Positions 1-64,000 of a stretch of DNA of 64,000 bases are shown one piece after another (position 1 is the stretch's first letter; each line of letters opens with the position of its first letter). Where the stretch lies: positions 141,667-205,666 of the forward strand of contig JAJPIO010000006.1 of the NCBI GenBank assembly GCA_021324735.1, given 5' to 3'. Origin of the DNA: Bacteroidota bacterium (GTDB lineage Bacteria; Bacteroidota; Ignavibacteria; Palsa-1295). A program made the translations under genes and the position numbers. Under the pieces are notes generated by a model that did not search any database, was not told the DNA's origin, and was given only the letters and a program-made list of their open reading frames with translations.

Positions 1-2
1 CG

Positions 3-125
3 TTGGAATGCCAGTATATTCTTACTCAGCTCGACCGCTCGCTCGAAGGCGAAGTGCCGAACCCATCGCTGGCGAGCTACGCCAAGCAGCAGTTGGCAAA
101 CCTATCGAGCCGTTTCATGACCTGA
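3..125 (+). CDS. C-terminal end of an unidentified protein (5' end outside window)
   Basis: An open frame enters from the left edge and stops at TGA 123-125, giving about 40 residues with a plausible amphipathic C-terminal helix (ECQYILTQLDRSLEG, then ASYAKQQLANLSSRFMT). The composition looks like real protein, and a strong terminator-like hairpin follows about 60 bases later, as expected at the end of a transcription unit. Too little is visible to name a family. A longer overlapping frame from 8 to 304 runs straight through the hairpin and is not credible. Confidence 0.5.
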   Translation: MECQYILTQLDRSLEGEVPNPSLASYAKQQLANLSSRFMT

Positions 126-186
126 CACTCGCAGAGGCGCCCCTAAGAAGAGAGTTCTTATCAACCAAACGATCTCTCTCACCACA

Positions 187-224
187 AAGCTCGCGATCTT
201 ACCTAACAGATCGCGAGCTTTTTA
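187..224 (+). terminator. Rho-independent terminator after the partial gene
   Basis: A perfect 13-bp stem (187-199 with 208-220, 8-base loop) is followed by TTTTATTTT. The stem contains CTCGCGATC/GATCGCGAG, the same nine-base core as the palindromic repeats at 2.7-3.6 kb, so it may be derived from that family. Confidence 0.75.
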
Positions 225-403
225 TTTTCACACGATCCCTGATCCCGAACAGGCAATTCCTACAATTCCTTGAGCAAGAATTCACCGGCAAAATCTCCGG
301 CTGAGGAAAAAGCTTTCAGAAATAGCCCGGCAAGATACTTGAACGAACAATTGGGATATTCTTCAAACGAATACTCTTAGAAAGGATATTCTGAAGGTTT
401 ATT

Positions 404-772
404 ATGAGGAAGCTACTTAAAATGTTCGGACTTGCACTGCTGCTTAGCGCGGGTCTTACGTTCACCGTGCCTGCCTATTCGCAAGCGGTCATTATACAGA
501 CTGCCCCGCCTGCGGCGCGCGTGGAGGTCCGGCCGGCTAATCCGGGTGGCGGCGCTATCTGGACACCGGGTTATTACCAGTGGAATCCGACCACACAGAG
601 CTATGACTGGCAAACAGGCTCATGGCAAGTGCCACCAAGCCGACACATGCGTTGGGTACCATCCCACTACATTCAGCAGCCGGATGGCACCTATAATTTC
701 TACACTGGCCATTGGGCAACCAGACATCAAGCACACGAAGAGCGTGAAGCTGAGCTAAAACACGAGAGATAG
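404..772 (+). CDS. Secreted YXWXXGXW-repeat protein
   Basis: 122 residues. The N-terminus is a clear Sec signal peptide (basic MRKLLK, hydrophobic core to about residue 22, cleavage likely after AYSQA). The mature part has aromatic repeats of the WXXGXW/YXWXXGXW type: WTPGYYQWN, YDWQTGSW, MRWVPSHYI and YNFYTGHWA. Proteins of this type are small exported proteins of unknown function in many Gram-negatives. The last 15 residues are highly charged. The gene stands alone, with a hairpin terminator about 40 bases downstream. Export is well supported; function is not. Confidence 0.8.
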   Translation: MRKLLKMFGLALLLSAGLTFTVPAYSQAVIIQTAPPAARVEVRPANPGGGAIWTPGYYQWNPTTQSYDWQTGSWQVPPSRHMRWVPSHYIQQPDGTYNFYTGHWATRHQAHEEREAELKHER

Positions 773-810
773 CTTAGCTTTATCTTGACCAACATCCGAT
801 AACTACTTGC

Positions 811-840
811 ACCCGCTTTCTTCGGAGAGCGGGTTTCTTT
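811..840 (+). terminator. Terminator of the YXWXXGXW-repeat gene
   Basis: A stem ACCCGCT/AGCGGGT (811-817 with 828-834) is followed by a T-rich run. Confidence 0.65.
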
Positions 841-923
841 TGCCGCTTTTTTCGAAGCTCAACCAATTATTTTTAATCGGAGAATAGAAGAGAATGGCAT
901 ACAATCGGAATAATCATTGGGTG

Positions 924-947
924 ATAGTAGACCATTTGGTCTACTAT
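924..947. promoter_or_regulatory. Near-perfect palindrome of TetR/NemR operator type
   Basis: The two 11-base arms 924-934 and 937-947 are exact reverse complements with a 2-base spacer. The core at 928-943 is TAGACC-N4-GGTCTA, the form of operator known for NemR and related TetR-family repressors. It lies 9 bases before the ATG of a small frame at 956. No TetR-family gene is in the window. A plain hairpin in RNA is the alternative. Confidence 0.5.
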
Positions 948-955
948 TCTGGGCT

Positions 956-1144
956 ATGGACGGAGAGAATAGAGAACAACCAAAACACGAAAGCGGCGCT
1001 TCTTCCTCGCTCGAGCGCCGGTTACGAATGGCAAATGCGGCCATTGCTATCGCTATGCTGAGCCAAACAATACTACAATCGCTCGAATCAAAAAATATGA
1101 GGGGTTACCCCAACGACGGCGACCAACAGACTGAGATGCGCTAG
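956..1144 (+). CDS. Hypothetical 62-residue protein downstream of a palindrome
   Basis: I do not recognise this protein. From ATG 956 it has a charged N-terminus (MDGENREQPKHESG), a mildly hydrophobic central helix (ANAAIAIAMLSQTILQSL) and a polar tail. An upstream ATG at 917 would place the palindrome inside the coding region, so 956 is preferred. Its reality rests on position behind a likely operator and on the helical middle segment. It may be a chance frame. Confidence 0.3.
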   Translation: MDGENREQPKHESGASSSLERRLRMANAAIAIAMLSQTILQSLESKNMRGYPNDGDQQTEMR

Positions 1145-1203
1145 CTAACAGTTGAGCCGAACTCCAACTGTAGAGTTAAAAACGTAGGGTCATAATCGTA
1201 GCG

Positions 1204-1449
1204 TCAACTTACGTTCTTTAATATGCGGTCGATGACCGAATGGGCCTCGTTAACTATATCAGGTCGGCGAATAAGCGTGCTGAGATTCCCTTTCACGGTC
1301 TCCCACATCCGGCGCTTCTGGCCGAGGGGGGCCTGACTGGAAAGAAGAGTTTCGCGCGCCTCAAGTAACAAATTCTCTACCTCATTGCGTGACTTACAAT
1401 GTGGCAGTTCTACGTTCAATTTATGATGTACGTCCTCTAATATTTTCAT
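1204..1449 (-). CDS. Orphan 81-residue protein, paralogue of the gene at 3241
   Basis: An 81-residue, probably all-helical soluble protein with no signal peptide or membrane segment. It aligns without large gaps to the 81-residue protein at 3241-3486. Both have an ELPxC motif near residue 14, then two basic/polar residues, an acidic residue and V, a conserved LS.L near residue 55, and a helical LS-type C-terminus. Two divergent copies within 2 kb argue that both are genuine genes. No known family or catalytic motif was recognised. Confidence 0.6.
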   Translation of the reverse strand: MKILEDVHHKLNVELPHCKSRNEVENLLLEARETLLSSQAPLGQKRRMWETVKGNLSTLIRRPDIVNEAHSVIDRILKNVS

Positions 1450-1668
1450 TCAACCTCTGATATCTTCCTGCAACCAATATTTTGAACACTTAAAAGATAT
1501 AACAGTACAGCTTGCAAAAGATAACCAAGCTGTATAGAACACAAGTCTCAGCAATACAAAATTACAAATGCTGAGCCAGACCTTTTCAATTTTCATGGCC
1601 CGGCGTTTGGTGAAAATGTTCTCATAGGATCCGCTCACCAGTTTTGCTACGCTAACTCTTCTACGGTC

Positions 1669-2676
1669 ATGGATAAAATGGAGATCACTCGTCGTGAGGT
1701 ACTTACGGGACTTGCAGTTGGGCTCGCGGCTGTAACCGCACCACCACTTGCAACCCCAACTCGTGCCGCATCGCCGGATGAGCCGATGCTTAATGCCGAC
1801 ATGCGTAACCCCGTTGATAAATATCCGAAGCCGCCGTTCAAAGAGCAATTCCAACCGTGGCCTGGCCTTGCTGGTAAGATGGATCCCAAGCCCGATCATG
1901 GTGAATCCAGTTATAAAGGCTCCGGTCGACTCGCCGGGCGCAAGGCGCTTATCACCGGTGGCGATTCCGGCATCGGACGAGCTGCGGCGATCGCGTATGC
2001 CCGCGAAGGTGCCGACGTAGCGATCGTCTACTTCCCTACCGAAGAGCCGGACGCGCACGAAGTGATCGATCTTATTCGCAAAGAGGGACGCACTGCCGTC
2101 GCGATACCCGGCGACCTTCGCGACCGTGCGTTTTGCCAGCAACTGGTCGAGAAGGCGGTCGATGGTTTGGGCGGGCTCGACATCCTCGTGAACAATGCCG
2201 GCCGGCAGCAATCGAAAGAATCGATACTCGATATTACCGACGAAGATTTCGATGCCACAATGAAGACGAATATCTACGCGCCGTTCTACATCATCAAAGC
2301 AGCGCTGCCTCATCTTAAGCCGGGCTCGGTGATCATCGGTACAACGTCGGAGCAAGCGTACGATCCTTCGCCCGACCTTTACGATTACGCGCAAACAAAA
2401 GCGGCTACGATGAACTATGTTAAAAGCCTGGCAAAGCAATTAGGCAAAAAAGGGATTCGCGTTGTTGGCGTTGCACCCGGTCCGGTATGGACACCGCTGC
2501 AAATATCCGGCGGTGCAACGATGGAAAAAGTAAAGACCTTCGGCGAGCAAACAGCATTCGGTCGCCCCGGCCAACCGGCCGAACTTGCTTCCATCTTCGT
2601 ACAACTCGCGGATAACAACGGCAGCTTCACGATCGGAAACATCTACGGCTCCGGCGGAGGCACGGGTCAACCTTAG
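1669..2676 (+). CDS. SDR-family oxidoreductase with Tat signal (YghA/YhdF-like)
   Basis: 335 residues. A twin-arginine leader (TRREVLTGLAVGLAAV, cleavage near residue 35) precedes a linker typical of the YghA/YhdF subgroup (PPFKEQFQPWPGLAGKM). A classical SDR Rossmann domain follows, with the cofactor motif TGGDSGIGRAA, the structural NNAG motif, and a catalytic Tyr/Lys pair in YDYAQTKAA. The catalytic Ser is probably in GTTSEQAY. These enzymes reduce or oxidise small carbonyls or alcohols with NAD(P) and are often stress-induced; the substrate is unknown. Tat export of a cofactor-loaded SDR is plausible but less usual than a cytosolic form. It stands alone. Confidence 0.88.
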   Translation: MDKMEITRREVLTGLAVGLAAVTAPPLATPTRAASPDEPMLNADMRNPVDKYPKPPFKEQFQPWPGLAGKMDPKPDHGESSYKGSGRLAGRKALITGGDSGIGRAAAIAYAREGADVAIVYFPTEEPDAHEVIDLIRKEGRTAVAIPGDLRDRAFCQQLVEKAVDGLGGLDILVNNAGRQQSKESILDITDEDFDATMKTNIYAPFYIIKAALPHLKPGSVIIGTTSEQAYDPSPDLYDYAQTKAATMNYVKSLAKQLGKKGIRVVGVAPGPVWTPLQISGGATMEKVKTFGEQTAFGRPGQPAELASIFVQLADNNGSFTIGNIYGSGGGTGQP

Positions 2677-2684
2677 AAGAAGGA

Positions 2685-2802
2685 GTGTACTCGCGGACTA
2701 CACCGGTGTACTCGCGATCTCTGATCGCGAGACCCGTGTGATTGCCTCAGATGTTGCAGTCTGCTTCTCCCCACGACCGGCGATCAGAGATCACCGGTAC
2801 AC
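2685..2802. repeat. Palindromic repeat element, copy 1 (REP-pair/MITE-like)
   Basis: A lead segment GTGTACTCGCGGACTACAC (2685-2703) precedes a 97-bp unit (2706-2802) whose ends are imperfect inverted repeats beginning GTGTAC and ending GTACAC. Each arm is itself a hairpin. The left is CTCGCGATC-TCT-GATCGCGAG (2711-2731); the right is CCGGCGATC-AGA-GATCACCGG with one mismatch. A 41-base interior separates the arms. A unit of identical length lies at 3494-3590. Confidence 0.8.
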
Positions 2803-2871
2803 ATAAGCCGCGATATACTGGCGATTTCGATTATTACCACCGCTTCTGTGCTCCACATTGACCGTTGGCTC

Positions 2872-2879
2872 TACATTTG
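2872..2879 (+). promoter_or_regulatory. Candidate -7 box (TACATTTG) for the DUF2188-like gene
   Basis: An exact match to the Bacteroidota -7 consensus TANNTTTG, 18 bases before the ATG at 2898. No convincing -33 TTG is seen at the usual spacing. Confidence 0.4.
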
Positions 2880-2897
2880 CTGACGGAATAATGTTAA

Positions 2898-3113
2898 ATG
2901 ACAATTTATGCCATCTCCCAGCAGCCCTCCTCCTGGAATGTCTATCGGTTTTCAGATAATATCACAGAAGAGGCGCACGGTCTATCAAACGAGGAAGAGG
3001 CATTCGCTGAAGCCACTCGCCTCGCAAAGGCAACTCAGCCCTCCCGTGTGATCCGAATTGCCCTGAATGGTGACACACGGATCCTCGCGAAATTTGAAAT
3101 GGAAGTTAGTTGA
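2898..3113 (+). CDS. Small DUF2188-like protein
   Basis: 71 residues. The layout resembles DUF2188-type mini-proteins: an aromatic-rich beta strand (WNVYRFSDN), a phrase of the SNEEEAFAEATRLAK type forming a helix, then a second strand (SRVIRIALNGDTRI). Such proteins are short, widespread and of unknown function, often near other stress or accessory genes. No signal peptide. It sits between two palindromic repeats, with a good -7 box upstream. Family assignment is tentative; that it is a gene is fairly secure. Confidence 0.6.
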   Translation: MTIYAISQQPSSWNVYRFSDNITEEAHGLSNEEEAFAEATRLAKATQPSRVIRIALNGDTRILAKFEMEVS

Positions 3114-3126
3114 TCCCATAGACGAC

Positions 3127-3152
3127 GTGTACTCGCGATCTCTGATCGCAAG
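3127..3152. repeat. Solo left arm of the palindromic repeat
   Basis: GTGTACTCGCGATCTCTGAT and the following GCAAG match the left arm of the elements at 2706 and 3494. No right arm follows. It lies 14 bases after the stop of the DUF2188-like gene. Confidence 0.7.
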
Positions 3153-3240
3153 CCGAAGCACACATCATGGCTTTTATAGTCCAGATGAATCTTTGTATTC
3201 ATTACCTTCTTAATTCTTTTTGCCGTTTTCATGAGAGCGC

Positions 3241-3486
3241 ATGGAGCAACTAAGAAAGGGTCTTACCAGTGAATTGCCACTTTGTAGAACGAAGCGTGAC
3301 GTCAACCGCGTGTTTGAAGCTGCAGAAAAGGATATTCGTAATCGCAAATTAAGCGCAACTCAATGCCGCCAGGTATTCAGCGATATCGATAAGACCCTGT
3401 CGATGCTGTTACCGAAAGAGAAGCAAACCGTCCTGATCGAAGAAGTCCGCACTCGGATTCGCCTCCTCATTGCGAAGCTCTCATAA
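3241..3486 (+). CDS. Orphan 81-residue protein, paralogue of the gene at 1204
   Basis: 81 residues, predicted helical and cytosolic. It shares the ELPxC(K/R) motif at residues 11-15, a following acidic-V pair, an LSxL segment near residue 55 and a similar helical C-terminus with the minus-strand gene at 1204-1449. It is strongly basic overall (many K/R). Repeats lie on both sides: a solo arm at 3127 and a full element starting 8 bases after its stop codon. Function unknown; DNA or RNA binding would be a guess from charge alone. Confidence 0.6.
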   Translation: MEQLRKGLTSELPLCRTKRDVNRVFEAAEKDIRNRKLSATQCRQVFSDIDKTLSMLLPKEKQTVLIEEVRTRIRLLIAKLS

Positions 3487-3493
3487 ACTATAG

Positions 3494-3590
3494 GTGTACT
3501 CGCAATCTCTGATCGCGAGACCCCGTTGGTTCACCACAACGTTGGAGCGTGCTGCTCCTCAGGACCGGCGATCAGAGATCACCGGTACAC
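3494..3590. repeat. Palindromic repeat element, copy 2
   Basis: A 97-bp unit exactly as long as copy 1. Left arm 3494-3521 and right arm 3563-3590 both begin or end with GTGTAC/GTACAC and carry the same internal hairpins. The 41-base interior is recognisably related to that of copy 1. Confidence 0.8.
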
Positions 3591-3598
3591 CAGCCGCA

Positions 3599-3684
3599 GT
3601 GTATTCACGGACTACACGAGTGTACTCGCAATCTCTGATCGCGAGACCGGTGGTTCACCACAATGTTGGATTGTGCTTCTCCGG
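3599..3684. repeat. Palindromic repeat element, copy 3 (right arm missing)
   Basis: The lead segment GTGTATTCACGGACTACAC (3599-3617) and left arm (3620-3647) are present. The interior resembles copy 2 (GGTTCACCACAATGTTGGA), but the right arm is gone. In its place is a different near-palindrome at 3693-3712 (CCCCCAGTTGAACTCGGGGG), probably another repeat family. Confidence 0.7.
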
Positions 3685-3715
3685 CTAAGCAACCCCCAGT
3701 TGAACTCGGGGGCTA

Positions 3716-4243
3716 CAAATATTCCGTGCCTACGACACATTCTCATTCACCGCTCACCGTTCATCACTCACCATTCACCACTCGGCGAAGGTCGCGCGTT
3801 CCTTCGGCAAGCTTAGGACAGGCTCTCGCTCGACATTCCCAGCCATCTCCTACATCCCGCCCCAGTTCAGATATCTATTTTTGTGGATAAATAGTCGAAT
3901 AATATCATATATTTCTGAAACATTTTGTGATTTATTGCGTATCGCCTCCTTTACCCAAGTTCCAACCTGGTAAACTGTCTCTGAGAGTACACTTATGCAG
4001 ATCCCTGCCGTTAGAGAAAGCTTCGGTATTTGGAAGTTAAGAAGTCCCGGGACTGAAAAGAAGAAGCCACCCGTGCCATTGCCTGGGAGACATTAGCTTC
4101 CACGTTCTTTGAAAACTGAGTAGGTTCTAATCGTAGTGTACTATACGTTAGAATCTAATTCTCGATTGCCTGCAAGAAAAATCTTGTTGCCTATAGAAGA
4201 AGAAAGCTATAAAACCCATCTATAAGAAAGAAACGGTTGGCCG
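3716..4243. other. Gene-free region of degenerate repeats and dyads
   Basis: No convincing gene. From 3745 to 3785 there are degenerate tandem TCACC/TTCACC units, then a fragment resembling common dispersed repeats (CTTCGGCAAGCTTAGGACAGG, 3810-3830). A 12-bp palindrome AGTCCCGGGACT is at 4043-4054. A dyad at 4123-4155 (12-bp stem with one bulge, 8-base loop) precedes the RlpA-like gene by about 90 bases and could be an operator or leader hairpin. The stretch is AT-richer than its surroundings near 3865-3935. Confidence 0.4.
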
Positions 4244-5119
4244 ATGAGTCATCTCTCACGAACCGCTAACCGGTTTTCTGGCGTAGTACTGTGCATGACT
4301 AACACAATTGCTCTTAAACAACCAATCGATTCGTATGTAAGTGAGACCATCGCTACCGCTAAGAAACGGGCGGGGTCCAGCTTTCGAAGAATCGTGGCTA
4401 TAGCCTTGTTCGTGACTGGTACTCTCTGGAGTGTCGGAGCGAGCCTGAACCTCACGTTAGCTAAGGGGCTCGCGAAACGCGTAGCCACAAAGGCACGCCA
4501 GGTTAAGGCCAAGGGTGAGTTCAGATTGCTCAATATCTATAACTCGCTTAAAGCCTCGAATCCTGCGATGATCGAAACGATGAACCACGCGACCAGCGGA
4601 TTAGCATCGTGGTACGGCGGAATCTTCCACGGCCGCAAAACGGCAATGGGTACGACGTACAACATGTATGCAATGACCGCCGCTCACCGATCGCTGCCGC
4701 TCGGCACCTGGGTCCAGGTAACGAATGAGCGTAACGGTAAATCGGTCGTCGTCCAGGTAACGGATCGTGGTCCGTACGTAGCAAATCGCATCATGGACTT
4801 ATCGTATGCGGCCGCACAGAGGCTTGGTTATGCCCAAAATGGCACGACCCAGATCTCGATGAAGGTCCTCGGTAACGATCCTTCGGTTGCAGATGCTTCG
4901 TCCACTCCTTCGGCGGTGCAGTCAGCTCAATCGATTGCTGATAGTACCACGACCGCTTCGATCATCCCAGCCATGTTTACTGGTGTGACGGCGAAGTCAG
5001 AGAACCTGACGATGGCGGATCAATCGGATTCGACTCCGGATGTTTCGACGGTCCTTGCAAGCGTAAGCAGCCTGGCAGCAGGCTCGCCGGCCTCGGCCGT
5101 AGCAGGGATGTTCGCTTAA
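4244..5119 (+). CDS. RlpA-like double-psi beta-barrel protein
   Basis: 291 residues. A membrane anchor or signal sequence is at about residues 50-68, preceded by a long basic N-terminus. The RlpA-like DPBB domain spans about 118-212, with the hallmarks SWYG (122-125), TAAHRSLPLG with His148, and VTDRGPY with Asp174. In RlpA lytic transglycosylases these His and Asp residues are the catalytic pair cutting denuded peptidoglycan glycans. No SPOR domain is present; the last 75 residues are Ser/Thr/Ala-rich and low-complexity. An internal ATG at 4295 is an alternative start. A hairpin terminator follows. Confidence 0.85.
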   Translation: MSHLSRTANRFSGVVLCMTNTIALKQPIDSYVSETIATAKKRAGSSFRRIVAIALFVTGTLWSVGASLNLTLAKGLAKRVATKARQVKAKGEFRLLNIYNSLKASNPAMIETMNHATSGLASWYGGIFHGRKTAMGTTYNMYAMTAAHRSLPLGTWVQVTNERNGKSVVVQVTDRGPYVANRIMDLSYAAAQRLGYAQNGTTQISMKVLGNDPSVADASSTPSAVQSAQSIADSTTTASIIPAMFTGVTAKSENLTMADQSDSTPDVSTVLASVSSLAAGSPASAVAGMFA

Positions 5120-5177
5120 TAACAGCGAAGCCTATCGAAGTCTAAAACGACTTAAACCCAAAAACTGGATCGATGCA

Positions 5178-5222
5178 AAGTGGCCACGGCGAGAAGTCGT
5201 GGCTACTTCGTTTTCCTCTTTT
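5178..5222 (+). terminator. Terminator of the RlpA-like gene
   Basis: An 11-bp stem with one mismatch (5178-5188 with 5198-5208) is followed by a T-rich tail. The tail is the first of three tandem 23-bp units. Confidence 0.65.
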
Positions 5223-5270
5223 TTGCTACTTTGCTTTCCTCTTTTTTGCTACTTTGCTTTCCGCTTTTTA
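5202..5270. repeat. Three tandem 23-bp repeats
   Basis: Units at 5202-5224, 5225-5247 and 5248-5270 share the pattern GCTACTTYGYTTTCCTCTTTT. The first overlaps the terminator of the RlpA-like gene. The third holds the stop codon and last codons of the convergent gene. Confidence 0.85.
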
Positions 5271-5989
5271 GCTGAGGAAGTTTTAGCTGAAGAAGTTGTG
5301 GCGGGAGGATTCCAGGCGGCGAGGTACTGATGAAGAAAATAAGGCCCTCCCCAGCCGAAGTTCATGTGAATGAAGTAGCCAATCTCCGGTGCGTACCAGT
5401 AGTTGGTAGCATTCTCCCAGATCTTCCCCTCCCATTCGCGGGAGTCGATCAGCTCGAGTTTGATGCAAGGATAGACGCGACCATTGAAGCTGGCGGTGTC
5501 GTATCCAACGACCTGAAGCGTGCGAGAATGCGGCATGAAGTAATACTGCCCGAAGGCAATGCCGCTATCGGCATGAAGCGTCTGCTCGACCTTCTTCCCG
5601 ATGGGATAGCCGAACGGCAAGTGCATCCACTCGCTGTCCTTCCCTTTGATCCACATGAAGAGATCGCCGTTCCGAGCGTAGGAAACGATGGTGGTGTCCT
5701 TATGGGCTTTGGCAGTAAGTTCGATGCACTCAGGCCGGTTTTCGAACTTAAATCCCGAACGGGATACGATGATGGTATCGTCGGGCATTTCTGGATCGGC
5801 CACCTTTTTCGGGACGAGATTACCGAGGGAATCGGTAACATAGTAGGTATTGACGAACATGGTCCCTTGGGGTGGCAGTTTAGCCTTTGGAATAATCCCA
5901 GCCTTTCCTTTCGAATGCTGCGCGAAAGAGTGATGAACCGGAATGACCAGCAGAAGCGAGAAGAGAGCGAGACTGTATCGAATTCGCAT
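5249..5989 (-). CDS. Secreted protein of unknown function
   Basis: 246 residues from the ATG at 5989, chosen because it begins directly with a signal peptide (MRIRYSLALFSLLLVIPVHHSFA). A longer frame to 6031 adds 14 residues before it. The mature part has beta-rich segments, a central NGDLFMWIKG and a Trp/Tyr/Gly-rich end (YWYAPEIGYFIHMNFGW), as seen in exported Bacteroidota proteins of unassigned family. The extreme C-terminus is a Lys/Ser low-complexity tail (SSAKTSSAKKRKAK) encoded partly by the 23-bp tandem repeat, so its end may have been altered recently. No lipobox or T9SS domain. Confidence 0.65.
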   Translation of the reverse strand: MRIRYSLALFSLLLVIPVHHSFAQHSKGKAGIIPKAKLPPQGTMFVNTYYVTDSLGNLVPKKVADPEMPDDTIIVSRSGFKFENRPECIELTAKAHKDTTIVSYARNGDLFMWIKGKDSEWMHLPFGYPIGKKVEQTLHADSGIAFGQYYFMPHSRTLQVVGYDTASFNGRVYPCIKLELIDSREWEGKIWENATNYWYAPEIGYFIHMNFGWGGPYFLHQYLAAWNPPATTSSAKTSSAKKRKAK

Positions 5990-6116
5990 TATGACAAAAT
6001 TGCAGAAAACGCTAAAGAAAACCAGATGCAATGGACGCTAATCGGAGGTGAATGTTTCCCCGAAAATCCACCCGCGTTAAATATAAGATAATTGAACCGA
6101 CTGGCCAAAACTTGCG

Positions 6117-6148
6117 TTTGACGCGCTTCCTAAGAAGTTTTAGGTTTA
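6117..6148 (+). promoter_or_regulatory. Candidate Bacteroidota-type promoter before the gene at 6176
   Basis: TTTG (6117-6120), 20 bases, then TAGGTTTA (6141-6148), a one-mismatch version of TANNTTTG at correct spacing. Transcription would start near 6155. Confidence 0.45.
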
Positions 6149-6175
6149 ATGGGACTGAAATAGAGTCCAGGTACT

Positions 6176-6379
6176 ATGGCAAAACAACAGACATTCGGTG
6201 ATAAAGTAAAGAAGCACTCGGCTGAGAAGATCGAGTTCGTACCGCAGCTTGGCAAAACCGCGAAGCTGATCCCGGTCCGCATGATCGGTATCAAGAAAAG
6301 CGGCAGCGGCTACCAGTTTGAGGACCGCATTGCGCGCCTCGCGGAGCCAGAGGGTGGCGGAGAATCGATCATTATCTAA
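6176..6379 (+). CDS. Small basic conserved-looking protein
   Basis: 67 residues, Lys-rich in the N-terminal half (MAKQQTFGDKVKKHSAEK), with a beta-type central stretch (KLIPVRMIGIKKSGSGYQFE) and a Gly-rich end. It has no signal peptide or membrane segment. The composition recalls small ribosome-associated proteins, and it lies about 0.9 kb ahead of rpsR and rpmB, but no family was recognised. Its stop is 12 bases before the start of the next gene, so the two are probably cotranscribed from the promoter at 6117. Confidence 0.6.
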   Translation: MAKQQTFGDKVKKHSAEKIEFVPQLGKTAKLIPVRMIGIKKSGSGYQFEDRIARLAEPEGGGESIII

Positions 6380-6390
6380 CCGCGTAACCG

Positions 6391-7371
6391 TTGCGCATCG
6401 TCTCACTATTACCGAGCGCTACCGAGATCTGCTTTGCGCTCGGTTTGGGAGATGAATTGGTCGGGGTAACGCATGAATGCGATTACCCGCCGGCAGCGCT
6501 AGAAAAACCGAGGGTCACTTCTTCGAGAACGCATGAAGGACTTTCGAGCCGGGAGATCGACCAGATCGTTCGTTCACAATTGGTAGATGCGGGCACGATC
6601 TACTCGCTCGATCTGGAAAAGCTCGAAGAGTTAAAACCGGATCTCATCCTGACACAACGTCTTTGCACGGTGTGTGCCGTATCGATCGATACGGTCCGTG
6701 AGGTAGCGAGCCAGCTTAGTTCGAAACCACGGGTAGAGAACCTGGAGCCGCGCACGATGAGCGAAGTCTTCGCAACGTTTCGAAGAGTCGCCCAAATGTG
6801 CGGAAAGCTCGATGAAGCCGCCAAGACTATTTCGGCGCTCGAACAGCGATATCGGCATGTCGGCCGAGTGACGAAAGGCCTCGATTCGCCCAGAGTATTA
6901 GTTCTCGAATGGATCGATCCCCCGTTCGCCTCGGGGCATTGGATCCCGGAATTGGTAGAGGCCGCGGGAGGCAGGAATACGGTAGCATTCAAGCATCGGC
7001 CCTCCCGAGAAATTAGCTGGTCGCAGGTAATGGAGGCTAAAGCGGATATTATCGTGGTAGCCGCCTGCGGTTTCGGAATCGAACGGCAAAAGCAGGAAAT
7101 CGAAATTATCTTAGGGCAACTGGGGTTGAACGGCCTCGCACGCGAGACCATGGGCGCCCCGGACCTCTGGATCTGCGATGGATCGCAGTATTTTTCCAGA
7201 CCTGGACCACGGTTGGTCGATACGGCCGAAATGCTCGCATTTATGATGCATCCCGAACTCAGTGAGGAGTTTGGATCAAAGTTTAAAGTAGGATCGGATT
7301 TAGAATTTATTGATTATGGCACAACAGCGCAATACGCCAACGAATACCCGTGGCGGTGGGCAGCAAAATAG
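6391..7371 (+). CDS. BtuF-like (cobalamin/Fe-chelate type) substrate-binding protein without signal peptide
   Basis: 326 residues starting at TTG ([18 protein letters not shown]), the typical first strand of the type III periplasmic-binding fold. Other family marks are [41 protein letters not shown] and the C-terminal [18 protein letters not shown]. The family normally binds corrinoids or iron chelates in the periplasm for ABC importers. This copy starts directly at the domain with no export signal and has no ABC partner nearby, the common cytosolic cobalamin-binding-protein variant. Its last 56 bases overlap rpsR in another frame. Confidence 0.82.
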
Positions 7372-7654
7372 CCGGGACTCACGTCAGGGCGGGCAACAGT
7401 ATGGCCGTGGCGGTAACCAGCAACAACGACGCGACCCGTTGAAAAAGAAACCGGATCCGTTAAAGGTCCGCGATATAACGTATCTCGATTATCGGGATAT
7501 TCGTATTCTCGAGCGCTTCCTGAATGATCGCGGTAAGCTGCTGCCAAATCGTATTACCGGTGTTAGCGCAAAGGCTCAGCGTAAGCTCGAGTCTGCTGTG
7601 AAGCATGCACGTCATCTCGCTCTCCTGCCGTTCGTAGCGGAAGGAATGAAATAA
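7316..7654 (+). CDS. rpsR: 30S ribosomal protein S18
   Basis: 112 residues from ATG 7316 (a TTG at 7310 is a weaker option). The S18 core is at about residues 45-110: a short basic lead, [18 protein letters not shown], then the RNA-binding segment [31 protein letters not shown]. The first 40 residues are an unusual Gln/Gly/Arg/Asn-rich extension ([17 protein letters not shown]). S18 binds S6 and 16S rRNA in the platform of the small subunit. It overlaps the preceding gene by 56 bases and is followed 24 bases later by rpmB. Confidence 0.93.
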
Positions 7655-7678
7655 TAGAAATTAGAAGAGGCTACTATC

Positions 7679-7894
7679 ATGTCACGAGTTTGTGAATTAA
7701 CCGGAGTAAAGCCGCACGCTGGCAACCACGTATCGCACGCGGTCAATCGCGCAAAGCGCCGCATTCTGCCAAACCTTCAGACCAAGCGTGTGTGGGACGA
7801 GCAGGCTGGCAAGTTCGTAACAATCCGCGCGACCGCCCGTGCACTTCGCACGTTGGATAAAAAGGGTCTCGCAGCGATGCGCAAAGGACGCTAA
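7679..7894 (+). CDS. rpmB: 50S ribosomal protein L28
   Basis: 71 residues, full length for the family. The N-terminus has the L28 signature (CELTGVKPHAGNHVSHAVNR, the place of the zinc-ribbon half in other species, here with a single Cys). KRRILPNLQTKRVW and the basic C-terminal helix follow. It probably shares a transcript with rpsR (24-base gap). A strong hairpin terminator starts 36 bases after its stop. Confidence 0.95.
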   Translation: MSRVCELTGVKPHAGNHVSHAVNRAKRRILPNLQTKRVWDEQAGKFVTIRATARALRTLDKKGLAAMRKGR

Positions 7895-7930
7895 GTTTTC
7901 TGTTCCTTCTCATTGGAAGGATTGAATGAG

Positions 7931-7967
7931 AGGCCGCTCTGTTAACAGAGCGGCTTCCTTACTTTAT
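7931..7967 (+). terminator. Terminator of rpsR-rpmB
   Basis: A perfect 22-base palindrome (7933-7954) is followed by a T-rich run. It argues against the ATG at 7926 as start of the next gene. Confidence 0.8.
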
Positions 7968-9074
7968 ATGGCGATCGCATCCCTAAAACCAATCGAACTG
8001 TTTTTTCGCAGAACATTCCTGCGAATACTGCAGTGGATTGGCGGCAATCGGCAGCCATCGGCGAATCCTCCAAGTATTCCAGATTCCCCTTCCATTCTGA
8101 TCCTCCGTCAGGACCGCCTCGGTGATGTGCTAATGAGCACCTTCCTGTTAGCAGCCTTAAAAATGCGATACCCCTCATCGAGAATTGCGATCTTACTGGG
8201 GAAGAATAATATTCAGGCAAAGCCATTACTTCCCTTCGATTGCGAAACGTATCTTTATCAAAAGAATGTCGTAACCGACCTTGGGATGCTCCGAAAAATT
8301 CGCCGAGAGAAGTTCGATGTCGCTATTGATATGACCGATAAAGCTTCCGTCACGTCGTCGTTATTGCTTGCATTGGCAAAAGCGAAGATCAACGTAGGCA
8401 TTGAAAAGGAAAATGCGATTGTATACGATATTACTGTACCTCGGCCAAGCCAAACGGAAGTACACATTACCGATCGAGTTGCAGAATTGCTCCGACCGTT
8501 TGGGATCGATCCGAATTCTGTCGATAAGAGCCCGAAGTTAAAATTGATCTCGAGTCGAAGAGCCGGACGTATTGGACTGAATGTATCTTCGAGAACCACC
8601 GATCGCTCGGCACCGGCACGAGCAAGTGCCGAGATCGCTAAAGGAATTTTAGATTTAGGATTTCAAGAAATAATAGTGTTTTGCGCTCCGCACGATCGAG
8701 AACGAGGTGAGCAAACGGTGAAGCTTGCGAAGGACAATCGCGTATGGTTGGCTGAACCCGTTAAACAATTTGTGGAGTTTGCAGAGCAAATAGCATCGTG
8801 CGAGTATTTGGTAACTGCCGATACATCTGTGATCCAAATTGCGGCGGCGGTAAAAATCCCAATGGTGCTTATGTTCAAGCCGATGTTCGACGAGCACCCC
8901 TGGACGCCTGTCGGTGTGCCATTTGAAATCCATACGCAATACCCCTCGCTCGATGCACTTGAACCACAACCGGTTCTGCACCTGTTCAGCCGTCTCCTAA
9001 GTCGCACGGCTCAGTCACGTCAATCGATAGAAATGCCGCAACCTGTTTCAAACTATGCTCCTACGACTTTATAA
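7968..9074 (+). CDS. Glycosyltransferase family 9 (heptosyltransferase-like), first of three
   Basis: 368 residues from ATG 7968, preferred over 7926, which lies ahead of the rpmB terminator. The GT9 N-terminal domain begins ILILRQDRLGDVLMST, where the RxDxLGDxLxxT motif and its Asp are characteristic. The C-terminal domain has the acceptor/nucleotide loop TADTSVIQIAAAVKIPMV and ends DEHPWTPVGVPF. GT9 enzymes add heptose or a related sugar from ADP-heptose to lipid A-core. The gene overlaps the ABC exporter by 20 bases, so the two are translationally coupled. Sugar specificity cannot be read from sequence. Confidence 0.88.
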   Translation: MAIASLKPIELFFRRTFLRILQWIGGNRQPSANPPSIPDSPSILILRQDRLGDVLMSTFLLAALKMRYPSSRIAILLGKNNIQAKPLLPFDCETYLYQKNVVTDLGMLRKIRREKFDVAIDMTDKASVTSSLLLALAKAKINVGIEKENAIVYDITVPRPSQTEVHITDRVAELLRPFGIDPNSVDKSPKLKLISSRRAGRIGLNVSSRTTDRSAPARASAEIAKGILDLGFQEIIVFCAPHDRERGEQTVKLAKDNRVWLAEPVKQFVEFAEQIASCEYLVTADTSVIQIAAAVKIPMVLMFKPMFDEHPWTPVGVPFEIHTQYPSLDALEPQPVLHLFSRLLSRTAQSRQSIEMPQPVSNYAPTTL

Positions 9075-10875
9075 GCGGCTACTTCCTTTCGCACGGCCTT
9101 ATACCGGCAAGATCGTTCTTGCTGCCATATTCAATATCATCAGCAATTTTGTTGGGACGGTCAACCTCTTTGCGATTCTTCCCATCATCGCTGTAATTTT
9201 TGGGGAGAAACAGTCGGTCCCCGGCACTTCCAATGTGCTGGACAAACTTAGCTCCTATCTTATAGGCGATACGCCGATCGCGTCTCTTGTCCGGGTTTGT
9301 GCGTTTGTATTCTTTACCTATCTTGTCAAAAACATATTCGAGTACATCAATAAATATATCATGGTACTCGTCGAGAACGGGATGGGACGCCGCCTCCGAG
9401 ATACGTTGTTTGAAAAGCTATCGACGCTCTCGCTCGACTATTACTACGAGCGAAAATCAGGTCAGCTCCTAAGCCGTCTTACCAATGATGTCGGTATGGT
9501 AAACGGCACGCTGGTCGGCAGCATAATGACGGTCATAGGCCAGCCGGTTCAGATCGTTGTCGTCCTCGGCGGCATGATGCTTATGAGCTGGAGAATGACG
9601 ATCGTATCTATTGTGATCGCAGCACTTAGCTTATGGTTAGTGCGACTCTTCCGCAATACCCTGAAGAACATGAGCCACCGGTTACAAAGCCTCTTAGGCG
9701 ATATTCTTTCGGTCGCTCAGGAAATGATCGGTGGAATTAAGGTGGTAAAGTCGTTTGGCATGGAGCGATACGAGGTCAATCGTTTTAAGGCTGAAACCGA
9801 ACAACACTATCATGGAAGCCGGCGCCTGGCGCGCGTACGAAACCTCATGAGTCCGATAAACGAGACGCTCGCAGTTTTAGGATTTATTGGAATTCTCTGG
9901 TTCGGTGGTCAGGAAGTGTTCGCCCATCAACTTAAAGGAAGCGAACTCATTCTTTTCCTACTCTCGCTTATTTATCTCATGCAACCCGTGAAGACCTTAA
10001 GCGAGGTGAATGGCAGATTATATGAGGCTTCTGCCGCAGCAGAAAATTTATTTACTATTCTCGATGCAGAAGCTACGGTCAAACCCGGCATTGTAACTGC
10101 GCCACGTACTATCACGCAGCCCATCCGATTCGAACAGGTGGCGTTCCGGTATCGCTCGGCGACAGAAAATGCTATCAATGGGATCGATCTCGAAATCTAT
10201 CCGAATGAAGTGCTTGCACTTGTGGGACCGAGCGGAGCTGGAAAGACAACACTGGTCGATCTTCTCGTTCGCTTTTACGACCCGACAGAAGGACGAATTT
10301 TTCTGGATGGACGAGATATCCGCGATTATGATTTTGAAAGCCTTCGAGCATTGTTTGGAATTGTAACTCAGGATACGCTCCTCTTTCACGACACGATCCT
10401 AAGTAATATTGCTTATGGCAATCGTGATGCTTCGCAGGAAATGATCTATGAAGCTGCAAAAGCCGCGAACGCTCATGACTTCATTCAGCAGTTGCCAAAC
10501 GGATATAATACATTAGTCGGAGATCGTGGTGTTCGCCTCTCCGGTGGCCAACGGCAGCGCATTGCTATTGCTCGAGCGCTATTAAAGGACCCGCCCATTC
10601 TCATCTTCGATGAGGCTACGAGCGCACTCGATACGGAAAATGAGATGCTCGTTCAGGAAGCGATCCAAAATCTCTTGCATCATCGTACCGCCGTTGTTAT
10701 TGCCCATCGCTTGTCGACCATTCAGCAAGCAGATCGAATTGTCGTAATGGATAAAGGTAAGATCGTCGAAACTGGAAGCCATGATGACCTGCTTTCGGTT
10801 GATGGTGGTCTTTACAAGCGTTTATATACCATTCAAATGCGCGCAGGATCGGAAGGAGTTGTATCCGTTTCATAA
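9055..10875 (+). CDS. MsbA-like ABC exporter (fused membrane and ATPase domains)
   Basis: 606 residues. An ABC type-1 exporter membrane domain with six helices covers about residues 15-310. The ATPase follows, with Walker A GPSGAGKTT (about 391), signature LSGGQRQRIAIARAL (about 496), Walker B ILIFDEATSALD (about 515) and the H-loop VIAHRL (about 549). This half-transporter architecture fits MsbA, which flips lipid A-core across the inner membrane; lipid-linked saccharide or drug exporters are alternatives. Its place between GT9 genes favours a lipopolysaccharide/lipooligosaccharide role. The stop TAA shares a base with the next ATG. Confidence 0.9.
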   Translation: MLLRLYKRLLPFARPYTGKIVLAAIFNIISNFVGTVNLFAILPIIAVIFGEKQSVPGTSNVLDKLSSYLIGDTPIASLVRVCAFVFFTYLVKNIFEYINKYIMVLVENGMGRRLRDTLFEKLSTLSLDYYYERKSGQLLSRLTNDVGMVNGTLVGSIMTVIGQPVQIVVVLGGMMLMSWRMTIVSIVIAALSLWLVRLFRNTLKNMSHRLQSLLGDILSVAQEMIGGIKVVKSFGMERYEVNRFKAETEQHYHGSRRLARVRNLMSPINETLAVLGFIGILWFGGQEVFAHQLKGSELILFLLSLIYLMQPVKTLSEVNGRLYEASAAAENLFTILDAEATVKPGIVTAPRTITQPIRFEQVAFRYRSATENAINGIDLEIYPNEVLALVGPSGAGKTTLVDLLVRFYDPTEGRIFLDGRDIRDYDFESLRALFGIVTQDTLLFHDTILSNIAYGNRDASQEMIYEAAKAANAHDFIQQLPNGYNTLVGDRGVRLSGGQRQRIAIARALLKDPPILIFDEATSALDTENEMLVQEAIQNLLHHRTAVVIAHRLSTIQQADRIVVMDKGKIVETGSHDDLLSVDGGLYKRLYTIQMRAGSEGVVSVS

Positions 10876-12305
10876 TGTTGGAGTCCCAAGAACATTCATC
10901 TTCCCCTGTCATCAGTGCGGCGGAACAACGTTATATCGATGGCTATACGTTGGAAGAGCGCCAGAAACAGGAGCGCATTGGGCAAAAACTATCATTAAGT
11001 ACGCGAATACGTCGTTCGATCGAAGGAGCTAACCGACGTGCCTGGTATGCTGCATTCGATTATCTTTTTCGGAATAAACCGTTAGCCAAACGGATCCCCA
11101 TTGAGCGAGTTGAGAGCATCTTTATAATACCGATTGGAGATGCCATTGGTGATATGGTGGTGGCTCTTCCTCTTTATCACACGATCAAGCGACATAATCC
11201 TAAGTGCCGAGTTGGCACTTTTATATCCAGTAGGAATAAGGCCCTCCTAAAGGATGATCCTTCGGTCGATAAAAAATATCACTTTCGTGACAAGGATGAT
11301 ATCCTGCACGTCCCAGAATTATTTCGGGCACGAAAAGACGGGTACCAGGTCGTCATCGATCTCCACTATACCCGCATGACGGAATTTGGGATCATCTCGA
11401 ATATTATTGGTCGTCGCGGGATAAAGGTATGCCTCGCCCATGCTCGGAAGGACATGTACCAACGCCTGTTCACCAAGCTTCTTCCCTTTGATCAGAACTC
11501 GATGCACCTTTCTCAACTAGGCCTAATAATGCTCGAATCGGTGATCGATTTTGGTAAACCACTCAAGCAATGGGAGGCGCGGCCGGCAATACAGATCGGA
11601 GAGGAATTACGGCAAAAAGTACGGATGCAAATTCGGACTGAACTCGATCGATTGGGTGCTGATTGGTTCGTTCACTTCAATCCTCAGGCAAGAAATCCGA
11701 ATCGAGAATGGGGTTTCGATAATGCGTTTGCTTTTGCCGAGCGATTTGTAAACGAGTATCCAAAAGGTGCTCTGTTCTTTACAGCCTCTCCAGTCCATCG
11801 AGTAGAAGTAGAAGAGCGAATTAGATCGTTAGGATTGCCCAGGGTGGCGTTCTTTCCTACTTCCTACGATCTTCTGGAGTTAGCCGCCTTTTCCTTTGAA
11901 TCAGAATTGATTGTCACGCCAGATACATCGGTCATTCACTTTGGCACCGCCAGTGGAAAACCGACCCTGGTCTTATGGCCCGATCCAAAATTCTTACCGA
12001 TGGAATGGATACCATCGCAGGTACCTTCGATCAACTTAGCTCCGAAAGTGCAAGGAATGTTGGTACCGTCCATTCCCGTCGAGGATGTTTGGCACGCAGC
12101 AAAAATGCTGCTTAATAAAACGTGGACTCACAGCGCAACTTCGTTTGGACTTGATCCGGAGGCCGACATACTATATCAGGCCTCGAACGGGGATACCTCC
12201 ATTATTGAATTAATAATGAATTCTTCTATTCCAATGGTATTTCCTCAGGGATCCTCCAGTTCGATTCCGCTAACAGAAGCAGGGTCATTTGCATTATCTG
12301 TCTAA
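10875..12305 (+). CDS. Glycosyltransferase family 9, second of three
   Basis: 476 residues, long for GT9. An N-terminal extension of about 80 residues precedes the GT9 start (IFIIPIGDAIGDMVVALPLY, the GDxxGD loop). The C-terminal lobe has VTPDTSVIHFGTASGKPTLV at about residue 349. The last 90 residues, after MEWIPSQVPSINLAP, are an extension with no recognised domain. The start overlaps the ABC gene stop (TAATG). Probably transfers a sugar to a lipid-linked core; donor and acceptor unknown. Confidence 0.85.
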   Translation: MLESQEHSSSPVISAAEQRYIDGYTLEERQKQERIGQKLSLSTRIRRSIEGANRRAWYAAFDYLFRNKPLAKRIPIERVESIFIIPIGDAIGDMVVALPLYHTIKRHNPKCRVGTFISSRNKALLKDDPSVDKKYHFRDKDDILHVPELFRARKDGYQVVIDLHYTRMTEFGIISNIIGRRGIKVCLAHARKDMYQRLFTKLLPFDQNSMHLSQLGLIMLESVIDFGKPLKQWEARPAIQIGEELRQKVRMQIRTELDRLGADWFVHFNPQARNPNREWGFDNAFAFAERFVNEYPKGALFFTASPVHRVEVEERIRSLGLPRVAFFPTSYDLLELAAFSFESELIVTPDTSVIHFGTASGKPTLVLWPDPKFLPMEWIPSQVPSINLAPKVQGMLVPSIPVEDVWHAAKMLLNKTWTHSATSFGLDPEADILYQASNGDTSIIELIMNSSIPMVFPQGSSSSIPLTEAGSFALSV

Positions 12306-12326
12306 CATTCAGACAAGCAAACATTA

Positions 12327-13550
12327 ATGTTCGGGATAAAGAAATTGCTTGCTGCCAGAAGCCGGCGTCGCACTCATTCGCAGTTCGACTCATCGCTGCG
12401 AAGAACCGTTCGGAAAGTTGAAGGACGCATCAAATTCCTTCTTGCCAATCCTCTTGGTTCTATACTTAATCCGAGAAAAACCAATACTCCTATCCCCCTC
12501 TCACAGGTCTCGAGCATTTTTATCATTCGTCACGACGCCCTAGGCGACGCAGTGCTGACGACACCGCTTTGGCGCTATCTCCAACGTCATGCGCCTCATA
12601 TTAAGATTGGAGTCGCTGGCAGCGACCGCAGCCGCATTATTTTTTCCAATGACCCTGACATCGATGAGATCTATAGTTTTTCGAAAGCCCCTTCTATTGG
12701 TCTTTTGAAAGAGCTATTACGCGCGAGAAAGACCCGGTGGGATGTTATTGTTAACCTGAATTATCACGATAAGACCCGCGGAGCTATTTTTGCGAAGATC
12801 ATATCACCTAAGGGAATTAGCGCGACAGGCATTCATGGCAATTCGGATAAATATGAGCGCCTTTATTCGGTCGTAGCATTTCGACCCTCCGTCGAGCACC
12901 CTGTTCCGATGGTTCGACAAAATGCAATGGTATTGAAAGCAGCCGTCGATCTTCCGGAAGATCTTTATGACGAACTCCCTTCTCTACCCCACTATCCCAA
13001 GATAGAGAATACGTATCATCAGGAAATAAGCGACATTCTTCTTCGTTCGGGTAAAAAGGATTATATTATTATCAATAGCGATGCCTCACAACTGTATCGC
13101 GAATGGGGTATTGATAACTGCATCGCCCTCGCGGAGCTTATAGCCGAGCGATACCCTGAGAGACATGTATTCCTCACAAGCGCGCCAGAACGTGCTCACG
13201 TCGTATTGTCAAAGCTTCCGGAAGGTAATTCCATATCATACCTTCGGACTCCGTCCATTCTGCATCTTGCGGTCGCTCTGAGGGGGGCTGTAGCAGCCGT
13301 AAGTCCTGACACTTCGATCGTTCACTTTGCCGGCGCCGTTCGAACGCCCATTCTTGGTTTATATTTGGAAGAGAATGAATTTCCACCCATCGGATCGCCT
13401 TCGAAGGTACTACTTCCCGAAAAAGGGAAATTACCTTCGTCAATTCCGGTCCAAACCGTATTTCAGGCGTTAGTAGAACTTCTTGGGATGACGAGCGATA
13501 ACGAAGAATCATCGGGCTCTGCTGTGCGACGCCCAACCGTTATACTATAA
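12327..13550 (+). CDS. Glycosyltransferase family 9, third of three
   Basis: 407 residues. It begins with about 65 basic residues, then the GT9 motif IFIIRHDALGDAVLTTPLWR and, near residue 325, VSPDTSIVHFAGAVRTPILG. It resembles the two GT9 proteins upstream in architecture but is clearly diverged. It starts 21 bases after the preceding stop, so it closes the forward glycan operon. Its last 88 bases run antisense to the end of the GT4 gene on the other strand, so the two operons collide tail to tail without a visible terminator between them. Confidence 0.86.
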   Translation: MFGIKKLLAARSRRRTHSQFDSSLRRTVRKVEGRIKFLLANPLGSILNPRKTNTPIPLSQVSSIFIIRHDALGDAVLTTPLWRYLQRHAPHIKIGVAGSDRSRIIFSNDPDIDEIYSFSKAPSIGLLKELLRARKTRWDVIVNLNYHDKTRGAIFAKIISPKGISATGIHGNSDKYERLYSVVAFRPSVEHPVPMVRQNAMVLKAAVDLPEDLYDELPSLPHYPKIENTYHQEISDILLRSGKKDYIIINSDASQLYREWGIDNCIALAELIAERYPERHVFLTSAPERAHVVLSKLPEGNSISYLRTPSILHLAVALRGAVAAVSPDTSIVHFAGAVRTPILGLYLEENEFPPIGSPSKVLLPEKGKLPSSIPVQTVFQALVELLGMTSDNEESSGSAVRRPTVIL

Positions 13551-14662
13551 ACACGATTAACGTCATCGATGGCGCGCTGCATATCATGTTCACGCCGTAC
13601 CCAATTATATGCGGCCTCCCCATGTGTCATTCGCATCGCCGGATTTTGGACATAGAGTTCAACACCTTCGGCGATCGCTTTCGGACTCTGCGGTTCGACT
13701 AACAGCCCTCGTTCGGCAACAATACTATTTCCCTCTTTCAAACCGAGTTGTTCCGGTGTTCCTTCACGGTCGGTACCAATTACCGGCAACTTCATCGACA
13801 TTGCCTCGATGACGGAAAGCGAATACATTTCGCGATAGCTTGACAAAACGAGGGAATCGAGCGCGTTAAAATATGGGACGATGTCTTCCTGGAATGGTAG
13901 TACTGTCAACCGCCCTTCGATTTCCGGCTGCCGCTGAAATTCTGCTAGCCACTGATTCATATCCTGATCCGCGTCAGGCCGAGCGCCTATAATAAAATAC
14001 TTCACTTTTTCTCGAACGGAAGGCGAAAGTTCGAGAAGAGATTCTGCAAATTCTCGTATGCCTTTTTGTGGATCCAATCGGCCAACGACACCAAAGGCTA
14101 CTTCATCATCGGCAATGTGCAATTGAGCGCGAACTTCCCGCCGAACACTAGTAGAGATAACAAAGCGCTCCCAATTCCGACCATAGCGCACCAAATGAAA
14201 TTTCTTAGAAGAGATCGGAAAAGCGCGTAGAAGCCGATCGTTCGTATGCTGAGAGGAAGAAATGACGGCGTCAATACGACGATAAATGAACCAGTGATGC
14301 GGATCGCGTTTGGGCATCGCCACAACATACACCGAAAAGACATGTGCTGTTTTCGTGCCTAACACTGCGAGCGTCGATGGCCAGACATCGATACTCGTAT
14401 GAGAATGCACGACCGAAAACCCTTCGGTGTGAACGATATTACGAATGCGACGAATATCTGTCAGATTAAAATGCGAGCAGCGCTCAGCGTGGAAAACGCG
14501 AATACCAGCCGAGGTAAGCTCTTTTGCGATCCTCGATTCAGGCAATACATAAGCTGCGCAGGACTGCCCGGCGGCGGCCTGCTCCTTGATCAACGAGGCA
14601 ACATATAGCTCTAGCCCGCCCCACGCCGATGACGTGATAACGTGCAAGACTGAATACATCAT
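13463..14662 (-). CDS. Glycosyltransferase family 4 (GT-B fold)
   Basis: 399 residues. The N-terminal acceptor domain starts YSVLHVITSSAWGGLELYV (the GG loop of GT4) and has VVHSHTSIDVWPS. The C-terminal donor domain has FGVVGRLDPQKGIREFAESL (basic motif that contacts the donor phosphates), an ALDSLVLSSYREMYSLSVIE E-x7-E-type motif, and TDREGTPEQL. GT4 enzymes retain the anomeric configuration and use nucleotide sugars; LPS core, capsule and other glycans are all possible. It is the last gene of the reverse glycan operon, 76 bases after GT39. Confidence 0.88.
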   Translation of the reverse strand: MMYSVLHVITSSAWGGLELYVASLIKEQAAAGQSCAAYVLPESRIAKELTSAGIRVFHAERCSHFNLTDIRRIRNIVHTEGFSVVHSHTSIDVWPSTLAVLGTKTAHVFSVYVVAMPKRDPHHWFIYRRIDAVISSSQHTNDRLLRAFPISSKKFHLVRYGRNWERFVISTSVRREVRAQLHIADDEVAFGVVGRLDPQKGIREFAESLLELSPSVREKVKYFIIGARPDADQDMNQWLAEFQRQPEIEGRLTVLPFQEDIVPYFNALDSLVLSSYREMYSLSVIEAMSMKLPVIGTDREGTPEQLGLKEGNSIVAERGLLVEPQSPKAIAEGVELYVQNPAMRMTHGEAAYNWVRREHDMQRAIDDVNRVYSITVGRRTAEPDDSSLSLVIPRSSTNA

Positions 14663-14737
14663 ATTCGGGACGATACAAGCTTAAGAACAGGCGCAAAACC
14701 TGCCTATTGACACACCGGTTCCTTCCATGACAATCTG

Positions 14738-16348
14738 TTAATAATAGAGTATATACGAACGGTATTCTTGCCGGTCCTGTAAGCTCTTCCGTAGTGTTGA
14801 ATCTAATATGGTTAATTCCGAGGATGGAGGTTGGGAGACATTAAAGCGGTCAACGTTTCGCACAATCACAACAATATCCCTTTGACCGTCCGGATTGATT
14901 CTCGTTGCAGTATCGACCATTACGGTCTTCGATGTTTTCGAAGGATCCCAGCCTAGCGTCCAGCCATGTGTATAATACGCTAACTGAGGAGCATACACTT
15001 CGTGGGGATAATTGGGATGGATCACAACAAGCTTTGTCTTCGCAGGCATCTGCTTAATAATTTTCGCAACCTGCGAAGCGCCATTGTTATAAACAGCCTG
15101 CTGCTCGGAAAAGATATGACAATAAGCGATAGCCAATAATAAGAAGGCAAATACGATCGTCGACCGATGAAGACGGTCGGCATTCTGAAATACAAACACT
15201 CCAATAGTCAATATGATGAGTGCCACAAGAATGCCGCCCGGCGCAACGATAAATGCTTGCCATGATAATCGTCCCGTTAGTAACAAACGAATCTGCTCGC
15301 TCGCCGACCACGCAATAAAAAACAGTAAAACGGCGTAGGCAGCGATTCTATGGAGCCGAGGCATTGCAACTCGCTCGTTCCAAATCAGCCCCACAAGTAG
15401 TGCTCCTGGAAGTAATAACAGTGTAGCAAAATGCGGCATGCGCGTCCCAACGAGCTGAAGAATGACAATCACGGCAATAAGCCAAACGATCGATACAATG
15501 ATAGCCTTATTTCGCACTAGCGACCGATTGGCAAGAATAGCCAAAGTAAGTGCTATTAAAGGCAAACCGACCATTAGGCGATTAATGTAGTACCACCAAG
15601 AAAGCCTTGAAGGTTTGTATGTGCCTGTCGTCAGTGTATTGAACGATTCGCCAACATGCTGCCAATAATCTGGATGGGCATGCATCATAAATAGAAACCA
15701 AGGGGCAGCAATAACAAGAGCGATTAAGATGATTTGGAAAGAAGTAACGATCGCTCTTGGCTTTCCTAGCATCCATGGCAGTAGTAAAAATATTGGAAGG
15801 GCGAATAATACTACAGCGAATTTAGTGAGTAGTCCCAACCCAAGAAAAACAGCGCTAAAAAGCACGCTATACCACCGACCGTAAATAATAGCACTCCACA
15901 GCGCATAGATACTTGCTATTGCGAAGCATAAAATAAAGCTCTCCATCTGGGCACGATGGCTGTACAAGAGGAATAGATCGGCACACGAAAGAGAAACTGC
16001 ACCAAGTATCGCTGCTTGCTCTGATGCTAATCGTTTTACAAAAGCGAAGAGCAGGACAATTGTAAAACATGCCGCGATTGCTCCTGGCAACCGAACGGCA
16101 AAGGTCGAATCACCAAGCAGAGATTTTGAAAGAGCGATCAACCAAACACCGAACGGTGGATGTGTTGCTGAGTATAGATGACCGACCGCATAGGGTGTTT
16201 GGTCGAGCCAAGCGCCGAAAGTTAGACATGCATCAGCGCGGATCGTATAAAGCGATTCATCCCATGCCTGTACTTCTCCAATACCTAAGCGGAGAAATGG
16301 AAGAAGACAAGCGAGAATGAGGACAACTCGAATCCTAAAACGCCGCAT
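14738..16348 (-). CDS. GT39/ArnT-like membrane glycosyltransferase (PMT family)
   Basis: 536 residues with about 11-12 hydrophobic helices. The first loop carries VQAWDESLYTIRAD, where the Asp/Glu pair is typical of GT-C enzymes. ATHPPFGVWLIALSKSLLG follows, the family's HPP segment. A C-terminal soluble part from about residue 425 faces the periplasm. Members transfer sugars from polyprenyl phosphate to lipid A or proteins in the periplasm, as ArnT does with aminoarabinose. The start overlaps the M50 gene stop (TAATG), so the two are coupled. Confidence 0.86.
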   Translation of the reverse strand: MRRFRIRVVLILACLLPFLRLGIGEVQAWDESLYTIRADACLTFGAWLDQTPYAVGHLYSATHPPFGVWLIALSKSLLGDSTFAVRLPGAIAACFTIVLLFAFVKRLASEQAAILGAVSLSCADLFLLYSHRAQMESFILCFAIASIYALWSAIIYGRWYSVLFSAVFLGLGLLTKFAVVLFALPIFLLLPWMLGKPRAIVTSFQIILIALVIAAPWFLFMMHAHPDYWQHVGESFNTLTTGTYKPSRLSWWYYINRLMVGLPLIALTLAILANRSLVRNKAIIVSIVWLIAVIVILQLVGTRMPHFATLLLLPGALLVGLIWNERVAMPRLHRIAAYAVLLFFIAWSASEQIRLLLTGRLSWQAFIVAPGGILVALIILTIGVFVFQNADRLHRSTIVFAFLLLAIAYCHIFSEQQAVYNNGASQVAKIIKQMPAKTKLVVIHPNYPHEVYAPQLAYYTHGWTLGWDPSKTSKTVMVDTATRINPDGQRDIVVIVRNVDRFNVSQPPSSELTILDSTLRKSLQDRQEYRSYILYY

Positions 16349-17358
16349 TAGTAGGTAATGAGTGGCGAAGGTGTGAAACAGAGCACAAAAATAGCGATCG
16401 TAATATATCCAATAATTTTTCGCCTGATGTCAAGCGGGCTTTCATCTTCCGTCGGTGGATGGCGGAATTTAATAATAAAGCTTGTAATGATCGCCCATAA
16501 AAACCACGTCTCTCCTCCGGGTACGGTAATAGAGTGAATCCACTGTGGCGCGTCAGCCCAAAATTTTGTTATGATATCGGGGATCGAAAGCGAAAAGAGG
16601 ATCAAAGCAACAAACTGGCCCAATCTACGATGCAGCACTCGACCGAATAAGGTGTACGTGAGATGACCACCATCAAGTTGGCCGATGGGAAGTAAATTAA
16701 GGGCCGTTACGAACAAGCCAAACCACCCGGCGCACAGTAACGGATAATGGTACACTTCGCTCATCGGTGGAATATATCCGTGTGGGTTCGCAAAGAGCTT
16801 TGCCATTAAATTATAAAATATCGTATTACCAAACGCAAGCTCTTCACCTGGATGATACGGGATGTTAGGATACCCTGGGTGGATCTGTTGAAGAAATTCA
16901 ATCCCGGGCAATGTGGCAAAACCAATTGCAAGAGTGATAATACACATAATGAAACCGGCAATAGGTCCGGCTACGCCAATATCGAACATAATTTTGTTCG
17001 AAGGTACGCGCGATCGTGTGCGAATGACCGCTCCCAAAGTCCCAAAGTTTATCGATTGATACACATAACCGGGAAAGGGTATATAAAACGGCAATGTAGC
17101 ATCAACTTTATGAATACGAGCGGCAATAAAATGTCCGAACTCGTGCGCAGTCAGGAAAAGAATAATAAACGACGCATACTCAAATCCATAGTGCAGGTTA
17201 CGAAGGTCGCTTATGTCACCGGTCCCACGCCACATTTCGCCGGCGACCGTTGTAGTGAAATAGGTTGTGAGGAATAGCACAATATGCAGCCACAAGCGCT
17301 GCCTACCTAACGCCCGGTCGAACCATGAGCGGATAGACTCTGTAGGGTTATCGGTCAT
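16348..17358 (-). CDS. Site-2 protease family (M50) membrane metalloprotease
   Basis: 336 residues and about six to seven hydrophobic segments. The zinc motif HEFGH (His72, Glu73, His76) lies in a membrane helix. The third ligand is in NLLPIGQLDGGH (Asp229), the NxxPxxxLDGG motif of site-2 proteases. No PDZ domain is evident, unlike RseP. Substrates are unknown; the family cleaves transmembrane regulators or signal-peptide remnants. It is embedded in a glycosyltransferase operon, directly ahead of GT39, so it may act in envelope regulation, but that is inference. Confidence 0.88.
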   Translation of the reverse strand: MTDNPTESIRSWFDRALGRQRLWLHIVLFLTTYFTTTVAGEMWRGTGDISDLRNLHYGFEYASFIILFLTAHEFGHFIAARIHKVDATLPFYIPFPGYVYQSINFGTLGAVIRTRSRVPSNKIMFDIGVAGPIAGFIMCIITLAIGFATLPGIEFLQQIHPGYPNIPYHPGEELAFGNTIFYNLMAKLFANPHGYIPPMSEVYHYPLLCAGWFGLFVTALNLLPIGQLDGGHLTYTLFGRVLHRRLGQFVALILFSLSIPDIITKFWADAPQWIHSITVPGGETWFLWAIITSFIIKFRHPPTEDESPLDIRRKIIGYITIAIFVLCFTPSPLITY

Positions 17359-17366
17359 GAGAAGAA

Positions 17367-18233
17367 TTAGAGTCCGCGGACATCCATTTGAATGTTGATC
17401 GAACCGCGCTTAGCGCCGGCATCCGTGCCGGCCCAGGAGGCGCCATATTGGTAATAAAGTTGGAGATCGGTTGCGCCTTTAAACGAAGGGGTAAGGTTAG
17501 TACGTTCGAATCGAACTCCGGTTGCTATGTTTGGCCACACAGGCCCATTGCCACTCGATGCAAAAAGATACAGCGCATTCCCACTGTTTTGCCACGGACG
17601 CCATGAAATGCTTGCCGGAATTGCGACCCAAGGCTCGATCTTCGTCACCTGATGAAAATAGCCACGCACTCCAACCGATAATAGTAAAACTGGATTGGAG
17701 AACGGATGAAACTGACGCATTAACTCAATGAACTCGCGACTATAGTGGCTGCTCGACCCTCCGATCACGGTATCCTTTCCATCTACATCGTGCGATGAAA
17801 TATGGCTGATGCGCAATCGCCAGCTGTCGCCATCCAAATGGCCGTCACCATCGGATGCCGTACCGCTTCTATCCAATGTCAGATAGAGTCCAAAAAAGTA
17901 ATCGACGGTCTCAACAGGGAATCGGAAATCGGTCTCTGTTTGAAGACGGCTCCAGGCAAGACCTTCCAGACCTAGATATAGCGCTGAGCTTTGGGATGTA
18001 CCGGGATATATCCACGATTCAATCGGACCTCCAAATCCTACCTGCAGCCAGAGTGGTCTATCCTGTAATTCTTTGACAACACCAAATTTGTTAGGCTCTA
18101 AAAATAGAGCAGGCTCCTCTTTCCAATGATACGGCTCCGGTGCTATCACTTGTGCAACCGTAGAAGAAGCTGCTATAATAAAAGTGGCAAGAGCTAAAAC
18201 GAAACTCAGTGCCGATAAACTCTTCCCTTCCAC
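17367..18233 (-). CDS. Outer-membrane beta-barrel-like protein (resembles DUF1207)
   Basis: 288 residues from a GTG at 18233, placed there because a signal peptide follows immediately (KSLSALSFVLALATFIIAAS, cut near VAQ). A longer frame to 18377 would lie wholly inside the GT2 gene. The mature part is rich in alternating strands, with ISHISSHDVDG, GSSSHYSREFIELM and a closing strand ending MDVRGL, like DUF1207 proteins of the outer membrane. Function unknown; possibly a barrel linked to the locus's glycan. It overlaps the GT2 end by 28 bases and is 8 bases from the M50 gene. Confidence 0.62.
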   Translation of the reverse strand: MEGKSLSALSFVLALATFIIAASSTVAQVIAPEPYHWKEEPALFLEPNKFGVVKELQDRPLWLQVGFGGPIESWIYPGTSQSSALYLGLEGLAWSRLQTETDFRFPVETVDYFFGLYLTLDRSGTASDGDGHLDGDSWRLRISHISSHDVDGKDTVIGGSSSHYSREFIELMRQFHPFSNPVLLLSVGVRGYFHQVTKIEPWVAIPASISWRPWQNSGNALYLFASSGNGPVWPNIATGVRFERTNLTPSFKGATDLQLYYQYGASWAGTDAGAKRGSINIQMDVRGL

Positions 18234-19366
18234 TTCACATTCTTTTGAGCGATCATCACGGGCATCGAGAAGACGAAGAGCGCTTGGTAGATCTCGTAAA
18301 TAGGAAAATATTTTAGCAGCACATTCATGCGCGTGCGGGCGAGAACCGGAAGTATGACTAAAAGATCGGCCGACCATTTAATAGCGATGACTAATAACGC
18401 AGCAGCGAGTGGTAACACAAAAAGGGCAGCTATCATGGCAAGATTGCTTAGCAATCCTATAAACACTATAAAATATCCTAACGCCTTTAGTCCTTGCCCC
18501 CCTTTCACCCATCGGTGTTTTTGCCGCCACCACGCACGAAAGTTCGGACACGGCTCGCTCATTACCGTAAGGTCCGGGTGAACGGGGAATTTCACCTTCC
18601 ATGGCTCTTTCTTCCAAATAGCCTGGAAGAGTGCGAAATCTTCAGTAATGCTAAATGGGATCTCACGGTAGCCGCCTACATTCTCATACGCAGCCTTACG
18701 AACGGAAATATTATTGCCAATAACACTTAATGGTACATTCAAATTAGCGCTCGCTAAGGAAACTCCGAGCCCATACGACCAGTCGATCGATTGCACGCCA
18801 TCTAAAAAATACTTCCGGTCGAGCAGCGTAACGCTGGCCACCATGCCAGTATTCTTTTCGTAATAGTTAAGATATTCGCGAACCCAGTTCGGCTTCACAT
18901 GTGAATCCGCATCGGTGATCATCACAAATTCTCCGCGAGCAGCATCCATCCCTTGTGTAAGGGCATTTACTTTACCCCGTAAATGCAGTACTTCCTCACC
19001 CGTCCGGAGAACGGTGAGGTTTGGCATTCGTTGTTTCCAGGTTTGAAGGATTTCCGGAGTTCGATCCGTCGATTTATCGTCGACAATAAGGACTTCGAGA
19101 CGGTCTTTGGGATAATTGATTGCTTCGAGCGATCTCAGGCATTTCTCGATATTCCGTTCTTCATCCCGTGCACAAACCAATACGGTACAGAATGGCAAGG
19201 AGCCATCGGTAGAATCCCCTTTTTTTGATTCGTCTGAAAGTGAAAGATCGCCTCCCGGATCGCGGGCACCCCGAAAGACACCAGCCGCATAAACTGCATG
19301 CTCGATAAAATAGACGAGAACTATCAGGAGGAAAATAAAGGAGAGCTCGTATGGCGTCACCAGCAA
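18206..19366 (-). CDS. Membrane-anchored glycosyltransferase family 2
   Basis: 386 residues. There is one N-terminal helix (about 8-30), the GT-A catalytic domain and two or more C-terminal helices. Catalytic marks are VLVCARDEERNI, VDDKSTDRTPE (96-101, UDP-sugar binding), TDADSHVKPNW (DXD at 152-155) and QKHRWVKGG, the QxxRW-like acceptor motif of processive and related GT2 enzymes. The start is TTG 19366 or GTG 19360, both weak. It is the first gene of the reverse glycan operon. A processive polysaccharide synthase or a lipid-linked sugar transferase would both fit. Confidence 0.84.
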   Translation of the reverse strand: MLVTPYELSFIFLLIVLVYFIEHAVYAAGVFRGARDPGGDLSLSDESKKGDSTDGSLPFCTVLVCARDEERNIEKCLRSLEAINYPKDRLEVLIVDDKSTDRTPEILQTWKQRMPNLTVLRTGEEVLHLRGKVNALTQGMDAARGEFVMITDADSHVKPNWVREYLNYYEKNTGMVASVTLLDRKYFLDGVQSIDWSYGLGVSLASANLNVPLSVIGNNISVRKAAYENVGGYREIPFSITEDFALFQAIWKKEPWKVKFPVHPDLTVMSEPCPNFRAWWRQKHRWVKGGQGLKALGYFIVFIGLLSNLAMIAALFVLPLAAALLVIAIKWSADLLVILPVLARTRMNVLLKYFPIYEIYQALFVFSMPVMIAQKNVKWKGRVYRH

Positions 19367-19456
19367 ATGTAAGAAGTAAGAAGTATGGAATAAAAAGCGT
19401 TCAGGAAAAGAAGTTTCTTGAGTTTGATCGCTTCCTTACAATTTTGACACCTTAAC

Positions 19457-20143
19457 TTATTGCCACTCCGTCACCTGCGCGTGAAAATCGAGCAACACTT
19501 CATTGGGATTGGAAGTATGGAGTTGCATCACGATCTTATCGTCGACTTGAAGCGGGCCAGTGCCCTTTGGCGTTCCGGTAAATAAAAGGTCTCCCGCACG
19601 CACCGAACAGAAGCGAGAAATATATGGTACTAACATCTCCGGCGAAAAGATCATCTGATTGGTCGAAGCTCGTTGACGAAGCTCTTCATTGACCCACAGC
19701 GAAAAACAGATTTCCTCGAATGGCGGTGCGGATTCGAATGGGATAAAATGGCTGACCTGGGCTGCCCCGTCAAACCCCTTGGACATAGTCCATGGAAGCC
19801 CTTTACGCTTTGCTTCCGTCTGTACATCACGCATGGTAAGATCGAGACCCACAGCATACCCTGCAATTACATCGGCAGGCCCGTAGGCTTTGATATTACG
19901 CCCACCCCCGCGCAACAGAATAACCAATTCCCCTTCGAAATGAAGGTCCGTTGTCGCAGGAGGATATTCGATGATGTTGTATGAGCCGTGGCGTAGAGCA
20001 TTCTGGGGTTTGACGAAGACAATAGGATCCTGCGGCACTTCATTGCCAAGCTCTTCCGCATGTTCGACATAATTCCGCCCGGCGCAGAAGACGGTCCCTA
20101 CTTCATATTCCTCTTCGCTGTAGCCATCAAAAATGAGCTGCAT
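19457..20143 (-). CDS. Fumarylacetoacetate hydrolase family protein
   Basis: 228 residues, a minimal FAH domain. Visible motifs: FCAGRNYVEHAEELGNE, FVKPQNALRHG, the metal ligands in DLHFEGELVILL and AGYAVGLDLTMRDVQ, KGFDGAAQVSHFIP, and the closing GDLLFTGTPKGTGPL. The family cleaves C-C bonds or decarboxylates/tautomerises acylpyruvates and related 2-oxo acids using Mg2+. This short form is usually acylpyruvase or oxaloacetate decarboxylase/tautomerase-like; the exact substrate is not decidable here. It is divergent from transketolase. Confidence 0.86.
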   Translation of the reverse strand: MQLIFDGYSEEEYEVGTVFCAGRNYVEHAEELGNEVPQDPIVFVKPQNALRHGSYNIIEYPPATTDLHFEGELVILLRGGGRNIKAYGPADVIAGYAVGLDLTMRDVQTEAKRKGLPWTMSKGFDGAAQVSHFIPFESAPPFEEICFSLWVNEELRQRASTNQMIFSPEMLVPYISRFCSVRAGDLLFTGTPKGTGPLQVDDKIVMQLHTSNPNEVLLDFHAQVTEWQ

Positions 20144-20315
20144 AGGTTATCACCGGAGTTTGTGATCTTAGATACAGGGTTTACGCAACCAAAACGCCTG
20201 CAAGTAGCACTGCAATATAACACCTCGTCCGCGCAAAAGGATGAATCATGAAAAGAATACAGGGTTCTATAATAGATGAGTATTCAAATAGCGCGTAATT
20301 TGAATTTTCTCTCCG

Positions 20316-20323
20316 TATTTTTG
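20316..20323 (+). promoter_or_regulatory. Candidate -7 box (TATTTTTG) just before tkt
   Basis: An exact TANNTTTG match only 4 bases before the transketolase ATG, which would make the transcript leaderless. No good -33 element is seen. Confidence 0.25.
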
Positions 20324-20327
20324 GGAC

Positions 20328-22442
20328 ATGTCAAAAACTCAGCTGAATTCTGTCGATCTCGATCAACTCTGCATTAATACTATTCGATTTCTTGCCGTCG
20401 ATGCAGTCGAGAAAGCAAAGAGCGGCCATCCAGGCGCACCGATGGGCCTGGCACCGATCGCCTATGTGCTTTGGACCAGGCATCTAAATTTCGATCCCAA
20501 AGATCCTAATTGGACGAATCGCGACCGCTTCATCCTCTCGAATGGTCATGCCTCCATGCTGCATTATGCCCTGCTCTATCTTACCGGCTACGATGTATCG
20601 CTCGATGACCTTAAACAATTTCGACAATTCGAGTCGAAGACACCGGGCCACCCGGAACGAGGTGATACACCCGGCATCGAAGTAACCACCGGACCATTGG
20701 GTCAAGGCGTTGGAAATTCTGTCGGCATGGCTATCGCCGAACAATTTTTGCGCAGCACCTTCAATCAGGAGGGACACGACATTGTCGACCATTATACATA
20801 CGTTTTTGCAGGCGATGGCTGCATGGAAGAAGGAATTGCCAGCGAAGCCGCCTCATTGGCCGGCCATTTAGAGCTGGGAAAGCTCATCGCTTTTTATGAT
20901 GACAATGGTATCTCGATCGACGGGGACACGAATATCACCTTTACAGAAGACGTCAATAAGCGATTCGAGGCCTATCATTGGCATGTGCAGGATGTTGCTG
21001 ACCCGAACGATCTGGAAGCCGTAGACCATGCAATTCGCGTAGCGAAGTCGGTAAAGGACAAACCCTCCTTAATCGTATGTCATACGCACATCGGTTATGG
21101 TAGCCCTAATAAGCAGGATACGGGCAAGGCACATGGTAATCCGTTAGGCAAGGACGAAATTAAACTAACAAAACAAAACCTCAACTGGCCACTCGAGCCA
21201 GATTTCTTCGTCCCCAAGGAAGCGCTAAAAGTATTTCGTGATGCAGGTGAACGAGGAACAACGCTCCACGAAAAATGGAACGAGCATTTTGAGAATTACC
21301 AAAAAGAGCATACAGACCTTGCCGAAGCTTTTACCAACGCATTAGAACGCTCGTTACCTAATGGCTGGGATTCTGCTTTACCAATATTTAAACCTTCCGA
21401 TGGCCCCGTTGCTACCCGGAACATTGGTGGTAAAGCGATGAACGTGATCGCACAAAAAATACCGACGATGATCAGCGGTTCGGCTGACCTCAACGAATCA
21501 ACCTTCACAAAACTTGAAGATTGGGATGATTTCGAACCGAGCCCATTAAAACATGGCACATATCATGGCCGAACGATCAATTACGGTGTGCGTGAACATG
21601 CGATGGGAGCAATTATCAACGGAATGGCGGCACATGGCGGTGTTTATCCCAGCGGTTCAACATTCTTCTGCTTCAGCGATTATATGCGACCATCCGTTCG
21701 CTTAAGCGCAGTGATGAACATACCCTCCGTATTTGTATGGACACATGATAGTGTCGCTCTTGGCGAAGATGGTCCCACCCACGAGCCAGTGGAACATCTC
21801 GCCTCTCTTCGTGCAATGCCAAATTTTACGGTCATTCGCCCTGCCGATGCCAACGAGACGGTAGAAGCCTGGCGCTGCATAATGCAGATGACGGGGCCGG
21901 TTGGGCTTGTACTTACCCGGCAAAAACTACCGGTGATCGATCAGGACAAGTATGCGAAAGCAAGCGGATTAGCCAAAGGCGCCTATATCATTTCGGAGTC
22001 AATGAGTACGCCGGAGGTCATACTTATTGCCACCGGCTCAGAAGTGAGCCTCGCCCTTGCAGCGCAATCAATGCTTGAAAAGCGAGGCGTTATGACTCGC
22101 GTGGTCAGTATGCCATCGTGGGAAATATTCGAGCAACAACCACAATATTATCGAGACATGATCCTGCCACCCGATCTGACATGCAGATTATCTATTGAAC
22201 TTGGCTCGTCGTTCGGCTGGGAAAAGTGGGTCGGTACCCAGGGGGCTTCCCTTTCAGTCGATCACTTCGGCGTGTCATCACCGTATGAGAAAATACTCGA
22301 TACGTATGGGTTCACTCCTGAGTACGTCACTCATATAGCAGAACGGCTGCTGAATGATCCAGCAGCCGCTCGTGAAGAGTTACGTGACTTGCAACGCAAA
22401 TATTGGCATGGTGCTCGGCAACATAAGGAAGAAGTTGCCTAA
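20328..22442 (+). CDS. tkt: Transketolase
   Basis: 704 residues, full length. The N-terminal ThDP domain has [53 protein letters not shown] and the GDG-N motif [13 protein letters not shown] to [10 protein letters not shown]. The middle Pyr domain has [11 protein letters not shown] with the catalytic Glu, and [19 protein letters not shown]. Transketolase moves two-carbon ketol units between sugar phosphates in the pentose phosphate and related pathways. It converges on gcvP with 8 bases between the stops. With fructose bisphosphatase at 59.8 kb it covers central sugar-phosphate flow. Confidence 0.96.
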
Positions 22443-22450
22443 GACCCAGC

Positions 22451-25372
<2,922 letters not shown>

Positions 25373-25690
25373 GTCTTGGTAAAACCGGAATGTGTGTAGC
25401 CGCTCATTCGATGCGGATCATGGAGCACCGCGGGCGAAAACCGGCACCTTGTACGCAAAAGTGCTATGAAAAGTTTTGAAAATCAAAAAGGCTGAGAATC
25501 GCCTGATTTGACAAGCTTTTATAAGGGGTCGAAACGAATTTCACGCCTCCCGGCTTTTTTGTATTATATTAGTAGTGTCCTCGGGCTTTAGTCCCACTGG
25601 AGAGAAAACGAAGTCGCTAAAGATTTATAAAAAAATTGGATGCAGCCACTTGCATTTTGGTCTTTCGTGTATTAAATTGTAACTATCACT
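25373..25690. other. Gene-free region upstream of gcvP
   Basis: This holds the upstream region of gcvP (reverse strand) and an AT-rich segment (TATTATATTAG at 25562-25572) that could include forward promoter elements. No gene, riboswitch or strong terminator was seen. Confidence 0.35.
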
Positions 25691-25693
25691 AAA

Positions 25694-25985
25694 TATCGGC
25701 AAATGCCGGAAACCAACCCGAATTTGCGGGCTGTTATCCGGGCAACCTGATGAAGCAAAGTTCATCCGGTGTTCTAAAGAATTGACAACTGATTTTATAG
25801 CCAGACTGGCGACCAGACAAGACGCATGAGCTTGAATGGTCACGGTTCGAAGCTAACCTGAGTTGCCCTGCTGACCACAGGGCATATTGAACGAGAGGGG
25901 CGCTTCGGAGGTCGCGTGATGTTTCACTAAAGGGAGGACCAATTCTCTCACCACACACGATGACGCCGAAGCGCTTTTTATTTTA
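25694..25985 (+). ncRNA. Candidate structured noncoding RNA of unknown family
   Basis: No ORF of good quality, but a string of short hairpins reads in one direction. CGGC-AAAT-GCCG is at 25697-25708. CCCG/CGGG surrounds 25720. ACC(T)GATGAA with TTCATC(C)GGT is at 25745-25769. TGCCCTG-CTGACCA-CAGGGCA is at 25864-25884. Last comes a large closing hairpin GCGCTTCGG...CCGAAGCGC (from about 25900 to 25975), followed by TTTTTATTTT like a terminator. Motifs of RNase P, tmRNA and SRP RNA are absent. 6S RNA cannot be excluded. Boundaries and even existence are uncertain. Confidence 0.35.
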
Positions 25986-26117
25986 AAGTGCTGACTTCTA
26001 AGTATTGAGTGGTTCGAACTCAACGCCTTGCATTAAAGTTATACGGCCCGCTTATCTGGGTTTCCCGATTTATCACTCGGACCAAGCACTCAGCACTTAG
26101 AACTAAGCACTGGCAAT

Positions 26118-26192
<75 letters not shown>

Positions 26193-26229
26193 AGAAAAGA
26201 TCGTTACGATACCCATCGACGATCAATAG

Positions 26230-26257
26230 AAAGGGCAGCGAATTCTCGCTGCCCTTT
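26230..26257. terminator. Terminator between tRNA-Pro and the convergent gene
   Basis: A perfect 12-bp stem (26230-26241 with 26246-26257) with loop ATTC. A short T-rich tail lies on both strands, so it may act both ways. Confidence 0.65.
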
Positions 26258-26302
26258 GTCGTTCTGTCTGGTTCTCAATCTGTTTTATTGCTGCGTTAAA
26301 AC

Positions 26303-26929
26303 TTATTTTGTCGATTGTCGGTCCGGATTTTCCCGATCCTGATCGCTCATAGGAGTATCCGCCGGTTGATCCGTCTTAAAGCCTAACCGCCGTCCGTATG
26401 CATCGTACCATTGGTTTACGGCCGCATAATTATTCAGATTACTCTGCTCGTAGTATGAATAGGAAATATCCGATTGATTGATGAAGTTTGGATCGAGCAC
26501 ATGTAATAAGAGAGCCGTCGAGCGATAGACCTTCCAATGATCGCCGGTTAACGCCGCTTTTGGCTCCTGAAAGGATACGATCCAATCCGCACCGGCATTG
26601 CGAGCAAATTTTTCGAGCGCCGGAACGACGTCTTCTTCGTTTTCAAATTGAAGAGCGATCGTGCCAATTACAATGGCACTGCGCGGCATGATCGAATCCG
26701 GCATCGGCTCATGATAAACAAACTTGATCGTATCGTTCGTCTTCGGAAGGTCGAACGGCGTAAGCCGGTTTACAATGACGGAATCCCGACCACTTGCTTT
26801 CATGACCTGACGAGCGCTATGCGATGGCATCGACTGGAAATACTGTGCGGTACCGATCTCGGGAAGGCATCCGAGGGCGGCCAGAAGGATGGCAAACGAA
26901 GTTAGTGATCTGAACTTAAGAATCTTCAT
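26303..26929 (-). CDS. Exported protein of unknown function
   Basis: 208 residues. The N-terminus is a signal peptide (KFRSLTSFAILLAALGCLPE), cut either near GTAQ or, less likely, as a lipoprotein at Cys21. The middle carries an ADWIVSFQEPKAALTGDHW segment after a helix (EEDVVPALEKFARNAGADW), a pattern resembling small proteins that test a stress-like alpha/beta fold; no family was recognised. The C-terminus is polar (DQDRENPDRQSTK). It stands alone between tRNA-Pro and the hydroxy-acid dehydrogenase. Confidence 0.65.
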   Translation of the reverse strand: MKILKFRSLTSFAILLAALGCLPEIGTAQYFQSMPSHSARQVMKASGRDSVIVNRLTPFDLPKTNDTIKFVYHEPMPDSIMPRSAIVIGTIALQFENEEDVVPALEKFARNAGADWIVSFQEPKAALTGDHWKVYRSTALLLHVLDPNFINQSDISYSYYEQSNLNNYAAVNQWYDAYGRRLGFKTDQPADTPMSDQDRENPDRQSTK

Positions 26930-27151
26930 GGACTTGCGTACTTACCAAATATTATAATCGAATCCTAATTACCTCTGTCTCAAAGGGCAGTCCGTTGATT
27001 CCTTACTTTAATGAAGTATCGTTAAAACATTGGCCTTTAATGTATTAGATGATGGCCAACTGACAGGATACGGTCAACTTGCGGGCCAGTGGGACGTGGT
27101 GGGAAATGCTGACTAGGAATCAAGCAAAACAGGATTAATAGGCCAATATCT

Positions 27152-28315
27152 TTAATGAGAGAAAGTAGGCAGGGACTGTCTACTTTCGACCATAAGGCCG
27201 GCCGGCAGCTGCTTTATATCCCGGACGCCGCATAATGCCATATTCTGGTCAAGCTCGGTGCGGATAATATCCAGGGCCTTAAGGACCCCTTTCCTGCCCA
27301 TCGCTGCAAGACCATACAAATACGCCCGCCCAATAAGGCAACCATCAGCCCCGCGCGCCAGCATTTTCAGGACATCAATTCCCGATCGAATTCCACTATC
27401 AACGAACACGAATCCTTTTCCAGCTACGGCATCAACGATAGTCGGCAAGACTGAGATCGTGGAGACTGCTCCATCAACCTGCCGACCACCATGATTAGAG
27501 ACAATTACCCCGTCGGCGCCATGCTCTATACACTGACGCGCCTCTTCAGCATTTAGCACACCCTTGATAAGCAGCGTTCGGGGCCAAACGCTCCGCGCCC
27601 ATTCTATATCTTTCAGCGACAGCGTCGGATCGAATTGCCGTTCCAGCCACTTCGTGATCTTCGAAATACTTTTCGCGTCCTTTACCAGACCGATAAGATT
27701 GCCAAACGTCCTACGCTTACTGCGGATCATCGAGAAAAGCCAGCGAGGATGGGTAAGCGCATCCATAATATTGGGTAGATTGAATTTCGGTGGCGCCTCG
27801 AGGCCATGCTTCTGTTCGCCATGGCGTTGGCTCCGAACATGAAGGTCCATACTTACTACCAGTGCGGAGCAATTGGCAGCATAGGCGCGCTCTACAAGCG
27901 CTTCCGTGACACGCTTCTCTTTCATCATGTAGAGCTGAAACCAGAACGGCCAGCGAGTTGCCTTTGCCACATCCTCGATCGTTGCGATGGAAAGCGTGCT
28001 CAGGCAGAATGGTACTCCTGCATCTTTCGCCGCAATCGCTGCTTCGACTTCTCCATTCGGATACGTCAGCCCACACGCGCCTACCGGTGCCAACGCGATA
28101 GGCATGGAGGCATGCGTCCCTGCCATATCACACACTAATGACCGCTCGGAAACATCATTCAATATTCGAGGTACGAGGGAAAATGCTTTGAGATCATCCC
28201 GGTTACGGCGGAGCGTTTCTTCTTCATAGCCGCCATTTTCCACATACGTTGAGACGATTTTCGGCAAACGTTTTCTTGCCAACCGCTCGAGATCCCGAAT
28301 GTCAGTGATGACCAT
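27152..28315 (-). CDS. FMN-dependent alpha-hydroxy-acid dehydrogenase (LldD-like)
   Basis: 387 residues from ATG 28315 (a TTG at 28324 is possible). A TIM-barrel flavoprotein of the L-lactate dehydrogenase/glycolate oxidase family. It has YVENGGYEEETLRRN, MPIALAPVGACGL, the FMN/substrate region WFQLYMMKEKR, the catalytic His/Arg in VSNHGGRQVDGA, VFVDSGIRSGIDVLKML and IGRAYLYGLAA. It oxidises a 2-hydroxy acid, probably L-lactate, passing electrons to quinone or oxygen. No transmembrane segment and no lactate permease nearby. Substrate is inferred from the family only. Confidence 0.88.
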   Translation of the reverse strand: MVITDIRDLERLARKRLPKIVSTYVENGGYEEETLRRNRDDLKAFSLVPRILNDVSERSLVCDMAGTHASMPIALAPVGACGLTYPNGEVEAAIAAKDAGVPFCLSTLSIATIEDVAKATRWPFWFQLYMMKEKRVTEALVERAYAANCSALVVSMDLHVRSQRHGEQKHGLEAPPKFNLPNIMDALTHPRWLFSMIRSKRRTFGNLIGLVKDAKSISKITKWLERQFDPTLSLKDIEWARSVWPRTLLIKGVLNAEEARQCIEHGADGVIVSNHGGRQVDGAVSTISVLPTIVDAVAGKGFVFVDSGIRSGIDVLKMLARGADGCLIGRAYLYGLAAMGRKGVLKALDIIRTELDQNMALCGVRDIKQLPAGLMVESRQSLPTFSH

Positions 28316-28463
28316 AATCGTCAATCACTGCGAAATCCCTGCCAAGGCTCTCCAAACCCTGCTTTTTGAGCTAAATTAAGCGATTTTAGCAGAGCTTCCT
28401 AACTTGCCTCACAGCCTCATGGGGAAGGGCACTTCTTACCCCCTGCTTCGGTTGTGGCACGCC

Positions 28464-28496
28464 CTCATAGAAGGTTTTACAGAACCTATCTTTGAG
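28464..28496 (+). promoter_or_regulatory. Leader hairpin upstream of rpsA
   Basis: CTCATAGAAGGTT pairs with AACCTATCTTTGAG around a short loop, one mismatch and one bulge. A second possible stem is at about 28420-28441. The 260-base gap before rpsA has no gene and suits a structured 5' leader. Confidence 0.35.
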
Positions 28497-28584
28497 GCTA
28501 TTTGACGCGGCTTTGAGGACATTACGGGCAGTTCAAGAAGCCGATTTATTTAACCATTTTCCGGCCCGATAACTAACATTTCTA

Positions 28585-30738
28585 ATGACTGAATTCGCAG
28601 AACAAACTTCGTCCGCAGTGACGGACACTGCAAGCATCGAAAACGGTGCTTTAACCAATGGGCATCATGAGCCCGCAACTCACGGGGCAGAAGTCCTCGA
28701 ACACAATGCTCCTACTGGCCAACCAGCTATTCCGGATGGCACCACAACCGGTGCAACGCCGACTCTCGTGACGGACGCAAATCCGAACACCGTTCCGGCC
28801 AAGGGCGAGGTAACGGTAAAAGAGCGGACGGTCCGCAGACCCACGGTATCATCGAGCCGCGCAAATTTCACGATTATCGATCCGAAGCGCAAGCTCGGCG
28901 GTGGCTATTCCGCTAATGAGCGCGCCGAACTCGAGCGCCTCTATGGCTCTGCCCTCTCGACACTTAAAGATGGCGAGATCATCAAGGGTCGCGTCGTCTA
29001 CGTTGGCGATGGCGAAGTGACCGTCGATATCGGCTTCAAATCCGAAGGCGTCATTCCGCGCAGCGAATTTAGTCAGACGCCAAACGTCGCACCAGGCGAC
29101 GAAGTAGAAGTTTATTTAGAATCGATCGAGGACCGCGAAGGCCGCCTCGTGCTTAGCCGTAAGCGTGCTGAGTTCACTCGTACGTGGCAGCGTATCGTCG
29201 AAGCACAGAAGTCGGGCGAAGTGCTCGCCGCAAAGTGCCTGCGCCGCATCAAGGGCGGTATGGTCGTCGATGTTCTCGGTGTCGAAGCATTCTTGCCAGG
29301 CAGCCAGATCGACGTCAAGCCGGTCCGCGATTTCGACGCATTCCTTGGCCGCACGCTCGATGTCCGCGTCGTGAAGATCAACTTCCCGAACGAGAACGTC
29401 GTCGTTTCGCACAAGGTACTCCTCGAAGAGCACTTGCAGGATCAGCGCAAGGAGATCGTCGAGCGTTTGGAGCGTGGTCAAGTACTCGAAGGTACCGTCA
29501 AGGCGATCGCCGACTTCGGCGCATTCGTCGATCTTGGCGGCGTCGATGGACTCGTCCACATCACCGATCTTTCCTGGGGCCGCGTCTCGCATCCGAGCGA
29601 GGTTATCAAGCTCGATCAGGTCGTTACCGTCGTCGTGCTCGATTACGATGAGAACAAGAAGCGTATTTCGCTCGGCATGAAGCAGCTTACGCCGCATCCG
29701 TGGGCCGAGATCGAACAGCGCTACCAGGTTGGCCAGCGTGTTAAGGGCAAAGTCGTTTCGATGACCGATTACGGTGCCTTTATCGAGCTCGAGAAGGGCA
29801 TCGAAGGTCTCATCCACGTCAGCGAAATGTCGTGGACGCAGCATATCAAGCATCCATCGCAGATCCTCTCTATGGGTCAGGATACCGAAGCGGTCATTCT
29901 CAACATCGATCAGGATTCGAAGAAGATCTCGCTTGGACTCAAGCAGCTCGAGCCGGATCCGTGGACGCTCTTCCTCGAGAAGTACCCGATGGGCTCCAAG
30001 CACCGCGGTATCGTTCGCAACCTTACCAACTTCGGCGCATTTATCGAACTCGAACCGGGCGTCGATGGCCTCGTGCACATCAGTGATCTGTCGTGGACCA
30101 AGAAGGTCCGCCACCCAGGCGAAGTCCTGAAGAAGGGCGAAGAGATCGACGTTATGATCTTAGGTATCGACCTCGAGAATCGCCGCATTTCGCTTGGTCA
30201 CAAGCAGGTGCTCGATAATCCGTGGGATAACCTCGAGACCGTTTACGGCGAGGGCAAGGACACCGAAGGCAAGATCGTCCGCATCATCGAGAAGGGCGTT
30301 ATCGTCGAACTTCCGATGGGCGTCGACGGCTTCGTACCGATCTCGCAGCTGGCCTTCTTCCCGATCAAGAATATTCAGGATTCGTTCAAGATCGATGACA
30401 CGCTGAACCTACGCGTTATCGAATTCGACTCCGAAAATAAGAAGATCGTGCTTTCGGCGACCGAGTGGCTCAAGTCGCAGGACCGCCAGGCACTCGAGGA
30501 GTTCAACGCGAAGCACCCGATCCCGAAGGAGACGCTCGAAGAAATGCAGAAGCGCCGTGACGCCGAATCCGGCAAGGGCCGCGGACGCAAGAAGGGCGCT
30601 ACCGGCGAGGTCGATCTCGCGAAGCTCGTTGAGCAGGCACCAAGCCCGAAAGAACTCGGTCACTTCGACCTGCCAGAGGAAATGCTCGAACCGGCCCCGC
30701 CGGCTCCGGGCGAGATCCCTCCGATGACGGAAGAGTAA
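28585..30738 (+). CDS. rpsA: 30S ribosomal protein S1
   Basis: 717 residues with six S1 (OB-fold) repeats from about residue 127 to 640. Examples are [60 protein letters not shown] and the degenerate last one ([16 protein letters not shown]). The N-terminal 115 residues are low-complexity (Thr/Ala/Pro/Asn) and the C-terminal tail is Pro/Glu-rich. S1 binds mRNA on the small subunit, important in lineages with few Shine-Dalgarno sequences. Codon use is strongly biased (CGC, AAG, CTC, GAG, ATC) versus neighbours, as in highly expressed genes. A strong terminator follows. Confidence 0.95.
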
Positions 30739-30765
30739 GCCGAATTCGCTAACTCGTTTATTTGC

Positions 30766-30799
30766 AAAGGGGCGTGTACCAAAGTACACGCCCCTTTTA
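30766..30799 (+). terminator. Terminator of rpsA
   Basis: A perfect 14-bp stem (30766-30779 with 30784-30797) with loop CAAA is followed by TTTTAC. Confidence 0.85.
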
Positions 30800-30941
30800 C
30801 TTTGCCTTTAGGCGGAATGCCGAATTATTTTGTTTTGTGTTTTGCGTTGTAATTTCATGAAATGAATTTTGGCGAGTTCCCCAAAATTCGGAAATTTGAT
30901 TAAGCAATTAGAATTGCCTACCCCAAAGAGTAAAGAATAGT

Positions 30942-30949
30942 TATCTTTG
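30942..30949 (+). promoter_or_regulatory. Candidate -7 box (TATCTTTG)
   Basis: An exact TANNTTTG match 31 bases before the ATG at 30981, giving a normal-length leader. The nearest TTG upstream is a few bases too far for a standard -33. Confidence 0.45.
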
Positions 30950-30980
30950 CATTGATGTAGCAAATCTCAATTGATGTGTT

Positions 30981-32009
30981 ATGAAAGGTCTCCCTCTGGC
31001 CGGGTTATGTGCTTCCCTCCTAATTCTAATCTCTCAACGAGTCCATGCTCAGTTTCGATATCAAGTTGACTCTCTCTTCTTTGCCCACTCTGTTATTGTA
31101 GGTGATACTGCGTTGATTGCTCAATACAGTGCTTTCGTAAGCAGTTATTGTGATAATTGTACAGCGACATGGCAACGGGTAGAAAGTCAAAGTGGTCAAT
31201 TTTCAGCGGACTTTATCGGCAGCGACGTAAAAGTATATTTTCACCCCACAGTGATAGGACCGGATACAGGCCATTTAGTAGGAAATGCTTGGTGTCCCGG
31301 CAATCGAAGTTGCCCAGGTTTTTGGCAAACACTTCAAGGTTTTGTACCTGCTACTGCAATGTCAGATTCTTTCGTAAAAATTCGACCCTCAGTGTGGACA
31401 ATTACGATGAGGCCAGACTCGCTAATTCCTGGTCAGTTTATAGGTCTCTCCAAGTTGTCGTTCGATAATCCAATCTCCGACACTACGATCTTTTCGGATT
31501 TTTTTGCTTCCTTTTATAATACAGCTTGTACCCTTCAAGTTGTGGATTCATCTCTCCTCATCACAGAATACCGAGCACATCCATTCGCCCGCAAGCATAT
31601 GCTAACTTTCTCTTTTTTAAGCCAGCCTGATCGAAGCTTATCCTCTCTTGCTCTAAGCGTTCGAATCCGCCACGGTAATGTTGACACCGTCATGTGGTTC
31701 TATCCATCTGTCCATTGGGATCTTCCATCGGTTGTAAGTGACCCAACCAAAGAACCTTCTGGCGCTTGCTTACCCAATCCGTTTACATCTAAGACCAGGA
31801 TATCCCTTCAAATTTCGGAACGTAAACTATTAACACTTAAACTCCTCGAAGGCACCGGCCGCATCGTTCGAACGATCGAGCGCGAATGCAACGGCGGCCA
31901 GAATGAGATCGAGATCGATGGCTCTACCCTACCTCCGGGCGCATATTGGTATGTCGTGCGTGCCGGAGAATGGGCGCAGGGCGGGAAGCTGATGAAGATT
32001 GAGCCTTGA
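30981..32009 (+). CDS. T9SS-sorted secreted protein, first of a tandem pair
   Basis: 342 residues. A signal peptide (MKGLPLAGLCASLLILISQR, cut near VHAQ) is followed by a beta-rich domain of about 240 residues with four Cys in its first half. The end is a type A T9SS sorting domain (LLEGTGRIVRTIERECN, LPPGAYWYVVRAG, end KLMKIEP). Such proteins cross the outer membrane through the Por/T9SS machine and are surface-attached or released. It is homologous along its length to the next gene (shared TITMRP, DTTIF, CTLQV-DS and AHPF-KH), but the N-terminal part is strongly diverged. Confidence 0.82.
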   Translation: MKGLPLAGLCASLLILISQRVHAQFRYQVDSLFFAHSVIVGDTALIAQYSAFVSSYCDNCTATWQRVESQSGQFSADFIGSDVKVYFHPTVIGPDTGHLVGNAWCPGNRSCPGFWQTLQGFVPATAMSDSFVKIRPSVWTITMRPDSLIPGQFIGLSKLSFDNPISDTTIFSDFFASFYNTACTLQVVDSSLLITEYRAHPFARKHMLTFSFLSQPDRSLSSLALSVRIRHGNVDTVMWFYPSVHWDLPSVVSDPTKEPSGACLPNPFTSKTRISLQISERKLLTLKLLEGTGRIVRTIERECNGGQNEIEIDGSTLPPGAYWYVVRAGEWAQGGKLMKIEP

Positions 32010-32104
32010 TTGAATTCGGCGCTATAAATCTAAAGACTTTAGACTTTCCTTGAGGTAGATCTTTTTGACCTATTCGAGATAATTTTATTGTTGTATTTTT
32101 GTGT

Positions 32105-33130
32105 ATGGTCAAATCAGTTCTTATACTTTTGCTACTCTTACTTAGCTCTCGTTTGGAGGCACAAGTGATCTCGATCTACTATAGCGGGCCAAAAGATACG
32201 CTCGTCGTTGGAGATACAGGGATTATTGGTCAGGTTTCCTATTATTCGCAAACCGATTGTTATATTACGAAAATCAGTTTTGGTGGCACCAGCGATACAG
32301 ATCTTTTCGTGGAGAGCCAGATGGGACGCAATGCAATACCAGATGGAGATGTAGTCTTTACTTGTCGAGCAGCAGGTGTCAAGAAAGAAGGATTTGGCTG
32401 GAATTTCGAGTTTGGAGGAATGTCGCACTGCCAGATGGTTAACGGCTCAGCCGGTGTAACTATTTCTGCAGTGGGTGTATCTGACTCTATTGTGATGGTC
32501 CGTCCCAAATTCTTTACAATAACCATGCGTCCTAGTAAAGATAGTACTTATTACCAAGCGACCTGTGAACCTCAATTCTGGAATAATATCGCGGATACTA
32601 CTATCTTTGACGAATTTCGTGCAGAGGCTACCAATCATTCCTCATGTACTTTACAGGTCTTCGACTCTATTAATCCCATTTCTCAATTTGTGGCCCATCC
32701 ATTTACCAAACGGCATCCATTACAACTGCAATTATCAACCAAAAACTATCGCAGCTTTGATTCGTTACGTGTTTTTGCTCGAATTCATCACAATGGTATC
32801 GATTCCCTTGTGACCTGCATGATAAAAGTGTTTTGGCCAGCATATCCTCTGAGTGTTGAAGAGTTTAAATACGATCGCTCCTATAACATTCTTCAAAATC
32901 CATTCTATGACCGAACCTCCATATTACTATGGAATCCGATTAGAGAAAGGACCTCTCTGAGTATCTTCGACGTCACCGGTCGCATCGTTCGAACGATCGA
33001 GCGCGAATGCAACGCCGGCCAGAATGAGATCGAGATTGATGGCTCTACCCTGCCACCCGGTGCGTATTGGTATGTTGTGCGTGCCGGAGAATGGGCGCAG
33101 AGCGGAAAGCTGATGAAGATTGAGCCCTAA
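32105..33130 (+). CDS. T9SS-sorted secreted protein, second of a tandem pair
   Basis: 341 residues from ATG 32105, where the signal peptide begins (VKSVLILLLLLLSSRLEAQ). A TTG at 32099 would add two residues. The central beta-rich domain parallels the previous protein (VGDTGIIGQ, TITMRPS, ADTTIFDEF, CTLQVFDS, VAHPFTKRH). The C-terminal sorting domain is almost the same as in that neighbour, DNA included. A TATTTTTG box lies 3 bases before the ATG. Function unknown; secretion route is well supported. Confidence 0.82.
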   Translation: MVKSVLILLLLLLSSRLEAQVISIYYSGPKDTLVVGDTGIIGQVSYYSQTDCYITKISFGGTSDTDLFVESQMGRNAIPDGDVVFTCRAAGVKKEGFGWNFEFGGMSHCQMVNGSAGVTISAVGVSDSIVMVRPKFFTITMRPSKDSTYYQATCEPQFWNNIADTTIFDEFRAEATNHSSCTLQVFDSINPISQFVAHPFTKRHPLQLQLSTKNYRSFDSLRVFARIHHNGIDSLVTCMIKVFWPAYPLSVEEFKYDRSYNILQNPFYDRTSILLWNPIRERTSLSIFDVTGRIVRTIERECNAGQNEIEIDGSTLPPGAYWYVVRAGEWAQSGKLMKIEP

Positions 33131-33156
33131 TCATTTGAATTGCCGCACCACGAATC

Positions 33157-33382
33157 CCTGGGGCTTGCGCCGCCAGGCTAAGTCCTTTCGTCGCTCCGCG
33201 ACTTTCCTGCTGCGAAGCAGCTATGAGAACTTGCGATCCCGACTAAGACCTTTCGTCGCTCTGCAACCTACTGCTGCGGAGCACCTATGAGGACTTAGCC
33301 TCAGGCGCAAGCCCCAGGTATGAGGATTAGCCGGGGGCGCAGGCCCCAGGTTTTAGGATTAGCCTCGGGCGCAAGCGCGAGG
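33157..33382. repeat. Array of short inverted repeats left of the transposase
   Basis: Several related modules: CCTGGGGCTTGCGCC (33157) against GGCGCAAGCCCCAGG (about 33303-33317), CCTTTCGTCGCTCCGCGAC (and a variant about 65 bases on), and CTGCTGCGAAGCAGCTATGA (again twice). They end in GGATTAGCC-type units with GGGGGCGCAGGCCCC and CGGGCGCAAGCGCGAGG. These look like REP/BIME modules of the kind mobilised by the adjacent REP-associated transposase. Confidence 0.75.
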
Positions 33383-33450
33383 AAACATTAGGACGAGATC
33401 ATTTCGTAATTTTGCACAAACGAACTCCCTCGTCCAGAAAGGAAACGATC

Positions 33451-33897
33451 GTGCCCTCCTCCTACTCTTCTTTGTTTCTTCATCTCATTTTTAGCACCAA
33501 ATATCGAGAGCCACTCATCCAACCAGAATGGAAGGATCGGCTTTATGGCTACATTGGAGGCATTCTACGCGAAGATCACCATACACTCTTAGCCGCAGGC
33601 GGTATTGAAGACCACATCCATTTGCTTACGCTCATCTCGAGGGATGTCGCTGTTAAAGATTTGCTTCGAACGATCAAGACAAATTCATCGCGCTGGGTGC
33701 ATGAGGTGATCGGCGCACCGTTCGAATGGCAACGAGGATATTGCGCTATTTCGGTGAGTCCTTCTGCAACGCGCTCGGTTGAGCGGTACATTCATAACCA
33801 GGAAAAACATCACAAAGGCAAAACCTTCGAGGATGAGATCGTTGGAATACTCGATGCCTCTGGTATACCATACGATCGAAAATATTTACTAACCTAA
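33451..33897 (+). mobile_element. REP-associated tyrosine transposase (IS200-like Y1, RAYT/TnpA_REP type)
   Basis: 148 residues from GTG 33451, chosen because AGAAAGGA lies 7 bases upstream; a TTG at 33412 would add 13 residues. A single Y1_Tnp domain: SLFLHLIFSTKYREPLI start, the HUH motif as HIH in GGIEDHIHLL (55-57), and the nucleophile Tyr113 in RYIHNQEKHHKGKTFEDE. These enzymes cut and join single-stranded DNA at hairpin ends. The gene is intact and flanked on both sides by arrays of inverted repeats, not by simple IS ends, which suits a RAYT that moves short repeats. Confidence 0.88.
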
Positions 33898-33900
33898 TTT

Positions 33901-34111
33901 CCTCGGGCTTACGCCCGAGGCTAAATCCTCATAGCTGCTCCGCAGCAGTATGTCGCGGAGCGATGAAAGTCGCAAACCTGGAGGATTTGTTGAGCCAACG
34001 CTAGATTATCATAGCTGCTTCGCAGCGGTGAAGTCGCGGAGCGACGAAAGGATTTAGCCTGGGTCGCAAGACCCAGGATGAGGATTTAGCCCTGGCCTCA
34101 AAACCCCGGGA
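33901..34111. repeat. Array of short inverted repeats right of the transposase
   Basis: A perfect hairpin CCTCGGGC-TTAC-GCCCGAGG (33901-33920) begins 4 bases after the stop codon. Then come CATAGCTGCTCCGCAGCAG and GTCGCGGAGCGATGAAAG, both repeated, and GGATTTAGCCTGGGTCGCAA. Several are reverse complements of modules in the left array (for example GTCGCGGAGCGACGAAAG), so the arrays face each other across the gene. The rest of the gap, 34112-34204, shows nothing else. Confidence 0.75.
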
Positions 34112-34204
34112 GATTTTGTCGCAACACGCATTTTATTCCCTCAAAAAGTTACAGGTCCCTGTCAGGTTGTAAGTAGCTCACTCGTTTTAGAGGTATCGCG
34201 CTGT

Positions 34205-34234
34205 TTTGTGCGAGTGTGTTACCATTCATTTTTG
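34205..34234 (+). promoter_or_regulatory. Candidate Bacteroidota-type promoter
   Basis: TTTG (34205-34208), 18 bases, then CATTTTTG (34227-34234), a one-mismatch TANNTTTG. The ATG at 34245 is 10 bases further on, so the leader would be very short. Confidence 0.4.
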
Positions 34235-34244
34235 CTACGACCCT

Positions 34245-34913
34245 ATGAATACGTCCCTTCGCAGTACCATTGTATTGCTATTCCTATTTCCTGCGTCCCA
34301 ATTTTTTGCGGCTCGTTCTGCTTCGGCTCAAAGTATTTGGAAATATTTTTCGAGGCCGGACATCGGAGCAGGCATTAGCGGATTTACATCGAATGTCGTT
34401 AGTCACCAGAACGGCGTTGACCTCAATAGTACCGCCAGTGTCGGACATTACGGCGGCATGGTGGACTTTAACTTCCCGATCCAGGAAGTCTTTCCGCACG
34501 CCTCGGTAGGACTAATGCCTGGCATTGCGCTTGGCATTTCACCTAACACCCAAAGCGACTTTACCTCCAATCAGCAATCCGCGGATATCACCTTTCCGAT
34601 CTTTGCGACCTTCAAATTCAATAACGATGCAACATGGAAAGGCAACGACGGCACCGCCGTTGGTTTCACAGGAGGTATCGGCTACATGTATCACATGTTC
34701 CTCTCGATACAGGGCGATGCCGACAGCCACTCCTTTGGCAATCCGGCATGGATGGCCGAGATCAACTTAGGCGAACGCCACTCGAGCTTTGGTCTGCTCA
34801 AATTCCGGTACGTTCATGCAATCGGTTCGGGCTACAATGCTACGACGAATGGCGTGACCGAGACGATCGATAATCCCTCGGCGATCTACATCATCATGAC
34901 GCTTGGCTACTAA
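34245..34913 (+). CDS. Outer-membrane beta-barrel-like protein
   Basis: 222 residues from ATG 34245, which begins a signal peptide (RSTIVLLFLFPASQFFAARS, cut near ASAQ). An ATG-less extension to 34206 would precede the candidate promoter's start point and is unlikely. The mature part has alternating hydrophobic strands with Gly turns (GHYGGMVDFNFPIQ, ADITFPIFATFKFN, GFTGGIGYMYHMFL, SSFGLLKFRYVHAIG) and ends in an aromatic strand (IYIIMTLGY), as barrel proteins do. Function unknown. The next gene starts 52 bases later and may be cotranscribed. Confidence 0.7.
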   Translation: MNTSLRSTIVLLFLFPASQFFAARSASAQSIWKYFSRPDIGAGISGFTSNVVSHQNGVDLNSTASVGHYGGMVDFNFPIQEVFPHASVGLMPGIALGISPNTQSDFTSNQQSADITFPIFATFKFNNDATWKGNDGTAVGFTGGIGYMYHMFLSIQGDADSHSFGNPAWMAEINLGERHSSFGLLKFRYVHAIGSGYNATTNGVTETIDNPSAIYIIMTLGY

Positions 34914-34965
34914 GCGTCCCAGAGTTTTCGATTCCTATTCCTTTAACCTTAATTCAGATAACCCT

Positions 34966-37215
34966 ATGTTCCGTAAACTTGCGGTACTCCTGCTAGTATT
35001 AAGTTCGATCGCTCTTCGTCCCCATTCCTCGATGGCGCAAGCCTGGAAGTTGAATCTGGACATGTCCATTTACACGCCTTCGATCTCGGACGACGGCAAG
35101 ACGCTCATCTTATTTACGAAGAAGAGCTTTCAATGCTACGACGCCACGACCGGCACATTGCGCTGGTCGCGCGATCTCGAAAAATACATACCGGGCTTCA
35201 GCGGTAAGTTCATCAACAATTCCATCTTCGTTTACGGACTTGGAAATCAGTACGAGTTCATTGATGTGAATTCGGGCAAGACGGTAAAGACGCTCCCGAT
35301 CATTGGCGAATCCTGGAAGGACCTCCGCTGGGACTCAAAAGCACTTCCCGAAACGGATACCCTGAAACCTCATTTCTGGGGTAACGTCGGTATTTTTTAT
35401 TGGGATGATGGCTTCCAACTTATCGATCTCGAAAAGCAGACGATCCTCTATCAATCATCAGAGCCGATCAAGGTCGTAAAATATGAGACCGATGGAGATA
35501 TGACGATGATCTGGTCGCGCCGTGGTGCCGACACCGCGTATTTTCTCGATACGAAGAATAATAAGATCGCCTATAAGATCGGCACAAGTTCGAATGGTAT
35601 CAATGGTTCGGTGTACAAACATTTCTTCGTTCAGGGCGACCAGATGCTCATCATGCTGGACAAGAATTTCGCCAGCGTGAACTTACCGACCCAGCATATC
35701 GACGCTCTTATTCCCGTCAGCCCTGACGATCCGGACGTCTACATTCCGGTGGCTGGCAACAATGCTCTGTATCTGTTAACGAGCGACCATAATAAGCAAA
35801 CGCTGTATGATGGTAAGAGCGGCGCCCAGATGTGGCAGACCAAAGAGGATGAAATCCCGGGTCTGGCCGAACAATTCACCCTGATCGATCAAACCGGCAA
35901 CGATGGATTGCTCATGTCCTACCACAAAGATGGCAAGATCGGAATTTCCAAAGTGAATATGAAGACGGGTGCCATCGCCTGGACCAAGATACTGGCCGAA
36001 CAGGATGGCTCCTATGCACCAGGTCACCACAAGTCCAGCTCTACCCTTGCGATCCTCAAGACCGTAGCTCTTACGATCGTAACGAATGCAGTCAACCGCG
36101 GGCTGTCGAGAGCCGGCAGCTACAACTCGCGAAGCGGTTGGGGAGCGAGTAATAATAATTCGTTCAACTCGATGAACCAGCACGCACCCAATATCGCTGG
36201 CGCTCTCGCCTCCACCAACGTCAATCAGGAAAGCGCGGGGTTTGTCAAGGTCCTGGAAATTGGTGACGGCAAAGTCAGTTTACTCCTGGGCGGCAAGATG
36301 TATACGGAGCTATCGAAGACTTCCCGTGATAATTATGATGGTGAAGGCTTCGTGATCTTGAGTCTTGCCGATGGCAGCGTGATCAAGAACATGCCGTGCC
36401 CGATCATTGCAAAATCGAGCGACAAAAAGAACGCCGCTAAAGATCTCACCGCTACACCGATCGGACCGACCAACGTAGTCGTCGGCGCGCATGACGTCTA
36501 CGTTCTTTATGGCGACAAGCTCGAGTCCTTCAACTTTGGTGAAGAGAATGTTACGTCTATCGGCTCCGACGATATTCAAGTCCAGTTCGTCTGTAACCAC
36601 GATGACGATTACTATGATTATTGGAGCATCGAACCCACGCCAACCGGAGCGAAGAAGACACTGCTTGCCCGCTCGACGAAGAACAACCTCGTATTTCAGG
36701 GTACTTCGGCATTTGCATCTACGCTGAATATCGATAAAAAAGCGATCGAGGCGTATCCACTCATGACTGGCGACGCAGCAGCGAAACCGGCCTTCACAAA
36801 TCCATCGTGGAAGCTTACCGAAGACGACCTCGACAAGTTGGACGTTGGCAGCCTTGCAAAGAATGCTTCGAATTCCGATAGCATTCAAGGTATCCGCGTA
36901 AGTGGCAACGATCTCTATCTGATGGGTTCGGATAAGATCGGTAAGGTCACGATCAACCAGACATGCCGCTGGGCGAACAAGTGGAGTCCAGAGCCACTCC
37001 AGACGTTGATGGGCGTAACCCCCTACGGTAAATGCCTCGTCTATGAGACGGGCAAGTACTGCGGCATTCTCAACAACGATTGCAGCGGCGCCGAGATCGC
37101 GACGCACAAGATCAGTCCGGAATATGCTACCGTGTTACACTCTCCGGAGGACGACCTCATCGTCATGGACCGTGATAATGGTTTGGTCTTCTGCTACAAG
37201 CTAAAAAAGGATTAG
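34966..37215 (+). CDS. Large exported beta-propeller-like (PQQ/WD-type) protein
   Basis: 749 residues from ATG 34966, where a signal peptide starts (MFRKLAVLLLVLSSIALRPH, cut near SMAQA); the frame is open back to 34903. The N-terminal 370 residues repeat propeller-like blades such as DDGKTLILFTKKSFQCYDAT, then TGTLRWSRD and MKTGAIAWTKI, similar to PQQ-binding-like repeats. A Ser/Asn-rich linker (residues about 375-430) separates a second beta-rich half. No T9SS domain is seen. Probably periplasmic or outer-membrane; binding partner unknown. A strong terminator follows. Confidence 0.7.
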   Translation: MFRKLAVLLLVLSSIALRPHSSMAQAWKLNLDMSIYTPSISDDGKTLILFTKKSFQCYDATTGTLRWSRDLEKYIPGFSGKFINNSIFVYGLGNQYEFIDVNSGKTVKTLPIIGESWKDLRWDSKALPETDTLKPHFWGNVGIFYWDDGFQLIDLEKQTILYQSSEPIKVVKYETDGDMTMIWSRRGADTAYFLDTKNNKIAYKIGTSSNGINGSVYKHFFVQGDQMLIMLDKNFASVNLPTQHIDALIPVSPDDPDVYIPVAGNNALYLLTSDHNKQTLYDGKSGAQMWQTKEDEIPGLAEQFTLIDQTGNDGLLMSYHKDGKIGISKVNMKTGAIAWTKILAEQDGSYAPGHHKSSSTLAILKTVALTIVTNAVNRGLSRAGSYNSRSGWGASNNNSFNSMNQHAPNIAGALASTNVNQESAGFVKVLEIGDGKVSLLLGGKMYTELSKTSRDNYDGEGFVILSLADGSVIKNMPCPIIAKSSDKKNAAKDLTATPIGPTNVVVGAHDVYVLYGDKLESFNFGEENVTSIGSDDIQVQFVCNHDDDYYDYWSIEPTPTGAKKTLLARSTKNNLVFQGTSAFASTLNIDKKAIEAYPLMTGDAAAKPAFTNPSWKLTEDDLDKLDVGSLAKNASNSDSIQGIRVSGNDLYLMGSDKIGKVTINQTCRWANKWSPEPLQTLMGVTPYGKCLVYETGKYCGILNNDCSGAEIATHKISPEYATVLHSPEDDLIVMDRDNGLVFCYKLKKD

Positions 37216-37252
37216 TTAAGAGATAAGCTAAGATTAGGTTAAGGGATAAATA

Positions 37253-37325
37253 AACCGTGACCTATTGGAGTATGGCCAGGCGATCTTCGATCCCTGGTTA
37301 CCCAATAGATCACGGTTCTTTTTAT
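37253..37325. terminator. Long hairpin terminator
   Basis: AACCGTGACCTATTGG pairs with CCAATAGATCACGGTT across about 38 bases, followed by CTTTTTAT. It ends the propeller gene and sits just before the convergent VOC gene. Confidence 0.7.
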
Positions 37326-37344
37326 GCTTAATTTTTATGTCCGC

Positions 37345-37806
37345 TTAGCTTTTATGCGTGTTAGTTTGAGTCTGTTTAGCTCGCTCCATTACTTCTTCAA
37401 AGGTCGAGGACGTGTCGACCGGTCCTTCTGCAAAGACGAGTCGGTAGCCGTCCGGGTCGAGGAGAACGACCTCTCGCGTATTCCACGGCCTGTTAACAGG
37501 CCCTTCGATCACAGCATTATCTCCCCTCTTTGCGATCTCATCAACCTCGCCTCGTTCAGCGGTCATGTAGACCGCAACGCCTTCACCTGCCTTAGTAATA
37601 GGAGTAGTTCTCGGTACCAGCATAATATCCGCATACTTCGTCCAGCGCAGATGCACCATCAGCGGCACACCAGCCGGACCATCGAGTGAGTAGAGATCGA
37701 GGAATCCGAGCGTTTGCGAGTACCAATCGCGGGAAGCCGCGATGTCGCCAACCTCAAGCCGCACGAAGAGCGGCATCGGGTAGATGTCTTTCGAGATGTG
37801 TTTCAT
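37345..37806 (-). CDS. VOC-family (glyoxalase/bleomycin-resistance fold) protein
   Basis: 153 residues forming one VOC domain of two beta-alpha-beta3 modules: FVRLEVGDIAASRDWYSQTL, GVPLMVHLRWTKYADIMLV, GVAVYMTAERGEVDEIAKRG, TREVVLLDPDGYRLVFAEG. The last motif is typical of the dioxygenase/glyoxalase-like subgroup. Metal ligands cannot be assigned with certainty. Possible roles are lyase, isomerase or antibiotic sequestration; none is indicated by neighbours. The upstream region contains two tandem palindromic 11-mers that may regulate it. Confidence 0.8.
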   Translation of the reverse strand: MKHISKDIYPMPLFVRLEVGDIAASRDWYSQTLGFLDLYSLDGPAGVPLMVHLRWTKYADIMLVPRTTPITKAGEGVAVYMTAERGEVDEIAKRGDNAVIEGPVNRPWNTREVVLLDPDGYRLVFAEGPVDTSSTFEEVMERAKQTQTNTHKS

Positions 37807-37869
37807 TGTAGCTAATCAAGTTAAGTTGTGTGATTGCATAGACAGCTTAACCTCCCAGCTACGAGGTGC

Positions 37870-37897
37870 CTGAACTTCAGAAAAGTCTGAACTTCAG
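37870..37897. promoter_or_regulatory. Tandem palindromic 11-mers in a divergent promoter region
   Basis: CTGAACTTCAG occurs at 37870-37880 and again at 37887-37897; each copy is a perfect palindrome around a central C. The centres are 17 bp apart, between the divergent VOC gene and the lipoprotein gene. Likely repressor or activator half-sites. Confidence 0.45.
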
Positions 37898-37984
37898 ACG
37901 TGACGAAAAATCAAAAGGATCAGGATTGGTTCTGAGGTAACTTGTGGATTAGTCCAGGTGTAATTTTTAGTGGTGGTTCAGGTG

Positions 37985-37992
37985 TAACTTTG
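37985..37992 (+). promoter_or_regulatory. Candidate -7 box (TAACTTTG) for the lipoprotein gene
   Basis: An exact TANNTTTG match 49 bases before ATG 38042. The preceding 24 bases include a direct repeat CAGGTGTAA(T/C)TTT (37956 and 37980) overlapping the box. Confidence 0.4.
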
Positions 37993-38041
37993 TGCGATGA
38001 CGAGAGTTATTGTGTAAAAGAAAAGCGTGTGAGGTCCTCCA

Positions 38042-38740
38042 ATGAAGCGTATAATTGCTCTCACTATTTTAGTAATAACCAGCTTTGCCTGTAAATCTGC
38101 GATCAGTCCTGGCGAGCCGGCAACGGCACCCAAGGTCGGCTCTCAACTCGTCTATCAGGTGAACGCTTCACATGCCGATGGCACCGGTGCTTGTGTGCTT
38201 ACGGAGTATGATACCGTGATGAGTGGATCGAGTTCAGGATTTACCGTGGCGCGCCATTCCGATACGATCGGCAATATCGCGACCTCAGCGCTGGATAATT
38301 TCCTTATTCTTCCTTCGGGCGATCTATCAGACGTTTATTCGTGCGGCTGTGATACCGTCCCCCTGCCCATCGCCAGTCATCAATCCTTTGATCCCAGACC
38401 GAATGGCTTCGTGACGCCCATTAAATTGAACGGATTTGTCGATCCGAGTGCACACGTATATCTTCATTCGCAGTATGAAGGTGAGGAAACGATCGATGCT
38501 GCAGGGTCTTCCTTTCCATGCACGAAGGTGAGCGAAATAGAGACTATTACAATGATGTTTCCTACTGCTCGAGCAGGCTCTCAGTATGATACGGCCATCA
38601 TAACTCACCGCTTTTGGTATTCCTACGATCTTCACTTTTTCGTGAAAGATGAACTCGTTCAAACAGGCACAGATACCATCACGACACAACTGAATTCGAC
38701 CAACCTAAACTATACTCGAAAGCTTGTTTCCTACAAGTAG
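38042..38740 (+). CDS. Putative lipoprotein of unknown function
   Basis: 232 residues. The N-terminus MKRIIALTILVITSFACKSA fits a lipoprotein signal with Cys17 as the modified residue. The rest is a beta-rich domain with several Cys pairs (SCGCDTVPLPI, SSFPCTKVSE) and a late YSYDLHFFVKDELVQTG strand pattern; no family was recognised. It is monocistronic with a possible own promoter at 37985. Envelope location is likely; function is unknown. Confidence 0.68.
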   Translation: MKRIIALTILVITSFACKSAISPGEPATAPKVGSQLVYQVNASHADGTGACVLTEYDTVMSGSSSGFTVARHSDTIGNIATSALDNFLILPSGDLSDVYSCGCDTVPLPIASHQSFDPRPNGFVTPIKLNGFVDPSAHVYLHSQYEGEETIDAAGSSFPCTKVSEIETITMMFPTARAGSQYDTAIITHRFWYSYDLHFFVKDELVQTGTDTITTQLNSTNLNYTRKLVSYK

Positions 38741-38940
38741 CTCTGGCATGAGCAGCGGAGGTGTGAACCATTTTCGCCCTGTTTTGAAACATCCCTCCCC
38801 CTCTACCGTAGCCTAAATGTTGAAATTCGGCTATTTTGCAGGATACGTGCATTTTGGTCGTGCCTTACCCTGCATTTCATTTATTCATAGCCCTCGTGAC
38901 AGTACCGGTACAGGACAACGGCTCTATCTCGAAACGCCCC

Positions 38941-40008
38941 ATGCTACGGAGCGGCGGGTCGCGCTGGAAAATTGCCGCTCTGAGCGTCCTGACCCTTGGC
39001 TCGATCACCGGATTAGCCGCCGCCATCGAACGCTATTTTACGACTCATATCGCTCGCAAAGGTTCGGAGCAGCGCCTTGTTTTTAAGCTGGACGCTCCCT
39101 ATGGTTCGGTCGATCTTCAGGCTGGTACGAATCAATCCGATGTAGCTACGATCGAATCGCTGGATGAAGATGCCAATGCGCATAATTGCCAGTGGAGCTA
39201 CGGCATGCGCCCGGACTATGTTGGCCTCCTTCGTATCGGCGTCGGGACGGACGAGGGAATGCTGGGCCAGCCGCCGATAGCAATGTGGTATGCAAAGTCG
39301 GGATTTTCAACGGTCAGCGCCCCCGTATTTGAATCCGATCAAGGCAGCCCGATCCATCCTTCATCGTTCTCCTTCTCGCTTCCCCCGCTCGCTCCTCCAC
39401 CCCTGGTTCATCCGCGATTTACAGTAATATCCACCGATGGCGGCACGTATGTTAAGCCGGAATCGTCGGCCAGTACCCGAATTCACTTAAGCCGTGATAT
39501 CCCAATGGATTTCACCGCCGACCTGGGATTCGGTGAATCGTCGATCGACCTGACAGGCCTCGCCCTTACCTCGGCGGCGATCGAGACGGGCGCTTCCCGC
39601 GCGGTTATTTACTGCAATCAGCCCAATACTCAGTCCATGCGATCGTGTTCGCTTCGTGCTGGTATTGGCCAATGTACGTTTGTCGGACTTTCGAATTTAA
39701 ATAGTGACCGCTTTAACTTTCACGGCGCGGTGGGAAGCTATCACCTTGCGTTCGATGGCCGTTTGACGCATAATATGGACGCCGTGGTCGAACTCGGCTT
39801 AGGCGTATGTTCCGTTACGATCCCAGCAACCGCAGCCCGAGTTCAGGTATTCTCCGATGACGGCCTCTTAAGCTCCTTCTCCTTCGCTGGCCTTGCCCAA
39901 CGCCGGGGAGGCTATTACACCAGTCCGGGATTCGATCGCTCGAATAGCCCTATTTTGACGCTCCATGTGTCCAGCGGGGCGGGTAAGATATCAGTTATTT
40001 ACCACTAA
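38941..40008 (+). CDS. Membrane-anchored toastrack-like beta-strand protein
   Basis: 355 residues from ATG 38941, chosen because a basic stretch and one hydrophobic helix follow (SRWKIAALSVLTLGSITGLA). An in-frame ATG at 38836 would add 35 residues of poor quality. Downstream is a Pro-rich linker, then repeated short strands of the DUF4097/DUF2154 toastrack type (DFTADLGFGESSIDLTGLAL, AAIETGASRAVIYC, VVELGLGVCSVTIP). Such domains are found in putative adhesins and LiaF-like envelope-stress sensors. Assignment is tentative. Confidence 0.6.
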   Translation: MLRSGGSRWKIAALSVLTLGSITGLAAAIERYFTTHIARKGSEQRLVFKLDAPYGSVDLQAGTNQSDVATIESLDEDANAHNCQWSYGMRPDYVGLLRIGVGTDEGMLGQPPIAMWYAKSGFSTVSAPVFESDQGSPIHPSSFSFSLPPLAPPPLVHPRFTVISTDGGTYVKPESSASTRIHLSRDIPMDFTADLGFGESSIDLTGLALTSAAIETGASRAVIYCNQPNTQSMRSCSLRAGIGQCTFVGLSNLNSDRFNFHGAVGSYHLAFDGRLTHNMDAVVELGLGVCSVTIPATAARVQVFSDDGLLSSFSFAGLAQRRGGYYTSPGFDRSNSPILTLHVSSGAGKISVIYH

Positions 40009-40093
40009 GTTTTTCTAATTGTAATGGTTTTCTATTCCCTTAAATAAGGGAAAAGTCCTATGTTATATATCACCCCTAAAGGCATTTAATATA

Positions 40094-40101
40094 TACCTTT
40101 G
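40094..40101 (+). promoter_or_regulatory. Candidate -7 box (TACCTTTG)
   Basis: An exact TANNTTTG match 39 bases before ATG 40141. The -33 region lacks a clear TTG. An 18-bp inverted repeat TTCCCTT-AAAT-AAGGGAA lies at about 40035-40052. Confidence 0.4.
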
Positions 40102-40140
40102 ACTTCGCTGTAAGCAGTTTACCTCGTTAATGATACAGCG

Positions 40141-41952
40141 ATGACATACTCTCTCGACAATCGCAGATTTGCATTTTTCTTTGTAATATTCTTTTTAGTA
40201 ATTTCTTCCCGGCTTTACGCCGGCAGCATTGGCAGCGTTCACGGGATACTTCGCCAATACCCGATCGATGGGGCTAAGGACGTTCCGGTAGTGACTCGAA
40301 TCGGTCTTACACTCGAGGTTCCGGTCGAGATATCGAAATCGGTCGGGACATTTACCGTCGTTGGATCGCACTCGGGTCGCCATGATGGCACCATTCGATT
40401 ATCGTACGATAGACGCACCGTCATATTCTCTCCGCAGAGTCCTTTCGAGCCTAACGAGACAGTCACGGTACACTATGTCCGAACCGACGAGAACATGGAG
40501 CCAGTCACCGATAATTTTTCATTTTCCACTTACTCGAGTTCATCCTATGGATCACTTCTCACATTAGCCGCTCATGGTGTGGAGTCACCAACGAAGGCAG
40601 ATAGCATTCCTCCGCCACCGCCACCACCACCTCCACCTCCTCCACCTGACTCGACAAATTGGAGTACCATCTTCCTGACGCAGGTATCAAAGAATCCAAC
40701 ACCGGGGAAGATATATCTCTCTGTGATCGCACCGTTGCCTCAGATATCCGATCACCTGCTGGTCCTCGATGAAAAAGGGCAGATACTCGATTCCGCACTC
40801 ATCCACGGCGCCCTTGACTTTGAAAAGCAGGGAAATGGTGAATTAACCTATTTTGATAGCCCACATAGTATTTACTACGGCATCGATTCGAATTTCCATA
40901 TCATCGATACTTTTACAGCCAGCAACGGCTATACGATGGATGGGCATGAGTTGCGAGTTTATAACGATCATGGTTATAGCGTCCTTGCTTCTTCCATATC
41001 GACGATCGATCTTTCCCAGCTTATTCCGGGAGCACCCTCCAGTGTCAACGTCACTGGCTCCGTCATCCAAACGTTTGACCGCGATGGCAATGAGATCTTT
41101 GAATGGCGTGGCATCGACCATTATAATATTCTCGACGGCCTGATCGATTATGCAATGGGACCCCTGCTGGATTTTGAACATGCCAATTCGATCGATGTGG
41201 ATTCGAATGGAGATTACCTGCTGTCGAATCGCACGATGTCTGAGTTGACTAAGATCAACGGCTCTACCGGGGATATTATCTGGCGGCTTGGAGGCCCTGA
41301 AAATCAATTCTCACTTATTGGCGATTCGCGGTGGTTCAACGCGCAGCATAATGCTCGCTGGCTTCCCAACGGCCATATCATTCTCTTCGATAATTCAACG
41401 TTCCTTTCGAACTCCGCGAGTAGAGCCGTTGAATATAAGGTGGATGAATCGGCGAAGAAGGCAACGATGGTCTGGCAATTTGCTCATGATCCACCGATAC
41501 AATCAATGGCGATGGGCTCCGTCCAGCGCTTCCCCAATGGCAATACGCTAATCGGCTGGGGCATGGCATCGCAATTGATGACGGAAGTGACCGCAAAGAA
41601 TGAGGTTGTATACGACGTCCAAGCACCCTTCCTTACCTCGTACAGAGTCTTGAAAGAGCCGACCAAGCCGGCGATCAATTCCTCGATATTGGCACAGTTG
41701 GCGTCACCGGAGCTTTCTCTTTCAGCACAAGTTACCAGCAGCGAATTGGATATTACCCTTTCCACGAACGGTCTTCCTGCGACCCTTACCATATGCGACG
41801 TTTGTGGCCGAACGGTTGCCAGCATTCTCAATAATACCGTTCTACCGGATCACAGCCTGCACTTTGACACACAAGGGCTTGCACCTGGCGCTTATTTCTG
41901 TGTACTTTCTACAGCAAAAGGAATCCGCTCGCTACCTATTATTTTGCGGTGA
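40141..41952 (+). CDS. Arylsulfotransferase-like protein with T9SS sorting domain
   Basis: 603 residues. Signal peptide (RFAFFFVIFFLVISSRLYAG), an Ig-like Big_5 domain (GAKDVPVVTRIGLTLEVPVE to about residue 140), a run of more than a dozen Pro (about 157-171), then an arylsulfotransferase-type propeller. Its marks are ANSIDVDSNGDYLLSNRTMS, TGDIIWRLGG, HNARWLPNGHIILFDN and QRFPNGNTLIGWG. The C-terminus is a T9SS type A domain (ICDVCGRTVASI, LAPGAYFCVLST). ASST enzymes move sulfate between phenols, but many relatives are uncharacterised, so activity is not established. Confidence 0.82.
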   Translation: MTYSLDNRRFAFFFVIFFLVISSRLYAGSIGSVHGILRQYPIDGAKDVPVVTRIGLTLEVPVEISKSVGTFTVVGSHSGRHDGTIRLSYDRRTVIFSPQSPFEPNETVTVHYVRTDENMEPVTDNFSFSTYSSSSYGSLLTLAAHGVESPTKADSIPPPPPPPPPPPPPDSTNWSTIFLTQVSKNPTPGKIYLSVIAPLPQISDHLLVLDEKGQILDSALIHGALDFEKQGNGELTYFDSPHSIYYGIDSNFHIIDTFTASNGYTMDGHELRVYNDHGYSVLASSISTIDLSQLIPGAPSSVNVTGSVIQTFDRDGNEIFEWRGIDHYNILDGLIDYAMGPLLDFEHANSIDVDSNGDYLLSNRTMSELTKINGSTGDIIWRLGGPENQFSLIGDSRWFNAQHNARWLPNGHIILFDNSTFLSNSASRAVEYKVDESAKKATMVWQFAHDPPIQSMAMGSVQRFPNGNTLIGWGMASQLMTEVTAKNEVVYDVQAPFLTSYRVLKEPTKPAINSSILAQLASPELSLSAQVTSSELDITLSTNGLPATLTICDVCGRTVASILNNTVLPDHSLHFDTQGLAPGAYFCVLSTAKGIRSLPIILR

Positions 41953-42069
41953 TTTAAGCGGTTCACGGAAAGCCTAAAAACGAACCGAGAGTATCGGTCT
42001 GCGGTTGTGCATTGATACTTGGGAATACCACCAGGTAATACCATATTTTATATTCGTTCAGAACGCCGC

Positions 42070-43245
<1,176 letters not shown>

Positions 43246-43276
43246 ACTCTGGAAGTGTAGACCCTTAATTATCTAC

Positions 43277-43312
43277 TAAAAGCCCGTAGGGATTTCCTTG
43301 CGGGCTTTTTTG
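43277..43312 (+). terminator. Terminator of metK
   Basis: AAAAGCCCG (43278-43286) pairs with CGGGCTTTT (43301-43309), followed by TTTG. Confidence 0.8.
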
Positions 43313-43343
43313 CTTAACGAAGGGGTCGTTCGGTACAGCTTTT

Positions 43344-43375
43344 GGAACCGTTGGTTATAACGGCTCATCCGTTCC
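43344..43375. promoter_or_regulatory. Nested dyad upstream of the efflux operon
   Basis: CCGTT (43348-43352) pairs with AACGG (43359-43363), inside an outer GGAAC (43344-43348) and GTTCC (43371-43375). It lies about 40 bases before the TolC-like gene and could be an operator. Confidence 0.3.
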
Positions 43376-43414
43376 AGTATGTCAGTAAGGGCACCTGTGA
43401 TGGAATGACAATCG

Positions 43415-44806
43415 ATGCCGTTGTCGTTTTCTTGGAACGTGGAATTCTGCTCACCTAAACGCCAGGCAAAGCTTATTAAACATACAGCGATCGTTCTGCT
43501 GTTCATTGCCACTGGTTTCTCGAATCTTCGGGCCCAGCGCGTGCTAACATTGGATTCCGTGTATTCCATTGCTGTAACAGGATCGCCTGAACTTCCTCCT
43601 GCTCGCCTCGCTGTGCAACAAGCAGAACTCGGACGACGCGAGGTATTGCTCCCACCCTTTCCGGCACTCCATTATAAGGCGGGAGCAAGTTATGCACCTA
43701 CGGGACGAAACTGGGGCTACGATCCGGCGATCACCAATGAAGGACAAGTAAATGGGCAGCTTAGCATTGCGGGCACGATCTATCAAGGAGGTAGGCGATT
43801 TAAACGTCAGCAGGCAGACCTGGACGTTATGCATGCCCAAGCGTCTCTTTCCCTTACGCAGGAAAATCTTCGGTTCGAAATTTCTCAGAGTTTTTTAGAT
43901 GCTCTTCGAGCACAAGGTACTGCGCGGATCGAGCGGGAAAGTATCGCTGAGCTTACAGCATATCGAGATTTTGTCGAACGCCTCTTTAAAGGCGGTGCAG
44001 CGGCGTATACGGATCTATTAAAAACCGAAGTGCAATTGGGTACCGAAGAGATCGCGCTGGATAAGGCGCTTGCTGAAGCGATACAGGCAAAATTTGCAAT
44101 TGCCGCTTTAATGGGATCGCCATCCGATACTTCCTTTTCGATCCGGGGAAGTTACGACTCGGTTCTTCGTAACCCCGAGTTCACTATTGCAGATTACGAT
44201 TCGCTGATAACGTTATCGATCTCACTCGCTCAAAATGAACTGGACCGCGCAAAGCTGGATATCGAACTTGCAAAAGCGCAAACAAAGCCAACGATCGATA
44301 TAAACCTCGATGCAGGTTTACTGACCTCGGTCCAGAACCTTACCGCTCCTCCGGGCGAGCGTAATGGAATGCTCGGTGCCTCCGCGGGGATCACGATCGA
44401 AGGACCGATCCTCGATTGGGGGCTAAATAAGATACAGGTCCAGGAAAAACAGGTCGCCGCGCAAATGCTCGAAGCAGAGTTGAACAGACAGAAGCGCGAG
44501 CTTAGGGCCCAATTAGTGCAACTGCAGCTACTCATGCGAACGGCACGCGAACGCCTCGTGCAAATTCGCGATAATCTTAAAAAAGCAATGGATGCCTACG
44601 AGCTCGAAAAAGCAAAATATGCGGTCGGTGGTGCGTTAGCGTCGGAAGTACTCGACGCTCATAAGCAGATCACCGATACAAAGCTCGCCGAGCTTGATAT
44701 CCTGAACGACATCGAGACGTACCGGGCGAACCTTACTCATCTTACAGCAAAACCGAGCACGAATACGAACGCCAATGCGAACACGAATTCTCAAAATGGC
44801 CAGTAA
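43415..44806 (+). CDS. TolC-family outer-membrane efflux protein
   Basis: 463 residues. Signal peptide at LIKHTAIVLLFIATGFSNLR (cut near AQ). The start codon is uncertain: ATG 43415 or GTG 43439. Two OEP repeats follow, with long coiled helices (QQADLDVMHAQASLSLTQEN, EYRDFVERLFKGGAAAYTDL-like segment, then RELRAQLVQLQLLMRTARER). TolC-like trimers form the duct through the outer membrane for RND or ABC exporters. The end is Asn/Thr-rich low complexity (NTNANANTNS). It overlaps the adaptor gene and so opens the efflux operon. Confidence 0.86.
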   Translation: MPLSFSWNVEFCSPKRQAKLIKHTAIVLLFIATGFSNLRAQRVLTLDSVYSIAVTGSPELPPARLAVQQAELGRREVLLPPFPALHYKAGASYAPTGRNWGYDPAITNEGQVNGQLSIAGTIYQGGRRFKRQQADLDVMHAQASLSLTQENLRFEISQSFLDALRAQGTARIERESIAELTAYRDFVERLFKGGAAAYTDLLKTEVQLGTEEIALDKALAEAIQAKFAIAALMGSPSDTSFSIRGSYDSVLRNPEFTIADYDSLITLSISLAQNELDRAKLDIELAKAQTKPTIDINLDAGLLTSVQNLTAPPGERNGMLGASAGITIEGPILDWGLNKIQVQEKQVAAQMLEAELNRQKRELRAQLVQLQLLMRTARERLVQIRDNLKKAMDAYELEKAKYAVGGALASEVLDAHKQITDTKLAELDILNDIETYRANLTHLTAKPSTNTNANANTNSQNGQ

Positions 44807-45785
44807 GAGCGTCTGGTTATGCGCCGCGCTTCTTGTATGCGCTTGCGCAAAAAAAGGGCAAACGGACGAGGAAACCTCGAACGTGCAAGCGGTCGTCTCC
44901 GTACGAGCCACTACCGTTCAAGACGGGACCATTCCCGAACAACTGATGGTGACCGGGCACACTGAAGCTCTCGCTCGAGAACGCATTGTTTCTCCTATAG
45001 CAGGAAAACTTCTTTCTATCACAGGGGTCGAAGGTGCCTTTATTAAAGAAGGAGAGGTCCTTGCTACCATTCAGTCGAAGGAATCACAAGCCAGTGAGAC
45101 GGGCGCAGAGGTAATGATGGCGGATGCTAAGACACCTGCAGAGCGGGCGGAAGCTGAACGAATGCTGGCGCTTGCCAAAAAGGGACAGAATGGGGTTGCG
45201 GTGCGGGCAAGAATCTCCGGACTGATCGCAACGCGCTCTGCGAACTCAGGAGAATTCGTTTCTGAGAATCAGGAGCTTCTCAGTATTGTATCACCGAGTG
45301 AAATCACCTTCGTTGCCGATGTACCAATGGCACGAATGAATGAGGTACGCATCGGCGAGCCGGCCATCGTCTCCTTACCAATGCTTCCCAACCAAACGCT
45401 TTCGGCAAGCGTCTACGCTATTAAGCCTCAAGCGGATTCGACCGGGCAAGCCGCACATGTCGTATTCATGTTCGGTAAGCTTTCGCTTTTTGTTTTGCAA
45501 AGCCTTCGAACCGGCATTGTTGGTAGTGCAACCATAACCTTCGACGTGCGCCATCACGCAATGCTCGTACCCAAAGCTGCAATAATCCGAAATGATGAAA
45601 CGAACGAGCGATCGGTAATGACCTTCGGCACCGATTCGATCGCACATAGCATCGATGTTACTCCGGTGACAGAAGTCGATAGCCTTGTCGCTGTAGAGAG
45701 CGATGAGTTAAAGCCGGGTATGAACGTCATTACCGAAGGTAATTATGCTTTAACGGATTCTACACGCATTACCATAGCCCGCTAA
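44796..45785 (+). CDS. RND efflux periplasmic adaptor (membrane fusion protein) lipoprotein
   Basis: 329 residues from ATG 44796. A longer frame to ATG 44775 would put charged residues before the lipoprotein signal SVWLCAALLVCACAKK (lipobox VCAC). The lipoyl-like half domains are at ERIVSPIAGKLLSITGVEGA and VAVRARISGLIATRSANSGE, with only a short hairpin between them. Beta-barrel and membrane-proximal domains follow (PSEITFVADVPMARMNEV, VLPKAAIIRNDE-type segment). It bridges RND pump and TolC. It overlaps the TolC gene by 11 bases; the pump gene starts 4 bases after. Confidence 0.88.
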   Translation: MASKSVWLCAALLVCACAKKGQTDEETSNVQAVVSVRATTVQDGTIPEQLMVTGHTEALARERIVSPIAGKLLSITGVEGAFIKEGEVLATIQSKESQASETGAEVMMADAKTPAERAEAERMLALAKKGQNGVAVRARISGLIATRSANSGEFVSENQELLSIVSPSEITFVADVPMARMNEVRIGEPAIVSLPMLPNQTLSASVYAIKPQADSTGQAAHVVFMFGKLSLFVLQSLRTGIVGSATITFDVRHHAMLVPKAAIIRNDETNERSVMTFGTDSIAHSIDVTPVTEVDSLVAVESDELKPGMNVITEGNYALTDSTRITIAR

Positions 45786-45789
45786 CGTC

Positions 45790-48700
45790 GTGACTTTTAT
45801 CGAAAGCGTAAAGCATCACCAAAAGGCGGTCCTGTTTACGACGATCTTACTCGTTGCAGGAGGAATTGCCCTTATGCTTTCGATGCCGGTGGGGCTTTTT
45901 CCCGACATCACGTTCCCCCGCATTGTCGTCCTGGTTGATAATGGCGAACAGCCGGCCGAGCGAATGATGGTCGAAGTGACGAAACCGATCGAAGCAGTGA
46001 TCAGCGCCGTCCCCGGTACTCGTCTCGTCCGCTCGATAACCAGCCGCGGTTCGACAGAGATAGACATCTTCTTCAATTGGGGTTCGAATATCATGCAGAC
46101 GATGGACCTTTTACAAGGCCAGCTCTCGAATATTCGAACAACTTTGCCGGCAACCGCCAAGATCAGCGTTCAAATGATGAACGTTTCGGTCTACCCTATT
46201 GAGGGATATAGTTTAACTTCTGATACACTGTCGCAGATCGAAATGCGCGATCTTGCGCTCTACACGATTCGTCCCGCCCTTTTGCAAGTGCCAGGCGTTG
46301 CACAGGTAGAAGTCACCGGTGGAGAGCAGCGCGAGTTTTGGGTCACGGTCGATCCTGACCGGCTTCTTGCCCACCATCTCGATATTCGTCAGGTCAACGA
46401 TGCCATTCAAAAAACAAATATGGTGGCATCGACGGCGCTCGTTGAGAATAACCACCAGCTTTATCTTTCGCTGGTGAACGGGCTGCTAAAGAATACGGAC
46501 GAAATTGCCTCTGTAACGATAGCTTCTCCGAACGGTATTCCGGTCCGTGTTGGAGATATTGCAACGGTCACCCCTGCTCAGCAGGAGCAATACATCCGCA
46601 CTACAGCCGCAGGACGTGAAGCTGTCCTTATTAACGTGATGAAGCAGCCTACAGGCAGTACCGTCGCGATCGGGCTTGCCGTTCAGCAGAGGTTGGCTTC
46701 TATGAAGCTGCCCCGTGGTATGCGCATCGCGAATTTCTACGACCAGTCCGGGTACATCAATGATTCGATCTCGAGCACGAGGGATAGCATTCTGATCGGT
46801 ATTGCGCTGGCTATGCTGGTGCTACTTGCCTTCCTGCGTAGCTGGCGTATTGCTCTCGTTTTGGCTCTCGTTGTTCCGGCAACCGTCGCCTGTACGTTCA
46901 TTTGCCTCAATGTGATCGGCGAAACGGTCAACATCATGACGCTCGGCGGTATTGCTGCCGCCGTTGGCCTTATCATCGACGATTCGATCGTTATCATCGA
47001 GAATATTTTTACTCACTTTTCTCTCGAGACCACTCGTTTAGAACATACAGGAAATAAACATTTTGTCTTCATTCGAGCAGCCCGCACTTCGATCCAGGAG
47101 CTATTCCCAGCGGTACTGGGCTCTACTGCGAGCACTATCGTGATCCACATACCACTCGGTTTTCTTGGCGGTCTTACGGGAGCATTCTTTCGGCCGCTTT
47201 CGATCACGATGGTCTTTGCACTTATTATTTCGTTCATTTTTTCCTTATCTCTCTCTCCCCTTTTAGCATCGATCTTCCTGCGGGAAAAAGATATTGAACG
47301 AGAGATCAAGAAGGAAGAAAAGCCAGGGCCGATCTTCCGTGCCTACAAGGGGGCAATGGATTGGCTCCTTCGTATTCGTTGGATAGCGATCCCGATCTCC
47401 CTTGGCATTTTTGTAGTCACCTATCTAATTTACACGCAGGTCGGCAGCTCCTTCATGCCTGAAATGGACGAAGGTGCAATTGTCTTCGATTATACCTCGC
47501 CGCCCGGTACCTCGTTGAACGAGACGAACCGGATGCTAAAAGATGTCGAGCGTATAATTTTCAAGATACCGGAAGTTGCATCCTACTCACGGCGAACCGG
47601 AACACAACTCGGTTTCTTTCTCACCGAACCCAATACGGGCGATTTTCTTATCAAGCTAAAGACCAAGCGTTCACGCTCTACGGATGAAGTCATCGACGAT
47701 CTACGTGCGAAAGTAAGCCGTGCTCAGCCGGCATTACGCATCGATTTTGGTCAGCTTCTTTCGGATGTTATTGGTGACCTGGAGAACAGCCCCTCACCCA
47801 TTGAAATAAAGTTATTCAGTGACAACATCGCTTTGCGTGATAGCACTGCCGTAGAGATCAAAAATGCGATCGAAGATATCAAAGGTGTTGCCGATCCTTT
47901 TAATGGTATCGTGATCTCCGGACCTTCGATCGTTATTAAGGTCGATCCTATAAAGTCATCCTTCTATGGCCTGACCACAACCGACGTTCAGGATCAGCTT
48001 CAAACAATGATGGAGGGGTCGGTCGAGAGCAACGTCCAATTGCCACAGAAGCTGGTCGGTATTCGCGTTCGTTTCCCTCATTCGTATAAAACGGACCTTG
48101 ATTCGATCTCAAACATTATACTCACAGCACCCAACGGCGTGCAAGTACCATTGTATGCGATCGCATCCATTTCGATCACGGCCGGTGAACCGGAGTTAGA
48201 CCGAGAAGGCTTTCGCTCCTATGTAGCAGTTACCGCTCGCCTCGAAAATCGCGATCTTGGCAGCACCATGAACGATATTAAAAAGCGTATCGCTCGTATT
48301 CATATTCCGCCCGGCGTTCAATTGGAGTATGGCGGTGTCTATCAAACGCAACAGGAGTCTTTCCAGAATCTTGTGATGGTCGCATTAGTGGCATTACTGC
48401 TCGTAGCACTCGTACTACTTATCGAATTCCGCGAGTTTAGCGTCCCCGCTTCGATCATTCTCATCACTCTGTTATCGCTTTTGGGTGTCATGGCTGCGCT
48501 TTGGATCACCGGAATGACGATCAATATATCGAGCCTGGTCGGTATGATAATGATCATTGGTATTGTGGCAGAGAATGCTATCTTTATCCTTCATTATACC
48601 AAGCGACCAGAATTTGCGACGAAGGACCTTAAAGAAGCTCTGATCGAAGGCTCTCGACATCGCGCACGCCCGATCACAATGACCACCCTTGCCGCGATCC

Positions 48701-48861
48701 TCGCGTTGCTTCCGCTGGCCGTAGGCTTCGGACAAGGCGCACAAATGCAACAGTCTTTGGCTATCGCTGTCATCGGTGGATTTTCGATCTCGAGCATTTT
48801 GCTGTTCTTCCTTCTTCCAGCACTCTACATGCTTTTACACGGCAAACAAAAGCACTTATAA
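45790..48861 (+). CDS. RND-family multidrug/metal efflux permease
   Basis: 1023 residues starting at GTG. Twelve helices in RND arrangement, with two large periplasmic loops. The proton-relay region in TM4 is GLIIDDSIVIIENIF, where paired Asp matches HAE-1 pumps. Other family motifs are VGLFPDITFPRIVV, the GSSFMPEMDEGAIV segment that opens the second half, and SLVGMIMIIGIVAENAIFIL in TM10. Together with the preceding genes it forms a tripartite pump. Drug versus metal specificity is not clear. No regulator gene is adjacent. Confidence 0.93.
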   Translation: MTFIESVKHHQKAVLFTTILLVAGGIALMLSMPVGLFPDITFPRIVVLVDNGEQPAERMMVEVTKPIEAVISAVPGTRLVRSITSRGSTEIDIFFNWGSNIMQTMDLLQGQLSNIRTTLPATAKISVQMMNVSVYPIEGYSLTSDTLSQIEMRDLALYTIRPALLQVPGVAQVEVTGGEQREFWVTVDPDRLLAHHLDIRQVNDAIQKTNMVASTALVENNHQLYLSLVNGLLKNTDEIASVTIASPNGIPVRVGDIATVTPAQQEQYIRTTAAGREAVLINVMKQPTGSTVAIGLAVQQRLASMKLPRGMRIANFYDQSGYINDSISSTRDSILIGIALAMLVLLAFLRSWRIALVLALVVPATVACTFICLNVIGETVNIMTLGGIAAAVGLIIDDSIVIIENIFTHFSLETTRLEHTGNKHFVFIRAARTSIQELFPAVLGSTASTIVIHIPLGFLGGLTGAFFRPLSITMVFALIISFIFSLSLSPLLASIFLREKDIEREIKKEEKPGPIFRAYKGAMDWLLRIRWIAIPISLGIFVVTYLIYTQVGSSFMPEMDEGAIVFDYTSPPGTSLNETNRMLKDVERIIFKIPEVASYSRRTGTQLGFFLTEPNTGDFLIKLKTKRSRSTDEVIDDLRAKVSRAQPALRIDFGQLLSDVIGDLENSPSPIEIKLFSDNIALRDSTAVEIKNAIEDIKGVADPFNGIVISGPSIVIKVDPIKSSFYGLTTTDVQDQLQTMMEGSVESNVQLPQKLVGIRVRFPHSYKTDLDSISNIILTAPNGVQVPLYAIASISITAGEPELDREGFRSYVAVTARLENRDLGSTMNDIKKRIARIHIPPGVQLEYGGVYQTQQESFQNLVMVALVALLLVALVLLIEFREFSVPASIILITLLSLLGVMAALWITGMTINISSLVGMIMIIGIVAENAIFILHYTKRPEFATKDLKEALIEGSRHRARPITMTTLAAILALLPLAVGFGQGAQMQQSLAIAVIGGFSISSILLFFLLPALYMLLHGKQKHL

Positions 48862-48877
48862 ATTACCATATATAGCT

Positions 48878-49927
48878 ATGATCTCATTACGACGCTCGTT
48901 TTTATCATTACTTTCTGTCGGTCTCGCCTTCCAGCTATGCTCGTCACCTGCTACCGCGCAGAACGTGAATTATCACTTGCTTAAGAAAGTATCGTTAGGC
49001 GGCGAGGGAGGATGGGACTATCTCTCTGTCGATGCAACGCATCGTAATCTCTTTATCGCCCACAGTGACGAGGTACTGGTGTATAGCCTCGACCACGATT
49101 CGGTCGTCGCTCACATTCACAATACGGAAGGCGTGCATGGTGTCGCAATAGGTGAACGCGAAGAACGTGGGTTCATTTCATGCGGCAGGTCCAACTCGGT
49201 GCTAATGTTCAATACCGTCACGTTGGACACACTTCGACGTATCCCCGTTGGTGAGAGGCCCGATGCTATTATCTATGACTACGGGACTCAGCACGTCTTC
49301 GTGATGAATGCGAAGAGCGAGGACATCACCGTACTCGATGCGAAGACTGGTGATAAGATCGGTACCATTAAACTTCCCGGGCGGCCTGAGTTTGCGTCCT
49401 CCGACCAACGGGGGCACGTCTATGTCAATCTCGAAGACCGCTCGGAAATAGCGAAGATCAATTCGGAAAGAGACTCCATTGAAATGGTGCGCCTGACCGA
49501 CCCCGGCAAAGAACCAAGCGGTCTTGCGATGGACCGCGGCACCGACCGATTATTCATAGGTTGCGGTAATGAGAAGCTCGTAATTATGAATGCCGAGAAT
49601 GGCAAGGTTTTGCGGACATTCAAGATCGGTAAAGGCGTCGATGCTGTGGCGTTCGATCCGTTTACGAACTTAATATTCAGCTCCTGCGGAGATGGTACGG
49701 TAACGATCGTTCGTGAGGCGTCTCCTAATAACTTCGAATTCGTCCAGACGCTCGAAACACAGAGAGGAGCACGAACGATAGCCTTAGACCCCACCACTCA
49801 CGATATCTATCTTGTGACCGCCGAGTTTGGTGAAACACCTAAGGCAACCGCAGAGAAGCCTCATCCAAGGCCGGAGATCATTCCAGGTAGCTTCGTATTA
49901 TTAAAATACGGCGAAGGTAAAAAGTAA
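48878..49927 (+). CDS. YncE-like secreted beta-propeller
   Basis: 349 residues from ATG 48878, where a signal peptide starts (RRSFLSLLSVGLAFQLCSSP, cut near ATAQ). A frame extending upstream to 48776 overlaps the pump gene and is unlikely. Seven-bladed propeller repeats of the YncE/YVTN type: GGWDYLSVDATHRNLFIAHS, EDITVLDAKTGDKIGTIKLP, TDRLFIGCGNEKLVIMNAEN. It follows the pump by 16 bases and may be read with it, though it is not a normal efflux component. Role unknown; a periplasmic binding or scaffold protein is plausible. Confidence 0.82.
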   Translation: MISLRRSFLSLLSVGLAFQLCSSPATAQNVNYHLLKKVSLGGEGGWDYLSVDATHRNLFIAHSDEVLVYSLDHDSVVAHIHNTEGVHGVAIGEREERGFISCGRSNSVLMFNTVTLDTLRRIPVGERPDAIIYDYGTQHVFVMNAKSEDITVLDAKTGDKIGTIKLPGRPEFASSDQRGHVYVNLEDRSEIAKINSERDSIEMVRLTDPGKEPSGLAMDRGTDRLFIGCGNEKLVIMNAENGKVLRTFKIGKGVDAVAFDPFTNLIFSSCGDGTVTIVREASPNNFEFVQTLETQRGARTIALDPTTHDIYLVTAEFGETPKATAEKPHPRPEIIPGSFVLLKYGEGKK

Positions 49928-49962
49928 AAACCACGGCGAAAATAAAAAGTAAAAGCATAAAA

Positions 49963-49993
49963 AAAGAAACGGGCCGTGAAGGCCCGTTTCTTT
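49963..49993. terminator. Bidirectional terminator between the efflux operon and the large surface gene
   Basis: A perfect 13-bp stem (49963-49975 with 49981-49993), loop GTGAA, with T-rich sequence on the forward side and A-rich on the other, so it works for both convergent genes. Confidence 0.85.
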
Positions 49994-50011
49994 CTAACCT
50001 AACTCTCAGAG

Positions 50012-53000
50012 TTATTTCGAAATGATAAGCTGCTTGGAACTACCGTAACCATCGGTCGAGATAAAGACCGTATAGAGGCCGCTCGGCAGGTTCGTCGCAT
50101 CCAGGTCAACCTCGTAGCCGCCTTTCGCGTGAACTTCATTCTTCATCAGCGTCTGGACCTTATCGCCCAAAGCATTGAATACTTCGATCGTTACAGGAGT
50201 ATTATTCTTGTATACGAGGAATCCAATACTTGCCGATTGAGAAACCGGGTTCGGCACAATGCGGTCGATCGAGAAGCTGGGGTTGCCACCATTCAAGTAA
50301 TTGCGTAGCGTAGGATTGCCGCAGACATCCTGGCCAACGAACGTGCCAGGGATCGTGTCCTGAGCCACCCAGCAAACCGGGCTACCGTTGTTGCCCAAGA
50401 ACTGAAGGTCCTTCACCTGGATCATCGACGTCGTGTCCTTCGCGACCATATACTGCATCGTTACGTTCGCGATCGTGCTTACGTTTGTTATCGGAGTTGT
50501 ACTGCCAAGCTGGATCGGCAGTAATTCGTAATGATTGTCTGTCGGATCAACCATCGGCTGCGGATTATTAACGAGCGTAAGTCCGGTTGCTGCCGTCGTT
50601 CCACCACTTAAGAAGCGGAAGACGTCGCGGACATACCGCAACGTAAATTTAATACCATATACGTTGGCAGTATCAGTAAAGGTCGTCGTCAGATGTACCG
50701 GAATGGAGACGTTATTCGCGGTCACCGCTTGATAGGTGCCATTCGCTGTTCCCGGGTTAGCTGCACTAACCGTGTTAGCCGCTTGATAACCGAAACCGGA
50801 CAATGTGTTGGTCACTATCATTTCACTATCCTTTACAGGATCGAAGAAATAGTATACGACATTCGCATTAACAGGCCCACGCTTCGTCGGCGTATATAGG
50901 ACCGGGAATGTAAGCGAGTCGCCGGGGTGAATCGGTTGATTTACGACCTTCAAACGTGAATTATCATTCGCGAATACGAACTGGCTAGCATCGCCACCGG
51001 TGATCATAACGCTGTCCAGCATAACATCTTCGGTAGTCGCCTTCGCACTCGATGCTACTATAGTATAGGTACCGTTCTGGCACATGTAGGTCACTGGATA
51101 CTGATGACCCGAACCCAGGACTTGAGCATAGGCAGCTGATGCCGCAATAAGTGCTTTTGGAACACCGCAGGCAGAATCCGGATTGCCGATCGTAAGGACC
51201 GTACTACCGGAGCCACCGTTTGCCGGAGGCATATACTGAACCACGATCGTATCCGTAGCTCCGGGCTTCAGGTGGCTGCCAATAGCCGGGCCACTCAGCA
51301 CCGTGAAGTCAGGATTTGGAAGATCGAAGTATGAGTACACGAAATCCGTATCACCGGTATTAGTCACTGTAAATATCTCATCCACCGGGTTACCTGGAGT
51401 CTGCTGTCCAAAGTTAAACGATGGTGGCGTAAACGCAACGATGGAATGACGGATGATACCCGTGCAACGGAGTGTGTCGGTATATAAGCCATTGCCAACC
51501 GACTGTTGAGAGCCGTATGCCACCAATTCACAATGACGATCAGCATAGCCCTTACTGAGATCTGGCTTGAACTGAACTACGACCCATTGCCGTGTTTCGT
51601 TAGCAAGTTGCCAACCACCCAAGGAGCCGGATTGCGTTCCAAGAATGGAAAATTCCGCGGCGTCGGGGCCGAGAACATGAATACTATCCACCGTAATAGG
51701 TGCACTGCCCGAGTTTTCCAAATAGACCGTATCGATCTCATTGCGATCGCATACCACCGTAAACTGCTGGGTTGGGCGATCCCAATTAAGACCCGGCTTC
51801 ACTGCATTACCAACGAGATAGGACGTATCCTTCCAGTCATGCGCAAAGTATTGGCTGAGGTTCGTGCCCCAATCCATTCGCGTGTTGGTCTTACCAACGG
51901 AATCCGGATGGAAGCAGAAGGTAAGTGTCTGCATCTGGCCCTGCCAGATCGTATCTGGAATACGCGCTGCATCCTTAAACGTAAAGTGTGGATTCAGATG
52001 CAACAGCCATGTGCTGTCAAGGATCAGCTTACCATTACCAACATTGCGCACTCTGATACCATGACATTGTGTATCCCCGACCGGAACGGTCTGGAAGTCG
52101 TAATCATCGGCTATGATGATCGGAGTCACGGCATATCCACGAACCGCAACGGCTCCGACGCCACAGCCAAGCAGCATGCGCAAGGTATCGATATGCAGCA
52201 TCGTATCGGTAGACTTGAAGCACATCGTAAATATAATGGAATCTCCCACGTGCATCGTGGCAGGCAAGCTGGGTACGGTGCTGAAGGAGAACGTATTAGC
52301 TTGATCGATCCCCTGGAAACTGGGATTCGGCACCAAAACCGATGGCGTGTTTCCGGTCGACTTTACGTGCACCGTAAACGTTGAACACACCTCACGACCG
52401 ACATCGACGCTATCAAAGTGTACCAATTGGCTCGATACATCGACCTGCTGCGCCTTGTAATGCAACTCGATAACCGTGTCGTTACCGGCGCGATCCACGA
52501 CATAGATCGCGGCATACGCATCCTTCGTCGGATCGGCAACCTGCACCTGGAATGACACACTCGTATCACCAGGCGTGAACTGCGGGTCGGTTGGATTGAG
52601 GCGGCAATTGTAGCTTACACGTGGCGGACGCGCATAGAATCCATCCGGATCCTGAAGCAGCATAATATCGGCGATACCCTCATCGCCGGGCCGCGAATCG
52701 TAAACGCGAACGTCCCAGTATGTGCAATTCGGTATTACATCGGCCCTCGGTGGATTGGTCTCTGTTCTCGATCCGTAGGCTTGGCCCGTCGGAGCAGCAT
52801 AGCCCCAAATATCCTTGTACACTGTTTCGGTACGGCCGTAGGAGTAACACACGAATGGTGTATTGCCAGTAATAATATACGTTCCGGCAGGAAGTTTAAG
52901 AGTCACACCGGCCAAGTCTGGATGCAAAGGGATCGTATACTGCTTTATCGGCAGCATGGACTTGATCGAGGTTGGCGTCTTATTGTTCACTGACACCATG

Positions 53001-54376
53001 ATCTTGTTCAGCGAATCCGCACTCGTAATAATATTGACGAATTGGTATCCGCGATAGAAGGTATTTTTCGGAACACAGAAGACGGTACTGAGACGCCAGC
53101 GATCGATCGGTACGAGGTTCATTTCGTTCGAAGAACGAGCACTCTCTTCGTCTTGCGGATTCGCTCCCTTCGAGCCTTTTTGAATGCGGTTTGGATCAAA
53201 GTCGTGATGGCCCTGGAAATACTGATACTGAAGTGCATAGAACTTCTTCAGGCTTCCAGTAGAATCTTTGGTGCGCGATAAGAGGTCAACCGGATCGAGC
53301 ACGTTATCAAAGGCTGCTGCAGGAGCCTGGTAGAGGCTTAATCCGGAAGGATAAGAAGTCGGCGGTGTTCCATCCAACCACATATCCATAAAGAGACCTT
53401 TGGGGTCGTTTGTGAACATGCGATACATATCACCATCACCGGAAACGGTCACATCGGAAACGGCTGTTGCCGGCATACATGGTATCGAGGGATAATCCGT
53501 ACCCCAATCTTCTACCGGCGTCATCTGCTCGATCATGAGATCGCGAATATCGTTATCGAGTGTCGTCCAATATCCTGTAGGATCGCCAAAGAGCGCTCGC
53601 TCCTGACCGGCAAGAACGGCGATCGGCTTGCTCGATACGATCGTCGAACCGGACATATCGTCCGAAATATCCTGAGGATTCGAACGAACCCAATAGACCT
53701 GACCACGTGCAAGAGTGATCGTCACAGGATGCGGTTGTCCGGTTGCTCCGGCACCGGTGTTGCAGCCAATGACGCCAGAATAGGTCGTTGAATTCGGGAC
53801 AAAGGTTACGACCGTATTATCGTACGGCGCGATGATCATAAACTCCGAGCTGGAAGAATCGCGGTTAATGTAGCCGGGATTATTCCGGAGTGGATTATCC
53901 ACCCATGCTGCCGCAACATACTTTTTGCCGAGCGCACTGACCGGGATCGCTTGATACATACCACCGGCACTCGAACCATCGGAATAGAACTGCACGCTCA
54001 CCGGGTAGCGAGAGTGAATATGCGCTGCTTTCCACTCCGCAATTTCACCGGGCTTTGTCGGCCGCATTTGCGAGCGGTCGAGCGGCAATTGAATGCTCTG
54101 CCCCTTATTGAGGACGTGAGCAGCACCCGTCAATTCATTCCCACTACCATCGAAGTAGGAAACGGTAAAGCTATTATTATCCTGATAGGAGGCAACCAGA
54201 ACGTAGATGGCTTCCGAGGTATTGGTAAACCCTCCGGCATGCACAATAGCCGGCATGTAACCGATAAAAAAGTCGCGTGCATCAGAATTGATACCTTTCG
54301 GAGCTTGTGCACGCAAGCTCGAAGCGAAGAATATCAAGAAGAGAACACAAAAACGAAAGTACTTTGATTGTATCAT
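50012..54376 (-). CDS. Very large T9SS surface protein with IgGFc-binding-like N-terminus
   Basis: 1454 residues. The signal peptide (SKYFRFCVLFLIFFASSLRA) is followed by an IgGFc_binding-type region (DFFIGYMPAIVHAGG, EAIYVLVASY, QSIQLPLDRS, VSVQFYSDGS). A long series of Ig-like, HYDIN/choice-of-anchor-D-like modules follows (CHGIRVRNVGNGKLILDST, EIDTVYLENSGSAPITVDS, DEIFTVTNTGDTDFVYSYF). A cohesin-like module (IKFTLRYVRDVFRFL) precedes the T9SS type A domain at the end (NPVSQSASIGFLVY, LPSGLYTVFISTDG). Probably an adhesive or structural surface protein; ligand unknown. Confidence 0.85.
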   Translation of the reverse strand: MIQSKYFRFCVLFLIFFASSLRAQAPKGINSDARDFFIGYMPAIVHAGGFTNTSEAIYVLVASYQDNNSFTVSYFDGSGNELTGAAHVLNKGQSIQLPLDRSQMRPTKPGEIAEWKAAHIHSRYPVSVQFYSDGSSAGGMYQAIPVSALGKKYVAAAWVDNPLRNNPGYINRDSSSSEFMIIAPYDNTVVTFVPNSTTYSGVIGCNTGAGATGQPHPVTITLARGQVYWVRSNPQDISDDMSGSTIVSSKPIAVLAGQERALFGDPTGYWTTLDNDIRDLMIEQMTPVEDWGTDYPSIPCMPATAVSDVTVSGDGDMYRMFTNDPKGLFMDMWLDGTPPTSYPSGLSLYQAPAAAFDNVLDPVDLLSRTKDSTGSLKKFYALQYQYFQGHHDFDPNRIQKGSKGANPQDEESARSSNEMNLVPIDRWRLSTVFCVPKNTFYRGYQFVNIITSADSLNKIMVSVNNKTPTSIKSMLPIKQYTIPLHPDLAGVTLKLPAGTYIITGNTPFVCYSYGRTETVYKDIWGYAAPTGQAYGSRTETNPPRADVIPNCTYWDVRVYDSRPGDEGIADIMLLQDPDGFYARPPRVSYNCRLNPTDPQFTPGDTSVSFQVQVADPTKDAYAAIYVVDRAGNDTVIELHYKAQQVDVSSQLVHFDSVDVGREVCSTFTVHVKSTGNTPSVLVPNPSFQGIDQANTFSFSTVPSLPATMHVGDSIIFTMCFKSTDTMLHIDTLRMLLGCGVGAVAVRGYAVTPIIIADDYDFQTVPVGDTQCHGIRVRNVGNGKLILDSTWLLHLNPHFTFKDAARIPDTIWQGQMQTLTFCFHPDSVGKTNTRMDWGTNLSQYFAHDWKDTSYLVGNAVKPGLNWDRPTQQFTVVCDRNEIDTVYLENSGSAPITVDSIHVLGPDAAEFSILGTQSGSLGGWQLANETRQWVVVQFKPDLSKGYADRHCELVAYGSQQSVGNGLYTDTLRCTGIIRHSIVAFTPPSFNFGQQTPGNPVDEIFTVTNTGDTDFVYSYFDLPNPDFTVLSGPAIGSHLKPGATDTIVVQYMPPANGGSGSTVLTIGNPDSACGVPKALIAASAAYAQVLGSGHQYPVTYMCQNGTYTIVASSAKATTEDVMLDSVMITGGDASQFVFANDNSRLKVVNQPIHPGDSLTFPVLYTPTKRGPVNANVVYYFFDPVKDSEMIVTNTLSGFGYQAANTVSAANPGTANGTYQAVTANNVSIPVHLTTTFTDTANVYGIKFTLRYVRDVFRFLSGGTTAATGLTLVNNPQPMVDPTDNHYELLPIQLGSTTPITNVSTIANVTMQYMVAKDTTSMIQVKDLQFLGNNGSPVCWVAQDTIPGTFVGQDVCGNPTLRNYLNGGNPSFSIDRIVPNPVSQSASIGFLVYKNNTPVTIEVFNALGDKVQTLMKNEVHAKGGYEVDLDATNLPSGLYTVFISTDGYGSSKQLIISK

Positions 54377-54830
54377 AACGCTCGAATCGTTTGTTACTAC
54401 ACGTGGAGAAGTAACTCAGTGTTTATCGCGGACTTTAATTGCGCGACTACGACCAACCTTTTCGTAGCGCGTTCAGAAAGCAGCAAAATGCGTCCTCATC
54501 AATGAGTAATTGGTCATAAAAAGTGCCCTTATTACCCCTTCGTTACCCAAAGAATACGGCATTGCAAGAACGCTCGAGCACCACCTCGGTTACATTAATT
54601 TCACAACCTTTTTTATGTCGTAGCTACTTGGTAGACGTGTTAGTCGCTTCCCATTTTGAGAAGAATCATAGCGGGTGAGTTATTGCCAATAACTCGGTCT
54701 CGTGGGAGACCTTATTCAGTCCTGTAGGCGGTCTTTCCAGTGAGCCTAATTTCACGAACATCGACGCTATTCTCGCGTTTTCATAAGTGGTTCTTGCAAC
54801 CCTATCATATCTTAGTTTCATAGTTTACCC
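54377..54830. other. 454-base gap with two stacked hairpins
   Basis: No gene is seen. At 54676-54694 GAGTTATT/AATAACTC forms a perfect 8-bp hairpin with loop GCC. It is directly abutted by GGTCTC-GTGG-GAGACC (54695-54710). Together they look like a structured leader for the forward gene at 54831, or a small RNA. The left part holds the reverse promoter region of the large surface gene. Confidence 0.45.
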
Positions 54831-55646
54831 ATGACGCATTTTAACGATATTACAAAATTCGAACACGATCTTGAGGCAAAAATTGAGCAATTTGAAGGTA
54901 AAATTGAACAAAAGCTCTCAAAATGGAAGCGAGGTCGAATGGCATGGATCGGCTCGTTCGTGCTTGCCCTTTCGCTGGGAATTGCTTTGCTAATATCCTC
55001 CCACGCCGCGGTATTTACAAACAGTCCCATGTTGGATCAATCACATACATTAGCGGTTGCCCAGTGGGTTACGGATTCCACAACTTCAGATCAGGCTGCT
55101 ATTTCAAATCAGCCAGCTATTGATTCGAACGGAATTGAAATAACTCTCGATCACAATTTGCCAGTCGAGAATGCCTCGATCTCGAGAAATCCGGAGGTAG
55201 TGCTTACTTCTTCGCAGGCTAAAGTCGTGAAAGCTTTTGGGGACTATCTCAACGCCCATGATGCATTTGCTATCGTCACTAGCGGCAAACGAACGAGTGA
55301 ACAACAGCTTGATATCATTAAGGAGCGAATAAGCGAACATGGTGCTGACTCAAAATTTCCACACCTCGAACAAGCAACCTTAGCAGATACGAAGATTTGG
55401 CTTCGCGCCTGGCAGTGGCTTCGAAGAAAACACGTACCGGTCAATGCACCGGCGGAAGTACCCGGTGCAGATGTTCGCACGTCGATGCATTTAAAGGGTC
55501 TTGCGATCGATTTTATCTCTGATAACCTCGATCATCTTCGCAGCATGCTTGCGGATTTTTCCCGATCGAAATACGCGACGGAAGCCCCGCTAAAGATCAC
55601 GGGCATTGTCCGTGAGCCCGGCTGCGTACATATTAATCTTGGTTAA
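54831..55646 (+). CDS. M15-like (D-Ala-D-Ala carboxypeptidase type) peptidase, membrane-anchored
   Basis: 271 residues. There is an N-terminal coiled-coil-like segment (EHDLEAKIEQFEGKIEQKLS), one membrane helix (about 38-58), a polar linker and a C-terminal peptidase-like domain. The zinc pattern SMHLKGLAIDF (His220, Asp227) with CVHINLG (His267) matches the SxHxxGxAxD...H layout of M15-type enzymes. ITSGKRTSEQQ-like wording upstream fits the conserved lid. These proteins trim peptidoglycan stem peptides. The family match is by motif only. Confidence 0.72.
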   Translation: MTHFNDITKFEHDLEAKIEQFEGKIEQKLSKWKRGRMAWIGSFVLALSLGIALLISSHAAVFTNSPMLDQSHTLAVAQWVTDSTTSDQAAISNQPAIDSNGIEITLDHNLPVENASISRNPEVVLTSSQAKVVKAFGDYLNAHDAFAIVTSGKRTSEQQLDIIKERISEHGADSKFPHLEQATLADTKIWLRAWQWLRRKHVPVNAPAEVPGADVRTSMHLKGLAIDFISDNLDHLRSMLADFSRSKYATEAPLKITGIVREPGCVHINLG

Positions 55647-55670
55647 GCTTAGCCAAGACCAAGTCGCGGG

Positions 55671-55976
55671 TCAAGCCAGCGATTCTCGATCGTCGGGATC
55701 TGTTGGCTTGGCTTCCCGACGAATACCTCGGTCGTCACCCTTGCCAAATCCCTGACCGTAAAAGGGGCTTTTGCTGGCAACTTCACTTTCCTTGTCGACG
55801 TCCGCAGGTTGCTCACGAAAACGGCTTTTCGTATCGAGAATATCCTCTTCCTCAAGTGTAGGCCCATCTTCTCCTGGAGTTTCAGTATCCGCTACTTCGG
55901 CACCACGCTCTACAAGAAACCGGGCTTGGTTTAACTCGTCCTCTTGATCGTTATTAATGCGTGTCTTTTCACCCAT
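55671..55976 (-). CDS. Small acidic hypothetical protein
   Basis: 101 residues, very rich in Asp, Glu, Arg and Gly and without hydrophobic core (GAEVADTETPGEDGPTLEEE), so it is probably disordered. No family was recognised. The start is well supported by a strong Shine-Dalgarno AGGAGGAG 4-5 bases before ATG 55976, uncommon in this window. It ends 25 bases from the convergent peptidase gene, across a near-palindrome (55638-55657). Confidence 0.6.
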   Translation of the reverse strand: MGEKTRINNDQEDELNQARFLVERGAEVADTETPGEDGPTLEEEDILDTKSRFREQPADVDKESEVASKSPFYGQGFGKGDDRGIRREAKPTDPDDRESLA

Positions 55977-56128
55977 AGTCTCCTCCTGTGTTTTTCATTA
56001 GAAGAAAAGGGCAAGTTAAATGCCGGGTTATAGTATTCCCTTTTCTATTATAAACGAGAGATTTTTGGAAAAGACAGTTAAACTTTAGATGTCAATTCTT
56101 TACTATTGACGATGAGACAACATGTCGG

Positions 56129-56866
56129 TCAAAATTTAAGGAAGGTGTTCCACTTTTCATATAGCTGACTAGTGGCTTTTACATCGCGCATGCAATATTC
56201 GGCAATCTCCCGCGTGCGGCCTTCAGCATAAAAACTGGGCACTTTATCACCGGCAATTCCAGCAGATTTTGGAGAGGCTATTCCAAACGATTTAGTATAA
56301 AAGTCGAGATTGAATTTTCGGGTAGCCCCAAACTTGTCGTATCCCCCATTGAAGCAGAGTTTGTCTTGAAGGTCAATATGTTCGACACCGCCATAGCGGT
56401 CATTCGAATTACCACCCACCTTAAACTCCCACTTAGTGCCTGCCATCATATTGACGGAAGGGCGTACCCCAAGGACCGCACTGCGAAGCATTAAGAATGG
56501 GCAATCGAAATTGCGTCCATTGAACGAGACCACCGCATTAAACTTACCATCTATTCCATTCCAGAAATGCTTTAGAAGCGTGGCTTCATCCGTAAAGGAC
56601 TTATAACGGATCGTGGCGCCCTCGTGGTCAACGACCTCTTCGCAGTTCTCTGTGCTAAGAAATAAGGCACTTCCCTTCTGAGTCTCATGCACCAGCGTTC
56701 CAATACAGACTACCTTCCCGGTAAGCGGATTTAGCGCGCCATATCCTTTTCTCTGCTCGCGCTCTTCCTCCGAGCTAGCTCCACGCAATAAATACTCCTG
56801 CTGAATTTCATCGAATGTGTGAAATTCGAGTGGTACTGTTTCGATATCGAAAATAAGTGTCTGCAT
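56129..56866 (-). CDS. Predicted PolB-type 3'-5' exonuclease (DNA_pol_B_exo2-like)
   Basis: 245 residues with an RNase H-fold DEDD exonuclease domain: Exo I LIFDIETVPLEF (Asp/Glu), Exo II VSFNGRNFDCPFLML (Asp), Exo III EYCMRDVKATSQLYEKW (Tyr...Asp). It resembles the stand-alone exonuclease proteins related to the proofreading domain of family B polymerases. No polymerase domain follows. Likely roles are DNA or RNA end trimming in repair. It is monocistronic; the upstream gap is AT-rich. Confidence 0.82.
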   Translation of the reverse strand: MQTLIFDIETVPLEFHTFDEIQQEYLLRGASSEEEREQRKGYGALNPLTGKVVCIGTLVHETQKGSALFLSTENCEEVVDHEGATIRYKSFTDEATLLKHFWNGIDGKFNAVVSFNGRNFDCPFLMLRSAVLGVRPSVNMMAGTKWEFKVGGNSNDRYGGVEHIDLQDKLCFNGGYDKFGATRKFNLDFYTKSFGIASPKSAGIAGDKVPSFYAEGRTREIAEYCMRDVKATSQLYEKWNTFLKF

Positions 56867-57011
56867 AAGTTGACCAGGGCTATAGTGCGTTAATAGATGT
56901 AAACAACTCTACAGTTCCTATGAAGCAAAAGAGGGCATGGATAAAGCATCGGAGGGAACGGAACAACTATTTCGGACATGACCGATAACTTACAATACTT
57001 CTCACCAATTT

Positions 57012-57980
57012 ATGGAATACACCCATCTTGGCCGCAGTGGCCTTAAGGTTAGCAAATTGTGCTTAGGGACGATGAACTTCGGTCCTCATACTTCTGAAGC
57101 GGATGCATTCCGCATCATGGACCGCGCGCTCGATCTCGGCATCAACTTCTTCGATACTGCAAACGTCTATGCGCGTCCTCTGCCCCGCGGTACGACTGAG
57201 ACGATCATTGGTAAATGGTTAGCGCAAGGGGGTGGACGGCGCGAGAAGATCGTGCTTGCTACGAAGCTCTATGGCGAAATGGATCCCTGGCCAAACAACT
57301 CCCGCTTTTCCGCTCTCAATATTCGTCGTGCGTGTGAAGCGAGCCTCAAGCGTTTACAAACCGATTACATCGATCTATACCAGATGCATCATATCGCCCG
57401 CAAGATTTCCTGGGAGGAGATATGGCAGGGGTTCGAGCAACTTTATTATTCCGGTAAGATCGTCTACAACGGATCATCCAATTTTGCGGCATGGCATATT
57501 GCTCAAGCATGTGAAACTGCGAAGCATCGCCAATATTTAGGGCTGATTTCCGAGCAAAGTATCTACAATATCGCTGAGCGCACCATTGAACTCGAGGTCA
57601 TTCCGGCCTGCCAGAGTTATGGTTTAGGACTCATCCCCTATTCCCCGCTATTTGGCGGGCTGCTTGGTGGCATTCTCGACCGATCGACAGAAGGACGAAG
57701 AGCGCTTCCATGGCGAGAAGAGCAATTGCAGAAAATGCGCCCTCAGATCGAAGCCTATGAAAACCTCTGTCGAAAGATCGGATTGAAACCCGGTACGGTC
57801 GCACTGGCATGGCTGCTGATGAAACCTGCCGTCACTGCACCGATCATTGGGCCGAGAACGATCGAGCATTTGGAAGAATCCATTGATGCCTTGCAGATAA
57901 AATTGGATGACGAAACAATAAAGCGGCTCGACGAGATATTTCCCGGGCCGGGAGTGGCGCCGGAAACTTATGCCTGGTAA
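57012..57980 (+). CDS. Aldo/keto reductase
   Basis: 322 residues, a (beta/alpha)8 NADPH-dependent reductase. The catalytic tetrad is visible: Asp and Tyr in GINFFDTANVYARP, Lys in VLATKLYGE, His in DLYQMHHI. The cofactor-binding end has PAVTAPIIGPRTIEHLEESI. It belongs to the YhdN/GSP69-like, potassium-channel-beta-related group. The substrate is unknown. The stop overlaps the start of the DUF488 gene by 11 bases, so they are coupled. Confidence 0.92.
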   Translation: MEYTHLGRSGLKVSKLCLGTMNFGPHTSEADAFRIMDRALDLGINFFDTANVYARPLPRGTTETIIGKWLAQGGGRREKIVLATKLYGEMDPWPNNSRFSALNIRRACEASLKRLQTDYIDLYQMHHIARKISWEEIWQGFEQLYYSGKIVYNGSSNFAAWHIAQACETAKHRQYLGLISEQSIYNIAERTIELEVIPACQSYGLGLIPYSPLFGGLLGGILDRSTEGRRALPWREEQLQKMRPQIEAYENLCRKIGLKPGTVALAWLLMKPAVTAPIIGPRTIEHLEESIDALQIKLDDETIKRLDEIFPGPGVAPETYAW

Positions 57981-58530
57981 GCGAACGATCTATACGATAG
58001 GACATTCGAACCGTCCGCTCGAAGATTTCATAGAGCTGCTTACTGAAAATTCCATCGAACGCTTGGTGGACGTTCGAAGCATTCCAATGTCGCGTGCAAA
58101 TCCTCAATTCAACAAGTCCGCACTTACCAAATCGCTGGAGGACTCAGGTATCGAGTATCTGCATATGCCAGAGCTGGGAGGAAGACGCGGTAAACAGAAG
58201 AACAGTCGGCTTGCGGTCAACTCGGCATGGGAGCATTCTGCCTTTCGTAATTATGCCGATTACGCGCTTACTGGTGAATTTCGCGAAGGCCTCGAACAAC
58301 TAATCAAACTCGCACGAGAAAAAAGAACTGCCTATATGTGCTCCGAAGCCGTGTGGTGGAGATGTCACCGGCGCATCATCACCGACTACCTATTGGCTCG
58401 CGGCTGGCACGTAAAGCACATTATGGCACCCGGTAAGACCACCGATGCCGAAATGAATGAGATGGCCGTCGTCAAGGACGATGGCTCGATCATCTATCCG
58501 GGAGAACAGACGGAGTTAGAACTTGATTAG
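57970..58530 (+). CDS. DUF488 family protein
   Basis: 186 residues, single domain. Family marks are IYTIGHSNRPLEDFIELL, VDVRSIPMSRANPQFNK, YLHMPELGGRR and the C-terminal CSEAVWWRCHRRIITDYLL with paired Cys. The family is widespread and uncharacterised; a role in redox or nucleic-acid biology has been suggested only from domain context. It is coupled to an aldo/keto reductase here and overlaps the convergent hemerythrin gene by 4 bases. Confidence 0.88.
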   Translation: MPGKRTIYTIGHSNRPLEDFIELLTENSIERLVDVRSIPMSRANPQFNKSALTKSLEDSGIEYLHMPELGGRRGKQKNSRLAVNSAWEHSAFRNYADYALTGEFREGLEQLIKLAREKRTAYMCSEAVWWRCHRRIITDYLLARGWHVKHIMAPGKTTDAEMNEMAVVKDDGSIIYPGEQTELELD

Positions 58531-59240
58531 AGTTCGGATTCCTCTTCACCCTCATCTTCGTACTCCCCTTCGACATAATTACCGGAACGGGCATCCGTAT
58601 ATTCTGACACATTATACGCTGGGTTGCTAAACTGCGGGCCTTCGAACTGGAATAATCCTGTTACGGCTTCATTACCGTACTCCGTTCGTAGGGCGTCGCT
58701 AAGCTCCAGCTTATCGTTACCGGTCAGCACTTTATCTGCGACGGAATAAACTCGCTCTTCTTCAATAGCAACATGCTCGTGATAAAGCCTCACCAGTTCA
58801 CGGCCACTGGCAATAAAAGCGGTATCTTCGGTAAGATGCTTGGCATGGCTTTCAGCCAAATTATTTTCGTCCTGTTTCGTTTGTCGAAAGACGTTCCAGT
58901 CATGGACCAGCTTTACAATTTGACGCTGCAAAATTTCATGCCCTTCAACCAGGAAGTGAATAGGCGCGTCCGGCTGTTGGAAGCCAATGTGAGGCACTTT
59001 ATTAGCAACTGCCGGGAAGAGGAAGCGCTCTTCGTCTCGCTCGTGTTGCGGAGCAACCTTTAGGAAGAACTGTAGCACTTCGTCCCATTCTGGTTTTGCG
59101 GCAAAGCTTGCGAATACACCGCGAGATTCCGCGTCATCCAACAGGGTCGAAAGAACCGCGCAATTGTGAAGGACCAGCTTGTGCATGTCACGGAAAAATT
59201 GGACGCCGTCCTTGTAGTTTTTAGGGTCGGGAGAGTTCAT
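58527..59240 (-). CDS. Hemerythrin-domain protein
   Basis: 237 residues. A four-helix hemerythrin-like domain has spaced His/Glu ligands: KLVLHNCAVLSTLLDD, PQHERDEERFLFPAV, HFLVEGHEILQRQIV and RLYHEHVAIEEERVY. The diiron site would bind oxygen or iron or sense them. The C-terminus, from about residue 195, is low-complexity and acidic (VEGEYEDEGEEESEL). It is divergent from dut across a 14-bp palindrome at 59266 that may control it. Confidence 0.85.
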   Translation of the reverse strand: MNSPDPKNYKDGVQFFRDMHKLVLHNCAVLSTLLDDAESRGVFASFAAKPEWDEVLQFFLKVAPQHERDEERFLFPAVANKVPHIGFQQPDAPIHFLVEGHEILQRQIVKLVHDWNVFRQTKQDENNLAESHAKHLTEDTAFIASGRELVRLYHEHVAIEEERVYSVADKVLTGNDKLELSDALRTEYGNEAVTGLFQFEGPQFSNPAYNVSEYTDARSGNYVEGEYEDEGEEESEL

Positions 59241-59265
59241 CGGAATTTTTCAATTTTTTAAGCAC

Positions 59266-59279
59266 GGGAATATATTCCC
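59266..59279. promoter_or_regulatory. Perfect 14-bp palindrome between hemerythrin and dut
   Basis: GGGAATATATTCCC lies 25 bases upstream of the hemerythrin start and 21 bases before dut. It is a perfect palindrome in a divergent promoter region, as expected of a dimeric repressor site; the regulator is unknown. Confidence 0.4.
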
Positions 59280-59300
59280 CTCAGTACACGTATTTCCACT

Positions 59301-59744
59301 ATGCCTGAACTTCTTATTAAACGCTTAAACGAGTCAGATAATGACATCCCCCTTCCGAGCTATGCGACCGAGCATGCTGCCGGAATGGACCTTCGAGTAA
59401 ACCAGAATGTCGAGATCGCCCCCGGGGAAATCCTCATGGCTCCGACGGGTATTGCAATTGAAATTCCGGAAGGCTATGAAGGGCAGGTGCGACCTCGCAG
59501 CGGACTCGCCGCAAAGCATGGCATCACCGCTCTCAATTCACCCGGTACGATCGATGCAGACTATCGTGGCGAGGTCAAAGTAATTCTCATAAATCACGGC
59601 AAAGAACCCGTTCGCTTTGAGCGTGGCGCACGTATTGCACAGCTCGTGATCAGCAAATATGAGAAAGTCGAAATCGCTGAGGCAGATGAATTGGCCGAGA
59701 CCGCTCGAGCAAGCGGCGGATTTGGTCACACCGGAGTACACTAA
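59301..59744 (+). CDS. dut: dUTP diphosphatase
   Basis: 147 residues with all five trimeric dUTPase motifs: [52 protein letters not shown] and the mobile C-terminal arm [10 protein letters not shown]. It hydrolyses dUTP to dUMP and pyrophosphate, keeping uracil out of DNA and feeding thymidylate synthesis. The fructose bisphosphatase gene starts 34 bases later and is probably cotranscribed. Confidence 0.96.
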
Positions 59745-59778
59745 TCCACCTTACTCAACCGTTGAGCATCGTCGCCAC

Positions 59779-60843
59779 ATGCCATTAGTTCACGACAAAG
59801 TAATAACGATCGAGCGGCACATTATCGAGCAGCAAGAGCTCTCGCACGGCGCCACGGGTGATTTTTCTTCTCTGTTGCGTGATCTCGCACTCGCGTTTAA
59901 GATCATCAATCGCGAAGTGCGACAAGCGGGCCTTGTCGATGCCTTAGGCGCTACCGGTATCGAGAACGTCCAAGGAGAGATCGTTCAAAAACTCGATGCC
60001 TTTGCCGACACGGTCATTTATCGAGCAATGGACCATGGTGGCCATCTCTGCGGTATGGCGAGTGAAGAGAACGAGAATATATTGCCTATTCCAGATAATT
60101 ACAAATGTGGCAAATATGTCCTGTTGTTCGATCCGCTGGATGGCTCTTCCAATATCGATGTCAACGTCTCTATTGGGACTATCTTTTCCATCCTTCGGCG
60201 TGTAACGCCGGATCATAAGCCGAGCACTCTTGAAGATTTTCTTCAACCAGGATATAAACAAGTAGCCGCCGGTTATACTATTTACGGCCCATCTACTATG
60301 CTCGTTTATACTGCCGGCCGCGGTGTCTACGGATTTACGTTCGATCCATCGGTCGGTGAATTCCTATTATCACACGATGATATTCGTATCCCGCAGCACG
60401 GGAAAATTTATAGTGCCAACGAAGGCAATTATAACAAATGGGATAGCCGGGTACAGCGGTATATTGACTGGGCTAAAAGCGATATACCTGAAGAGCACAA
60501 GAAAGCATATAGCTTGCGCTATATCGGCTCCATGGTCGCTGATGTTCACCGCACCTTGTTATATGGCGGAGTATTCCTCTATCCTGCGGATATAAAGAGC
60601 CACAAAGGCAAGCTTCGTTTACTATATGAGGCAAACCCGATGTCGTTCGTTGTAGAACAGGCGGGCGGACGCGCAAGCAACGGTAGCCAACGTGTTCTAG
60701 ATATTCAACCGGAGCTGTTACATCAGCGAACTCCTCTGATCGTTGGCAGTCCGCAAAATGTGGATGAGGTCGAACGCTTCCTCAATGCACCCGAAGGGGA
60801 TGTCGCACTCTCAGGCGCTTTCGGTATTGCCCAGGAGATTTAA
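59779..60843 (+). CDS. fbp: Class 1 fructose-1,6-bisphosphatase
   Basis: 354 residues from ATG 59779 (the frame is open into dut, but the domain starts here). Motifs: HATGDFSSLLRDLALAFKII-like start, CGMASEENENILPIP, the metal/phosphate site LFDPLDGSSNIDVNVSIGT, YGPSTMLVYTAGRGVYGFT, SLRYIGSMVADVHRTLLYGG and ANPMSFVVEQAGGRAS. It makes fructose 6-phosphate in gluconeogenesis or the pentose cycle. The end overlaps the convergent TerB-like gene by 33 bases. Confidence 0.95.
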   Translation: MPLVHDKVITIERHIIEQQELSHGATGDFSSLLRDLALAFKIINREVRQAGLVDALGATGIENVQGEIVQKLDAFADTVIYRAMDHGGHLCGMASEENENILPIPDNYKCGKYVLLFDPLDGSSNIDVNVSIGTIFSILRRVTPDHKPSTLEDFLQPGYKQVAAGYTIYGPSTMLVYTAGRGVYGFTFDPSVGEFLLSHDDIRIPQHGKIYSANEGNYNKWDSRVQRYIDWAKSDIPEEHKKAYSLRYIGSMVADVHRTLLYGGVFLYPADIKSHKGKLRLLYEANPMSFVVEQAGGRASNGSQRVLDIQPELLHQRTPLIVGSPQNVDEVERFLNAPEGDVALSGAFGIAQEI

Positions 60844-61365
60844 TCCTTCTGCGGTCGTCTCAAGATGTAAGTCCTGAATGATCTGATATAGCAACGGCTT
60901 TTCCTCCTTCGATATAACATGAAGGCTAATGAAATGGCCGCTCTCCGCTTTAGCTATCTTTAGCGCTGCCGCTGCTAAGCCAGCACGCACCTGATGAGCT
61001 TCTCGGTCGGAAAGCTTTGCAAGTGCATCTGCCAATAAAGCGCGGGCTGCCATAAAATTATCATTATTCCATTTCGCTTTGACCATCGGAAGTAATCCCA
61101 TATCAGTACCGATGGACTCTAACTCGGATTGTGTAGCGAGCCCAAAACGGAACTGTAGGGAGCGAATGAACTCCTGAATAGCAGCGAATTCACTTCCCGA
61201 AGTGCTTCCATCGGCAGCCACGATCTGCATGATCGGGGCGAGCATCAGACCGCCAAATGCTACTTTATTCGGGCTGGTATGAGACGTTTCCCAAAGACCC
61301 AGCGATCGTAATCGCTCGATCTCATGATTATTAAAGAACTGGCTATTCTCGAGAGAATTAAGCAT
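60811..61365 (-). CDS. TerB-like helical protein
   Basis: 184 residues, all alpha-helical and soluble. Two segments fit the TerB (tellurite-resistance B / DjlA N-terminal-like) pattern of paired acidic sites: VAADGSTSGSEFAAIQEFI near residue 50 and AESGHFISLHVISKEEKPLL near residue 150. The domain may bind metal and is found in stress contexts. No other ter genes are nearby. Assignment is by motif only and tentative. Confidence 0.55.
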   Translation of the reverse strand: MLNSLENSQFFNNHEIERLRSLGLWETSHTSPNKVAFGGLMLAPIMQIVAADGSTSGSEFAAIQEFIRSLQFRFGLATQSELESIGTDMGLLPMVKAKWNNDNFMAARALLADALAKLSDREAHQVRAGLAAAALKIAKAESGHFISLHVISKEEKPLLYQIIQDLHLETTAEGLNLLGNTESA

Positions 61366-61429
61366 TATTTCTCAGGTTTTGGGGACAAATTTACAAAAGA
61401 ATACAGACGAAATAACGTAAGCGGCACTT

Positions 61430-61705
61430 CTACTGTAATTGCCGGTCGAAAAACGATTTTAGTTGCTTCTCAATTTCGCCTTTAAAGGCGGCTAACATTA
61501 GGCCTAACTCAACATCGGTTGTGACCGATTTATCCTCGACTAAAATAGTCCCTGTTGCACCGGTGCGGCTAAACTCAACCTCATTCCCTTTCCAGTGATA
61601 ATTGACATCAAGGCGATCTTTCAATTGCTGTACAAGATCCTCAATGCGAGCTTTAGCCTGATCGAGGCCAAGATTATGCTGATAGGTAAGATGAATGTGT
61701 GGCAT
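61430..61705 (-). CDS. Polyhydroxyalkanoate-system family small protein (PHA_gran_rgn-like)
   Basis: 91 residues resembling the PF09650 group: HIHLTYQHNLGLDQAKARIE, LKDRLDVNYHWKGNEVEFS, a GTILVEDKSVTTDVELGLML strand region and a C-terminal helix ending KSFFDRQLQ. These are small DUF proteins first noted near PHA granule genes, but they occur widely without them; none is in the window. The gene is oriented with the ribosomal operon, but a terminator separates them. Confidence 0.75.
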   Translation of the reverse strand: MPHIHLTYQHNLGLDQAKARIEDLVQQLKDRLDVNYHWKGNEVEFSRTGATGTILVEDKSVTTDVELGLMLAAFKGEIEKQLKSFFDRQLQ

Positions 61706-61781
61706 TGATGGGCGAAGAACAATTCATGTGCCCCGGAATTAGGCCTTGTGTTTGCAACAGGAGACGCGAATCAACCTCCAT

Positions 61782-61814
61782 AAAAACAGAGTGATCGGGC
61801 TTTTACCCGATCAC
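61782..61814 (-). terminator. Terminator of the rplT operon
   Basis: GTGATCGGG/CCCGATCAC (61791-61799 with 61806-61814), read on the minus strand, is followed by a T-run (TTTTTAT). Confidence 0.8.
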
Positions 61815-61839
61815 TGTTATCCAATCAAATTTCAAACTA

Positions 61840-62184
61840 TTACTTCGCTTTATTTACCAGCGCCGTAAAGACTTCAGGATGATTGTACGCTACATCGGCA
61901 AGAAGCTTACGATTGATGCCAATCCCGGACTTAGCAAATGCGCCCATCAAACGCGAATATGTTGTGCCATTCTCACGAGCAGCAGCATTAATACGCACGA
62001 TCCATAGCGAGCGGAATTCACGCTTCTTGGCGCGACGATCGCGATAGGCATACTGACGACCTTTATCAACATGGTGCTTGGCAACGGTAAGAACGTTACC
62101 ACGCATGCCCCAGTAGCCTTTACTGGCTTCAAGTACTTTCTTCCGGCGACGTTTCGCCTGAGGTAGGTTTTTAGCTCTTGGCAT
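61840..62184 (-). CDS. rplT: 50S ribosomal protein L20
   Basis: 114 residues, full length. The basic N-terminus binds 23S rRNA ([39 protein letters not shown]), and the globular end has [19 protein letters not shown] and [14 protein letters not shown]. It is essential for early large-subunit assembly and in many bacteria represses its own operon. It follows rpmI by about 140 bases; that gap contains a small stem (near 62264-62280) that could be a regulatory or processing site. Confidence 0.96.
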
Positions 62185-62325
62185 TGTAGATTCTCAGATT
62201 TTTGGGTTTAGAATGATGCCGCTCTGGAAGCATCTGAATCCTTATTCCGAAGAATAAAGATCGCCTTTTTAGAGGCGCTCTGAACGGCTTGAATTGTCAA
62301 AGAAGGAGATCAAATCTCCAAAAAT

Positions 62326-62520
62326 TTACTTACCGAGGAGAATACGGATATTCTTCTCATTTGCTGGCGCTACGAGGGTAGCCTGACGAAGACCGCGCTT
62401 ACGCTTCTTCGATTTCGACGTCATAATATGGGCCTGGTACGCCTTTTCCCGCTTTAAATGGCCGCTTCCGGTCACTTTAAAGCGCTTCTTGGCGCCCGAT
62501 TTTGTCTTCATTTTTGGCAT
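62326..62520 (-). CDS. rpmI: 50S ribosomal protein L35
   Basis: 64 residues from ATG 62520, the family's typical start ([18 protein letters not shown]); an upstream in-frame extension to 62556 is not expected. The core ends with basic AKKR-type residues and the C-terminal [11 protein letters not shown]. It sits in the usual infC-rpmI-rplT order. Confidence 0.95.
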
Positions 62521-62608
62521 AATTCCCTTAAAATTGAGACCGGCTAACAGGCCCAACTATTACTTAGTTCGAATATTCTCTTACAACAGCGCCTAGGGCC
62601 GTTGAGCA

Positions 62609-63475
62609 TTACAATTCTGGCTCTTCCTCTGGCTTGGGAGCCGCTTTCGGCTCGGCCTTCTTGTCTTCGGCTTTCTTATCCTCGTTCTTCTTGCCCTCGC
62701 CACTCTTTTTCTTTCCGGTCGGTGAGAGCACGATGGACATCATACGGCCCATCATGGAAACATCCTGATCGACCTTTGCGATGTCTTCCATCCGTGCCTT
62801 AAAGTTTGCCAGCAGGTCTTCGCCAAACTGCTTATAGTTGACTTCACGACCTTTGAACTGGACGTAAGCCTTCACTTTATGTCCTTCTTCGATAAATGCA
62901 CGGGCATGTCGAAGTTTGAACTCAAAGTCATGCGTATCAGTATGAGGATGGAAGCGTATTTCCTTTAGAAGTTGCTGATGAGAAGATTTTTTCGCCTGCT
63001 TCTCACGCTTTTGCTGCTCGTACTTCCACTTCCCGAACTCGATGATCTTGCAGACGGGAGGCTTAGCGTTCGGTACGATCTCGATCAGATCTTGCTGCTT
63101 GCTGCGAGCGATCTCCAATGCTTCTTTCGGCGACATAACACCGACCATCTGCCCATCTTCATCGATCACGCGAATTTCCGATACACGAATATTCTCGTTC
63201 ATACGAACGCCCGGATCGCGCGACGGCATGACGCGGCTGAACCGCTCCATGCGCTTTTGTACATTCGGATTAGGGCCAGTTCGTGGAGCACCCGGCGCAC
63301 CGCCCGCCGGGCGTGGCCGTAACACCGGCATTGAACTTGACGATGAAGGCGCATCAGTGGGATTGCGCTTCTTCAGCACCATTCCACCAATACTTACCTG
63401 CGGTGAGGGATCTTTGGGGTTGCCCGTTTCGGCATCTGGACCTTTTGGTGAGGCCTTCGTAACTAAATTGCTCAA
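62609..63475 (-). CDS. infC: Translation initiation factor IF-3, extended form
   Basis: The IF-3 core spans about residues 91-251. The N-domain is RMNENIRVSEIRVIDEDG, then IEIVPNAKPPVCKIIEFGKW, and the C-domain is KEIRFHPHTDTHDFEFKL to MMGRMMSIVLSP. It blocks premature subunit joining and checks the initiator tRNA. The 288-residue frame from TTG 63475 has an extra 90-residue Pro/Ser/Arg N-terminus and a 37-residue Lys/Glu tail; usual IF-3 is about 170-200. Start is uncertain: internal ATGs at 63382 (residue 32) and 63331 (residue 49) are alternatives, and the TTG lies only about 20 bases after a terminator. Confidence 0.9.
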   Translation of the reverse strand: MSNLVTKASPKGPDAETGNPKDPSPQVSIGGMVLKKRNPTDAPSSSSSMPVLRPRPAGGAPGAPRTGPNPNVQKRMERFSRVMPSRDPGVRMNENIRVSEIRVIDEDGQMVGVMSPKEALEIARSKQQDLIEIVPNAKPPVCKIIEFGKWKYEQQKREKQAKKSSHQQLLKEIRFHPHTDTHDFEFKLRHARAFIEEGHKVKAYVQFKGREVNYKQFGEDLLANFKARMEDIAKVDQDVSMMGRMMSIVLSPTGKKKSGEGKKNEDKKAEDKKAEPKAAPKPEEEPEL

Positions 63476-63491
63476 ATAATCAGTTATTCGT

Positions 63492-63528
63492 TAAAAATCG
63501 CACGACCTATGACTCTCATAGGTCGTGC
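63492..63528 (-). terminator. Terminator-like hairpin between thrS and infC
   Basis: A perfect 13-bp stem (63500-63512 with 63516-63528), loop CTC. On the minus strand it is followed by GATTTTTAAC. It would end thrS before infC, or act as an attenuator. Confidence 0.75.
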
Positions 63529-63555
63529 CAACTGGATGAAAAAATATCAATGCGA

Positions 63556-64000
63556 TCATTCGGGGATCGCGCACTCTTGTTGAAGCATCGCTAATGCCTC
63601 CTCTAATGAAACCGTTCCGACATTACCTTTTCCGTGCCGTCGGATGGCAACCGAACGAGATTCACGCTCCTTCTCACCGACCACGAGCATAACCGGCACC
63701 TTCTTTACTTCCTGGTCACGTATGCGAGCGTTAACTTTTTCATTGGATGCGTCGAGTTTTACACGAATGCCTCGAGCCTCCAAGGCAGATCGCACCTCTT
63801 CCGCATAAGGCTGCTGTCCGTCGGTGATGGGAAGCACCGCTACCTGGACCGGCGCTAACCATGTCGGGAAGTTGCCGGCATAATGCTCGATAAGGAGGCT
63901 ACAGAATCGCTCGAACGACCCAAAAGGAGCGCGATGAATGACCACAGGGCGATGCTTCTGACCGTCCTGGCCGACAAACTCCATATTGAACCGCTCCGGC
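63556..64000 (-). CDS. thrS: Threonyl-tRNA synthetase, C-terminal part (cut by window edge)
   Basis: The last about 148 residues. The end of the class II catalytic core is QDGQKHRPVVIHRAPFGSFE (motif 3 with its Arg, RAPFGS) and IEHYAGNFPTWLAPVQVAVL. The HGTP anticodon-binding domain follows (YAEEVRSALEARGIRVKLD, QEVKKVPVMLVVGEKE). It charges tRNA-Thr. The 5' part continues beyond position 64000. The gene order thrS-infC-rpmI-rplT is conserved across many bacteria. Confidence 0.95.
   Translation of the reverse strand, partial: PERFNMEFVGQDGQKHRPVVIHRAPFGSFERFCSLLIEHYAGNFPTWLAPVQVAVLPITDGQQPYAEEVRSALEARGIRVKLDASNEKVNARIRDQEVKKVPVMLVVGEKERESRSVAIRRHGKGNVGTVSLEEALAMLQQECAIPE

Follow-up and report, generated by a model that had tools for sequence, protein, structure and literature searches.

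On the plus strand between gcvP and a tRNA-Pro(CGG) gene of a Bacteroidota bacterium is a locus that is, on balance, likely to be a stand-alone gene for a structured non-coding RNA, specific to one bacterial family and acting in trans, most plausibly as an RNA–protein particle. The locus belongs to a stretch of 64,000 nucleotides (contig JAJPIO010000006.1), referred to here as the window, in which gcvP occupies 22451–25372 on the minus strand and the tRNA gene 26118–26192. A preliminary description of the sequence had noted a gene-free block of about 290 bases here and suggested a possible novel RNA. The block, 25694–25985 (+), is indeed the body of the RNA gene, and the suggestion is supported by conservation, covariation, promoter-like boxes, a terminator and the lack of a match in Rfam. 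The true feature is slightly larger than this block, with promoter-like boxes from 25565 on.

Anatomy of the RNA

The gene comprises the following features, all on the plus strand.

25565–25572, +, distal promoter-like −7 box, TATATTAG; TATATTTG in relatives
25649–25680, +, proximal promoter-like pair, CTTGC (25649–25653) and TAAATTGT (25673–25680), based on alignment
25709–25736, +, 5′ module GAAACC ... GGCTGTTA, conserved alignment columns in the genus and, partly, in the relative G009
25782–25796, +, conserved segment TTGACAACTGATTTT, unpaired in the consensus fold and nearly invariant in the eight sequences of the genus plus G009
25798–25855, +, variable hairpin V, closed by TAGC/GCTA in most members
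25864–25884, +, hairpin H1, 7–8 bp with loop CTGACCA, arms pairing in eight of eight sequences despite sequence change
25896–25982, +, core 3′ domain of stems P1 and P2, hairpin P3 and a conserved loop, described by covariance model R1
25899–25908 with 25966–25975, +, stem P1, 10 bp, invariant
25911–25922 with 25953–25964, +, stem P2, with sequence changes among members
25932–25949, +, hairpin P3, within the core
within 25896–25982, +, conserved core loop GTTTCAC..AGGGAGGACC
25975–25984, +, T-rich run after P1, an intrinsic terminator by sequence, T-rich in 11 of 11 genomes

The plus strand of the block folds at −100.5 kcal/mol (z −4.24), a value equalled in none of 200 shuffles. Its stems had been described as lying in one orientation; the minus strand is stable too (z −3.56), and the orientation is given by the T-run at the end of the RNA, which is found on the plus strand only, and by the plus strand folding better than the minus in all 11 genomes that carry the RNA. 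The long closing hairpin with its T-run, also part of the preliminary description, is confirmed, with a z of −5.23 for 25895–25985 alone in the window and of −3.01, −1.33 and −2.69 in three relatives. A simple terminator scan of the window reported none at the end of the RNA because the loop of this hairpin is longer than the scan allows.

Across four genera the core is very conserved, with 81–93% identity over 25896–25982. The sister genera (G007, G008 and G011) lack the long 5′ part, in which the alignment of the genus and G009 has the conserved segments GAAACC, GGCTGTTA, GATGAACG and TTGAAAACTGATTTT, with TATTGAACGAG preceding the core. The fold of the 5′ module is inconsistent between members. 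Hairpin V (z −1.7 to −3.9) varies in length and sequence in the same alignment; it is one closed hairpin in seven of the eight sequences and splits into two small ones in G009. A long-range pairing of 25733–25746 with 25862–25875 was rejected, as inspection by eye shows that the relatives do not keep it. Likewise dropped was a possible resemblance of ACGAGAGG to the sarcin-ricin loop of 23S rRNA, as the sister genera lack ACGAGAGG in the alignment.

Compensatory changes in three helices

Covariation in aligned relatives, which the preliminary description had proposed as a check, is found in helices P2, H1 and V: the three hairpins go on pairing while their sequences change. The evidence comes from an arm-swap test, in which the energy of pairing between a sequence's own left and right arms is compared with that of swapped arms over 20,000 permutations. 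For P2 (11 sequences) own arms gave −8.92 and swapped arms −6.65, with one permutation as good; for H1 (eight sequences) the values were −11.94 and −8.44, with 21 as good, and for V (eight sequences) −19.79 and −13.35, with one as good, all from a small set in which the relatedness of the sequences inflates the significance of such permutations. At 16 control placements downstream the test gave no signal (p 0.056–0.91). Own arms were the best partner of all in just 4 of 11 sequences for P2 and 2 of 8 for V. On a MAFFT alignment the signal is weaker: of 500 shuffles, 17 matched the covariation score and 50 the number of pairs with changes in both partners. Stem P1 is uninformative here, since it never varies.

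Promoter-like boxes and transcript ends

In relatives the promoter-like boxes stand out better than they do in the window. In the alignment of the window's genus the distal box reads TATTATATTTG and the proximal pair CTTGC ... TAAATTAG-like. Located 5′ of the RNA and on its strand in six of the seven genus members, the window genome included, is TATTATATT, for which the seventh (G003) has TGTTATATTCG in the alignment; TATTATATT[TA]G is single-copy in the whole window. CTTGC is present at the equal position in six of the seven, again with the window among them, and absent from G004. The window's proximal pair rests on alignment, as a strict promoter box scan of the window gave no match. Every fixed letter of TTTG-N19/20-TAnnTTTG is present in the sister-genus genomes G007, G008 and G011, 53–69 bases 5′ of the core, an arrangement that fits the Bacteroides promoter consensus quoted in a passage of PMC7366714.

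Transcription is predicted to run from about 25687 (proximal pair) or about 25579 (distal box) to about 25980, giving an RNA of some 295–400 nt in the window. In the sister genera, the missing 5′ part and the position of the promoter just before the core point to an RNA of about 130 nt.

Distribution

The RNA was found in the window bacterium's own family only, in draws of 391 genomes of the class and 395 of the phylum. Model R1, a covariance model built on the core 3′ domain, matched 11 of the 391 class genomes, all of them members of the family (13 genomes in the set) and the same 11 that formed its training set, with one match per genome; the two family genomes without a match are G010, which is 67% complete, and G012, which is in 430 contigs. 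In the phylum draw five genomes matched, of which two are family members with a full match, and the other three matched in the outer stem only, an ordinary short hairpin with a T-run, and were set aside.

Searching DNA of 61 genomes with the whole 745-base intergenic stretch matched 25843–25987 or part of it in ten relatives at 81–93% identity, with the flanks mostly unaligned; the only class match outside the family, 33 bases in G048 (E 4e-4), was taken as chance. A loop-pattern scan of genome contigs returned 19 stretches, eight on contigs of family members and the remaining 11 rejected with R1 scores of at most 16.5 bits, and in viral contigs it returned a single stretch without an R1 match. 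The plasmids and phages searched contained no match to the RNA.

Probable mode of action

As a folded molecule, the RNA would act in trans. Its 3′ domain is conserved from genus to genus in its stems too, which implies strong selection and makes a function in the core of the cell plausible. The invariant 10-bp terminator stem and the loop GTTTCAC...AGGGAGGACCAA...CTCTCACC form a putative protein-binding site. As this is the simplest reading of an invariant stem and loop, the likeliest mechanism would be an RNA–protein particle through which a protein is sequestered or recruited, much as RNA polymerase or other regulators are bound by RNAs confined to particular lineages.

Protein-sequestering RNAs include those of the CsrB/RsmY type. 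As in these, the core of the studied RNA has a GGA in its loop region, but there is no series of GGA hairpins. A CsrB-like sponge was rejected, and CsrA is an unlikely partner, because CsrA was found in none of the 13 family genomes. A fitting precedent, by analogy, is provided by the RNA-polymerase-binding Ms1 and CoRP of Actinobacteria, which are also lineage-limited structured RNAs, although their hosts are distant from this family. Passages of PMC11077062 give Ms1 as about 300 nt and place homologues of CoRP only in Corynebacterium, among tRNA genes. A literature search, judged by title and the start of the abstract, found no work on such RNAs in this lineage.

Possible, though not the reading we prefer, is a trans-acting base-pairing sRNA, in which the unpaired TTGACAACTGATTTT, the CTGACCA loop and GACCAA/CTCTCACC would serve as seeds for several mRNAs. 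Long conserved unpaired segments suit this role, and passages of PMC7366714 describe related Bacteroides as rich in sRNAs and lacking an obvious Hfq or ProQ; the core, however, has a strong fold in which stems and loops alike are conserved, and the 5′ segments are absent from the sister genera. In our judgment, the conservation of both stem sequence and loop across genera would favour protein binding over pure base pairing. More doubtful is a bolder proposal, in which the RNA would be abundant and belong to a new class of housekeeping type, its invariant 3′ domain binding a central machine, either RNA polymerase or the ribosome, and regulating it by an undescribed mechanism; if true, a housekeeping-type RNA would be kept in this family beside 6S, SRP, tmRNA and RNase P RNA.

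Independence from the neighbouring genes

As far as can be read from sequence, the cassette keeps its own promoter-like boxes and terminator while its neighbours change order. The window and seven relatives have tRNA-Pro(CGG) on the strand of the RNA, about 170–270 bases beyond the point where the core starts; in G005 it precedes the RNA and is encoded on the other strand, and it was not found in the scanned stretches of G004 and G006. The gcvP gene is upstream and divergent in the window, and G001 and G002 have the same arrangement at a distance of several kb. In G004, G005 and G006 it follows the RNA on the same strand, and in G003 it lies past the tRNA; it was not seen in the scanned stretch of the other four genomes. 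The order and orientation of the RNA relative to gcvP, tRNA-Pro and the gene at 26303–26929 differ between genomes, which argues against a cis leader. The promoter-like boxes keep their place 5′ of the RNA through these rearrangements, and the distal box does so also when the cassette is turned round with respect to gcvP.

The same arrangement makes it improbable that the locus merely supplies a neighbouring gene with its terminator or untranslated region. The RNA does end in an intrinsic terminator, as such a reading has it, but the upstream neighbour varies between genomes and is divergent in the window, and conservation and covariation reach well 5′ of the terminator stem. Very unlikely too is an element acting at the level of DNA, for example a short mobile or recombination cassette that local inversion has turned round: its varying orientation relative to gcvP and tRNA-Pro and the inverted repeat directly downstream would fit, but there is one match per genome and none in plasmids or phages, and the compensatory changes and the T-run speak for an RNA.

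Among close relatives, the RNA, tRNA-Pro(CGG), gcvP and the gene at 26303–26929, which encodes 208 amino acids, are shuffled by small inversions (loci L071–L080). Between the terminator of the RNA and tRNA-Pro are the two arms of a 28-nt inverted repeat (25987–26014 and 26084–26111; 82% complementary), which is perhaps a REP-like element; pieces similar to it (positions ~707–744 of the intergenic query) occur elsewhere in G001, G004, G005 and G006.

Relation to known RNAs and coding potential

Rfam 15 has no family matching the block at gathering level, and the low-threshold search that the preliminary description had recommended, taken to E values of up to 10, gave no convincing family in the window or at the loci of ten relatives. 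DdR11 on the window (E 2.7) and sraA, weev_FSE, mir-301 and Six3os1 on relatives (E 2.4 to 8.8) were regarded as chance matches. The studied RNA resembles Chlorobi-1, Bacteroidales-1, Flavo-1 and Acido-Lenti-1, given in passages of the 2010 survey PMC2864571, in being a comparative-genomics motif of a particular clade, but none of these, as represented in Rfam 15, matches it. It thus represents a well-supported RNA family that Rfam 15 does not contain. The models of SRP RNA, tmRNA and RNase P RNA have no match at the locus, in agreement with the preliminary description, and all three genes lie elsewhere in the window genome, that of SRP RNA on contig C13 and the other two on contig C15.

A divergent 6S RNA, as the preliminary description had proposed, or a second 6S copy is highly improbable. 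Like 6S RNA (RF00013, RF01685), the studied RNA is bacterial, structured, encoded on its own and a few hundred bases long, with a terminator, and neither Rfam model has a match in the 13 family genomes, RF00013 having none in the window genome among them. RF00013 detects 6S in 5 of 149 class genomes, none of the family. From these five sequences we built model R2. Outside the family it recovers 6S from 24 of 26 class genomes (E ≤4e-5; one of them, G019, is a training sequence), with an E value of 0.96 in G018 and no match in G037; inside it, two members, G009 and G010, have weak matches. The wider model R3, trained on 12 sequences including those of G009 and G010, finds 6S in 5 of the 13 family genomes, of which G008 (1.5e-14), G007 (7.7e-12) and G003 of the window's genus (2.7e-7) are independent matches. 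The conserved blocks of class 6S are present in all five in alignments and in three of the five by a stricter motif script.

G003, G007, G008 and G009 carry both a 6S RNA and the studied RNA, on different contigs; the studied RNA is therefore not the 6S of those genomes, and the reading is refuted for it as their only 6S. At the RNA locus itself R2 with filters off gives 6.6 bits (25894–25981) and R3 at most −0.8 bits on the core, neither notable. Moreover, single-sequence and consensus folds place the 5′ and 3′ ends of the studied RNA in different hairpins, in contrast to 6S RNA; the ends are not paired together and there is no central bubble. In the window genome R3 did not locate a 6S, yielding only a chance-like 31-base match (E 0.69).

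A short protein-coding gene is scarcely credible: minus-strand ORFs of 72, 74 and 56 amino acids do exist, and tblastn with the 74-residue ORF returns fragments of 30–36 residues in at least four relatives, but these fragments are explained by the RNA being conserved at the DNA level, the frames in relatives are broken by stops and by indels not in threes, and the paired changes are RNA-like.

As a by-product, the class-specific models reveal 6S RNAs of this class that RF00013 mostly misses (loci L081–L085 and L087–L117); that of G003 has a long insertion in its terminal part. Acido-Lenti-1 RNAs (RF01687) are described from Acidobacteria and Lentisphaerae in a passage of PMC2864571. Two of them lie in the window, at 34032–34077 (−) and 33157–33203 (+), with 52.7 and 40.9 bits, and thus in a genome on the Bacteroidota side.
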